From: Faecalibacter macacae
GTDB taxonomy: Bacteria > Bacteroidota > Bacteroidia > Flavobacteriales > Weeksellaceae
DNA length: 42,703 nt
Assembly (NCBI RefSeq): GCF_003687725.1
Contig: NZ_RDOJ01000022.1
Location: 1 to 42,703, forward strand
Reading direction: 5' to 3'
The position numbers and the translations under genes were made by a program. Shown one piece after another: positions 1-42,703 of this stretch (positions within the stretch are counted from its first letter, which is position 1; each line of letters opens with the position of its first letter). The notes beneath the pieces were generated by a model. The model saw nothing but the letters and a program-made list of their open reading frames with translations. It did not search any database and was not told the origin of the DNA.

Positions 1-183
1 CACTAATTAAAAATCAAAATATTTATAAAAATAACTTGGTTTTGTCATAGAAATCAGGATGACGTTTTTTATAATTTGTTTTTTAAATATTCGAACTGGC
101 TAAAGTCGTTTATAGAAATAAAAGACTTCTCTACATGCTCGAAGTGACAAGGCTTGTTATTTTTGCATAACGTATAATATAAA

Positions 184-410
184 ACGCGTTAGGGATAGCA
201 GTGGAAATCCTTTGCTTTTTATCTTAGATCCTTCGACAAGCTCATGATGAAAATAGATGATAATTTTGCTTGATAAATTTATGTAAAAGCAAAGATTGGA
301 ACGGATAGCCCGACCGAGCGATGGAATAGTTAATATATTTCGTGAAAATAATCTTCGTTAAGATTGGAGTGACATTAATGTTATTAAAACTAAAAGCGAG
401 GGAACGCCCT
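184..410 (+). ncRNA. candidate folded flavobacterial repeat / structured RNA
   Basis: The left end contains GCGTT (186-190) followed by AGGGATAGCAGTGGAAATCC. The right part contains GGATAGCCCGACCGAGCG, and the end reads GAGGGAACGCCCT with AACGC at 403-407 pairing to GCGTT. A second stem pairs CCTTTGCTTTT (209-219) with AAAAGCAAAG (285-294). The order of these blocks matches an element I recall as common between genes in Flavobacteria, perhaps the Rfam Flavo-1 family; I could not run a covariance search. The tip of the inner stem is unusually long (about 65 nt) and holds a CCTTCGACAAGCTCA word typical of another repeat, as if one repeat had inserted into another. Confidence 0.45.
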
Positions 411-430
411 TAATAATTTTTCATCTATAA

Positions 431-447
431 TATATTTGTTATTTTTG
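431..447 (+). promoter_or_regulatory. candidate promoter of the polyamine operon
   Basis: Two overlapping copies of the flavobacterial -7 element TAnnTTTG occur here: TATATTTG at 431-438 and TATTTTTG at 440-447. They would give a 5' leader of roughly 15-35 nt before the ATG at 471. No clear -33 TTG was found at the ideal distance. Confidence 0.4.
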
Positions 448-470
448 GTCAATAAACACTATAAGAAATA

Positions 471-830
471 ATGAATCATAATTACTCTCCTGGTTTACAT
501 CAATTATTGACTTTAAAAGTTGATGATGTAAGCTTATTAACTTCATTAGAGAGTTTTCTTGCCTTTTCAGAAGAATTAATTCGATTAGAGGATTTAAAAA
601 TTGTAGGAATTTCGTCACATCAATTCGATACCGATGGTTTTACTGCTGCGATTTGCTTAATGGAATCACATATTTGCATCCATACATGGCCAGAATTTAA
701 TCAATTAACTTTGGATATATACTTATGTAATTATTTAAAAGATAATTCGGATAAAGTACTTAAAATTGGTTATGCCTTCAAAGAATATTTTAAAGCAGAT
801 GTTTTAAATGAAACTTTGGTTAATCGTTAA
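471..830 (+). CDS. speD: S-adenosylmethionine decarboxylase proenzyme
   Basis: Decarboxylates S-adenosylmethionine to give the aminopropyl donor used in polyamine synthesis. The 119-residue length fits the small prokaryotic class 1B enzymes. Residues 64-75 read MESHICIHTWPE. Glu65-Ser66 is the expected self-cleavage site that creates the pyruvoyl cofactor, His67 follows, and Cys86 in DIYLCN matches the catalytic cysteine of the family. The start at 471 lies just after a promoter-like word. It is the first gene of a five-gene run; the next gene begins 3 nt after its stop, and a membrane aminopropyltransferase lies three genes on, so donor synthesis and use are encoded together. No ornithine or arginine decarboxylase is in the window, so the amine acceptor is not revealed. 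Confidence 0.93.
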   Translation: MNHNYSPGLHQLLTLKVDDVSLLTSLESFLAFSEELIRLEDLKIVGISSHQFDTDGFTAAICLMESHICIHTWPEFNQLTLDIYLCNYLKDNSDKVLKIGYAFKEYFKADVLNETLVNR

Positions 831-833
831 GCT

Positions 834-2243
834 ATGAATATAGTTTGTCCGAATTGTAAGCATGATCAACAGTTTAGTGTAGAAGTAAAAGACTACAAAG
901 GTTATGTTTGCCCTTCTTGTCATAGATATTATAAAACTGATTATAAAGGTTTAATTCTTGATTCGGATTTCACGTTTGAAAAGAAATTCTCGGATTTATC
1001 TAAAAATGTAGTTACAGAATTAAACGAAAAAATACGTGTAAAGAATAAAACGTACAGAATTATTACGATAATAGAACGTAGAGATGATTCTGGTACAATA
1101 CATTTTGAGTATGTTGGTTTATCTGATAATGACGAAGATATTTATTTTTCTCATGCCTATGATTATTTTAGTCAGTTACAATTAATTGAAGAAAAAGATT
1201 TAGAAATTATAGACGAGAACACCGTAAAATTTTCGAGACATAAATATAAGTTAGAATATATTGATCAATGTAAAGTAGAAAATGCAGTCGGTTTTGTATT
1301 TGAAGATTTAACTGGAGCAACTACAAATAATACATATATCCATTCCTATAACGATAATAAATTTATTTCGGAAGAACATATTGATGGAAATAAAGAATAT
1401 TATTCGGGTGCTTATTTATCTATTGATCAATTTCGTTTATTTTTCCAAAATGCAAAATCTGTTAGTTATATAGGAACAGAAGCTCAGTTACTATTTTTTA
1501 AATTATTTGGGCTCGTTGCAATTGTATTAGTTTCACTTTTCATGTTAGTTAATTTTAATAATTTACGAAAACAAAAAGTGAGTTTTGACGAGAAATTTAC
1601 TTCTGCAGAAACAACAAATCAATTTATTGGACAAAGTTTTTCGCTTGGAGGAACTACTAAAAAGTTAGTTTTTGATGGTATTTCTGAAACTAATAACAAA
1701 GAATTAAATCTTTGGGTAAAGTTGGTAAACGAGAAAACTAACGAGGTTAGAGAATCTAAAATGTTAGTTCATTATGATAACAACATTAATTATGCGAGTG
1801 GTGTAACGGTCGAATTTTGTAAAATTCCTGCCGGAACGTATCACATGGTTTTCGAAACAAGTTCTAATTTACAAGAGCCAATAAATTATGATATTGATTA
1901 TCGATTGGTGCATGGAGATATTAACTATTTTTCATTAATTATAGCTTTAGGGATTTTGTTTTTTGCAGGATATCTAATTTACAATAACAAATTTTTAAAT
2001 GATGGATCTCCTTTTTACAGTAATTTGACTCACGTTTCTTACGACGATATTTTAAAGTTATTTAATTTAAAATACATCATTATCGGAGGCTTATTAATTT
2101 TTACTGCTTATACCGTTTACAGCAATTACTTGGAAGAATGTACTACTTCAACCTCACTTAATTATTTAGAAGATCATACATATACAGGATCACGTACGCA
2201 TTATTACAGAAGTTATAGTTCGGATGGATCAGGACACAAATAA
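834..2243 (+). CDS. zinc-ribbon DUF4178 membrane protein
   Basis: A 469-residue protein of unknown biochemical role. The N-terminus has two CPxC pairs (Cys5/Cys8 and Cys26/Cys29), a zinc-ribbon knuckle. It is followed by a beta-rich region at about 50-200 resembling DUF4178. A hydrophobic segment at about 217-241 precedes an extracytoplasmic-looking beta domain at about 255-360. Two further membrane helices lie near 365-385 and 412-432, and the Ser/Thr/Tyr-rich tail is polar. It sits between speD and a DUF350 gene, with 3-nt and 12-nt gaps, so translation is probably linked. Families of this kind recur beside DUF350 and polyamine enzymes, which suggests a structural or regulatory part in a membrane polyamine system; that is inference. 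The DUF4178 assignment is from pattern memory. Confidence 0.72.
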   Translation: MNIVCPNCKHDQQFSVEVKDYKGYVCPSCHRYYKTDYKGLILDSDFTFEKKFSDLSKNVVTELNEKIRVKNKTYRIITIIERRDDSGTIHFEYVGLSDNDEDIYFSHAYDYFSQLQLIEEKDLEIIDENTVKFSRHKYKLEYIDQCKVENAVGFVFEDLTGATTNNTYIHSYNDNKFISEEHIDGNKEYYSGAYLSIDQFRLFFQNAKSVSYIGTEAQLLFFKLFGLVAIVLVSLFMLVNFNNLRKQKVSFDEKFTSAETTNQFIGQSFSLGGTTKKLVFDGISETNNKELNLWVKLVNEKTNEVRESKMLVHYDNNINYASGVTVEFCKIPAGTYHMVFETSSNLQEPINYDIDYRLVHGDINYFSLIIALGILFFAGYLIYNNKFLNDGSPFYSNLTHVSYDDILKLFNLKYIIIGGLLIFTAYTVYSNYLEECTTSTSLNYLEDHTYTGSRTHYYRSYSSDGSGHK

Positions 2244-2255
2244 AAATCAAATACT

Positions 2256-2474
2256 ATGGAATTAGAATTATTTTATAAAGGCATTATTGCGTCAGTTATT
2301 TATTCAATTATCGGAGTTACAGTTTTATTAGTAGCTTATTGGATCATGGAACGATTAACGCCAGAGAAATCTTGGAAAGAAATTGTAGAAAATAAAAACA
2401 TGGCTTTGGCAATCGTTTTTGGAGCTATGATTTTAGGAATTTCTATTATTATTGCAGCCGCCATTCATGGATAA
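2256..2474 (+). CDS. DUF350 small membrane protein
   Basis: A 72-residue protein with two membrane helices (about 8-30 and 47-70) joined by a short charged loop ending KSWKEIVENKN. The second helix, ALAIVFGAMILGISIIIAAAI, carries the Gly/Ala-rich signature of DUF350, the family of E. coli YjfL. This copy has one hairpin, while many DUF350 proteins have two. The downstream gene's ATG (2467) overlaps its last codons, so the two are probably translationally coupled. In E. coli, yjfL lies near yjfC, a glutathionylspermidine synthase homologue, so a polyamine link for DUF350 is seen elsewhere too. The molecular function is unknown. Confidence 0.8.
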   Translation: MELELFYKGIIASVIYSIIGVTVLLVAYWIMERLTPEKSWKEIVENKNMALAIVFGAMILGISIIIAAAIHG

Positions 2475-3993
2475 AAAAATAACGAAACGAAAACATTTCG
2501 AAATATTTCTCCTTGTTGCTGTTTTTATCATTTCGACTTGTGGACTGATTTACGAATTAGTCGCAGGTGCGTTGGCAAGTTATTTATTAGGAGATTCGGT
2601 TCGTCAGTTTTCGTTTGTCATTGGAATTTATCTTTTCTCGATGGGTGTTGGTTCATATTTAGCCAAATTCATCAAGAAAAATTTATTTGATCGTTTCATC
2701 GAAATCGAATTATTAATCGGAATTATAGGTGGTTCGAGTGCGGTAATTTTGTTCCTACTTTTTCAGCATGTCGAACATTTTCAGTTTTTACTTTACTTTT
2801 TTGTTTTCTTAACAGGATGTTTAGCTGGAATGGAAATTCCTTTGTTAATGAGTATTTTAAAGGATCGAGTTGAATTTCGCGAATTAGTTTCTAATGTTTT
2901 TACCTTCGATTATATCGGTGCTCTAATCGCATCCGTACTGTTTCCTATTTTGCTTTTGCCAAAATTAGGAGTAATGGGAACATCTTTGTTTTTCGGAATT
3001 ATAAATACTTTGGTCGGAATTGTTTTATGTTTTTATTTGAAAGATGATTTAGTAAAACCAAAACAACTGAAATTAAAATCTTTTGGAAGTTTATTGATTT
3101 TAATTGTTCTTTTGATTTATTCGAATGATATTTTAAAGTTTTCAGAAAATCAATTGTATGCCAATCGTATCATTTATGAACATTCTACAACGTATCAACG
3201 CATCGTTTTAACTGAAAATAAAGGTAATTATCAACTGTTTTTGAATAATAATTTACAGTTTAATACAAAAGACGAATACCGTTACCACGAAGTTTTAGTT
3301 CATCCAGCAATGGCTGCAGCAAAAAATCCGGAGCGTATTTTAATTTTAGGTGGAGGCGATGGTTTGGCTGCGCGAGAAGTTTACAAATATCCTAATGTAA
3401 AAGAAATTACATTGGTTGATTTGGATGAAGGAATGACGAATCTTTTTAAAACCAATGAAATTTTAGTCGATTACAATAAGAACTCCTTAAACGATCCACG
3501 CACAACAATTATCAATACCGATGCATTTATCTGGATTAAAAATAATACCAAACAGTTTGATGTGATGATAATCGATTTTCCAGATCCTTCTAATTATAGT
3601 TTAGGAAAATTATATACAACGACTTTTTATCGTAGTTTGATGCAAAGTTTAGATTCACAAGCGGTAGTTTCTGTGCAAACAACTTCACCTTATTTTGCTC
3701 CAAAATCTTTTTGGTGTGTGAATGAAACGATAGGTTCAATCTACCCAAATAATCAGGCATATCATACGTATGTTCCATCTTTTGGTGAGTGGGGATTTAC
3801 TTTATTTTCGTCAGAAATGAAGATTAACCTGAATCGAGTAGTAAATAAAGTTGATGGATTGAAATATTACGATTACGATTTTAAAAAATTAACTGATTTT
3901 CCTGAAGATATTGCACCACGAGAAGTTGAAATTAACCGATTAGATAATCAAATTTTAGTACGTTATTTTGATGAAGAATGGAGTAAAATCTAA
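2467..3993 (+). CDS. membrane-fused spermidine synthase-like aminopropyltransferase
   Basis: Predicted to transfer an aminopropyl group from decarboxylated SAM to an amine acceptor. I chose ATG 2467 (508 residues), which overlaps the DUF350 stop, over an in-frame TTG at 2452. Residues 10-220 contain about seven membrane helices; the soluble enzyme domain follows. That domain has YHE at 273-275, the nucleotide loop GGGDG at 295-299, VDLD at 317-320, and IIDFPDPSN with Asp370 and Asp373 in place of the catalytic DxxDP of SpeE. The Gly-Pro normally after DxxDP is Ser-Asn, a change I associate with membrane-fused family members, so the acceptor may not be free putrescine. It is co-encoded with speD, DUF4178 and DUF350. 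Confidence 0.88.
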   Translation: MDKKITKRKHFEIFLLVAVFIISTCGLIYELVAGALASYLLGDSVRQFSFVIGIYLFSMGVGSYLAKFIKKNLFDRFIEIELLIGIIGGSSAVILFLLFQHVEHFQFLLYFFVFLTGCLAGMEIPLLMSILKDRVEFRELVSNVFTFDYIGALIASVLFPILLLPKLGVMGTSLFFGIINTLVGIVLCFYLKDDLVKPKQLKLKSFGSLLILIVLLIYSNDILKFSENQLYANRIIYEHSTTYQRIVLTENKGNYQLFLNNNLQFNTKDEYRYHEVLVHPAMAAAKNPERILILGGGDGLAAREVYKYPNVKEITLVDLDEGMTNLFKTNEILVDYNKNSLNDPRTTIINTDAFIWIKNNTKQFDVMIIDFPDPSNYSLGKLYTTTFYRSLMQSLDSQAVVSVQTTSPYFAPKSFWCVNETIGSIYPNNQAYHTYVPSFGEWGFTLFSSEMKINLNRVVNKVDGLKYYDYDFKKLTDFPEDIAPREVEINRLDNQILVRYFDEEWSKI

Positions 3994-5590
3994 TTGGTCG
4001 CGCCGAGATTTTATCAAACAATCGGCACTATTTACAATCGGTTTAACTTTTTTAAATGCGTGTAAAAAGAAAGGAAATGATTTGTTTTTGAAATTAACAG
4101 GAACGAATCATATTTTAGGACATCGTCTTCGTTTTCCTAATTTTCCTAAATCAACATCAGAAATAGAAATTCCGGTTCTAATCATTGGTGGTGGAATAAC
4201 TGGATTATCTGCTGCTCGCCAATTTACTAAAAAAGGTTTCAATGATTTTTTGTTACTTGAATTAGAAGATCAAGTTGGAGGAAATTCAACAGGTGGAGAA
4301 AATAAATATGCTAAATTTCCGTTGGGTGCACATTATTTACCAATTCCGAATGCATCGAATCATGAATTGTTAGAATTTTTGAAAGAAGAAAAAATAATTC
4401 GAGATTTTGACGAAAACAATCAACCTATTTTTGATGAAGAACAATTAACCTACGCGCCTCACGAACGTCTTTTTATTAAAAATTATTGGCAAGAAGGATT
4501 GATTCCTCGTTATGGATTAAATCAAAAGGAGAAAGATGAATTTGATTTATTTTTAAAAAAAATGAATGATTTTACCTTTTTAAAAGGAGAAGATGATTTA
4601 TATATTTTTGATATTCCTTTGAGAAATGCTTCGAAGCAACATTCATTTTTTGGATTGAATCATTTAACGATGGAAGAATGGTTACAACAAGAACAATTCA
4701 CTTCAAAAAATCTTTTTACATACGTGAATTATTGTTGTCGTGATGATTACGGGACAGGAATTAAACAAACTTCGGCTTTTGCTGGAATTCATTATTTCGC
4801 AGCCAGAAAACATGATTTTAAAGCTTATGATGGTTTAGTTTTGACGTGGCAAGAAGGTAATCAACGTTTAGCTAATCATCTCAAAAAATATGTGGATGGT
4901 AAAGTTTTAAACAATCATCTCGTTTATCAAATCAATTCTAATTCTGATGGAGTAGAAGTGCTAGTTTTTGATGAAAAGAATAATCAATCCAAAATAATAA
5001 AGGCAAAAATAGTCGTGAATTGTGCGCCTCAATTTGTTAATCAATATTTATTACCTGAACGTAAAAAAGCGACAAAATCTTTTAATTATGCGCCTTGGAT
5101 TATCGCAACAATTGTTTTGAAGCGTTTTCCTCTCGCAGACGGAGCTCCATTGGCTTGGGATAATGTGATACATAATGGAACAGGTTTAGGTTATATTTAT
5201 GCACAACATCAATCGTTAGAACAATTTAAATCTCCTTTTGTAATTACCTATTTTCATAGTTTGGAAGGCGAAGATTTGAATCAATTAAGACGTAAAATGT
5301 ATGATATGAAAGATGAAGATTGGAAAAAAATTATCATCGAAGATTTATCAAAAGCGCATTACGAGATAGAGGAACATATTGAATCCATCGAAATCTATCG
5401 TCGTGGGCATGGAATGATTAGTCCAACAAAGGGATTTTTATTCTCAAAAGAAAAATCTGATTTAAAGAAAAACATCAACAATCAAATTTTCTTTGCACAT
5501 TCAGATCTAAGTGGTATCTCGATTTTTGAAGAAGCTTTTTATCAAGGTTTGGATACTGCTGATGAAGTGTTGGAAATTTTCTATAAATAA
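3971..5590 (+). CDS. Tat-exported FAD-dependent amine oxidase-like lipoprotein
   Basis: A 539-residue flavoprotein. The N-terminus has a twin-arginine motif SRRDFIK (10-16), a hydrophobic stretch and a lipobox LNAC ending at Cys31, so it is expected to be exported folded with FAD and lipid-anchored. A dinucleotide-binding motif IIGGGITGLSAA begins near residue 71 and an acidic residue ends the second strand, as in monoamine oxidase and phytoene desaturase relatives. ATG 3971 overlaps the 3' end of the aminopropyltransferase gene; a TTG sits one codon upstream. The tight coupling suggests it oxidises a polyamine-derived product outside the cytoplasm, but substrate and direction are not shown by sequence. 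Confidence 0.82.
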   Translation: MKNGVKSNWSRRDFIKQSALFTIGLTFLNACKKKGNDLFLKLTGTNHILGHRLRFPNFPKSTSEIEIPVLIIGGGITGLSAARQFTKKGFNDFLLLELEDQVGGNSTGGENKYAKFPLGAHYLPIPNASNHELLEFLKEEKIIRDFDENNQPIFDEEQLTYAPHERLFIKNYWQEGLIPRYGLNQKEKDEFDLFLKKMNDFTFLKGEDDLYIFDIPLRNASKQHSFFGLNHLTMEEWLQQEQFTSKNLFTYVNYCCRDDYGTGIKQTSAFAGIHYFAARKHDFKAYDGLVLTWQEGNQRLANHLKKYVDGKVLNNHLVYQINSNSDGVEVLVFDEKNNQSKIIKAKIVVNCAPQFVNQYLLPERKKATKSFNYAPWIIATIVLKRFPLADGAPLAWDNVIHNGTGLGYIYAQHQSLEQFKSPFVITYFHSLEGEDLNQLRRKMYDMKDEDWKKIIIEDLSKAHYEIEEHIESIEIYRRGHGMISPTKGFLFSKEKSDLKKNINNQIFFAHSDLSGISIFEEAFYQGLDTADEVLEIFYK

Positions 5591-5596
5591 TTATAC

Positions 5597-5604
5597 TATT
5601 TTTG
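5597..5604 (+). promoter_or_regulatory. candidate -7 promoter element
   Basis: TATTTTTG matches the flavobacterial -7 consensus TAnnTTTG and lies 47 nt before the ATG at 5652. No hairpin terminator separates it from the preceding operon. Confidence 0.35.
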
Positions 5605-5651
5605 TTTCATTTCTGTTATAAGGTATTGTTAAATTATCAATTAATCACCTA

Positions 5652-6650
5652 ATGAAATTAAGATTCACTTGTTTTTTTTATATTTTCTTTTTTATGATTC
5701 TTAACGCTCAGCCTACTGAATTAATTGGTAAATGGATATTAGTTAGGACATTAAATAATAACAACACTCGTTTAGATATAAATAATTCTGATTACAGTAA
5801 AAAAATGATTTATCAAATTGATAAAAATTCTTTTAAAATTAATGGACAATTATTTAAACCTAAATTTAAGGAAAATATTATAAATTTATCTGATAAGAAT
5901 TATCCTGAATTCACTTATACTATTAAAGAAAATTATCTTATTACAAAAGAAATCAAAGGTCATACGACTAATTATTTTTTAAAAATTGATGATTTTATTA
6001 AAAGATTTCCCGAATTTTCTCTTAAAGAAATTGACTATAATGATAGAAAGGTTTATTTAGATAATGGAATTTCAGCTTACGATTTTAATCATGATCTAAC
6101 TTATGATTTTTTTATTTTATTAAATGGTAATTCTAATTCAGATAAGAGAAATATTATCAATCCGGATAGTTTGCCATTACAATTTGAGTATATTTTGACT
6201 GTCGATAATAAAATTAAAGATTTTAAGATCATAAATTCTGAAAATAATTTAGCTGATAATGATTATATCGAAAGATTTAAAAAAGCTTCAAAATATTTCA
6301 AAAATACAACAGATAAAGATGTTTTGTTACGTTATACAGGCGTATCTATTACTTCATATCCAGAATTAACTAATAAAGATGAGAAAAGATTGTTTGAGAT
6401 AAGTGCTCAAATAGATCGTTATTATTATAAAAATGAATTTATTAATATAATTGATTTGTATGATGAGTTTACAAAATTAAAGATTAAGCCTAATCGTTTT
6501 AATAAATTTAAAGACGATAATTACATAAGATTAGGTGTGTCTTTTTTAGCTCAAAATAGAATAGATGAAGCTTGTATTTCTTTTAAAAATGTAGGTGATA
6601 TAACAGATTTTAGAGTTCGAAATTATTTGTTAGATTTTTGTCAAAAATGA
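5652..6650 (+). CDS. secreted hypothetical protein
   Basis: A 332-residue protein I do not recognise. The first ~19 residues form a signal peptide ending at LNAQ. The next segment, ELIGKWILVRT, with a repeated beta pattern to about residue 115, looks lipocalin-like. The middle (120-220) is rich in Asn, Asp and Lys. The last ~100 residues are helical with a TPR-like feel (RLGVSFLAQNRIDEACISF). It is likely periplasmic or surface exposed. It stands apart from the polyamine operon, with 61 nt between them and its own promoter-like word, and ends at a strong terminator. Base composition is even more AT-rich than its neighbours. Confidence 0.65.
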   Translation: MKLRFTCFFYIFFFMILNAQPTELIGKWILVRTLNNNNTRLDINNSDYSKKMIYQIDKNSFKINGQLFKPKFKENIINLSDKNYPEFTYTIKENYLITKEIKGHTTNYFLKIDDFIKRFPEFSLKEIDYNDRKVYLDNGISAYDFNHDLTYDFFILLNGNSNSDKRNIINPDSLPLQFEYILTVDNKIKDFKIINSENNLADNDYIERFKKASKYFKNTTDKDVLLRYTGVSITSYPELTNKDEKRLFEISAQIDRYYYKNEFINIIDLYDEFTKLKIKPNRFNKFKDDNYIRLGVSFLAQNRIDEACISFKNVGDITDFRVRNYLLDFCQK

Positions 6651-6659
6651 TAATAAAAT

Positions 6660-6693
6660 AAAAATGCCATTCTTTGATAGAAAGGCATTTTTT
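6660..6693. terminator. bidirectional intrinsic terminator
   Basis: AAAAATGCC pairs with GGCATTTTT, with an inner TTCT/AGAA stem, giving U-runs on both strands. It lies between convergent genes (secreted hypothetical, plus; omega-amidase, minus). Confidence 0.8.
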
Positions 6694-6696
6694 GTT

Positions 6697-7461
6697 CTAT
6701 CCAAAATAAAACGAATCGCGATCATTTAAGAAATTAAAATGTTTGCGTGTTTTATCTTGTTTTTCTTTATCAATTTCGAATTGTAAAATCTCAGGATGAT
6801 TATTGATAACATTCAAATCTTCACCCAATGTATCAAACAAATGTGAATCGCCTTTATATTCCAAATCATAGCCATCTACGCCTGTTCTATTGACTCCTGC
6901 AACGTAAGCCATATTTTCTATTGCTCGTGCTTTTAAAAGCGAAATCCAAGCTTCTCGACGTGCTTTTGGCCAACTAGCATTGCATAATAATAAATCGTAA
7001 GGATTTTCTTCCGTATTACGAATCCAAACTGGGAAGCGTAAATCGTAACAAACGATAGGTCGAATTTGCCAACCTTTGTAATCAATGGTTACAATTTTAT
7101 CTCCTGCTGAATAAACTGTAGCTTCTTTACCGTAAGAAAATAGGTGTTTTTTATCGTAAATGTAAATTCCGCTATTAGGTGTTACAAAATAAAAACGATT
7201 AAAGTATTTATCATTTTCTAAAGTAGAAACACTTCCTGCAATGGCACAATTTAATTTTTTCGCCTTCTTTTCCATCCATTCGAAGGTGGGTCCAAAAGGT
7301 TTTTCACCAATTTTTTCAACACTCATTGAAAATCCTGATGCAAACATTTCAGGTAAAAGAATTAAATCTGTTTCGTGATTTTCTAAAAGTTGATCTAAAT
7401 AATCATGATTAGCTTTGGCATCTTCCCAAATTACATCATATTGGATTAAACTTATTTTCAT
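6697..7461 (-). CDS. carbon-nitrogen hydrolase, omega-amidase type
   Basis: Nitrilase-superfamily amidohydrolase resembling Nit2/YafV omega-amidases, which hydrolyse alpha-ketoglutaramate and alpha-ketosuccinamate left by glutamine or asparagine transamination. The catalytic triad is visible as Glu38 in LLPEMFASGF, Lys104 in YDKKHLF and Cys138 in IVCYDLRFP. I prefer ATG 7461 (254 residues, MKISLIQYD), which has AGGA about 9 nt upstream and lies just after the PAP2 stop. An in-frame ATG at 7479 would add six residues and overlap the upstream gene by 14 nt. It probably shares a transcript with the PAP2 gene. Repair of side-product amides is the likely role. Confidence 0.85.
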   Translation of the reverse strand: MKISLIQYDVIWEDAKANHDYLDQLLENHETDLILLPEMFASGFSMSVEKIGEKPFGPTFEWMEKKAKKLNCAIAGSVSTLENDKYFNRFYFVTPNSGIYIYDKKHLFSYGKEATVYSAGDKIVTIDYKGWQIRPIVCYDLRFPVWIRNTEENPYDLLLCNASWPKARREAWISLLKARAIENMAYVAGVNRTGVDGYDLEYKGDSHLFDTLGEDLNVINNHPEILQFEIDKEKQDKTRKHFNFLNDRDSFYFG

Positions 7462-7465
7462 TTGA

Positions 7466-8131
7466 TTATCCTGCTGCATTTTTGCGTTTAATTATTGATT
7501 TATAAAGAAAATCTTTATTGCAATTATTTAGGATATAATATACTAAAATAAAAGCAAAGAATCCAACCATTGCTCCACCAATCGTATCTATTGCAAAATG
7601 TTTTGAAAGATAAATTCGACTAAATGCAATTAATGGAAAATGTAAGGAAAAGATGATTTGTAAGAATCTATTTTTGGTCATCGTACATAATGTCATTGCA
7701 ATAATTACGGCTAATAATGTATGCCCGGATGGAAAAGTATATGGGATTTGTAAACGTTCGCCTTCAATCATATATAAATCAATATTTTTTTGATTGAAAT
7801 AATATGATGGTCGATGTACGTGTTTGAAGTATGTTTTTTTTACAAATACATTTAGTAAGGATGCGATACCTTCTGTTAGTAAAGCGTAACCTAAAGTTAT
7901 CCAATTAGATTTATATACAATATAAGCTACAAGTAGTATTATGAAACCAGTTGTACCATAGTCGGTGTAATATTTAAAGAAAGTATCTAGAAAAGGTGTG
8001 TGGTATTGATTTACTATTAAGTGTAAATCGTCTCGACCAAAATATTGCGTCATTGCTAATGCAATAAAATTGTAACAAAAGAAAATGATGAAAAATGGCC
8101 AGATTCTCTGAATTAGGTCTTTAGAGTCCAT
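7466..8131 (-). CDS. PAP2 family membrane phosphatase
   Basis: A 221-residue integral membrane protein with about six helices. The three acid-phosphatase motifs are present: KKTYFKHVHRP, PSGH in TFPSGHTLLAV, and SRIYLSKHFAID with the catalytic His and Asp. In the first motif the lysine is one position off the classical KX6RP spacing. Members act on lipid pyrophosphates and phosphates such as undecaprenyl pyrophosphate, phosphatidate or lipid A 1-phosphate; the sequence does not say which. It is the first gene of a two-gene minus-strand unit and has a promoter-like word directly upstream. Confidence 0.85.
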   Translation of the reverse strand: MDSKDLIQRIWPFFIIFFCYNFIALAMTQYFGRDDLHLIVNQYHTPFLDTFFKYYTDYGTTGFIILLVAYIVYKSNWITLGYALLTEGIASLLNVFVKKTYFKHVHRPSYYFNQKNIDLYMIEGERLQIPYTFPSGHTLLAVIIAMTLCTMTKNRFLQIIFSLHFPLIAFSRIYLSKHFAIDTIGGAMVGFFAFILVYYILNNCNKDFLYKSIIKRKNAAG

Positions 8132-8153
8132 ATAATTTTGATTGGAATTGTAT

Positions 8154-8161
8154 CAAAATTA
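8154..8161 (-). promoter_or_regulatory. candidate -7 promoter element for PAP2 gene
   Basis: The minus strand reads TAATTTTG, a match to TAnnTTTG, about 23 nt before the PAP2 start codon. It lies just outside the rplT terminator. Confidence 0.35.
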
Positions 8162-8165
8162 GAAA

Positions 8166-8198
8166 TAAAAAAAAACTTGGCAAAAGCCAAGTTTTAAA
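8166..8198 (-). terminator. terminator of the thrS-infC-rpmI-rplT operon
   Basis: AAAACTTGGC and GCCAAGTTTT form a 10-bp stem around an AAAA loop. The long A-run on the plus strand gives a strong U-tract for minus-strand transcripts leaving rplT. Confidence 0.8.
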
Positions 8199-8220
8199 AC
8201 GTTTTAATAATATAGTTAAA

Positions 8221-8565
8221 TTATTTTACTTTTTCTACGATTGCTTTGAAAGCTTCTGAGTGGTTCATCGCTAAATCCGCTAAAACTTTACGGTTTAATT
8301 CGATACCTGCTTTTTTAGTAGCTCCCATGAATTGAGAATAAGACATTCCGTGTAATCTAGCACCTGCGTTAATTCTTTGAATCCATAACGCACGGAAATT
8401 TCTTTTCTTTTGACGTCTATCACGGTAAGCGTATACTAAACCTTTTTCTACTGCATTTTTAGCAACAGTCCAAACGTTTTTACGTCTTCCGAAATATCCT
8501 TTTGCAAGTTTTAAAACTCTTTTTCTACGCGCTCTAGACGCTACAGCATTTACTGATCTTGGCAT
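8221..8565 (-). CDS. rplT: 50S ribosomal protein L20
   Basis: Early-assembly 23S rRNA-binding protein of the large subunit. The length of 114 residues is normal. The basic N-terminal arm ([20 protein letters not shown], then [10 protein letters not shown]) and the globular part with [21 protein letters not shown] are characteristic. Last gene of thrS-infC-rpmI-rplT, followed by a terminator. The 105-nt gap from rpmI, longer than the others in this operon, holds two hairpins that could take part in L20 autoregulation, as known for this operon in other bacteria. Confidence 0.98.
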
Positions 8566-8670
8566 AATTTTTAATTTTTTTGATGTGGGCGAGATTACTC
8601 TACTTAAATAGGCCCAACAACAGGGTTAATAATGAATTAATAAACCAATAAGATTTCTCTTATTTTTGGA
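8566..8670 (-). promoter_or_regulatory. structured rpmI-rplT spacer, possible r-protein leader
   Basis: On the minus strand the spacer folds into AATAAGA-GAAA-TCTTATT (8647-8664), a 7-bp stem with a GNRA-type tetraloop, and into TGGGC/GCCCA (8586-8590 with 8612-8616) around a 21-nt loop just before rplT. L20 represses its own operon in E. coli and Bacillus by binding mRNA structures; whether this spacer does so is inference. Confidence 0.3.
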
Positions 8671-8868
8671 TTATCTTAAAGCTAATTGAGACATTACAGA
8701 CTTAACATCAGCTTTGTCAACTAAACCAGTTTGAGTTAAGTTACGTTTTTGTTTAGTCTCTTTTTTAGTTAAGATGTGGCTTTTAAAAGCGTGTTTTCTT
8801 TTAATTTTACCAGTTCCTGTTAATTTGAAACGTTTTTTCGCTCCAGATTTTGTTTTTAATTTTGGCAT
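8671..8868 (-). CDS. rpmI: 50S ribosomal protein L35
   Basis: A 65-residue basic ribosomal protein of the large subunit. The start [20 protein letters not shown], then [16 protein letters not shown], is the standard L35 pattern, and the length is normal. It lies between infC and rplT, the conserved order in most bacteria. Confidence 0.98.
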
Positions 8869-8926
8869 GATTACAAATTGTATTTAAAATTAAAACGTTT
8901 TATATTTTTTGAGATGAAACCTAAAA

Positions 8927-9478
8927 TTATTTTTTAGGTCCCATCATCATAATCATTCTTTTACCTTCTAATTTAGGCATTTGTTCAACTTTTCCAACTT
9001 CTTCAAGTTCTTGAGCTAAACGTAATAATAAGATCTCACCTTGATCTTTAAAGATAATCGAACGTCCTTTAAAGAAAACGTAGGCTTTTAATTTAGATCC
9101 CTCTTCTAAGAAAGCTTTAGCGTGACGTTTTTTGAATTCGTAATCGTGATCATCAGTTTGAGGACCGAAACGAATTTCCTTCACAACAACTTTTTGTTGT
9201 TTAGTTTTAAGTTCTTTCTCTTTCTTTTTTTGCTCGTATAAGAACTTTTTGTACTCTACGATACGACAAACAGGTGGGATGGCTTTTTCACTGATCATTA
9301 CCAAATCCAAATTCTGCTCTTGAGCTAACTCTAAAGCTTTAGCGATTGGGTAAACACCAGCCTCTATACCTTCTCCAACAACACGCACTTCTTGCGCGTC
9401 AATCTTATCATTGATCTTGTGTTGATCTTCCTTAATTACTCTGGCTGGTCCTCTGCCGCCTTTTCTTCTAATTGCGAT
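8927..9478 (-). CDS. infC: translation initiation factor IF-3, probable ATC start
   Basis: IF-3 binds the 30S subunit, keeps subunits apart and checks start-codon pairing. The body is clear: N domain with [21 protein letters not shown] and [21 protein letters not shown], linker, and C domain ending KRIMMMMGPKK-like. The first ATG/GTG/TTG-type codon is a GTG at 9388, but this would remove conserved N-terminal sequence ([17 protein letters not shown]). The same frame stays open to 9478, with an in-frame stop four codons before that, and contains no ATG, GTG or TTG upstream of 9388. ATC at 9478 gives 183 residues beginning (M)[13 protein letters not shown], close to the MAIR starts I recall for flavobacterial IF-3. 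ATT at 9472 is the alternative. Rare start codons are classical for infC and underlie its autoregulation. Confidence 0.93.
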
Positions 9479-9495
9479 AGTATTCTGTTTTTAAA

Positions 9496-11418
9496 TTATT
9501 TTAATTTTGTTTCTTCTTTGATGAACTGAGTAAATTGCTCTACTGTCATTTCACCTAAGTCACCCTCTCCATGTTTACGTACAGAAACTGTACCGTTTTC
9601 GGCTTCTTTTTCACCGATCACTAACATGAAAGGAATCTTCTTCATTTCGGCATCACGAATTTTCTTTCCAGTTTTCTCATTTCTACTGTCAATCAATCCG
9701 TTAATTTCCTCTTCAGCCAGCAAATTTAATACTTTTTCTCCATATTCCACATATTTTTCACTAATTGGTAAAATAGTGTATAAGTCTGGAGTTAACCATA
9801 ATGGTAAATCACCTGCTGTATTTTCTAACAAGATAGCAATGAAACGCTCCATAGAACCGAATGGTGCACGGTGAATCATTACTGGTCTGTGTTTTTCATT
9901 GTCAGATCCAATGTATGTTAAATCGAAACGTTCTGGTAAGTTGTAATCTACTTGGATTGTTCCTAATTGCCATTTACGTCCTAAAGCGTCTTTTACCATA
10001 AAGTCTAATTTAGGTCCATAGAAAGCAGCTTCACCATATTCAACAACAGTTGGTAAACCTTTTTCTTCTGCAGCTACAATAATTGCTTGTTCAGCTTTAG
10101 CCCAGTTTTCATCGCTACCAATGTATTTTTCTTTGTTTTCAGGATCACGTAAAGAGATTTGAGCTGAATAGTTATCAAATCCTAAGTTTCTGAAAACGAA
10201 TAATACTAAGTCAATTACTTTTTTAAACTCTTCTAATAATTGATCTGGAGTACAGAAAATGTGAGCATCATCCTGAGTAAATCCACGAACACGAGTTAAA
10301 CCATGTAATTCACCAGATTGCTCGTAACGGTAAACTGTACCGAATTCAGCAAAACGTTTTGGTAAATCACGGTAAGACCATTGTGAAGTTTTGTAAATCT
10401 CACAGTGGTGTGGACAGTTCATTGGTTTTAATAAGAATTCTTCACCTTCGTTTGGTGTGTAAATAGGTTGGAATGAATCCGCTCCATATTTAGCATAGTG
10501 ACCAGAAGTTACATATAATTCTTTTTGACCGATGTGTGGAGTTACAACCATTTCGTATCCTAAACGAGTTTGTTGTTTTAATAAGAAGTTTTCTAATTTT
10601 CTTCTTAAAGCAGCTCCTTTTGGTAACCATAATGGTAAACCTTGTCCTACTTTTTCAGAGAAAGCAAAGAAACCTAATTCTTTTCCTAATTTACGGTGAT
10701 CACGTTTTTTAGCTTCTTCTAATAAAGTTAAATAATCCGTTAAATCTTTTTGTTTTGGGAATGTAATTCCGTAAACACGAGTTAACATTTTATTTTTTTC
10801 ATCTCCTCTCCAGTATGCACCAGCAACGCTTAAAATTTTCGCTGCTTTAACAATTCCTGTGTGTGGGATGTGTCCTCCACGACATAAGTCTGTGAAGTTA
10901 TCGTGTGTACAAAATGTGATTTCTCCGTCTGTTAAGTTAGAGATTAACTCTGTTTTGTACTCGTTGTCTTTATAAGTTTCTAATGCTTCAGCTTTAGATA
11001 CAGGGTATAATCTAAATTCTGCTTTCTTTTTAGCATTTTCTAACATTGCTTTTTCAACCTTAGCAAAGTCAGCTTCTCCAAATTTTTCATCACCAAAATC
11101 AACATCATAGTAGAAACCATTTTCGATTGATGGTCCGATAGTTAATTTAGCATTTGGATAAAATTCTACGATTGCCTGTGCTAATAAGTGAGCAGATGAG
11201 TGCCAAAAAGCTTGTTTACCTAAATCATCGTTCCAGGTTAATAATTTGATCGTAGCATCTTCGGTAATAGGGGTTGAAACCTCTACTTGTTTATCATTTA
11301 CTAATGCCGAAATTACATTACGCGCTAATCCTTCGCTAATGCTTTGAGCTACTCCCATTGGAGTAATGCCACTTTCATACTGTCTTACGCTTCCATCAGG
11401 AAGAGATACATTTATCAT
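9496..11418 (-). CDS. thrS: threonyl-tRNA synthetase
   Basis: Class II synthetase that charges tRNA-Thr; 640 residues, full length. It has an N-terminal TGS domain (1-60), an editing domain with [11 protein letters not shown] and [10 protein letters not shown], and a catalytic core. The core shows zinc and motif-2 residues ([29 protein letters not shown]) and motif 3 ([18 protein letters not shown]). The C-terminal anticodon-binding domain covers about 535-640. It is the first gene of the minus-strand thrS-infC-rpmI-rplT operon; infC follows after 17 nt. A TAATTTTG promoter word lies about 28 nt upstream. No T-box or tRNA-like leader is seen in the short upstream region. Confidence 0.98.
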
Positions 11419-11445
11419 TGTTCCTATATACGATTAATTAAAGTG

Positions 11446-11453
11446 CAAAATTA
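11446..11453 (-). promoter_or_regulatory. candidate -7 promoter element for thrS operon
   Basis: The minus strand reads TAATTTTG, matching TAnnTTTG, with the thrS ATG 27 nt downstream. Confidence 0.4.
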
Positions 11454-11581
11454 CGAATTATATGTAAGCATTAAAAATTTTTAAATAATTGATTTTATAT
11501 GAATTATCAGAAATTTGTTGGGATCGATTTTTGAGGTCTTATTTTTTGATTAAGGACTCTATTTTTCATGATGTTATGAAA

Positions 11582-11614
11582 TAAAAAAATCCTGTTCGAT
11601 CAGGAACAGGATTT
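11582..11614 (-). terminator. terminator after lptG-like gene
   Basis: AAAATCCTGTTC and GAACAGGATTTT form a long stem with a short GATCAG loop. A-rich flanks on the plus strand give a U-run for minus-strand transcripts. It separates lptG from thrS. Confidence 0.8.
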
Positions 11615-11635
11615 TTAAATATTTTGAATAAGATT

Positions 11636-12730
11636 TTATGATCTTGCTCTTTTTAAATATAAGTATAAAGTTAATACACCGAAACATATGTTAGGAATCC
11701 AAGCAGCAATGAATGGAGAAACATAGCCTTTCTCGGAGAATGTTGATGTAATCTGAGAGAAGAAAATGTAAACAAAGGCCAATGTAATACCAACTGCTAA
11801 ATTAATTCCGATTCCTCCACGTCTTTTTGTAGATGATAGCGATAAGGCTAAAATGGTAAGAATAAATGTTGAAAATGGATTAGCTATACGAGCATTTAAC
11901 TCGTTCTGGTATGCATTAACATTTGCAGATCCTTTTGCTTTTTGACTATCAATAAAGTTTTTCAACTCTACTGTATTCATTGTTTCAGCAACATAACCTT
12001 CTGGTAAAATTTCGTCAGGCGTTGCCGGAAGTTTTCTTTTTAAAGAAGGATGGTATTCTAATTTTTCTGTATGATCAGGATTAATCGTTCTGATGTATAC
12101 ATTTCTTAAATCATATACCTTTTCTTTTTCGTTCCAATCAAAAGCCGAGGCAATTACTTGTTCTTTTAAAACAACTGAATCAAATTTTTGATAAGTGAAA
12201 GAATTACCTAATTTCTCAATTCGGTCATAACTATCGATAAAAACAAATTCATTAGCTGATATTTGTGAACCAACACGTTGTCTTTTGTAGTAATCTTCCC
12301 GATCTCGCGAGTTTAGTAAATGCTCGTATTGATAGGTATTTTTCTTGATATTAGCCCAAGGTAAAACCAAGTTGTTCATTAACATTGCAGATCCAGCAAG
12401 GAATAAAGCGACCCAAATATAAGGAAGCGTAAATCGGTAAAAACTAATACCACCTGCTAGTACACTTACAATTTCTGTTTGATCAGTTAAACGAGAAGTG
12501 AAATAGATTACAGAAATGAAAACGGCAACAGGTAAAAAAGTATTTACTAACCAAATACCCCAAAAAGGATAGAAGTATAAAATAGCTTCTGTTGCAGTTG
12601 AACCACTATCGTTGATACGAGCAAGTTTCTGACTTAGATCTATGACAATTGCAATAGATACTAGAATCAGTACCATGAAGATAAACGTACCAATAAAGTT
12701 TCGAGCTATGTATTTATCAAGAATTTTCAA
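11636..12730 (-). CDS. LptF/LptG family lipopolysaccharide export permease
   Basis: Inner-membrane permease subunit of the LPS transporter LptB2FG, which moves LPS from the inner membrane to the Lpt bridge. The start MKILDKYIARNFIGTFIFMV is typical of YjgP/YjgQ proteins. Three N-terminal helices (about 12-120), a periplasmic beta-jellyroll (about 130-265) and three C-terminal helices (about 280-360) give the family layout; 364 residues is normal. I lean to LptG rather than LptF by the start and length, but Bacteroidota paralogues are hard to tell apart. Its start lies 1 nt after the tgt stop, so the two are co-transcribed and probably translationally linked. Confidence 0.9.
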   Translation of the reverse strand: MKILDKYIARNFIGTFIFMVLILVSIAIVIDLSQKLARINDSGSTATEAILYFYPFWGIWLVNTFLPVAVFISVIYFTSRLTDQTEIVSVLAGGISFYRFTLPYIWVALFLAGSAMLMNNLVLPWANIKKNTYQYEHLLNSRDREDYYKRQRVGSQISANEFVFIDSYDRIEKLGNSFTYQKFDSVVLKEQVIASAFDWNEKEKVYDLRNVYIRTINPDHTEKLEYHPSLKRKLPATPDEILPEGYVAETMNTVELKNFIDSQKAKGSANVNAYQNELNARIANPFSTFILTILALSLSSTKRRGGIGINLAVGITLAFVYIFFSQITSTFSEKGYVSPFIAAWIPNICFGVLTLYLYLKRARS

Positions 12731-12731
12731 A

Positions 12732-13862
12732 CTACAGACGTTGTTTTAATTGAGGAACAATTTGTTCTTTCCATTGTGCGAAATCTCCTGCTAAGATATG
12801 TTCTCTGGCAACTCTAACCAAATCTAAATAAAAGGCTAAGTTGTGAATAGATGCAATTTGTTTACCTAAAGATTCACCGGCGTTAAATAAGTGACGTACA
12901 TACGCTTTAGTATAATAGCTATCAACATAACTTGTACCAGATGGATCTAATGGTTCATAACAATCTTTCCATTTTGCGTTTTTAATATTGATTACACCAT
13001 TCCATGTAAATAACATTGCATTACGCGCGTTACGTGTTGGCATAACACAATCAAACATATCTACACCCAAAGCAATACACTCAATAATATTCCAAGGTGT
13101 ACCAACTCCCATTAAATAACGAGGTTTATCTTGTGGTAAGATTTCAGTTACGATATCAGTCATTTCGTACATGATTGGTTCTGGTTCACCTACAGATAAA
13201 CCACCAATAGCATTACCATCAGCACCAAAATCAGCAATGTATTTAGCAGATTCTTTACGTAAATCTTTAAAATCGTTTCCTTGAACAATAGGGAACAAAG
13301 ATTGTTTATGTCCGTAATATTCAGGGTTATTATCTAACCAAGTTTTACAACGTTCTAGCCAACGGTGTGTTACATGCATTGCACGTTTAGCATCGTGATA
13401 TTTTGCAGGAATTCCTGTTAACTCGTCAAAAGCCATAAAAATATCAGCTCCGATATAACGTTGGATTTCCATCGATTTTTCAGGAGTAAACATGTGGTAA
13501 GAACCATCAATATGCGATTTGAATTTTACACCATCTTCTGATTTTTTACGGCTAGAAGCTAATGAGAAAACTTGAAAACCACCAGAATCTGTTAACATTG
13601 GTTTAGACCAGTTCATGAACTTGTGTAAACCACCAGCTTTATGTAAAATATCTGTTCCAGGACGTAAGTATAAATGATACGTATTTCCTAAGATAATTTG
13701 CGCTTTAATATCTTCTTCTAATTCACGTTGATGAACAGCTTTTACTGTACCAACTGTACCCACAGGCATGAAGATAGGAGTTTGAATTGTACCGTGATCG
13801 GTTTCTAAAACACCTGCTCTTGCCTTTGAAAATTCGTCTTTTTTATCAATTGAAAATTTCAT
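12732..13862 (-). CDS. tgt: queuine/preQ1 tRNA-guanine transglycosylase lacking zinc cysteines
   Basis: Exchanges guanine 34 of tRNA-Asp, -Asn, -His and -Tyr for preQ1 on the way to queuosine. I chose ATG 13862 (376 residues); a longer frame to 13946 adds an atypical N-terminus and would cross the promoter word at 13869-13876. Catalytic residues are present: Asp92 in TDSGGFQVFS, Gln194 in VQGN, and the nucleophile Asp271 in FDCVMPTRNARN. The C-terminal zinc site is altered. Where the bacterial enzyme has Cys-x-Cys-x2-Cys, this protein has Gly309, Ser311 and Asp314 (DPSGTSYVD), while His340 in ASIHN is kept. Spacing to the nucleophile matches Zymomonas TGT exactly, so this is substitution and not misalignment. 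lptG follows after 1 nt. Confidence 0.95.
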   Translation of the reverse strand: MKFSIDKKDEFSKARAGVLETDHGTIQTPIFMPVGTVGTVKAVHQRELEEDIKAQIILGNTYHLYLRPGTDILHKAGGLHKFMNWSKPMLTDSGGFQVFSLASSRKKSEDGVKFKSHIDGSYHMFTPEKSMEIQRYIGADIFMAFDELTGIPAKYHDAKRAMHVTHRWLERCKTWLDNNPEYYGHKQSLFPIVQGNDFKDLRKESAKYIADFGADGNAIGGLSVGEPEPIMYEMTDIVTEILPQDKPRYLMGVGTPWNIIECIALGVDMFDCVMPTRNARNAMLFTWNGVINIKNAKWKDCYEPLDPSGTSYVDSYYTKAYVRHLFNAGESLGKQIASIHNLAFYLDLVRVAREHILAGDFAQWKEQIVPQLKQRL

Positions 13863-13868
13863 AGTGTG

Positions 13869-13876
13869 CAAAGATA
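13869..13876 (-). promoter_or_regulatory. candidate -7 promoter element of tgt
   Basis: The minus strand reads TATCTTTG, a perfect TAnnTTTG, only 6 nt before the tgt ATG. Transcription starting about 5-7 nt downstream would give a leaderless or near-leaderless mRNA, and it supports the start at 13862. Confidence 0.45.
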
Positions 13877-13923
13877 TTAATTGTTTGTGTTGATACACTT
13901 TAACAAAGCGAAATTTTAATAAA

Positions 13924-13960
13924 AAAATAGGAGTAATGCATAACATTACTCCTATTTAAG
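13924..13960 (-). terminator. terminator of the DUF937-OmpA gene
   Basis: AAATAGGAGTAATG and CATTACTCCTATTT form a stem of about 14 bp around a CATAA-type loop. The A-run on the left gives a U-tract on the minus strand. It lies upstream of tgt and downstream of the minus-strand gene at 13996. Confidence 0.8.
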
Positions 13961-13995
13961 AAATATCAAGTTGAATTAAACGTATGTTAAATCAA

Positions 13996-15240
13996 TTATT
14001 TTGTGAATCTTACAGACATTTTTCTGTCAGTAGCTCTATCTTCGTCAGAAGCAGCTTCGTCAACAGTAGCAAATTCTTCACCGTATCCTTCCGCACCAAC
14101 AACTTGGGCACCAACACCTAATTTTCCTAATTCAGCTTTGATGAAATCAGCACGTTTCTGAGATAATGCTTTATTGTTTGCATCATCACCTACTTTATCC
14201 GTATATGCTCCAATTTTAATTTTAGCATTTGGATATTTCTTTAAAATTTGTGCTAAGTTATCTAACTGTACACTAGATCCATCTTCTAATTGATCTGTAG
14301 TTCCGAAAACAAAGTTTACATTGTCAAAGTTGAACCATTTTTCTTTTAATTGATCTTCCGTTAAATTAGTATAATCAGGAGAATTAATGAAAGAAATAAG
14401 TTGTTCTTCGAAACCTCCTAAATAACCTTTTAAGTTAACACCATCAAGATTAATATCACTAACAGTAGGTGTTGCAACGTTAGTTACAGTATCAACATTT
14501 TCTACGTTTACTGTAGTATCCACAACCTCTGTTTTTGGTTTTTTCAAGAAGTTCCAGATTAAATAACCACCTAATAATAATAGTAGTAATGGTAATAACC
14601 ATTTCCAAATACTTGATTTTTTCTCTGGTTCGTTATCATAAGATGGACTTACATAAGGTTTTACCTCTTCTTCAACTCTTTTTGTGTAAGTTTCAACTTT
14701 TGGAGTTTCAATCTTATCAGAGCCAAAAATATTTCCTAATCCTAATGATCCTAAACCTAAACCAGCAGGTATTAATGACATTAACGATGATTTACCAGTA
14801 TTTAATAAACTAGAAAATTCTGCTTCACCTAAATTATGATCACTTGCGTGTTTACCAATTGATCCTAAAATTGCTTCTGAAGCAACGTTAAATAATTTTG
14901 ATGATGATCCTGAAGAAAGTCCTGCAAATGATGCAACTTTATCAATGATTGTTGATTTGTTAGAACCAAATAATGTATCAATAATTGTTGTTAATACAGG
15001 AGAGGTTTCTGTTGTAGTAGATAAAGAATTTAATCCTTTAGATGCTCCGAAAGATTTTAATGAATGTAATAAACCACTTGCGCTTGAATTTTTTTCTACT
15101 AATCCTCCTAAAATAATAGGAATAAATGCGCTAATGGCTTTGCTAACTGTCGATTCACTTTCTCCAACTTCTTGAGAAACGTGTGAAATTGTGCTTGGCG
15201 TTAAGTACTGTTTAGCCAAGTCAATAATGTTAATAGACAT
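13996..15240 (-). CDS. DUF937-transmembrane-OmpA domain fusion protein
   Basis: A 414-residue protein with three parts. Residues 1-135 resemble DUF937 (YidB-like), helical and rich in Ser/Gly. Residues 211-230 (IWKWLLPLLLLLLGGYLIWN) form a single membrane helix flanked by charged residues. Residues about 295-414 are an OmpA/MotB peptidoglycan-binding domain with KIGAYTDKVGDDANNKALSQ, KRADFIKAEL and a final DRKMSVRF. There is no signal peptide, so the first domain should be cytoplasmic and the OmpA domain periplasmic, making an inner-membrane tether to the cell wall. It is a single-gene unit between tgt and mscS, and the function of DUF937 is not known. Confidence 0.85.
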   Translation of the reverse strand: MSINIIDLAKQYLTPSTISHVSQEVGESESTVSKAISAFIPIILGGLVEKNSSASGLLHSLKSFGASKGLNSLSTTTETSPVLTTIIDTLFGSNKSTIIDKVASFAGLSSGSSSKLFNVASEAILGSIGKHASDHNLGEAEFSSLLNTGKSSLMSLIPAGLGLGSLGLGNIFGSDKIETPKVETYTKRVEEEVKPYVSPSYDNEPEKKSSIWKWLLPLLLLLLGGYLIWNFLKKPKTEVVDTTVNVENVDTVTNVATPTVSDINLDGVNLKGYLGGFEEQLISFINSPDYTNLTEDQLKEKWFNFDNVNFVFGTTDQLEDGSSVQLDNLAQILKKYPNAKIKIGAYTDKVGDDANNKALSQKRADFIKAELGKLGVGAQVVGAEGYGEEFATVDEAASDEDRATDRKMSVRFTK

Positions 15241-15390
15241 AGTGTAAAGGTTTTGGTTATCAATTATTTACGTTCACTAATATTGTGCCAAAATATTCTG
15301 CTTTAAAGTTTTATAAGTCGAGATTTTATAATTCATATTTTTTCTGCTACTTTGTGAGAAATAATACCTTAATCAATAAATTTTAAGAAA

Positions 15391-16284
15391 ATGCAAGAGA
15401 ATGAACCTGTAGACAGCTTAAAGGATGTTATCGAAACGCCTTTGCGTGATTTGGAGTATGTAACGAACCTATTAATTACAAAAGGATCCGAAATTGGATG
15501 GAGTTTAGTTTCTGCGATTCTAACGTTAACCGTTGGGTTTTGGTTAGCAAATCGTATTCGTAAAATCGTTGAAAAACGAATGATAGCACGTGATGTTGAT
15601 CTTTCGATTCGTACGTTCTTGATTCCTATTATTAATATTGTTCTAAAAGTCATCATCGTTATTTTTGTGGTGGACCGATTAGGGTTAAATGCCTCAGGTT
15701 TCATCGCAGCAATTGGTGGGGTTGGTTTAGCCGTTGGTTTAGCGTTACAAGGCTCTTTATCTAATTTCGCTGCTGGGATTTTAATTATCATTTTTAAACC
15801 ATTTAAAGTAGGCGACTACATTATCTCCCAAGGATTAGAAGGTACAGTAGAATCAATCAGTATTTTGAATACTAAATTAGCTACAGCAAAAGGACAGGTG
15901 ATTACGTTGCCTAATGGGAATTTATTTAATAATCCTATTACCAATTATTCAGTGAAAGAATTCCGTCGTTTAGATGTAAATATTGGGATTTCATATGATG
16001 ATGATTTTGAAGAAGCTCAAAAAGTGATATTAGAAGTTTTGAGAAAAGAAGAGTTAGTTGAAAAGGATCAAAATATGACGGTTGAGATTTTAGAATTTGC
16101 AGATAGCAGTGTCAACTTAGCTGTACGTTGTATGATAAAAAATGAAAATTATTGGACAGCTTATTGGCGATTACACCGTAACATTAAATATGCTTTAGAT
16201 AAAAATAATATTTCTATTCCTTATCCACATACTGAAATGATTGTTCGCAATTCATCAAATGATCAATTACCTATCAACGATTAA
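15391..16284 (+). CDS. small-conductance mechanosensitive channel (MscS family)
   Basis: A 297-residue channel that opens under membrane tension to release solutes after osmotic downshock. Three membrane helices lie at about 25-50, 70-95 and 100-135. The pore-lining third helix is the glycine/alanine-rich GGVGLAVGLALQGSLSNFAA, followed by FKPFKVGDYI and the beta domain with LPNGNLFNNPITNYS, both strongly conserved in MscS. Length is close to E. coli MscS (286). It starts about 150 nt from the divergent OmpA-like gene. The next gene (dacB-like) begins 16 nt downstream, with no terminator between, so the two are probably co-transcribed. Confidence 0.94.
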   Translation: MQENEPVDSLKDVIETPLRDLEYVTNLLITKGSEIGWSLVSAILTLTVGFWLANRIRKIVEKRMIARDVDLSIRTFLIPIINIVLKVIIVIFVVDRLGLNASGFIAAIGGVGLAVGLALQGSLSNFAAGILIIIFKPFKVGDYIISQGLEGTVESISILNTKLATAKGQVITLPNGNLFNNPITNYSVKEFRRLDVNIGISYDDDFEEAQKVILEVLRKEELVEKDQNMTVEILEFADSSVNLAVRCMIKNENYWTAYWRLHRNIKYALDKNNISIPYPHTEMIVRNSSNDQLPIND

Positions 16285-16300
16285 TTAAAATTTAGTAAAC

Positions 16301-17560
16301 ATGCGATACAAAGGAATACAGTTCCTATTTGTTTTACTTTTTAGTTGGGCGTTTGGACAAACTGAAGCATTGCAAAATCATTTAGATAGCGATTTTTATA
16401 AAACTCAGTTTGTAGGGTTCTATCTGTACGATCCTCAAGAGAAGAAAGAAGTTTTTTCGTATAATGGAAATAAATATTTTACGCCAGCATCAAACACTAA
16501 AATTTTTACGTTGTATGCCGCAATGAAAACTTTATCAGATTCTATTCCGGCATTTAAATATGTAATGAAAGGAGAGGAGCTGCATATAGAAGGGACAGGT
16601 GATCCTACTTTTATGCATCCGAAATTTAAGAATCCTAAAGTTTTACAATTTTTAAAAAACAACGGAACAAAAATAGTTTTTCATTGGAACAATTTTGATG
16701 AAGAATCTTTTCTTCCTGGATGGACTTGGGATGATTTTAGAAAAAATTATTCGCCAGAAAGAAGTCAATTCCCAATTAACGAAAATTTAGTTACGATTAC
16801 AAAATCAGGAAATACATTAAAAACATTTCCATCAGTTTTTAAAGAAAAAACAACTGTAAAAGAAGCACAAGAAGCAAGAGATTTTTATGATAACCAATTT
16901 TATATTGGCGCAAGATCTTCTTCTGTAAAAGTTCCTTTTATTGTAAAAGAAGATGTAATAAAAGACGCAATTACAGAAATTATTGGAAAACCTGTTGAAA
17001 TGACAAAATCTCCTTTACCATTTCCGGTAACTGTATTTTATAGCGCATCATCGGATAAAATTTATAAAGAAATGATGGAAGAAAGTGATAATTTTTTGGC
17101 AGAACATTTATTAATACTTTCATCAAGTACAATGAACGGAAAATTAAGTTCAGCTCAAACCATAAAAACTATTTCATCTAAATATTTGGTTGATTTAAAA
17201 CAAAAACCAAATTGGAATGATGGTTCGGGTTTATCGCGTTATAATCTTTTTACGCCTCAGAATATGTCGCAGGTTTTAGAAAAATTATATACTGAATTTT
17301 CTGAAGATAGATTGTTTAATATTTTTCCTGTTGGAGGGAAAACGGGAACAATAAAAAATCGTTACAAAGATTCAGCTCAACCTTATGTTTATGCAAAGAC
17401 AGGAACATTGTCTAATACAGTAACATTAAGTGGTTATTTAAAAACAAAATCAGGAAAAACATTAATATTTAGTATGATGAATAATAATGTAACTAAAGAT
17501 TTGTCTTGGGTTAGAAATGAAAACGAAAAGTTGTTACGATTAGTAAGAGATAATTTTTAA
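16301..17560 (+). CDS. dacB: D-alanyl-D-alanine carboxypeptidase/endopeptidase, PBP4 type
   Basis: Penicillin-binding protein of the S13 family that trims or cleaves peptidoglycan stem peptides in the periplasm. An N-terminal signal peptide ends near FG in FSWAFGQTEA. Active-site motifs are in order: SxxK as SNTK in TPASNTKIFTLY, SxN as SRYN in DGSGLSRYNLF, and KTG in YAKTGTLSN. Another KTG (GGKTGTIKNRY) lies about 20 residues earlier. The protein has 419 residues, shorter than E. coli PBP4 (477), so the domain inserted between the first two motifs is reduced. It follows mscS by 16 nt and ends at a strong terminator. Confidence 0.9.
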   Translation: MRYKGIQFLFVLLFSWAFGQTEALQNHLDSDFYKTQFVGFYLYDPQEKKEVFSYNGNKYFTPASNTKIFTLYAAMKTLSDSIPAFKYVMKGEELHIEGTGDPTFMHPKFKNPKVLQFLKNNGTKIVFHWNNFDEESFLPGWTWDDFRKNYSPERSQFPINENLVTITKSGNTLKTFPSVFKEKTTVKEAQEARDFYDNQFYIGARSSSVKVPFIVKEDVIKDAITEIIGKPVEMTKSPLPFPVTVFYSASSDKIYKEMMEESDNFLAEHLLILSSSTMNGKLSSAQTIKTISSKYLVDLKQKPNWNDGSGLSRYNLFTPQNMSQVLEKLYTEFSEDRLFNIFPVGGKTGTIKNRYKDSAQPYVYAKTGTLSNTVTLSGYLKTKSGKTLIFSMMNNNVTKDLSWVRNENEKLLRLVRDNF

Positions 17561-17564
17561 GCAT

Positions 17565-17598
17565 AAAAAAACGCCTCAGATTTCTGAGGCGTTTTTTT
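17565..17598. terminator. bidirectional intrinsic terminator
   Basis: AACGCCTCAGA and TCTGAGGCGTT pair around a TT loop with A and T runs on both sides. It serves the convergent dacB-like and DUF6702 genes. Confidence 0.88.
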
Positions 17599-18094
17599 AG
17601 AAGTTTATTTTAATGACTTCACTTTCTTTACGAATAATGAATTTCTTTTTATTGTTTTTGATGTCAACATTGATAAAGTTTTGTTGATCCTCAAATGAAT
17701 CCATTAATAAAGCAAATCTTATATCTAAAGACGAAATGTCGTTAATTTTTTCAGCTTTTAAATAAATTCTTGTTGTTTGATCGTTTGTTTGAAAACCGTA
17801 ATAAGTAACATTTACTGGTTTTCCATTCACTTTTATATCAACATTTTTGTTAATATATCCTTTCAGTTTTGCGTCAAAAGAAGATTTATTTCCAGTCTTT
17901 TCACCAATCGCTTTTTCTATACCATTTGTATATAAACGAGCAGTTATGTTTAAAGTTCCACTTTCTATTTCGTAATCAATATTTGTATTTGATGTATGAA
18001 ATTGATGCTGCGCATTAAGATTAATTGATGTTACAGCAAGAACCAAAAAAAGAATATAATTCCAAATTTTCATATTAGCAGTCATTTTTTTCAT
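17597..18094 (-). CDS. DUF6702-like secreted protein
   Basis: A 165-residue protein with a signal peptide (residues about 8-30, ending NLNAQ). The mature part begins HQFHTSNTNIDYEIESGTLNITARLY, which follows the DUF6702 pattern in Bacteroidota: a small beta-rich exported domain containing a histidine-aromatic start and a long strand pair. The function is unknown. Alternative starts are the ATGs at 18094 and 18073; the latter gives a more ordinary signal peptide (MKIWNYILFLV). It is a single gene, with a terminator shared with dacB at its end. Confidence 0.72.
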   Translation of the reverse strand: MKKMTANMKIWNYILFLVLAVTSINLNAQHQFHTSNTNIDYEIESGTLNITARLYTNGIEKAIGEKTGNKSSFDAKLKGYINKNVDIKVNGKPVNVTYYGFQTNDQTTRIYLKAEKINDISSLDIRFALLMDSFEDQQNFINVDIKNNKKKFIIRKESEVIKINF

Positions 18095-18189
18095 TTACAC
18101 TTAATTCAATTCTAATGCCAAAATAGGTAGAATAAATATTTATTATCTGATTAAGTATATTAATGAGAAGGGTAAAATTAAATAAAAAA

Positions 18190-18222
18190 TAAAAGAGTAT
18201 TAATTATTAATACTCTTTTTTA
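18190..18222 (-). terminator. terminator of four-TM protein gene
   Basis: AGAGTATTAA and TTAATACTCT pair around TTA, with A-rich and T-rich flanks. It lies 20-50 nt beyond the stop of the minus-strand gene at 18244. Confidence 0.75.
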
Positions 18223-18243
18223 ATATGTAATTGTGTTAAAGTT

Positions 18244-18657
18244 TTATCCTAACCAAATAGCCCAAGGAATTCTTGATAATAAACAAGCCATAGAAACTAC
18301 TGCAAAAATAACAATAGACATTGGAACAATTGTAGATCGCTTTAATTTTGCATTAGCAACTGTCATAAACGCTACAGAAGCAATCATCATCATTGGGTGC
18401 TCTACGAAAGTTAAACGTAAAATGTCACTTTTCATGATGTTTCCACCTTCAAATTGAGAAAATTTCATGATGTAGTATACTAAACCTACTAATAATTGTA
18501 CGTGGAAAGCGATTGTTGTAATTAATCCGATTTTCTTTACTACGTTATCAGTATCCTTTTTAGAAACTGCATACACTAAAGTTGATACAACAAAAATAAC
18601 ACCCATTAAGATTGTTAAATATGCCCAACCACTATGAAATTGTTTAATAAAATCCAT
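18244..18657 (-). CDS. four-helix membrane protein, function unknown
   Basis: A 137-residue integral membrane protein with four helices (about 10-30, 42-64, 84-103, 110-132). Histidines occur at or near helix ends: His8, His52 and His87 (FVEHPMMM). This is compatible with a small haem-binding cytochrome b561-like fold, and similar flavobacterial proteins are sometimes labelled cytochrome B, but the evidence for haem is weak. It stands alone between terminators, with a TATTTTTG promoter word at 18680-18687 on its strand. Confidence 0.68.
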   Translation of the reverse strand: MDFIKQFHSGWAYLTILMGVIFVVSTLVYAVSKKDTDNVVKKIGLITTIAFHVQLLVGLVYYIMKFSQFEGGNIMKSDILRLTFVEHPMMMIASVAFMTVANAKLKRSTIVPMSIVIFAVVSMACLLSRIPWAIWLG

Positions 18658-18679
18658 TTTTTCTAATTTATATTCATTA

Positions 18680-18687
18680 CAAAAATA
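18680..18687 (-). promoter_or_regulatory. candidate -7 promoter element
   Basis: The minus strand reads TATTTTTG (TAnnTTTG), 22 nt upstream of the ATG of the four-helix membrane protein. Confidence 0.38.
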
Positions 18688-18775
18688 GCAAACCTTTTTA
18701 CATTATTATAAAACATCTATCATATTGTCTTAAATTATAAAAATATGGATGTTTTTAGTATTCAGTATTTTCTCG

Positions 18776-18783
18776 TAATTTTG
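18776..18783 (+). promoter_or_regulatory. candidate -7 promoter element of trmB
   Basis: TAATTTTG matches TAnnTTTG, 21 nt before the trmB ATG. The same octamer precedes thrS on the other strand. Confidence 0.4.
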
Positions 18784-18804
18784 CAGCAAATTAATTAATC
18801 CGAA

Positions 18805-19482
18805 ATGGGAAAAGATAAAATCAGAAGATTTAACGAAAACAAAACTTTTGAAAATGTAGTTCAACCAACACGTGATGAAGCAGTCAATAACTTTCCGTTA
18901 AAAGGGAATTGGAATAAAGATTTCTTCAAAAATGATAACCCAATTGTATTGGAATTAGGTTGTGGAAAAGGAGAATATACGGTAGCAATGGCTCGTCGTG
19001 AGGCAGATCGTAACTTTATTGGTATTGATATTAAAGGTGCTCGTTTCTGGAGAGGTGCAAAAACTGCATTGGAAGAAGGTTTAGATAACGTTGGTTTTAT
19101 GAGAACACAAATCGAATTAATCGATCAAGTTTTCGCAGAAAACGAAGTAAGTGAAATTTGGATTACTTTCCCAGATCCTCAAATTAAATACAGAAGAACT
19201 GTACACCGTTTAACTAATCCAGAGTTTTTAGATCGTTACAATAAAATCTTAAAACCAGAAGGAACAGTTAATTTAAAAACAGATTCTGAATTTTTACATG
19301 GATATACACACGGAATGATTCAATTATTAGGACACAAAGTAATTAAATCATCTCACAATGTTTATCATCCAGATAACAGAGAATTGCCTTCTATTGTTAC
19401 TGATGTACAGACATATTACGAAGAGAAATTTAAAGCATTAGGAAAAACGATTACTTACATTAAGTTTCAGTTTAAAGACTAA
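18805..19482 (+). CDS. trmB: tRNA (guanine-N7)-methyltransferase
   Basis: SAM-dependent enzyme that methylates N7 of G46 in the tRNA variable loop. The 225-residue length is normal. The SAM-binding loop ELGCGKGEYTVAMA begins near residue 50, followed by FIGIDIKGARFWRGA. The family hallmark WITFPDPQIKYRR appears near residue 120, and a conserved region follows at KPEGTVNLKTDSEFLHGYT. It is monocistronic, with its own promoter word and terminator. Confidence 0.96.
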   Translation: MGKDKIRRFNENKTFENVVQPTRDEAVNNFPLKGNWNKDFFKNDNPIVLELGCGKGEYTVAMARREADRNFIGIDIKGARFWRGAKTALEEGLDNVGFMRTQIELIDQVFAENEVSEIWITFPDPQIKYRRTVHRLTNPEFLDRYNKILKPEGTVNLKTDSEFLHGYTHGMIQLLGHKVIKSSHNVYHPDNRELPSIVTDVQTYYEEKFKALGKTITYIKFQFKD

Positions 19483-19505
19483 TTTGCATTAAAAAAATAA
19501 AAGAT

Positions 19506-19537
19506 TAAAGTCACAGCTTCGGTTGTGACTTTTTTGT
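19506..19537 (+). terminator. terminator of trmB
   Basis: AAGTCACA pairs with TGTGACTT around a GCTTCGGT-type loop and is followed by a T-run. Confidence 0.82.
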
Positions 19538-19594
19538 TTTATTAACGTGTTAATATGTTAATAAATAGTATTTTAGTAGCTTAATTAACATTGT

Positions 19595-21055
19595 ATGAAT
19601 TTTAAATCTACCTTAATAGCTTTAGGCTTTTTGGCATGTATAACTTCAAATGCACAAGATAAATCTGAATTTGTTTACGCATCAATGGAGGCTTCGCACG
19701 CTAAAGAATTAAAGGAATCTTATCCAAATCAAATTGATATATTACTTACTAATAGGAATTTGGCTTCTGTTTATATTCATCCAGAAGTAGCGCACGAGTT
19801 ACATCAGAAAATTCTTTCGCACGGTCCTGGATATTTACAACATGCTTCGCTAGCTGAAGTAAATAAATTAATTCAGCGTCCGGTTGTTGAGGCACGACAG
19901 GTTTTAAATTATAATATTACTGAACAAGCGTATGTAAATCAGATATTGAATGATGTAAACGAAGATAATATTGAAGAATTAATTCAGCATTTAGAAAATT
20001 ACGGCACTCGATTCCATACTAGAGCTGAGGCAAATGTTGCTGCACAGGATTTAAAAGAACGTTGGGAAGCAATAATAGCAACGGCTGGTCGCCAAAATGA
20101 TGTTTCGGTTCGTATTGTAGATCATGTTAATACACCAATGAAATCGGTTGTCTTAACGATTAATGGAAACGAATTGCCATCTGAATATGTAATAATCGGT
20201 GGACATTTAGATTCTACAGTTTCAGGTTTTAATAAAGCTGTTGCTCCAGGTGCTGATGATAATGCATCCGGAATTGCAACAATTACAGAAGCAGCACGTG
20301 TTTTATTAACAAATAACTTTAAACCAAAACGTACGGTTGAAATTATGGCTTATGCAGCTGAAGAAATTGGCTTGGTAGGTTCTAATGAAATTGCAACATC
20401 ATATGCGAATGAAGGAATTAACGTTGTTGGTTATGTCCAATTTGATATGACTGCGTATAAAGGTTCAACTCAAGATGTTTATTTAGCTACAGATTATTTT
20501 ATTGACAATACGTTAAATTTATTTTTGATTGAATTGATGGAAGAATATAATACAATAGGAAATCACCAATTCTCTTACGGAACTACGAGATGTAATTATG
20601 GTTGTTCAGATCATTATTCTTGGGCAATGAATAATTATCCAGCAGCTTTTCCTTTTGAGGCATCTTTTAACGATTCAAATCATTTGATTCATACGACTCA
20701 AGATACATATACTAATTTAGGAGCAACTCCATCGCACGCTGCGAAGTTTACAAAATTAGCTATCGAATTCTTGGTTGAAGCTGCAAAAAGAACTGAAATT
20801 TTAGGAATAGGAAATGTGGATCAAGCAAAAGCTAAATTTTACATGAATCAAAAATATGTTGGTTTTGAAGTCCCGTCTAATCAAACCATAAAATCTGCGA
20901 CTGTTATTAATGTAGCAGGACAAAAAGTTGCAACAAAAAATCAAGTAAATAACAACGATAAAATAAACTTGAATCAGTTACTAAATGGAGCTTATATTCT
21001 TTTATTGGAAACAACCTCTGGAGAAAAATTAACGCATAAATTTATTTTGAAATAA
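19595..21055 (+). CDS. M28 family zinc aminopeptidase with T9SS sorting domain
   Basis: Secreted metallopeptidase similar to bacterial leucyl aminopeptidases. Signal peptide: residues 1-20, ending SNAQ. A propeptide-like region runs to about 165. The catalytic domain shows the five zinc ligands in order: His in IGGHLDST, Asp in GADDNASG, Glu after the general base in YAAEEIGL, Asp in QFDMTAY and His in NDSNHLIHTTQD. A short NYGCSDHYSW segment is like that of Vibrio aminopeptidase. The last ~80 residues (from about 405) form a type A C-terminal sorting domain (VINVAGQKVATKNQ, then LNGAYILLLET and a final KFILK), so export through the type IX system is expected. The next gene's ATG directly follows its stop codon. 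Confidence 0.93.
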   Translation: MNFKSTLIALGFLACITSNAQDKSEFVYASMEASHAKELKESYPNQIDILLTNRNLASVYIHPEVAHELHQKILSHGPGYLQHASLAEVNKLIQRPVVEARQVLNYNITEQAYVNQILNDVNEDNIEELIQHLENYGTRFHTRAEANVAAQDLKERWEAIIATAGRQNDVSVRIVDHVNTPMKSVVLTINGNELPSEYVIIGGHLDSTVSGFNKAVAPGADDNASGIATITEAARVLLTNNFKPKRTVEIMAYAAEEIGLVGSNEIATSYANEGINVVGYVQFDMTAYKGSTQDVYLATDYFIDNTLNLFLIELMEEYNTIGNHQFSYGTTRCNYGCSDHYSWAMNNYPAAFPFEASFNDSNHLIHTTQDTYTNLGATPSHAAKFTKLAIEFLVEAAKRTEILGIGNVDQAKAKFYMNQKYVGFEVPSNQTIKSATVINVAGQKVATKNQVNNNDKINLNQLLNGAYILLLETTSGEKLTHKFILK

Positions 21056-21637
21056 ATGATGAAATATAGTTTTATAATAATTGGGTTATTTACACTGATA
21101 AGTTGTGGTAGTCAATACAAACAAAAATTATTTTATAAAAATATGTCATGTGTAAAACAGGATAAATTAACTGTTTCTGAAAGGAATAAAATATATCCTT
21201 ATAACATATCAGCTAAAGTTGTTTTAGCTACGTATTTACCAAAAGAAAAAGGAGCGCAAGTGATGGGTAGTGAAATGCAAGATTATTTCAGAAGCTTAAA
21301 AGAAGATAGAATTTTATTTGATAAAAAAAGATTCAAAGAGTTTATTTACTTAAAAGACAATCAAAAAAATGAATTAACAGATATTATTTTTAATTACGGT
21401 TATAAGAAAAATTTAAACATAGGTATGCATTCTTTATGTTATATGCCTAATAATGCTATTTTATTTTTAGATAAAGATGATAATTTATTAGAATTTATTG
21501 AAATATGTTTTGATTGTGATCAATTTAGAACAAGTAATGAAGAAATTACATTAGGAGATAAATGTATGCAGAAAATGAATTTATTGGATGATTTTTTCTT
21601 GAAGTCAGGAATTAAGGAAACTAAGGTGTTACGATAA
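21056..21637 (+). CDS. hypothetical lipoprotein
   Basis: A 193-residue protein with a lipoprotein signal: hydrophobic residues 4-15 and lipobox LISC with Cys17, followed by Gly-Ser. No domain was recognised in the mature part, which is mixed and lysine-rich. Cysteines occur in the CFDCDQ segment and in DKCMQ near the end. The ATG at 21056 abuts the stop of the aminopeptidase gene (a second ATG follows directly), so it is translationally coupled to it. A role linked to that secreted peptidase is possible but unproven. It ends at a terminator. Confidence 0.7.
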   Translation: MMKYSFIIIGLFTLISCGSQYKQKLFYKNMSCVKQDKLTVSERNKIYPYNISAKVVLATYLPKEKGAQVMGSEMQDYFRSLKEDRILFDKKRFKEFIYLKDNQKNELTDIIFNYGYKKNLNIGMHSLCYMPNNAILFLDKDDNLLEFIEICFDCDQFRTSNEEITLGDKCMQKMNLLDDFFLKSGIKETKVLR

Positions 21638-21644
21638 ATAAAAT

Positions 21645-21676
21645 AAAAAAAGGAACTCAATTTGAGTTCCTTTTTA
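21645..21676. terminator. bidirectional intrinsic terminator
   Basis: AAAAAGGAACTCAA and TTGAGTTCCTTTTT pair between convergent genes (lipoprotein, plus; UMP synthase, minus). Confidence 0.85.
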
Positions 21677-21696
21677 TGTATAATAAAATCTTTCGA

Positions 21697-23052
21697 TTAG
21701 TCATTTAAACTTTGTAAGTAAGAAATCCATCCTAATGTTTGGTATTCTTTTGCAGCAGTTTTAACATCAACAGCTTTATAAATTCCACGACCAACGATCA
21801 TAAAATCTGTATGGTAATTTTTAAATACTAACTCTGGTGTATTGTACTGTTGTCCTTTACTGTCTCCAGTAGAAGAAATATTAACTCCAGGAGTAAATAA
21901 CAATAAATTATCCGGAATTTGACGTTGTGCTACAGCTCCTAATACATTTCCTGATTCTTCCGAAACGTTAATCGCTTTTGTAAAGTAGTAATCGTCTGTT
22001 AAAGTTCCTTTCGAAGACATTTCAACAATAGTGATAACTCCTGTATTTTCAAAAACTTTTAAAGATTCTAAACCTCCAATTGGGTGTACAGTTACTAAAT
22101 CTGCCCAATCAGAAATTTTGTAAATCGATTTCTTGAATTGTAATTCTTGCGTATTTCCAATATCTCCAAACTTACGATCTTCGAATAATAAAAATTCTTT
22201 TTCGCGAGCGATTTTCTTTAATTCAACAATTAAGTTATCAGAGAAATCTTGAATAATATCTGAGTGTAATTTTAATGCGACAATGTGTTCACCAACTTTA
22301 TTAGCAAAATCAATAATTTCTTCAGTTGTAATTAAATCTGCTGAAGCAATTAAGTTTGATTGTTTTTTTAATGCTAACTCAACTAAACGTTTCCCTACTG
22401 GATGAACGATTTTCTTGTCTTCTAATGCAATACGTTGTTTTGCTGGAGCTGCTTCTGGTGGTAAAGCTAAAAATTCTTTAATTTTTTTTGCTTCATCGTC
22501 AGATAAACGGTGGTATTTGTGTAAAATATCAATTACTTCGTGTATTGTAAATAATGTTCTTACATTATAACCTTGCTCTTTTAATTTATCAGTTCCGCCT
22601 TGCGCACGATCTAAAACGACAACAAGATCTTTAACTTTTAAACCTTCGCGTTCTACTTGGTCAATTGTCTCTAATAAAGATTGTCCAGAAGTAATAACAT
22701 CTTCTACTAATAAACAAGATTGTCCTTCAGCAAAAACACCTTCAACCATCTTTTTAGTTCCGTAACCTTTGTTTTCCTTACGTTTAATAATTAAAGGAAT
22801 GTTACAAGTCAAACTCATTGTAGTTGCCATTGGTAAAGCTGCGTAAGGTACACCACAGATTAAATCGTATTGTACATCATCAACTAAATCTAATAAGTTA
22901 TTGGCTAATGTTTTTAATAATTGAGGACTAGAAGCTAATGGTCTTAAATCTACGTAGAAAGGAGATTCAATTCCACTTTTTAAAGTAAAGTTTCCAAATT
23001 TAATAATTCCAAGCTCGTAAGCTTTTAATAAGAAATCTTCGCGCTGTTGCAT
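21697..23052 (-). CDS. pyrEF: bifunctional orotate phosphoribosyltransferase/OMP decarboxylase (UMP synthase)
   Basis: Performs the last two steps of de novo UMP synthesis in one 451-residue chain. Residues 1-200 are the OPRT domain: FTLKSGIESPFYVDLR near 22-37, RKENKGYGTKK near 91-101, and the PRPP loop VEDVITSG at 116-123. Residues 215-451 are the OMPDC domain: Lys261 in ALKLHSD, the Asp-x-Lys-x-x-Asp array as Asp292, Lys294 and Asp297 in FEDRKFGDIGN, and the phosphate-binding end FMIVGRGIY. The order OPRT-OMPDC and the FEDRKFxDIGNT wording resemble eukaryotic UMPS; most bacteria have separate pyrE and pyrF. It is a single gene with a TAACTTTG promoter word upstream. Confidence 0.95.
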   Translation of the reverse strand: MQQREDFLLKAYELGIIKFGNFTLKSGIESPFYVDLRPLASSPQLLKTLANNLLDLVDDVQYDLICGVPYAALPMATTMSLTCNIPLIIKRKENKGYGTKKMVEGVFAEGQSCLLVEDVITSGQSLLETIDQVEREGLKVKDLVVVLDRAQGGTDKLKEQGYNVRTLFTIHEVIDILHKYHRLSDDEAKKIKEFLALPPEAAPAKQRIALEDKKIVHPVGKRLVELALKKQSNLIASADLITTEEIIDFANKVGEHIVALKLHSDIIQDFSDNLIVELKKIAREKEFLLFEDRKFGDIGNTQELQFKKSIYKISDWADLVTVHPIGGLESLKVFENTGVITIVEMSSKGTLTDDYYFTKAINVSEESGNVLGAVAQRQIPDNLLLFTPGVNISSTGDSKGQQYNTPELVFKNYHTDFMIVGRGIYKAVDVKTAAKEYQTLGWISYLQSLND

Positions 23053-23068
23053 TTGTGTAATGTTTGAG

Positions 23069-23076
23069 CAAAGTTA
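23069..23076 (-). promoter_or_regulatory. candidate -7 promoter element of UMP synthase gene
   Basis: The minus strand reads TAACTTTG (TAnnTTTG), 16 nt before the start codon, implying a very short leader. Confidence 0.4.
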
Positions 23077-23172
23077 ATTGCTTCAATATTTATTACCTAA
23101 TTTATAAGCAAAGTTTTTGTAATCTTTATTTATATCTGTTTCAAGTCTGATAAATGTTCGTTTGAAAATCGT

Positions 23173-23180
23173 TATTTTTG
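23173..23180 (+). promoter_or_regulatory. candidate -7 promoter element of the nad operon
   Basis: TATTTTTG (TAnnTTTG) lies 61 nt before the nadA ATG. No riboswitch or NAD-repressor operator was recognised in the leader. Confidence 0.35.
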
Positions 23181-23241
23181 GTACTTAAAATGAATTTATT
23201 GGAATTAAAATCACTTCCATTATAATAACTATATAAAGACT

Positions 23242-24246
23242 ATGCTTACTTTAGATCAGGCGATTGAAAATTTAGATAAAAAAGGATATTTAAACGTAGA
23301 AATTCCGAAAGGGATTGACTTAGTTGAAGAAATTAATAAACTTCGTAAAGAGAAGAATGCAGTAATTCTTGCTCATTATTATCAATCAGGCGAAATTCAA
23401 GATTTAGCTGATTATTTAGGGGATTCTTTACAATTAGCTCGTGCCGCAGCAAAAACAGAAGCAGATATGATTGTTTTCTGTGGAGTTCATTTCATGGCAG
23501 AAGCAGCTAAAATTTTAAATCCAACAAAAAAAGTTGTTTTACCAGATACAAAAGCTGGTTGTTCTTTAGCTGATTCTTGTTCGGCAGAAGGTTTACGTGG
23601 TTTACGCGAAAAACATCCAAATGCAATTGTGGTAAGTTATATTAATTGTGATGCGGGTGTAAAAGCTGAATCTGATATTATTGTTACTTCATCTAACGCG
23701 GAGGCAATTATCAATTCGTTACCAGAAGAGCAAGAAATTATTTTTGCGCCAGATCGTAATTTAGGTCGTTACTTAAATCAGGTTTGTAATAGAAAGATGA
23801 TTCTTTGGGATGGCGCTTGTATTGTACACGAAGCTTTTTCTTTAGAAAGAATTGCTCAACAAATGGCAGAAAATCCTAACGCAAAATTAATCGCACATCC
23901 AGAAGCGCAAGAAGATTTATTAAAATTCGCTCATTTTATTGGGTCAACTTCTCGTTTGTTAGATTATGTGGTAGAAAATGAGGCTGAAGAATTTATCGTA
24001 GCAACGGAAGAAGGTATTTTGCACGAAATGCAAAAATTAGCTCCAAATAAAAAATTAATTCCAGCATTGGTTCAAGACGAATCTTGTAATTGTTCTGAAT
24101 GTTTTTACATGAAGTTATCAACTTTAGAGAAGTTATATTTATGTATGAAATACGAATTACCAGAAATTCAGATCGAAGAAGAATTACGCGTAAAAGCTTT
24201 GTCTTCGATTAATCGAATGTTAGAATTATCTGAAAAAATAAAATAA
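23242..24246 (+). CDS. nadA: quinolinate synthase A
   Basis: Iron-sulphur enzyme that condenses iminoaspartate with dihydroxyacetone phosphate to quinolinate. 334 residues. AHYYQSGEIQDLADYLGDSL near 44-63 is the classical signature. Three cluster cysteines are visible in the three homologous repeats: KAGCSLADSC near 105-114, WDGACIVHEAF near 190-200, and SCNCSECFYMKL near 275-290. The nadB ATG overlaps its stop codon by one base, and nadC follows further down, so the whole de novo pathway from aspartate to nicotinate mononucleotide is encoded here. Confidence 0.97.
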   Translation: MLTLDQAIENLDKKGYLNVEIPKGIDLVEEINKLRKEKNAVILAHYYQSGEIQDLADYLGDSLQLARAAAKTEADMIVFCGVHFMAEAAKILNPTKKVVLPDTKAGCSLADSCSAEGLRGLREKHPNAIVVSYINCDAGVKAESDIIVTSSNAEAIINSLPEEQEIIFAPDRNLGRYLNQVCNRKMILWDGACIVHEAFSLERIAQQMAENPNAKLIAHPEAQEDLLKFAHFIGSTSRLLDYVVENEAEEFIVATEEGILHEMQKLAPNKKLIPALVQDESCNCSECFYMKLSTLEKLYLCMKYELPEIQIEEELRVKALSSINRMLELSEKIK

Positions 24247-25808
24247 TGGCTATTCAAGATGTATTAGTCATTGGTTCTGGAATTGCAGGTTTATCATACG
24301 CTTTAAAAATTGCAATTAAGCATCCTGATGCAAAAATTACGATTGTAACTAAAGCGAATCAAGATGAAACAAATACCAAATATGCACAAGGAGGTGTTGC
24401 TGTAGTTACAGATTTTATTAACGATAGTTTCGAGAAACATATAGAAGATACGTTGATTGCTGGAGATGGGATGTGTAAACTTTCGGCTGTAGAAGCAGTT
24501 GTGAAAGAAGCGCCAGAACGTATCAAAGAAATTGTAGATTGGGGCGTTCGTTTCGATAAGAATAAGGAAGGAATTTACGATTTAGGCCGAGAAGGTGGTC
24601 ATACCGAAAACCGAATTGTTCATCATAAAGATATTACGGGTTGGGAAATTGAACGCGCGATGTTAGAAGCGATCAAAAACTATCCAAATATCGAAATATT
24701 GACACATCATTTTGTTGTAGATTTAATTACTGAACATCATTTGAATCGTGATTTTGCTGATGAAACAACTTGTTACGGAGCTTATATTTTAGATTTAGAA
24801 TCGCAAAAAGTAATTCGTCATTTGGCTAAAGTTACCTTATTAGCAGCTGGTGGAGTTGGCCATGTTTATAAAAATACAACCAATCCTATTATTGCAACAG
24901 GTGACGGAATCGGATTAGCGCGTCGTGCAAAAGCAAAAGTTTCAGGAATGCAATTTATACAGTTTCATCCCACAGCTTTTTATTCGCCAATGGACGGACA
25001 ATTATTTTTAATTTCTGAAGCTGTTCGTGGTTTTGGAGCAAAACTAAGAACTTCGGATGGTGAATTGTTTATGCATAAATATGATGAACGTGAAGAATTA
25101 GCTTCGCGTGATATTGTTGCGCGTGCAATTGATAACGAAATGAAATTGCGAGGTGATGATTTCGTATACATCGATTGTCGTCATTTAGATCAAAAAAAAT
25201 TCTTAGAACATTTCCCAAATATTTACGAAAAATGTAAATACGAAGGATATGATATGTTTACCGAATTGGTTCCGGTTGTTCCGGCTTCGCATTATTTATG
25301 CGGAGGTATTGATGTCGATTTAGACGGAAAAACTTCGATTGAAAATCTTTTTGCTGTTGGCGAATGTTCAAATACAGGTTTACACGGAGCGAATCGTTTA
25401 GCATCAAATTCGTTATTAGAAGCAATGGTTTTTGGTCATCGTGCAGCTTTGGATGCGATTGAAAAATTAGACAAAAATGACTTTTCTATATCTAACTTTA
25501 ATTTTCCAGAATGGAATGCTGAAGGAATGAAAGTACAAGAAGAGCTCGTTTTGATTTCATATTTCCGTAAACAATTACAAGCGATGATGAGTGAATTGGT
25601 CGGAATTGTTCGAAGTAACGAACGATTACAAATTGCTCAAATTCGTGTCAATGAGATAGAAAAAATGGTGAAAGAGATTTATAACTTCTCTATTATTTCA
25701 CCAAAATTATTAGAACTTAGAAATTTGGTTGATGTGGCGCAATTAATCATTCAGCAAAGTATCAATCAAAAAGAAAATAAAGGAACTTTTTACAATAAAG
25801 ATTTATAA
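24246..25808 (+). CDS. nadB: L-aspartate oxidase
   Basis: FAD enzyme that oxidises L-aspartate to iminoaspartate for NadA. 520 residues. The FAD-binding GSGIAGLSYALK starts at residue 10. The substrate region contains EGGHTENRIVHHKDITG, QFHPTAF and ASHYLCGGIDVD, and the flavin segment GLHGANRLASNSLLEAMVFG is typical of NadB rather than succinate dehydrogenase. A C-terminal helical domain lies at about 425-520. It is joined to nadA by a 1-nt overlap; the next gene starts 1 nt after its stop. Confidence 0.97.
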   Translation: MAIQDVLVIGSGIAGLSYALKIAIKHPDAKITIVTKANQDETNTKYAQGGVAVVTDFINDSFEKHIEDTLIAGDGMCKLSAVEAVVKEAPERIKEIVDWGVRFDKNKEGIYDLGREGGHTENRIVHHKDITGWEIERAMLEAIKNYPNIEILTHHFVVDLITEHHLNRDFADETTCYGAYILDLESQKVIRHLAKVTLLAAGGVGHVYKNTTNPIIATGDGIGLARRAKAKVSGMQFIQFHPTAFYSPMDGQLFLISEAVRGFGAKLRTSDGELFMHKYDEREELASRDIVARAIDNEMKLRGDDFVYIDCRHLDQKKFLEHFPNIYEKCKYEGYDMFTELVPVVPASHYLCGGIDVDLDGKTSIENLFAVGECSNTGLHGANRLASNSLLEAMVFGHRAALDAIEKLDKNDFSISNFNFPEWNAEGMKVQEELVLISYFRKQLQAMMSELVGIVRSNERLQIAQIRVNEIEKMVKEIYNFSIISPKLLELRNLVDVAQLIIQQSINQKENKGTFYNKDL

Positions 25809-25809
25809 A

Positions 25810-26676
25810 ATGAAATTACAGAAATTGGCATTTATTGCTCTATTTACAGCTTTTACAAGTGTACATGCACAACAAGTCAAAAAAGTTGATAAGATGCCTG
25901 TTTTTGTAGGTTGTGAACATTTTAAATCGAATGATGAGGTAAAAAAATGTTTTAACGAAACGTTTAATCAAGCGATAGCTAATGAAATTGAATTCTTTTC
26001 GAACATTGCAGATTATTTACACATCGGTGATACAAGTTCTAAATTACGTTTCAAGATAGATAAAGAAGGGAAATTCGGAGATATTAATGTCGACGGAGCT
26101 AATCCAATTTTCAATAGTTTTGTTTGGTCAAGTATTGTGATGATTCAAAATAAATTAGACAAATTAGAAGCTACTATTCAGCCAGGATTAGATCAAAAAG
26201 GAGATCCTATGGATGTTTTTATGACGATTCCGGTTCGTTTTGATTCTGAATTTGACGAAACAATTTATACTTCTATTCCAGCCTTCGAGCGAGTACTTTT
26301 TACAATTGATTTCGAAGATGAAATAATAGAAATTAGATTGAATAAAGAAAACGTAATTCGTACGATTGGAATAGACAAAAATGGAAGAAATTTCTATTTA
26401 GGAAAATACAATAATTTGTTCGAATTAGCAACGGTAGAACCTTATGCAACTAAAATTAATGAAGCGTTTTCGTCAGGAAATACTTTAATTACAAAAGGTG
26501 AATTGGAAGGGAAAGAATATATTATTCAGATGAAAAATTTCTTTAGTAATAAACCAGAAGATGAAGTTTTAATTGAAGTTATTCGTGAAGAAAAAGATAC
26601 TTGGGCCGAATATTATTCGTATAAAACAAAAGAAGAATTTAATCAATCAAAATTTGCAAAACTAACTTATAGATAA
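25810..26676 (+). CDS. secreted TonB-CTD-like hypothetical protein (paralogue 1)
   Basis: A 288-residue exported protein, inserted between nadB and nadC with 1-nt gaps on both sides. The signal peptide ends HAQ near residue 20. The mature N-terminal half reads MPVFVGCEHFKS, then KKCFNE, LRFKIDKEGKFGDI and a late MTIPVRF. This order (PVFPGCE, CF, strand with DxxG, PV-F) recalls the C-terminal domain of Bacteroidota TonB proteins, in degenerate form. The C-terminal half has no recognised domain. Two related genes lie at 27602 and 28389. It lacks a TonB membrane anchor, so energy transduction is unlikely. Function unknown; the tie to NAD synthesis may be only co-transcription. Confidence 0.7.
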   Translation: MKLQKLAFIALFTAFTSVHAQQVKKVDKMPVFVGCEHFKSNDEVKKCFNETFNQAIANEIEFFSNIADYLHIGDTSSKLRFKIDKEGKFGDINVDGANPIFNSFVWSSIVMIQNKLDKLEATIQPGLDQKGDPMDVFMTIPVRFDSEFDETIYTSIPAFERVLFTIDFEDEIIEIRLNKENVIRTIGIDKNGRNFYLGKYNNLFELATVEPYATKINEAFSSGNTLITKGELEGKEYIIQMKNFFSNKPEDEVLIEVIREEKDTWAEYYSYKTKEEFNQSKFAKLTYR

Positions 26677-26677
26677 C

Positions 26678-27538
26678 ATGGAATTTCCACATTATATAAC
26701 AGAACAAAAATTACAACAATTTATTCGTCAAGCTTTTTTAGAAGATGTTGGCGATGGCGATCATTCGACATTAGCATCGGTTCCTTATGAAGCAATTCAG
26801 GAAGCTGAATTAAAAGTAAAAGACAATGGTATTATTGCTGGAATTGAATTAGCAAAAATCATTTTTGACACATTTGATCCTGATTTACAAGTTGAACAAT
26901 TTATGAACGATGGTGATGAGGTAAAATATGGCGATGTAGCTTTTAAGATTAAAGGTTCTGCTCAGTCAATTTTAACGTGCGAACGTTTGGCTTTAAATTG
27001 TATGCAACGCATGTCGGGGATTGCAACTTATGCCAACGAAATGATGAAATTGGTAGGAGGAACTAATACAAAAATCTTAGATACACGAAAAACGACGCCA
27101 AATTTCCGTATGATTGAAAAATGGGCAGTGAAAATTGGTGGTGCAGAAAATCATCGTTTTGGATTGTACGATATGGTGATGTTAAAGGATAATCACGTAG
27201 ATTTTTGCGGAAATATAACGAAAGCTGTTGTTCAAACAAAAGCCTATTTACAAGCGAATAATTTAGATTTAAAAATTGAAGTTGAAACGCGAAATATGGA
27301 TGAAGTGAAAGAAGCTTTAGCTGCAGGAGTTGACTTTATTATGTTGGATAATTTTGATTTAACAACAATGAAAGAAGCAGTTGAATTTATTGGAGGAAGA
27401 GTAAAAACAGAAGCTTCGGGTGGAATTACAAAAGAATCGGTTCGCGCGATTGCAGAAACTGGAGTCGATTTTATTTCTTCGGGTGCAATTATACATTCAG
27501 CTCCAAATTTCGATATAAGTTTAAAAGCAATAAAATAA
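26678..27538 (+). CDS. nadC: nicotinate-nucleotide pyrophosphorylase (carboxylating)
   Basis: Converts quinolinate and PRPP to nicotinate mononucleotide, the third step of de novo NAD synthesis. 286 residues, normal length. Conserved: EDVGDGDHST near residue 18, LALNCMQRMSGIAT near 104, the substrate-binding DTRKTTPNFR near 137 and KDNHVDFCG near 170. Near the C-terminus are DFIMLDNFDL and EASGGI. It starts 1 nt after the preceding secreted-protein gene and ends at a strong hairpin. Confidence 0.97.
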   Translation: MEFPHYITEQKLQQFIRQAFLEDVGDGDHSTLASVPYEAIQEAELKVKDNGIIAGIELAKIIFDTFDPDLQVEQFMNDGDEVKYGDVAFKIKGSAQSILTCERLALNCMQRMSGIATYANEMMKLVGGTNTKILDTRKTTPNFRMIEKWAVKIGGAENHRFGLYDMVMLKDNHVDFCGNITKAVVQTKAYLQANNLDLKIEVETRNMDEVKEALAAGVDFIMLDNFDLTTMKEAVEFIGGRVKTEASGGITKESVRAIAETGVDFISSGAIIHSAPNFDISLKAIK

Positions 27539-27544
27539 TTTATT

Positions 27545-27578
27545 AAAGGAATATTCATTAGAATGTTCCTTTTTTTTA
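27545..27578 (+). terminator. terminator after nadC
   Basis: AAGGAATATTC and GAATGTTCCTT pair around ATTA, followed by eight or more T residues. It divides the nad genes from the next two paralogues, which would need read-through or their own promoter. Confidence 0.82.
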
Positions 27579-27601
27579 TGAACTTTTTCGATATTTATAA
27601 C

Positions 27602-28387
27602 ATGAAAAAACTTACTCTACTAATAACTTTTTTTACTACAATTACTTTCGGGCAAATACAATATCCAATTGCGCCAGGATGCGAACAATTTTCTGAAAAG
27701 GCTGAACGTATACAGTGTTTTAATACATATACTGTTGAGTTGTTGCAATCTTACTTTTATCTATATAGGAATCTTAATAATTACTCTAGATTAGGTTCGG
27801 TACAAGAATCTGTTAACTTTCGAATTGGTATCGCGGGAGAATATCAGTATAAATCTTCTGATAAGCAATCTGTATTAGTGAATAATCTTGCAACTAGTAT
27901 TTTTGATTTTTTTAATAAAATACAAGATTATACAAAGAAAAAAATTGTACCTGCAAAATCACAAGATGGAAAACCTGCAATTTTAGCTTTTAATTTACCT
28001 CTTAAATATCTTAATGAGGAACTTTTAGTTAATGATATAGATAAGAAGCCAATACTTTTTACTTTACAAAATGGGGATTATATCGTTCGATTAGATAAAG
28101 ATTTTACTTTTAATATATATAATAAAGACAAAGAGTTGGTGCGAACAGTAAATTCAATCATGGAGTTTTATTTAGTAGACGTTTTAAAACCTTTGACTTT
28201 AGAATCAAAGAATCTTATTGTTGAAAAAAATGTAAATGGTAAAAAGGTAAAATTAGAAGTAGAAAATGTTTTCAAAAATCAGCAAGAGAAATTTAAAATT
28301 TCATATTACGAAAATGAAGTATTATTAAAGGAGTTTAATACAATGGATAAATTCTTAAAATCAGAACAATCAAAATATATTTACTAA
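27602..28387 (+). CDS. secreted TonB-CTD-like hypothetical protein (paralogue 2)
   Basis: A 261-residue exported protein starting at ATG 27602 with a clear signal peptide (MKKLTLLITFFTTITFGQ). The frame also opens at 27563, but that extension lies over the nadC terminator. The mature part begins YPIAPGCEQFSE and IQCFNTY, then NFRIGIAGEYQY, and has PAKSQDGKPAILAFNLPLKY aligned with equivalent segments in the flanking paralogues. The second half has LFTLQNGDYIVRLDKD, matching the other copies. It is the most diverged of the three. The next copy starts 1 nt after its stop. Function unknown. Confidence 0.68.
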   Translation: MKKLTLLITFFTTITFGQIQYPIAPGCEQFSEKAERIQCFNTYTVELLQSYFYLYRNLNNYSRLGSVQESVNFRIGIAGEYQYKSSDKQSVLVNNLATSIFDFFNKIQDYTKKKIVPAKSQDGKPAILAFNLPLKYLNEELLVNDIDKKPILFTLQNGDYIVRLDKDFTFNIYNKDKELVRTVNSIMEFYLVDVLKPLTLESKNLIVEKNVNGKKVKLEVENVFKNQQEKFKISYYENEVLLKEFNTMDKFLKSEQSKYIY

Positions 28388-28388
28388 A

Positions 28389-29237
28389 ATGAAACAAATC
28401 TTCTCATTTCTATCAACTTTATTATTTTTCACTTCTGCTATTGCTCAATCAACATCCCAAGCAAACGAATTTACGGTTGCAATTTTTCCTGGATGCGAAA
28501 AGATAAAGGAAAGAGAAGAACAGTTTGCATGCTTTCAAAAGAATTTAACTTCTAATTATACGCGACATTTACAAAATTATGTCGATTCGTTCGAATATCT
28601 CAACATTGGAGATGCAGCAGCAAATTTAAAATTTACAATACAACCTGATGGAAATTTAGAGTTAAAGCAAATAGAATCTAATAATCCAATTTATAAAGAA
28701 TACACAGTTTTAGCTTTTATTGACATGGTAAATGAATTAGAGCGAAAACGATTGAAAATTATTCCTTCTAAATCAACTAAAGATGGTCAGCCTTTAGCAG
28801 TTTCATCTTCATTTCCAGTAAATTTTAAATTATCGAATAAAGTAATTGAAACTGAAAATCGTTTAATTTCTATTTTGAAAGACGAAAATACAACGTTTGA
28901 AGTGGTTTTGACACCTGATAAAAATATAAAAGTGTATGAAATTGGTGGCGTTAAACCGTTTTATCTAGGAAAATATAATTCTGTGCAAGAATTAAAGAAT
29001 ACATTACCGTATAAAGATTTGATCCAAGATAAAGATGAATTAGTGACTTTAGCTCAATCTGATTTTCAAGATGTTAAAATAATCTTACAAAGTAAAAATA
29101 TTTTTCATCAAAAAGATTTTTATACAATTTTCATAGTTTCAGAAGTTAAAAAGAAGAAGATAAAGCAGTTAAGAAAATACACTTCGCTTAAAGACTTTAT
29201 TGAATCGCCATATTATGCCTGGATTACCCGAAAATAG
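28389..29237 (+). CDS. secreted TonB-CTD-like hypothetical protein (paralogue 3)
   Basis: A 282-residue exported protein with a signal peptide ending AIAQ. The mature N-terminus has IFPGCEKIKER and ACFQKNL, then LKFTIQPDGNLELKQ, ending the first half with AVSSSFPVNFKL. The second half includes GGVKPFYLGKYNSVQEL, very close to NFYLGKYNNLFEL in paralogue 1, which shows common ancestry over the full length and not only in the TonB-like part. It follows paralogue 2 by 1 nt. No clean terminator lies directly after it. Confidence 0.68.
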   Translation: MKQIFSFLSTLLFFTSAIAQSTSQANEFTVAIFPGCEKIKEREEQFACFQKNLTSNYTRHLQNYVDSFEYLNIGDAAANLKFTIQPDGNLELKQIESNNPIYKEYTVLAFIDMVNELERKRLKIIPSKSTKDGQPLAVSSSFPVNFKLSNKVIETENRLISILKDENTTFEVVLTPDKNIKVYEIGGVKPFYLGKYNSVQELKNTLPYKDLIQDKDELVTLAQSDFQDVKIILQSKNIFHQKDFYTIFIVSEVKKKKIKQLRKYTSLKDFIESPYYAWITRK

Positions 29238-29849
29238 AGTGATAAAAAACTCATAAAATTTGTCTTTATGGTTTGTTTATTAGAAAAAAGAGTCTAAATT
29301 TATGAAACCATTGAATAGTACAGGAGCATTCTGCTTCGTTTATTATTAGTTTACATCCTCTCAATTTTTATGAGATTAATATAATTTTAGTTTAGAAATG
29401 ATTTTCTGAATAGGTATATTTTGAATGCTTTAAAGTGTTCATTATTTAATTACTATATAGAAAATATATTTCTATTCTAAGATTTTGTTAACATATATAA
29501 TTCTGCTCAAAATCTCTTAGACTGATTCTAAATAATTAAAATCAGACTGAATAATCTTCTAAACTTTTATTAAAAAAGTGATAATTCATCGAAAAAAAGG
29601 ATAAAATTCTTAAACTCCACTATTTTAATAGGTTAATAAAATTACATTTTCGTTATTAAATTCTTAATTTATATTGTTTATATTTGATTGTAAATTATTA
29701 AATTGATAAAAAAACATCATTTTTTTTGAGAATTAAAAATCAATGCCAAAAATCACTTTAAACATTACAATTTTTTAATATTAAAATAAGGATTTAATAA
29801 TCTATAATCTCGAAATTTGCTTTGTAAACTTTTAAAACTATTTCAAGAG
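29238..29849 (+). promoter_or_regulatory. long AT-rich leader region of first TonB receptor
   Basis: No gene is seen in these 612 nt. They contain nested inverted repeats at 29250-29374 and an inverted repeat TCTAAGATTTTG/CAAAATCTCTTAGA (about 29477-29488 and 29507-29521) that runs into the palindromic box at 29517-29531. The segment AAACTATTTCAAG, shared with the second receptor, lies just before the start codon. The region likely carries the promoter and operator of the receptor gene. Confidence 0.45.
29517..29531. promoter_or_regulatory. palindromic operator TTAGA-N5-TCTAA
   Basis: TTAGACTGATTCTAA is a perfect 5-bp inverted repeat with a 5-nt spacer, extended by AATAATT. Nearly the same word occurs upstream of the second receptor at 32414-32428. 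The shape resembles iron-regulator (Fur-type) sites near flavobacterial siderophore receptors, but which protein binds it is inference. Confidence 0.5.
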
Positions 29850-32324
29850 ATGAGGTTAAACTCAACTAAGCTTTTATTCGTAGGAGCTTTTGCTTTAGCA
29901 GCAACAATGTCTTTTGGTCAGGTAACTGAGCCAATTGATTCTACTTCAATTAACAACGAAGAAAATGTATCTTTAACAGAAACTTTAATTGTTGGTAAAG
30001 GGGTAATCGATTTAGTAGAAGATCGTAAAACTCCGGTAGCGGTTTCTACAATTACTAAAGAAGCAATTCAAGATAAAGCATCTGGAAATGTTGATTTTCC
30101 AGAAATCTTCACTACTACACCATCTGTTTACGTAGCAGATCAATCATCAGGTTTTGGTGATTCTAAAATGTTCTTACGTGGATTCAGCAGTCAAAATACA
30201 GCTTACTTATTAAACGGACAGCCAATTAATGGTATGGAAGACGGTAACTTATACTGGTCTAACTGGTCTGCTGTAGCTGAAATTGCAAACGCTGTACAGG
30301 TACAACGTGGTTTAGGTTCTTCTAAATTAGCAATTTCATCTGTTGGTGGAACTGTAAACATGGTTACAAGAGCTACTGATAAACAACAAGGTGGTTATGT
30401 AAGATATAATGTTGGTAATGATAGCTATCAATCAGCTACTATTGCTTACAATACAGGTATGAAAGGAAAATGGGGTGCTTCTGTTTTATTTAACCACTGG
30501 CAAGCACACAGAAGTTATGCAATGGGTACTAGCGGTTCAGGACAAGCTTATTTCGTTTCTGTTGGTTACAAACCAAACGAGCGTCATCAATTTAACTTCA
30601 TGATCTTTGGTGCTCCACAAGAACACGGACAAAACTACTCTACAAAGAGTGAGTCTCAATGGGCTACAGCTGAGCAATTTGGATACGGAAAAAAATATAA
30701 TAATCAATATGGTTATTTAAACGGTGAGGGGAAAAATTTAAGAACTAACTACTACCACAAACCAGTAGCTAACTTAAACTGGGATTGGACAATTAATGAT
30801 AATGCGTCTTTATCTACAGTATTATATGCTTCTACAGGTACAGGAGGTGGTACAGGAGGTCAAGGTCAAACTTCATCTAACCAAGTTAATGGAATGATTA
30901 ACTTTGATAACTTCTCAGTTATTAATGCTCAACAAGCTGATGGTCTTGGAGGTTACTTCCACTCTCCAACAAATTCAAATCCTTATAGAACTCAAAGTAA
31001 GGGTGCAGCTATAAGAACATCCGTTAACAACCACTTTTGGTACGGAGGTGTAACAAACTTCAACTACGATACTAAAACAGGATGGCAATTTAATTTAGGA
31101 GCTGATATCCGTATGTACAAAGGATATCACTTCCAACAAATGAATAATTTATTTGGATTAACTACTTGGCAAGATTATACTAAAATTAATGGAACTAATG
31201 TATTAGGTCCAGTAAAACAAGTTACTGAAACATTTAGTACAAATCCTTGGTCTGCATTATTCAATTCAGCTGATAAATCTCAAAGAACTGGTAGAGATTA
31301 CCGTGAAGATATTAATTATCAAGGTGTATTTGGACAAGTTGAGTATACAACAGGAAGATTCTCAGTTTTCGCTCAAGGAGCTGTTTCTAATCAATTCTAC
31401 CAAAAATTTGATACTTGGAACTATGGTGGTGTAGAAACCGCTTCTGAAAAAGTAAATAAAACAGGATGGAATGTTAAAGGAGGTGCTGCATTCCAAATTA
31501 ATGAGGAAAATACAGTTTTCGCTAACGCAGGTCGCTATTCTCGTCAACCATTCTTAGATAACGTATTTGAATATAATAAAGTTGATTTACGTAAACCAAG
31601 TATTGACAACGAAGAAATTACAGGTTTCGAAATTGGATACAAATACCAAACTCGTAACTTAAGAGTTAACGTTAATGCATACCACACAACTTGGGGGAAC
31701 AGATTCTTAGGAATGTCTGGAACTGTTAGAGGTGTTAATGATGCAGGAGAAGTTACACAATTACCAATTTATACTTCTTACACAGATGTTACACAAGTAC
31801 ATAAAGGAATCGAGGTTGATTTCGATGCTAAATTATCTAAAGCATTCGGAATGTACGGTTTCTTATCTGTAGGTGATTGGAAATATGATGGAGAAACACC
31901 ATTTGAAACAATGTATACTGATACAAATGAAGTAATCGAAAGTGGTAAGGTTGATTTAACTGGATCTTATATCGGTGAAGCTGCACAAGTAACTTTCGGT
32001 TTAGGAACAAAAGTTAACTTTACACGTAACTTATACTGGGATGTAGATTTCATGTACAATGGAGGTCTTTACGGACAAGTTAATCCAGAGAATGTTATTG
32101 CTTCTGCTGAAAAAGGTGAGGTTTACCAAGCGGCAAGAATCAGTCCATTCGTAAGAGCTAATACAGGTTTAACTTACAGCTTTAAAATTGGATCTCAAAA
32201 GATCAAGTTTAGAGGTAACGTAAGAAACTTATTCAACGATCAATACGTGTCTAAAATTGACCGTAACGGTATTGGATATGCTGTTGGAAGAACTTGGTCT
32301 GCAGGTGTAACTTACAGCTTCTAA
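29850..32324 (+). CDS. TonB-dependent outer-membrane receptor (copy 1)
   Basis: An 824-residue beta-barrel receptor that imports a ligand using TonB energy. I chose ATG 29850 because the next 10 codons match the start of copy 2; an open frame to 29817 adds 11 residues. The signal peptide ends SFGQ. A TonB-box-like ETLIVGKG is followed by the plug domain (about 55-165; RKTPVAVSTI, FLRGFSSQNTAYLLNGQPIN, VQVQRGLGSSKLAISSVGGT). The barrel ends in GRTWSAGVTYSF with C-terminal Phe. It lacks the carboxypeptidase-like domain of SusC proteins, so siderophore, haem or metal uptake is more likely than glycan uptake. No SusD partner is adjacent. The palindrome upstream fits iron control. Confidence 0.9.
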   Translation: MRLNSTKLLFVGAFALAATMSFGQVTEPIDSTSINNEENVSLTETLIVGKGVIDLVEDRKTPVAVSTITKEAIQDKASGNVDFPEIFTTTPSVYVADQSSGFGDSKMFLRGFSSQNTAYLLNGQPINGMEDGNLYWSNWSAVAEIANAVQVQRGLGSSKLAISSVGGTVNMVTRATDKQQGGYVRYNVGNDSYQSATIAYNTGMKGKWGASVLFNHWQAHRSYAMGTSGSGQAYFVSVGYKPNERHQFNFMIFGAPQEHGQNYSTKSESQWATAEQFGYGKKYNNQYGYLNGEGKNLRTNYYHKPVANLNWDWTINDNASLSTVLYASTGTGGGTGGQGQTSSNQVNGMINFDNFSVINAQQADGLGGYFHSPTNSNPYRTQSKGAAIRTSVNNHFWYGGVTNFNYDTKTGWQFNLGADIRMYKGYHFQQMNNLFGLTTWQDYTKINGTNVLGPVKQVTETFSTNPWSALFNSADKSQRTGRDYREDINYQGVFGQVEYTTGRFSVFAQGAVSNQFYQKFDTWNYGGVETASEKVNKTGWNVKGGAAFQINEENTVFANAGRYSRQPFLDNVFEYNKVDLRKPSIDNEEITGFEIGYKYQTRNLRVNVNAYHTTWGNRFLGMSGTVRGVNDAGEVTQLPIYTSYTDVTQVHKGIEVDFDAKLSKAFGMYGFLSVGDWKYDGETPFETMYTDTNEVIESGKVDLTGSYIGEAAQVTFGLGTKVNFTRNLYWDVDFMYNGGLYGQVNPENVIASAEKGEVYQAARISPFVRANTGLTYSFKIGSQKIKFRGNVRNLFNDQYVSKIDRNGIGYAVGRTWSAGVTYSF

Positions 32325-32351
32325 TAAGAAATAAATTTTCTTAATATATTT

Positions 32352-32383
32352 TTAGGGCGAACTTTTTAGTTCGCCCTTTTTTA
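32352..32383 (+). terminator. terminator between the two TonB receptors
   Basis: AGGGCGAACT and AGTTCGCCCT pair around a TTTT loop, then a T-run. The second receptor therefore has its own transcript. Confidence 0.85.
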
Positions 32384-32700
32384 TTTTGATATTGATTTTA
32401 TTAGCTATTTTACTTAGACTGGTTCTAAATAATTGGGTGTTAAGAATAAATTAAGTATACATTATGAATAAATATTAATTTTATTTATCTAAAAACTATT
32501 ATTTCATTTATTATAATGATACATTAATATTGAATATTTATGTTATTTATTTAATTAGTTTTTAATATTAATGCGAGTTGTTTAATTATTGATAGATAAT
32601 ATTGAAATTTATATTTATGCAGAATTAGTTCTCTAAATAGATTTAATCAAAAATATAAGTTCTCACCTTTGCAGGAGTAAACTTATTAAACTATTTCAAG
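32384..32700 (+). promoter_or_regulatory. AT-rich upstream region of second TonB receptor
   Basis: No gene is seen. The region contains the TTAGA-N5-TCTAA box at 32414-32428 and ends with GTAAACTTATTAAACTATTTCAAG, which mirrors the sequence before copy 1 (GTAAACTTTTAAAACTATTTCAAG), as expected for duplicated regulatory DNA. Confidence 0.45.
32414..32428. promoter_or_regulatory. palindromic operator TTAGA-N5-TCTAA (second copy)
   Basis: TTAGACTGGTTCTAA differs from the box of copy 1 by one base in the spacer. It is followed by the same AATAATT extension. Confidence 0.5.
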
Positions 32701-35133
32701 ATGAGGTTAAACTCAATGAAGCTTTTATTAGTAGGAGCTTTTGCCTTAACGGCATCACATACTTTCGCACAAGTAGTTGAACCAGTTGATTCAACTAAAG
32801 TTCAAAATGAAGTTGTATTATTTGAAGAGGAGGAAAATGTATCTTTAGCTGAAACATTAATCGTTGGAAAAGGAGTAATCGATTTACAAGATGATCGTAA
32901 AACACCAATCGCAGCAACAACAATTAGAAAAGATGTTTTAGAAAACAAAGTTGGAGCAGCAGATATTACTCAAGCTTTCGTTAATACTCCATCTGTTTAT
33001 GTAGCAGGTCAATCAGGAGGTTTCGGAGAGTCTCGCGTAGTTACACGTGGTTTCGATCAATCTAATACAGCATTTTTATTTAACGGACAGCCAATTAATG
33101 GAATGGACAATGGTTCATTATATTGGTCTAACTGGTCAGGATTATCTGATATCGCAAGTGCTGTACAAATTCAACGTGGTTTAGGATCTTCTAAATTAGC
33201 TATTTCTTCAGTTGGTGGTACTTACAATTTCGTAACAAAAGCTACTGATAAAAAGCAAGGAGGTTTCTTAACAACAGGTGTTGCTAATGACCACTATTAC
33301 AAAACAACTTTAGGTTACAATACAGGTTTAATTAACAATAAATTTGGTGTTTCTGTTATGATGTCTCACTGGCAAGGTAACGGTTACAACGATGCAACTA
33401 AAGGTCAAGGTCAAAACTACTTTATCTCTTTAGGTTACAAACCATCTCAAGATCATACAATCAACTTTATCTTAACTGGTGCTCCACAATGGCACGACCA
33501 AAACTCGGCTAACACAATTGCTGATTTATTACAGTACGGACGTAAATACAACCGTAACTGGGGTATGTTAAACGGTAAAGAAGTTAATGAAAGAAGAAAT
33601 TACTACCACAAGCCAGTAGCTAACTTAAACTGGGATTGGGATATTTCTAATAAAACTTCGTTATCTACAGTATTATACGCTTCTTGGGGACGAGGAGGAG
33701 GATCTGCTTCTGTTGGAACAGGAAAAGATGCTTTAACTGGACAAAGAAATTTACAAACAATTTTTGATCGTCAAATTGCTGAAGGAGGAGAGGCTAAAGG
33801 TCGTATCCAATCTTCTGTAAACAACCACCAATGGTTTGGTTTAGTATCTAACTTAAATCACAAATTCAACGATAACTTTAGTTTTAACGCTGGTTTCGAT
33901 TTAAGAACTTACGAAGGACAACACAACCGTCAATTAAACAATTTATTAGGAGGTGATTACTTTACAGAAACTGTAAACAAACAAAATCCTTCTTACCAAG
34001 TAGATCGTACTTTCTCTACTAATCCATGGAAAGCATTAAACGGATTTGCTGAAAATGCTGAGGATAAAATTGGATGGGATTACAAACAACGCGTTAACTA
34101 CGGTGGATTATTCGCTCAATTCGAGTATACTGCTGATAAAGTTACTGCTTTCGTTCAAGGGTCTGTTTCTCAACAAACAAATCAACGTTTAGATTACTTC
34201 AACTACGAAGCTGGTCAAGAAAAATCTGAAAAAGTTGATAACTTTGGTTACAACATTAAAGGGGGTGCAAGTTATAGAATCTCAGAAAACCACCAAGTCT
34301 TCGCAAATGCTGGTTTCTATTCTCGTCAACCATACCAAAACAATATCTTCATGAACTACAAGAATGATGTAAATCCATTCGCTAAAAATGAAGAAATCTT
34401 AGGTTTAGAAGCTGGTTACAAATTTAAAGCTAGAAACTTCTGGGCTAACTTAAATGCATACTATACAACTTGGGAAAACCGTATCACTTCATCTAGTCAA
34501 TTTATCGATGAAAACGGAAATCCAAACTTCCCTGGTTTAACAAATCAATACATTTACACTGTAAATCGTGGTGTAAAACAAGAGCACAAAGGTGTTGAGT
34601 TAGAAGTTAGCTACAAACCAATGCGTAACTTAACATTAACAGGTTTCGGATCTATCGGAAACTGGGAATACAAAGGAAACTCATTAGTTACTAACTATGA
34701 CGAAGCTCAAAATGTTGTTGGAACTCCGAGATCAGAAAACTTTGATGGTTTAAAAGTTGGTGATTCTGCACAAACTCAATTAGGAGCTGGATTTATTTAC
34801 GAAGTTTTACGTGGATTATCTTTTGATGCTGATTACCGTTACAACGGAGATTTATACGGTTCTCGTGTAAACCAAGCAAACGGAAACTTAAAGTTACCAT
34901 CTTACAACATCATGGATGCTGGTGTTACTTGGAATACTAAATTAACTGATACGAACAAGTTAACTTTACGTTTCAATGTAAACAACGTATTAAACCACAT
35001 CTACATCCAAGAAGCTAGTACAAACATTCAGGCAACTGAAAACAGTACAACTTACAAAGGAATTGATGTAAACAACCAAATTTACTTCGGATACGGAAGA
35101 ACTTGGAATGCAACAGTTAGATTAACTTTCTAA
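32701..35133 (+). CDS. TonB-dependent outer-membrane receptor (copy 2)
   Basis: An 810-residue paralogue of the preceding receptor. The signal peptide (MRLNSMKLLLVGAFALTASH, cut after TFAQ), the TonB-box-like ETLIVGKGVIDL and the plug segments (FNGQPINGM, QIQRGLGSSKLAISSVGGT) are nearly the same in both copies. Barrel segments such as NYYHKPVANLNWDWD are shared, while the loops differ. The pair arose by tandem duplication, and loop divergence suggests different ligands. The barrel ends in NATVRLTF. It has its own operator box and ends at a terminator, so it is transcribed separately. Confidence 0.9.
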   Translation: MRLNSMKLLLVGAFALTASHTFAQVVEPVDSTKVQNEVVLFEEEENVSLAETLIVGKGVIDLQDDRKTPIAATTIRKDVLENKVGAADITQAFVNTPSVYVAGQSGGFGESRVVTRGFDQSNTAFLFNGQPINGMDNGSLYWSNWSGLSDIASAVQIQRGLGSSKLAISSVGGTYNFVTKATDKKQGGFLTTGVANDHYYKTTLGYNTGLINNKFGVSVMMSHWQGNGYNDATKGQGQNYFISLGYKPSQDHTINFILTGAPQWHDQNSANTIADLLQYGRKYNRNWGMLNGKEVNERRNYYHKPVANLNWDWDISNKTSLSTVLYASWGRGGGSASVGTGKDALTGQRNLQTIFDRQIAEGGEAKGRIQSSVNNHQWFGLVSNLNHKFNDNFSFNAGFDLRTYEGQHNRQLNNLLGGDYFTETVNKQNPSYQVDRTFSTNPWKALNGFAENAEDKIGWDYKQRVNYGGLFAQFEYTADKVTAFVQGSVSQQTNQRLDYFNYEAGQEKSEKVDNFGYNIKGGASYRISENHQVFANAGFYSRQPYQNNIFMNYKNDVNPFAKNEEILGLEAGYKFKARNFWANLNAYYTTWENRITSSSQFIDENGNPNFPGLTNQYIYTVNRGVKQEHKGVELEVSYKPMRNLTLTGFGSIGNWEYKGNSLVTNYDEAQNVVGTPRSENFDGLKVGDSAQTQLGAGFIYEVLRGLSFDADYRYNGDLYGSRVNQANGNLKLPSYNIMDAGVTWNTKLTDTNKLTLRFNVNNVLNHIYIQEASTNIQATENSTTYKGIDVNNQIYFGYGRTWNATVRLTF

Positions 35134-35155
35134 TAAGTTATTTTAATCATAATAT

Positions 35156-35191
35156 AAAAAGACGAACATTTGATGTTCGTCTTTTTTTTGT
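35156..35191 (+). terminator. terminator of second TonB receptor
   Basis: AAAGACGAACAT and ATGTTCGTCTTT pair, then a run of T residues. Confidence 0.85.
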
Positions 35192-35220
35192 GTTTAACTT
35201 TACTCAAATTATTTATTAAA

Positions 35221-36799
<1,579 letters not shown>

Positions 36800-36816
36800 T
36801 TATTAAAAATAGCAAA

Positions 36817-37182
36817 ATGAGTAAGTCTTTTGATTTTGGAAGAGAAGCTGAAAATTTTGCAGCAGATTATTTTGAAAAGAATGGCTATGAAATCTTAGCT
36901 CGAAATTTCATCTATCAAAAAGCAGAAATTGATTTAATTATTCAAAAAAATCAATTAATTGTAATTGTAGAAATTAAAGCAAGAGCATACAATCCGTTAC
37001 TTTCGCCAGAAGAATCTGTCAATAAAAAGAAGAAAAAATTATTAATTTCAGCAGCGCATCAATTTATTATGATAAATAATATGAATGCTGACGTTAGATT
37101 TGATATTTTAGCACTCGAAAAGAAAAAGGCTGAATGGTTTATTAATCATATCGAAGAAGCTTTTAGTCCTATCGAACTTTAA
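36817..37182 (+). CDS. YraN/UPF0102 family nuclease-like protein
   Basis: A 121-residue protein of the UPF0102 family, with a restriction-endonuclease-like PD-(D/E)xK fold. The N-terminus GREAENFAADYFEKNGYEIL and the core AEIDLIIQKNQLIVIVEIKA show the expected Glu, Asp and Glu-x-Lys residues. Length is normal. The cellular role is not settled; relatives are linked to DNA processing. It is followed 8 nt later by a DedA gene, so probably part of the same operon. Confidence 0.9.
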   Translation: MSKSFDFGREAENFAADYFEKNGYEILARNFIYQKAEIDLIIQKNQLIVIVEIKARAYNPLLSPEESVNKKKKKLLISAAHQFIMINNMNADVRFDILALEKKKAEWFINHIEEAFSPIEL

Positions 37183-37190
37183 AACGTATA

Positions 37191-37850
37191 ATGGAAATTT
37201 TATTAAACTTATTTGACATTGTAATGCATATTGATCAACATTTGAATCAATTTGCTAACGACTACGGATTATGGCTTTATGCTATATTATTCCTAATTAT
37301 TTTTGTTGAAACTGGTGTTGTTGTAATGCCATTTTTACCAGGAGATTCATTATTATTTGCAGCAGGTATGGTAGCTGCTTTACCAGATAATGATTTAAAT
37401 GTTTGGATAATTGTTGGTTTATTAATTATTGCAGCAATTCTCGGTGATACTTTAAATTATACCATCGGGCGAAGTATTGGTTACAAAGCCGTTCAAATAA
37501 AAATCTTCGGGAAACAATTTGTTCAACCAGAGCATTTAGATAAAACACACGAATTTTACGAAAAATATGGAGCTAAAACTATTGTTATTGCTCGTTTTGT
37601 ACCAATCGTAAGAACGCTGGCACCTTTCGTAGCTGGTATCGGAAAAATGTCGTACAAAACATTTATTACATATAATGTAGTTGGAGGTATTGTTTGGATT
37701 GTAAGTTTAACTTTAGCCGGATACTTTTTAGGAAGAATGGAATGGGTTCAAGAAAATTTCTCTAAAGTAGTTCTTGCAATTATCGTAATTTCTATATTCC
37801 CTCTAATATTTGAAATTTACAAAGAAAAATTCTCGAAAAAAGAAGCTTAA
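37191..37850 (+). CDS. DedA family membrane protein (copy 1)
   Basis: A 219-residue integral membrane protein of the DedA/SNARE-associated (VTT) family, some members of which act as flippases for undecaprenyl phosphate or phospholipids. Conserved: FVETGVVVMPFLPGDSLLF near 40-58, LGDTLNYTIGR near 84, and the basic motif RFVPIVRTLAPFVAGIGKM near 138-156. Four to five helices are visible. A second DedA gene follows after 52 nt and a terminator. Which lipid is moved cannot be told from sequence. Confidence 0.92.
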   Translation: MEILLNLFDIVMHIDQHLNQFANDYGLWLYAILFLIIFVETGVVVMPFLPGDSLLFAAGMVAALPDNDLNVWIIVGLLIIAAILGDTLNYTIGRSIGYKAVQIKIFGKQFVQPEHLDKTHEFYEKYGAKTIVIARFVPIVRTLAPFVAGIGKMSYKTFITYNVVGGIVWIVSLTLAGYFLGRMEWVQENFSKVVLAIIVISIFPLIFEIYKEKFSKKEA

Positions 37851-37857
37851 AAAATAG

Positions 37858-37891
37858 TAACTCGGTTCAAATTTTGAACCGAGTTTTTTTA
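37858..37891 (+). terminator. terminator between the two dedA genes
   Basis: AACTCGGTTCAAA and TTTGAACCGAGTT pair with a very short loop, followed by a T-run. Confidence 0.85.
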
Positions 37892-37902
37892 TACTTTTAA
37901 TT

Positions 37903-38544
37903 ATGGAAATATTAGATTATCTACTTCATATTGATATGTATTTAGAGCAATTTTTAATCACCTATCACCATTGGTTTTATGTGATTTTATTTTGCTTAAT
38001 TTTTATTGAAACGGGTATTGTTGTAATGCCTTTTCTTCCTGGAGATTCGTTATTATTTGCAACTGGTATGTTGGCTGCTTCTTTTCCTAATCAGGTTAAT
38101 ATATACTTTGTTTTAATCTTATTATTTATTGCTGCTGTTTTGGGAGATACAACCAATTATTCGATAGGAAAAGTATTAGGTTTAAAATTAATTCGTCAAG
38201 AAGTTTTTGGAAAAAGAATCATACAAGACAAAGACATTACTAAAACTGAAAGTTTCTTTGAGAAATACGGTCCAAAAACAATAGTAATAGCTCGTTTTGT
38301 TCCAATTGTACGCACTTTAGCTCCTTTTGTAGCCGGAATATCAAAAATGCATTATGCTACGTTTATTAAGTTCAATATTATCGGAGGGTTTATTTGGGTT
38401 CTTGGTTTAACGTTAGCAGGATATTTTTTAGGAAATATTCCAATTGTCAAAGATAACTTTGAGATAATGGTTTTTGTGATAATAATTTTTTCACTTTTAC
38501 CTATCGGTATAGAATGGATAAAAACTAAATTTAAACAGCAATAA
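37903..38544 (+). CDS. DedA family membrane protein (copy 2)
   Basis: A 213-residue paralogue of the preceding gene. FIETGIVVMPFLPGDSLLF, LGDTTNYSIGK and RFVPIVRTLAPFVAGISKM are nearly the same as in copy 1, while the N-terminus, the loop after FPNQVN and the C-terminal helix have diverged. It starts only 12 nt after the terminator, so expression may rely on read-through or a promoter inside copy 1. The 163-residue secreted-protein gene begins 15 nt downstream. Confidence 0.92.
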   Translation: MEILDYLLHIDMYLEQFLITYHHWFYVILFCLIFIETGIVVMPFLPGDSLLFATGMLAASFPNQVNIYFVLILLFIAAVLGDTTNYSIGKVLGLKLIRQEVFGKRIIQDKDITKTESFFEKYGPKTIVIARFVPIVRTLAPFVAGISKMHYATFIKFNIIGGFIWVLGLTLAGYFLGNIPIVKDNFEIMVFVIIIFSLLPIGIEWIKTKFKQQ

Positions 38545-38559
38545 TATAACTATAAACAT

Positions 38560-39051
38560 ATGAATAGAATTTTACTCTTTTTGCTTTTATCTTTTAATGT
38601 TTTAATGGCTCAAGAGGGTTATCCAAAACCTAAAATAACAGAGGATTTATTGTTTTATATTCAGCATAGTTCTAACCATAATACATTTGTATACGAGTGG
38701 AGCGGAGATAAATCAGATCCAATAGATGTCTTTAGAATTAATTATGAAGACAAAGTTCAAAAAGAAGAATTAACAGGTATACAGAGAAAGTTTGCTTATG
38801 GAGTAAGCTACACTAATGCATCAAAAACTCAATTTTCTTTAGCAGCCTCAAAGAAAAGTATATTACATATTAAAACTGATGGTGACAAGCGTTGGGTTGA
38901 AATTACAACTTCAAAACACAAAATAAAGATAGATCATATTTTTATTAAGTTACAATCTAAGTCAAATGGAATCAATGCAAAAGCCGAATATATCTTAGTT
39001 TACGGGAAAAATCAAAATAATAAATCTATTGTTGAGAAAATTATTCTTTAA
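38560..39051 (+). CDS. secreted hypothetical protein
   Basis: A 163-residue protein with a signal peptide ending near LMAQ (residue 17). The mature part is a predicted beta-rich domain: FYIQHSSNHNTFVYEW, DVFRINYEDKV, then GDKRWVEITTSKHKIKI. The GIQRKFAYGVSY segment and a DUF4833-like order are suggestive; I recall DUF4833 proteins beginning with such an H-x-N-T-x-V-Y pattern, but the assignment is tentative. It is probably co-transcribed with the upstream DedA gene and lies before the GNAT-like gene. Confidence 0.62.
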   Translation: MNRILLFLLLSFNVLMAQEGYPKPKITEDLLFYIQHSSNHNTFVYEWSGDKSDPIDVFRINYEDKVQKEELTGIQRKFAYGVSYTNASKTQFSLAASKKSILHIKTDGDKRWVEITTSKHKIKIDHIFIKLQSKSNGINAKAEYILVYGKNQNNKSIVEKIIL

Positions 39052-39096
39052 TAATTTTTATTAACTTCATACGCAATTATTATAATACTTAACAGG

Positions 39097-40212
39097 ATGA
39101 TTGAAGTAAGAGAAGTAAAATCTTCAAAAGATTGGAAAATATTTGTTGATTTACCTTTTCAAATTTATAAGAATAATTCATTTTGGGTTCCACCAATTAA
39201 GAAAAACGAATTAAAAAGTTTTGATCCTTCAAACGATATTTTTAAATCAGTTGAAGCTAAATTTCTTTTAGCATTTAAAGACAACAAAGCTGTAGGTCGT
39301 GTTGTTGCAATTGTAAATTGGACTGAAGTAAATAAATTGAAAAAATCTAAAGTTAGATTTGGTTGGTTAGATTATGATAATGATGTTGAGATTTTAAAAG
39401 CACTTCTAAATGAAGTTGAAATTTTAGGGCGTCAGCATAATTTAGAGTATATGGAAGGTCCTATGGGATTCTCGAATATGGATAAAGCCGGTATGTTAAC
39501 GCAAGGTTACGACTATAAAGCGACAATGATCGGTATTTATAATCACGAATATTATTATAATCATATCCAAGAATTAGGTTTTGTTCCGGAAGCAGAATGG
39601 GTAGAGTATAAATTTAGTTTTTCTGACATAGAAATTGAAAAGTCGAAACGTCTATCAGATTTAATTGCTAAACGTTATAATGTATCAAATTTTAATTTTA
39701 ATACGACTGCAGAATTAATGCCTTACGTAGATGAAATGTTTGCTTTGTTAAACAAAACGTATGCAGATTTACAAAGTTTTGTTCCGATAGAAAAGTTTCA
39801 GATAGAGCATTATAAAGAGAAATATTTAAAATTTATACATCCTGATTTTATTTCTTGTGTAAAAGATTCTGAAGGTAAAATGATTGCTTTTGCGATTACG
39901 ATGCCTTCTTTTTCAGAAGGATTCAAGAAAGCTAACGGAAGCTTATTACCATTTGGTTGGTGGCACCTTATGCGTGTAATGAAAACTAGTACACATGCTG
40001 AATTTTATTTGATCGGAATTGATCCTGAATATCAAAGTAAAGGAATAAACGCACTGATTTTTCAGCAACTGCATGAAAAATATCAAAAAAGAGGAATTGA
40101 AACGATTGAAACTAACCCAATCTTAAAAGAGAATTTAAAAGCTCAACAACTTTGGAAAGCATTTAATCCAATTACTCATAAACAAAGAAAAACATTCAGA
40201 AAAAATCTATAA
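39097..40212 (+). CDS. GNAT-like acyltransferase family protein (YghO-like)
   Basis: A 371-residue protein of a poorly studied family distantly related to GNAT acetyltransferases. Typical segments: FVDLPFQIYKNNSFWVPPI near 17-35, YMEGPMGFSNMDKAGMLTQG near 123-142, and a C-terminal GNAT-like EFYLIGIDPEYQSKGINALI, whose Gln-x-x-Gly-x-Asn resembles the acetyl-CoA loop QxxGx(A/G). FEGF-like SFSEGF lies before it. No substrate can be named. It ends at a terminator; the upstream gap of 45 nt leaves open a link with the secreted-protein gene. Confidence 0.78.
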   Translation: MIEVREVKSSKDWKIFVDLPFQIYKNNSFWVPPIKKNELKSFDPSNDIFKSVEAKFLLAFKDNKAVGRVVAIVNWTEVNKLKKSKVRFGWLDYDNDVEILKALLNEVEILGRQHNLEYMEGPMGFSNMDKAGMLTQGYDYKATMIGIYNHEYYYNHIQELGFVPEAEWVEYKFSFSDIEIEKSKRLSDLIAKRYNVSNFNFNTTAELMPYVDEMFALLNKTYADLQSFVPIEKFQIEHYKEKYLKFIHPDFISCVKDSEGKMIAFAITMPSFSEGFKKANGSLLPFGWWHLMRVMKTSTHAEFYLIGIDPEYQSKGINALIFQQLHEKYQKRGIETIETNPILKENLKAQQLWKAFNPITHKQRKTFRKNL

Positions 40213-40243
40213 AAAAGGTCCAAGTGTAAACTTGGACCTTTTA
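40211..40243. terminator. terminator after GNAT-like gene
   Basis: AAAAGGTCCAAGT and ACTTGGACCTTTT pair around GTAA-like bases. A and T runs on both sides allow use from either strand; the convergent SRAP gene ends about 190 nt away. Confidence 0.75.
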
Positions 40244-40432
40244 AATTTATGAAAAAGAGATTGGATCAAAATTCCTCCTCATTTTACCTTTCAACAGCAA
40301 TTTCTTTTTCATTTTATTGCGCGATTTTATTTTCAAGAATGTTTAATCTATTTTCCTATTCTTTGTAGTAAAATTAAAAAAATAAATACATAAAAATTAT
40401 TAAACAAAACATAACTTACTGTTAATTAATAT

Positions 40433-41032
40433 TTAAAACAAATTCAGTTGTATAGGTTCTAAATTTATTGCAGTAAAATCAGATGATCCTTTTATGCGGT
40501 CTCCATTCAACCAAGCTTCCATATCTTCAGAAGTTTTTAAAGCAATTGGCATTCTAAGTTTAACATTATGTATCTCCCTCATAATACCTTCAGCTTCGGT
40601 GGTTACAATGCTGTAAGATTGTTTTCCGTTGTAAGAATCGTAAATACCACCAAAGGCAAATAATTCATCATCAAAACCAATTTCAAATTTCGTTTTAATC
40701 TTTCCATTGTGTTGCCATTCGTAAAAACCATTTGTAATTACTAAGCATCTATTTTGTGTAATGTTTCTAAAAGCAGGTTTTTCAGTTAAGGTTTCAGAGC
40801 GTGCATTTAGTGTAAAAGCTTTGTTCCATTCTTCATTTGCCCAATTAGGAACCAATCCCCATTGCAACATTTCTATTGTAAACTTGTCTGTATTTTTAAT
40901 AACAGGTGTTTTTGGGAAATCAAATCCATTAACCGTATTTTGTGGTTTATAATCTTGGAAGAATTTAAACTGTGCATTAAATTTCTTTTCAATCTGTTCA
41001 GGTTTTTTATTTATTTTTTGATGAAAACACAT
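40433..41032 (-). CDS. SRAP/HMCES-like abasic-site protein
   Basis: Member of the SOS response-associated peptidase family (YedK/HMCES), which shields abasic sites in single-stranded DNA by a thiazolidine crosslink. The catalytic cysteine must be residue 2 after Met removal, and here the protein starts Met-Cys-Phe-His, which fixes the start. Other family residues: LNARSETLTEKPAFR with Asn and Arg, ITNGFYEWQ with the active-site Glu, and a late VKLRMPIAL where the conserved His is represented by the preceding MREIHNV. 199 residues, on the short side. A TAAATTTG promoter word lies 26 nt upstream. No LexA-type site was recognised. Confidence 0.9.
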   Translation of the reverse strand: MCFHQKINKKPEQIEKKFNAQFKFFQDYKPQNTVNGFDFPKTPVIKNTDKFTIEMLQWGLVPNWANEEWNKAFTLNARSETLTEKPAFRNITQNRCLVITNGFYEWQHNGKIKTKFEIGFDDELFAFGGIYDSYNGKQSYSIVTTEAEGIMREIHNVKLRMPIALKTSEDMEAWLNGDRIKGSSDFTAINLEPIQLNLF

Positions 41033-41058
41033 AGCAAGTAAGGATTTATGATAATTTT

Positions 41059-41066
41059 CAAATTTA
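41059..41066 (-). promoter_or_regulatory. candidate promoter of the SRAP gene
   Basis: The minus strand reads TAAATTTG (TAnnTTTG), with a TTG about 15 nt further upstream that could serve as the -33 element. Confidence 0.42.
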
Positions 41067-41125
41067 CAATAAAAAGAATCTCAATAGATTTCAGTAATAT
41101 TGCTAAATATTAAATAGAAAGAATT

Positions 41126-41212
41126 ATGCCGTTATTGATATTATTTTTAATCATGATTGTGATTGCTTTTATTTACATTTTATATGTATTTAATCGCAAG
41201 CCAAAGAATTAA
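41126..41212 (+). CDS. candidate 28-residue membrane peptide
   Basis: A short frame from ATG 41126 encodes MPLLILFLIMIVIAFIYILY followed by VFNRKPKN and a stop. One membrane helix with a positively charged tail is the pattern of bacterial small membrane proteins such as KdpF or CydX. It lies in the spacer between the SRAP gene and tRNA-Leu with no partner gene nearby. Evidence is limited to composition, so it could be chance in AT-rich DNA. Confidence 0.35.
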   Translation: MPLLILFLIMIVIAFIYILYVFNRKPKN

Positions 41213-41296
41213 TACAAGAAAATTATTTTAAGAAATAAATGAAGCAGCTTTATTAGTAAGGTTGCTTTTTTTGTTTGAAAGAATTTATTAGAAATA

Positions 41297-41328
41297 AAAA
41301 AAGGTAACTGAATTTCAGTTACCTTTTG
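41297..41328 (-). terminator. terminator of tRNA-Leu
   Basis: AAAAGGTAACTGAA and TTCAGTTACCTTTT pair; the A-run at 41293-41302 gives a U-tract on the minus strand, right after the 3' end of the tRNA gene. Confidence 0.78.
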
Positions 41329-41334
41329 AAGTTG

Positions 41335-41416
41335 TACGGGCGGGGAGACTCGAACTCCCACACCTTGCGGCACTAGATCCTAAGTCTAGCGTGTCTACCA
41401 ATTCCACCACGCCCGC
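41335..41416 (-). tRNA. tRNA-Leu, anticodon UAG
   Basis: The minus strand folds as a class II tRNA of 82 nt without encoded CCA. The D arm contains GTGGAATTGGTAGACACGC. The anticodon stem CTAGA/TCTAG encloses loop CTTAGGA, with anticodon TAG, which reads CUN leucine codons. A variable arm GTGCCGCAAGGTGT-like segment follows, and the T arm reads GGGAGTTCGAGTCTCCC. The acceptor stem GCGGGCG pairs with CGCCCGT, so the first pair is G1-U72, and the discriminator is A73. The next bases CAAC show that CCA is added by enzyme. Confidence 0.95.
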
Positions 41417-41509
41417 AGGCAAATCTGTATTGATTTGTGGTGCAAATATACACAAGATTTCTATCTAACAAAATTTACAAATAAATTTTTTTAATCTTTT
41501 TTTAAAAAT

Positions 41510-41517
41510 TAAATTTG
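41510..41517 (+). promoter_or_regulatory. candidate -7 promoter element of DUF3127 gene
   Basis: TAAATTTG (TAnnTTTG) lies 18 nt before the ATG at 41536, suggesting a short leader. Confidence 0.38.
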
Positions 41518-41535
41518 TAGCAAAGCTTTTATAAA

Positions 41536-41910
41536 ATGGAAATTACAGGAAAAATTAAAAAAGTGTTTGAAACTCAAAATATTACCGCAAGTTTCAAAAA
41601 GAGAGAATTTGTTGTAACGACGCAAGAACAATATCCACAAGATATTTTAATTGAGTTTACACAAGACAAAACAGATGTATTAAACACTTATAATCCTGGT
41701 GATGAAGTGAAAGTTTCTATCAACATTCGTGGTCGTGAGTGGATTAATCCAGAAGGAGTAGCAAAATACTTCAACACAATCCAAGGATGGAGAATTGAAA
41801 ACTTAGCTCAATCTATGGGTGCTCCAGCTCAAGGAGGTTACGATAACTTTGCACCAGCTCCTCCAGTTGATACTTTTGGATCTTCTGACGATGATGATTT
41901 ACCATTCTAA
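41536..41910 (+). CDS. DUF3127 protein with SSB-like acidic tail
   Basis: A 124-residue protein typical of Bacteroidota. Residues 1-95 look like a small OB-type beta domain (MEITGKIKKVFETQ, FKKREFVVTTQEQYPQDILI, NPGDEVKVSINIRGREW), which matches DUF3127. A linker rich in Ala, Pro and Gly follows, and the last residues are SSDDDDLPF. This is the plan of single-stranded DNA-binding protein: OB fold, flexible linker, acidic tip ending in Pro-Phe that recruits DNA-repair partners. A nucleic-acid role is thus plausible but not shown. It is a single gene with its own promoter word and terminator. Confidence 0.85.
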   Translation: MEITGKIKKVFETQNITASFKKREFVVTTQEQYPQDILIEFTQDKTDVLNTYNPGDEVKVSINIRGREWINPEGVAKYFNTIQGWRIENLAQSMGAPAQGGYDNFAPAPPVDTFGSSDDDDLPF

Positions 41911-41937
41911 TTTGTAAATTTTCAAAAAATATAATTT

Positions 41938-41971
41938 AAAACGTATCCTAACTTTAGGATACGTTTTTTAA
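41938..41971 (+). terminator. terminator of DUF3127 gene
   Basis: AAACGTATCCTAA and TTAGGATACGTTT pair with a CT loop, then a T-run. The aat start is only about 10 nt further on. Confidence 0.85.
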
Positions 41972-41980
41972 TTTTAAACT

Positions 41981-42619
41981 ATGTATTTTTTAGGTCAAGA
42001 TTTAACATTTCCAGACTATTCCGAAGCTTCAGCTGAAGGAATTATAGCTATTGGTGGCGATCTGTCTCCAGAACGCATTATTTTGGCGTATAAGAAAGGT
42101 ATTTTCCCTTGGTTTAACGAAGATGATCCTATCTTATGGTGGTTTCCGCCAGAACGATTCGTTTTGTTTCCAGAAAATTTATATGTTTCTAAATCCATGA
42201 AAAAAGTTTTTAGAACACAACAATTCACTTTTACAGAAAATAAAGCTTTTCGCGAAGTGATTATGAATTGTTCAGAGGCACCAAGAAAAGATCAAGATGG
42301 AACTTGGATTACTAATGATATGATTGATGCTTATTGTAAATTACACGAAATGGGTATTGCAAAAAGTATTGAAGTTTGGGAAAATGGTGAATTAGTTGGT
42401 GGTTTTTACGGTTTAGATATGGGACATATCTTTTGTGGCGAAAGTATGTTTGCTAAGGTAAGTAATGCATCAAAAGCTGGTTTTATACAATTTGTCGCAA
42501 AATATCATAAGAAATATGAATTAATCGATTGTCAAGTATTTACAGAACATTTGGCATCATTAGGAGCAATAGAAATTCCGGCTGAAATATTTCTGAATTA
42601 TTTAGAACCAGAAGAATAA
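41981..42619 (+). CDS. aat: leucyl/phenylalanyl-tRNA-protein transferase
   Basis: Adds Leu or Phe from aminoacyl-tRNA to proteins with N-terminal Arg or Lys, marking them for ClpS/ClpAP. 212 residues, normal length. Conserved segments: GIIAIGGDLSPERIILAYKK near 20-39, GIFPWF and ILWWFPPERF near 40-62, TWITNDMIDAYCKLHEMG near 108-125, and GGFYGLDMGHIFCGESMF near 141-158. DCQVFTEHLASLGA near the end is also typical. The gene lies directly after the DUF3127 terminator, and the IS-like sequence begins 26 nt after its stop. Confidence 0.96.
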   Translation: MYFLGQDLTFPDYSEASAEGIIAIGGDLSPERIILAYKKGIFPWFNEDDPILWWFPPERFVLFPENLYVSKSMKKVFRTQQFTFTENKAFREVIMNCSEAPRKDQDGTWITNDMIDAYCKLHEMGIAKSIEVWENGELVGGFYGLDMGHIFCGESMFAKVSNASKAGFIQFVAKYHKKYELIDCQVFTEHLASLGAIEIPAEIFLNYLEPEE

Positions 42620-42620
42620 G

Positions 42621-42645
42621 AAATAAAAAAGCCACTCAACTACAC
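42621..42645 (+). terminator. left half of an interrupted terminator of aat
   Basis: AAATAAAAAAGCCACTCAAC has the A-run and GC-rich arm seen at the start of the other terminators in this window, but the pairing arm (expected GAGTGGCTTTTTT-like) is missing before the TGCCCCC end of the IS-like element at 42646. The missing arm is predicted to lie beyond the element, outside the window. Confidence 0.45.
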
Positions 42646-42703
42646 TGCCCCCAAAAAGTTAGACACTTTTGGGGGCATTTTTTATGGCAAGAAAAGTAAA
42701 ATA
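42646..42703 (+). mobile_element. left end of an IS3-family-like insertion sequence, cut by the window
   Basis: Begins TGCCCCCAAAAAGTTAGACA, which resembles IS3-group terminal repeats. An 11-bp inverted repeat (TGCCCCCAAAA at 42646-42656 with TTTTGGGGGCA at 42667-42677) sits at the very end. An ATG at 42684 opens a frame, Met-Ala-Arg-Lys-Val-Lys, which resembles the start of IS3-type OrfA transposase proteins. Only 20 nt of the frame are visible, so family and integrity cannot be confirmed. Confidence 0.65.

Follow-up and report, generated by a model that had tools for sequence, protein, structure and literature searches.

Polyamine-type groups are carried by lysine side chains in silaffin lysine polyamines and in deoxyhypusine, in other organisms and through other enzymes than those considered here, and without a C-terminal membrane tail. 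Closer in gene content are the bacterial clusters that Li et al. reportedly described in Biochem J in 2019, in which an AdoMet decarboxylase (AdoMetDC), an MFS-SpdSyn fusion and DUF350 occur together. The fused enzymes are said to fail to complement an E. coli speE mutant, with spermidine absent, and a non-putrescine acceptor is said to have been proposed; its abstract reportedly specifies neither the acceptor nor any tail protein or flavoprotein. The CesT/Tir-PspA operon of Ravi et al. (2024, PMC11237479) combines a 7TM-spermine synthase with DUF350, the lipoprotein Ctha_1186 and DUF4178, and neither the sections of that paper on which we draw nor the other literature searched mentions a tail or a terminal lysine. 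The portions consulted of PMC11107197 and PMC10407285 make no mention of a membrane fusion. Polyamine chemistry at peptides is also represented by YgiC/YjfC, peptide-spermidine ligases by E. coli annotation (Pederick et al. 2023, as cited in PMC12568646), with the DUF1190 partners YgiB/YjfM. Finally, the excerpted account of the fungal enzyme NHMT (PMC10349129) describes a seven-TM, SpdS-like histidine methyltransferase that acts on the N-termini of secretory-path proteins.

Here, we examine an operon in a 42,703-nucleotide stretch of Faecalibacter macacae DNA (the window) that shares speD, a membrane-fused SpeE and DUF350 with the clusters credited to Li et al., and additionally has a lysine-ended tail and a flavoprotein. 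We propose, with a probability of roughly 0.55, that it is a protein-tail modification system in which the fused SpeE would aminopropylate the C-terminal lysine of a membrane-anchored tail. The five genes of the preliminary description were all found at 471–5590, on the + strand: speD, encoding a class 1b S-adenosylmethionine decarboxylase (471–830); a DUF4178-type membrane protein (834–2243); a short, two-helix, YjfL-like DUF350 membrane protein (2256–2474; PF03994, 56.2 bits against a cut-off of 26); a SpeE-like aminopropyltransferase domain fused to a 7TM domain (2467–3993); and an exported, Tat-like and lipoprotein-like flavoprotein of the amine-oxidase family (3971–5590). Their spacing is as tight as first described (gaps of 12 nt or less, or overlaps), with gaps of 3 nt after speD and 12 nt before DUF350, then overlaps of 8 nt and 23 nt. 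The last two genes are given from their ATG codons at 2467 and 3971; the open reading frame listing begins at TTG codons at 2452 and 3968. Only 471 bases of contig precede speD, and what lies upstream of the operon is therefore out of view. Downstream, a lipocalin-like ORF (5652–6650, under its cut-off) was rejected as a member, a different gene occupying the same place in the close relative L014.

The operon has 7TM-SpeE, DUF350 and DUF4178 (the last under the Pfam cut-off) in common with the CesT/Tir-PspA operon; it differs in its short DUF350, its long three-helix DUF4178 protein with a tail, and its dedicated exported flavoprotein, and no PspA or CesT match was found around the operon of L014. 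The claim that the five genes form a unit held up in the neighborhood survey that had been proposed as its test: of 80 loci from several phyla, 62 have genes of all five kinds inside 8 kb; these loci are the best 80 of 570 relatives, a sample that favors the window type. In 395 Bacteroidota genomes, surveyed with no more than three candidates scored per genome, every one of the 15 flavoprotein orthologues found has a fused SpeE within about 0.7 kb. A sixth gene, MP, which is absent from the window and from the preliminary description, occurs in 62 of the same 80 loci (best 80 of 570); six members scanned against Pfam gave no match, nor did those compared with NCBIfam or the PDB. One candidate locus, L021, was set aside because its weak match covers the transporter part only. 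More broadly, membrane-fused aminopropyltransferases with AdoMet decarboxylase neighbors occur in several phyla.

The two enzymes proposed for aminopropyl transfer keep their characteristic residues. SpeD matches AdoMet_dc (PF02675) at 69.7 bits (cut-off 25), falls short of the equivalog TIGR03330 (62 bits, cut-off 75.65), and is the sole PF02675 match in the genome; alignment to the solved AdoMetDC structures 2iii and 1vr7 shows that it keeps the ESH and HTWPE motifs and the Cys position, which we take to be the Ser, His and Cys residues of the active site. The fused SpeE, described from the outset as a seven-helix membrane-fused aminopropyltransferase, indeed has seven hydrophobic segments and scores 639.9 bits against the NCBIfam family NF002956 (PRK03612), polyamine aminopropyltransferase (cut-off 472), and 131 bits against Pfam Spermine_synth (cut-off 22.9). 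It stays below the cut-off of the speE equivalog TIGR00417 (152.7 bits, cut-off 249.55). The DxxDP-SN loop that had been read as an altered active site is present as described, but both of its Asp residues are kept in all aligned relatives: GGGDG, D318, D320, D352, D370 and D373 are conserved throughout the 49 sequences compared (the window's own and 48 drawn from the best 80 of 570 relatives). By this alignment, the decarboxylated SAM (dcSAM) site and the catalytic residues are intact. Where the Bacillus subtilis and Thermotoga enzymes have TYPSG, the window SpeE has PSFGEWG; PSFG is also found in the solved Pyrobaculum-type enzyme 7xif. NHMT likewise joins a 7TM region to a SpdS-like domain and acts on a terminus of secreted proteins, but according to the excerpted account it transfers methyl groups to an N-terminal His and lacks the acidic dcSAM residue, which the window SpeE keeps.

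The candidate acceptor is the C-terminus of the DUF4178 protein. This protein had been described as a zinc-ribbon DUF4178 membrane protein; its hydrophobic segments (residues 221–239, 365–383 and 406–424) bear out the last part, while its DUF4178 score (18.4 bits, cut-off 25) and its zinc-ribbon match are both sub-threshold. The equivalent slot of a Novosphingobium relative carries the DUF4178 name in its record. Its layout runs from a zinc ribbon and a DUF4178-like domain through a helix, a predicted exported domain, a second helix, a short loop and a third helix to the tail, the last 36 residues (2133–2240), which end in ...SSDGSGHK, with His-Lys codons at 2235–2240 and the stop at 2241–2243. 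The preliminary description does not mention the ...GSGHK end. In most relatives, the gap between DUF4178 and DUF350 holds a small, separate one-helix protein ending in His-Lys; the window lacks such a gene. A profile of the separate tails gave no significant match to the tail in the window, and we regard the two as putatively equivalent by position, third helix and HK end. The window tail shows no more than a suggestion of purifying selection: of its 13 changed codons, 2 are nonsynonymous, compared with 81 of 198 outside the tail (p = 0.083). The N-terminal flank of single-candidate tails is the more positive in 43 of 61 cases, less positive in 6 and equal in 12, and by this inferred topology the tails are probably membrane-anchored and extracytoplasmic.

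A terminal lysine is the tail's one strict feature. All 96 distinct rows of the DUF4178L type have it (98 rows, two of which duplicate the same contig), the loci being related to each other and hence not independent, and several tails having been located by eye or through a Lys-end filter. Where the gap holds a single candidate ORF, its last residue is Lys in all 61 cases (59 HK, 2 GK), and one candidate ends in HK at each of 16 multi-candidate loci; at the 21 loci without a gap candidate, five DUF4178 proteins end in HK, and Lys is also the last residue of 16 tails that were chosen by eye from several reading frames. Lysine ends are seldom seen in most neighbor families: speD 0/93, DUF350 0/96, long DUF350 0/12, SpeE 1/117 (two of these rows being duplicates, L084 of L059 and L111 of L068), flavoprotein 5/95, and DUF4178L beside a single separate tail 4/61. 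They are also frequent in some neighbors, which counts against the tail reading: MP 17/75, CesT 4/7, PspA 2/8 and DUF4178s 3/14 (one being the tail of L064). In a second set, of plasmid loci, 8 of 8 assessable loci fit the rule, with 9 of 13 records examined (H6, H7, H9 and H12 left out) and with some tails again located by eye or through such a filter.

The same end recurs on differently built carriers. The lipoC lipoprotein of related operons ends in Lys in 12 of 12 cases, typically as GGFGK, and further Lys-ended carriers occur at L064, L076 and L079. At the loci of CesT/Tir-PspA layout in our sample, the lipoprotein ends in Lys, and lipoC corresponds to Ctha_1186 by position only. Homology between the carriers was considered and rejected: the tail and lipoC profiles, from shallow alignments, match in neither direction, and lipoC aligned to a YgiB/YjfM set over the signal peptide only. 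That set is likewise shallow, eight of its ten rows being ligase neighbors unchecked as DUF1190. By eye, an SFW...Y stretch is common to lipoC and the YgiB/YjfM set, and may reflect a distant relation.

The YgiC/YjfC systems resemble the window in their polyamine-to-peptide theme, which in the window is proposed, and in having an envelope partner whose C-terminal tail is long; E. coli yjfMC also neighbors DUF350 and PspA. Those systems pair an ATP-grasp ligase with Gly-ended tails, whereas the window has a Lys-ended tail and no GSP_synth ligase (PF03738) at the locus, the genome's one PF03738 match lying at C13. Where SpeE and a peptide-ligase-type GSP_synth occur together, the tail ends in SYGG in three of three loci, and E. 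coli YgiB and YjfM, adjoining genes annotated as peptide--spermidine ligase, both end in GG. A strict rule that a ligase implies a GG end fails: ligase loci without SpeE, whose ends were listed without a full count and some of which show no clear tail, have clear tails ending in GG, SS, GS, HA and others.

Together, these observations suggest that the fused SpeE modifies a protein tail rather than producing free spermidine. In our model, SpeD would supply dcSAM, from which the 7TM-fused enzyme would move an aminopropyl group onto the side-chain amine of the C-terminal lysine, which belongs to the DUF4178 protein itself in the window and to the small separate one in most relatives. With its four methylenes and an amine, the lysine side chain is similar to putrescine, the usual acceptor; placed at the terminus of a chain, it could fit the acceptor pocket and yield a spermidine-like C-terminus. 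The exported flavoprotein would next oxidize, trim or reverse the product; it matches Amino_oxidase (PF01593) at 45.4 bits (cut-off 19.8), its top PDB sequence matches are polyamine and monoamine oxidases with LSD1 lower, and its N-terminus has SRRDF followed by a Cys. Oxidation outside the membrane by this putative amine-oxidase-like enzyme is plausible. The charges of the SpeE loops alternate, in a pattern that is not clean because one predicted outer loop has two residues only, with 0.84 K+R. If the catalytic domain lies outside, dcSAM would need passage across the membrane, which counts against our reading. A bolder version, tentative and rather doubtful, is a new bacterial post-translational modification in which the 7TM domain passes dcSAM outward, the external domain builds the spermidine-like end, and the flavoprotein makes a reactive aldehyde or removes the end, giving a switchable or cross-linking tail to which Gly-ended ligase tails would be an alternative route.

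The best-surviving alternative, which we nonetheless consider unlikely, is that SpeE acts on a small molecule or a membrane lipid amine and that the Lys-ended tail serves as a subunit with a structural or regulatory role, perhaps blocking the acceptor pocket as a pseudo-substrate. The enzyme is membrane-bound, a lipid-linked amine was the acceptor first suggested for this locus, and the relevant section of Ravi et al. (2024, PMC11237479) allows for "aminopropylation of other substrates". But a last residue that is strictly kept in differently built carriers looks more like a substrate, no lipid enzyme is recognized among the recurrent neighbors (MP has no assigned function), and we set the lipid aside as first choice in favor of the Lys-ended protein tail. 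Less probable still is an anchor of the Braun lipoprotein type. The terminal lysine of Lpp is joined to peptidoglycan, and our tails are likewise membrane-anchored and predicted to lie outside; an L,D-transpeptidase would then join the amine to peptidoglycan, with the aminopropyltransferase acting otherwise or capping the amine. This would leave unexplained both the association with an aminopropyltransferase and the SYGG ends beside an ATP-grasp ligase. Ordinary spermidine synthesis by the SpeD/SpeE pair, already thought improbable, is very unlikely: the catalytic residues and the NCBIfam family name would suit it, but the TIGR00417 score, the replacement of TYPSG (even with PSFG in 7xif) and the reported non-complementation by fused enzymes speak against it, as does an ADC-like and deoxyhypusine-synthase-like pair elsewhere in the genome, which also limits the earlier point that no ornithine or arginine decarboxylase is nearby to the five genes themselves.

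Similar clusters have already been published, with no mention of the tail in the literature searched. The conserved lysine that ends a partner protein from the same operon provides a concrete, testable acceptor for the orphan fused SpeE. If the model is correct, polyamine chemistry on protein ends would join the bacterial envelope repertoire, SpeE-type and ligase-type clusters would share one logic, and the export of the flavoprotein would gain a reason.

The five genes at 471-5590 (forward strand) of this Faecalibacter macacae contig are a unit, as the preliminary description had proposed, and its positions for the five open reading frames are borne out by the sequence. Family searches matched AdoMet decarboxylase, DUF350 and flavin amine oxidase among the window's ORFs, DUF4178 (score below threshold) together with a zinc ribbon in one protein, and, in the fused SpeE, a spermine-synthase domain preceded by a membrane part that resembles MFS transporters (29.2 bits; below the 33.4 cut); the fused protein also matches the NCBIfam aminopropyltransferase NF002956 at 639.9 bits. 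The window is the entire contig (G000:C15), with only 471 bases upstream of speD. Its SpeD keeps Cys at the usual catalytic position; by pattern match across the window and relatives' loci L014-L161, this residue is Cys in 51 of 96 proteins and Ser in 30, with 15 unassigned.

Locus L014 of a relative carries the same five genes, and within 8 kb of SpeE on either strand, in the best 80 of 570 relatives, all five kinds occur together at 62 of 80 loci: a long DUF4178-type protein (DUF4178L) at 78, the flavoprotein at 76, DUF350 at 75 and speD at 67, several of the missing neighbours falling on short contigs. These 80 named contigs span Bacteroidota, Acidobacteria, Nitrospirae, Leptospiraceae, several proteobacterial groups, Obscuribacterales and others. 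Across 395 Bacteroidota genomes, with at most three candidates scored per genome, full-length fused SpeE (>500 bits) occurs in 29, the window's genome counted, and flavoprotein orthologues (at least 599 bits) in 15, all 15 with fused SpeE within about 0.7 kb; thus 14 of the 29 have no flavoprotein orthologue by profile search. Two further matches to that profile, at 130 and 110 bits, are distant. The operon's distribution is patchy: among 13 same-genus genomes, fused SpeE was found only in G005 (95 per cent), and G006 gave a weak match to the transporter part alone. A sixth gene, absent from the window, encodes an unnamed multi-helix protein, MP (for example L084:12060-13076), at 62 of the 80 loci (L082-L161). 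Members seen are 342-456 residues long, 12 aligned proteins share the His motifs DVxHV, HFxxQQYG, [SA]HGxPY and THYxLDGFIW, and the members tried had no Pfam, NCBIfam or PDB match. One contig (L017:5921-17534) holds flavoprotein-type and PspA-type modules in opposite orientation, each with its own fused SpeE.

The five-gene description omitted one part, a tail ending in Lys. In most relatives this is a small ORF between DUF4178L and DUF350, with one hydrophobic segment and a His-Lys end; in the window and at L014, L056, L082 and L083 it is built into the DUF4178 protein, which has a third segment and an HK end (window C-terminus, THYYRSYSSDGSGHK). Because the separate-tail profile gives no significant match to the window's own tail, we equate the two by position, helix and end. 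Our census covered 117 SpeE rows in one run (115 distinct), 98 of them with DUF4178L upstream. Exactly one candidate ORF fills the gap in 61 of the 98, and all 61 end in Lys, preceded by His in 59 and Gly in 2; position -3 is Tyr in 44 of these 61, and further upstream no residue reaches half. Where there is more than one candidate (16 rows), an HK-ended ORF is present in every case. The filter yielded no candidate in 21 rows, of which five are DUF4178 proteins ending HK and 16 have tails chosen by eye among several frames, 16/16 Lys-ended. Without the two duplicate rows, 60/60 single, 15/15 multiple and the 21 others give 96/96 Lys-ended. Among the tails picked by eye, that of L079 precedes its long DUF4178L match. 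Five acidobacterial loci (L144, L145, L146, L156 and L158) end GGK rather than HK with the layout unchanged, and acidobacterial L130 ends HK.

Neighbouring families from the same run served as controls: Lys ends occur in 0/93 speD, 0/96 DUF350, 0/12 long DUF350 and 0/3 GSP_synth products, 1/117 SpeE, 5/95 flavoproteins, 4/61 DUF4178L proteins with a single separate tail alongside, 17/75 MP, 3/14 DUF4178s, 2/8 PspA and 4/7 CesT; since the loci are related, neither these nor the tail counts are independent trials.

Other proteins carry such ends where DUF4178L is not upstream of SpeE (19 of 117 rows). Twelve of the 19 encode lipoC, a carrier with a lipoprotein-type signal that ends in Lys in 12/12, typically ...RSRSGGFGK; at L064 the Lys-ended carrier is a DUF4178 protein (...RGFGK), and at L076 it is a protein of 78 residues (...RGGK). 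Among the 117 rows, neither L147 nor L017's second SpeE had an assignable tail. No match was found between the tail and lipoC profiles, and in shallow alignments lipoC matches the YgiB/YjfM set only in the signal peptide. At L016, L077 and L078, where a GSP_synth-type ligase accompanies SpeE, the tail ends ...RSYGG in 3/3, and E. coli YgiB and YjfM, which adjoin genes annotated as the peptide--spermidine ligases YgiC and YjfC, end GG. At Bacteroidota ligase loci without SpeE, clear tails end GG, SS, GS or HA (some are less clear), so a GG end is not strict for ligase loci; a Lys end is absent from the clear lipoprotein-type partners there.

A plasmid tblastn search returned 13 records, nine of which we examined. 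The eight assessable loci besides L205 (Gemmatirosa, three Novosphingobium, Burkholderia stagnalis, Tritonibacter, Ensifer and Alteromonas) all have a Lys-ended tail, a count biased toward the rule by the Lys-end filter used near SpeE for L198, L200, L202, L203 and L206; the L201 tail was picked by eye, that of L204 came from a weak lipoC match (39.5 bits), and that of L199 is an annotated hypothetical gene with DUF4178 on one side and DUF350 on the other. Rhodovulum plasmid locus L205 has a C-terminal fused-SpeE fragment (6875-7654), around which no operon partners were found. Phages gave two partial matches and no comparable fused SpeE.

GGGDG, D318, D320, D352, D370 and D373 are conserved in 49/49 aligned SpeE relatives. 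The paper on NHMT, a seven-TM histidine methyltransferase (PMC10349129), states that spermidine synthases need the acidic position in GxG(D/E)G in order to use decarboxylated SAM (dcSAM); because this residue is kept, SpeE more likely transfers aminopropyl than methyl. The window's PSFGEWG, where Bacillus subtilis and Thermotoga enzymes have TYPSG, may reflect a changed acceptor, but PSFG also occurs in solved enzyme 7xif. Hydropathy gives SpeE seven segments, and Lys+Arg per loop (2.5, 0.2, 2.6, 0.8, 3.7, 0.8, 2.4; the sixth is weak evidence, that loop being only two residues long) suggests an inside N-terminus and an outside catalytic domain. Two features predict an outside tail: the N-flank is the more positive one in 43/61 separate tails (less positive in 6, equal in 12), and three hydrophobic segments are present in the window's DUF4178 protein. 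Near the flavoprotein start, RRx[FLM] occurs in 64/92; all 12 of the others that were listed have RK. Flavoproteins of L015, L052, L053 and L055, and of Chryseobacterium loci L089, L096, L098-L101, L103 and L104, open with SRKDF or SRKEF and no twin Arg, so export is perhaps not strictly by Tat. Among solved structures, polyamine and monoamine oxidases are closest to the flavoprotein in sequence and LSD1 ranks lower, all with weak scores that cover the N-terminal FAD region.

We propose that dcSAM comes first, that aminopropyl would then be transferred onto the tail Lys, a putrescine-like butylamine at the chain end, and that oxidation or removal would come last; the acceptor, membrane sides and final step are what we infer. 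A tail to which a ligase can attach an amine would end in Gly, and one to which it cannot would supply its own. We put the C-terminal Lys as aminopropyl acceptor at slightly better than even odds (about 0.55). The earlier mechanism is supported in part: its gene unit holds, and this tail is a stronger acceptor candidate than a lipid.

Clusters of this kind are already partly described. Li 2019 reportedly found AdoMetDC with MFS-SpdSyn fusions and DUF350; the fusions are said not to complement speE, and a different acceptor to have been proposed. Free polyamines need not derive from the operon, because the genome also holds lysA, an arginine-decarboxylase-like gene that precedes a deoxyhypusine-synthase-like one (G000:C16, L197:1309-3689), likely a separate polyamine route, and a separate GSP_synth-type ligase locus (G000:C13:40975-42075, L168) whose exported partner ends RGGFGKSAQSKTVSS (...TVSS). 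In the literature searched, most subscription papers lying beyond its coverage, DUF4178 appears by name in Ravi 2024 alone (PMC11237479), and neither that literature nor the available part of that paper mentions a Lys-ended tail. The tail offers a concrete candidate for the acceptor of the fused SpeE.
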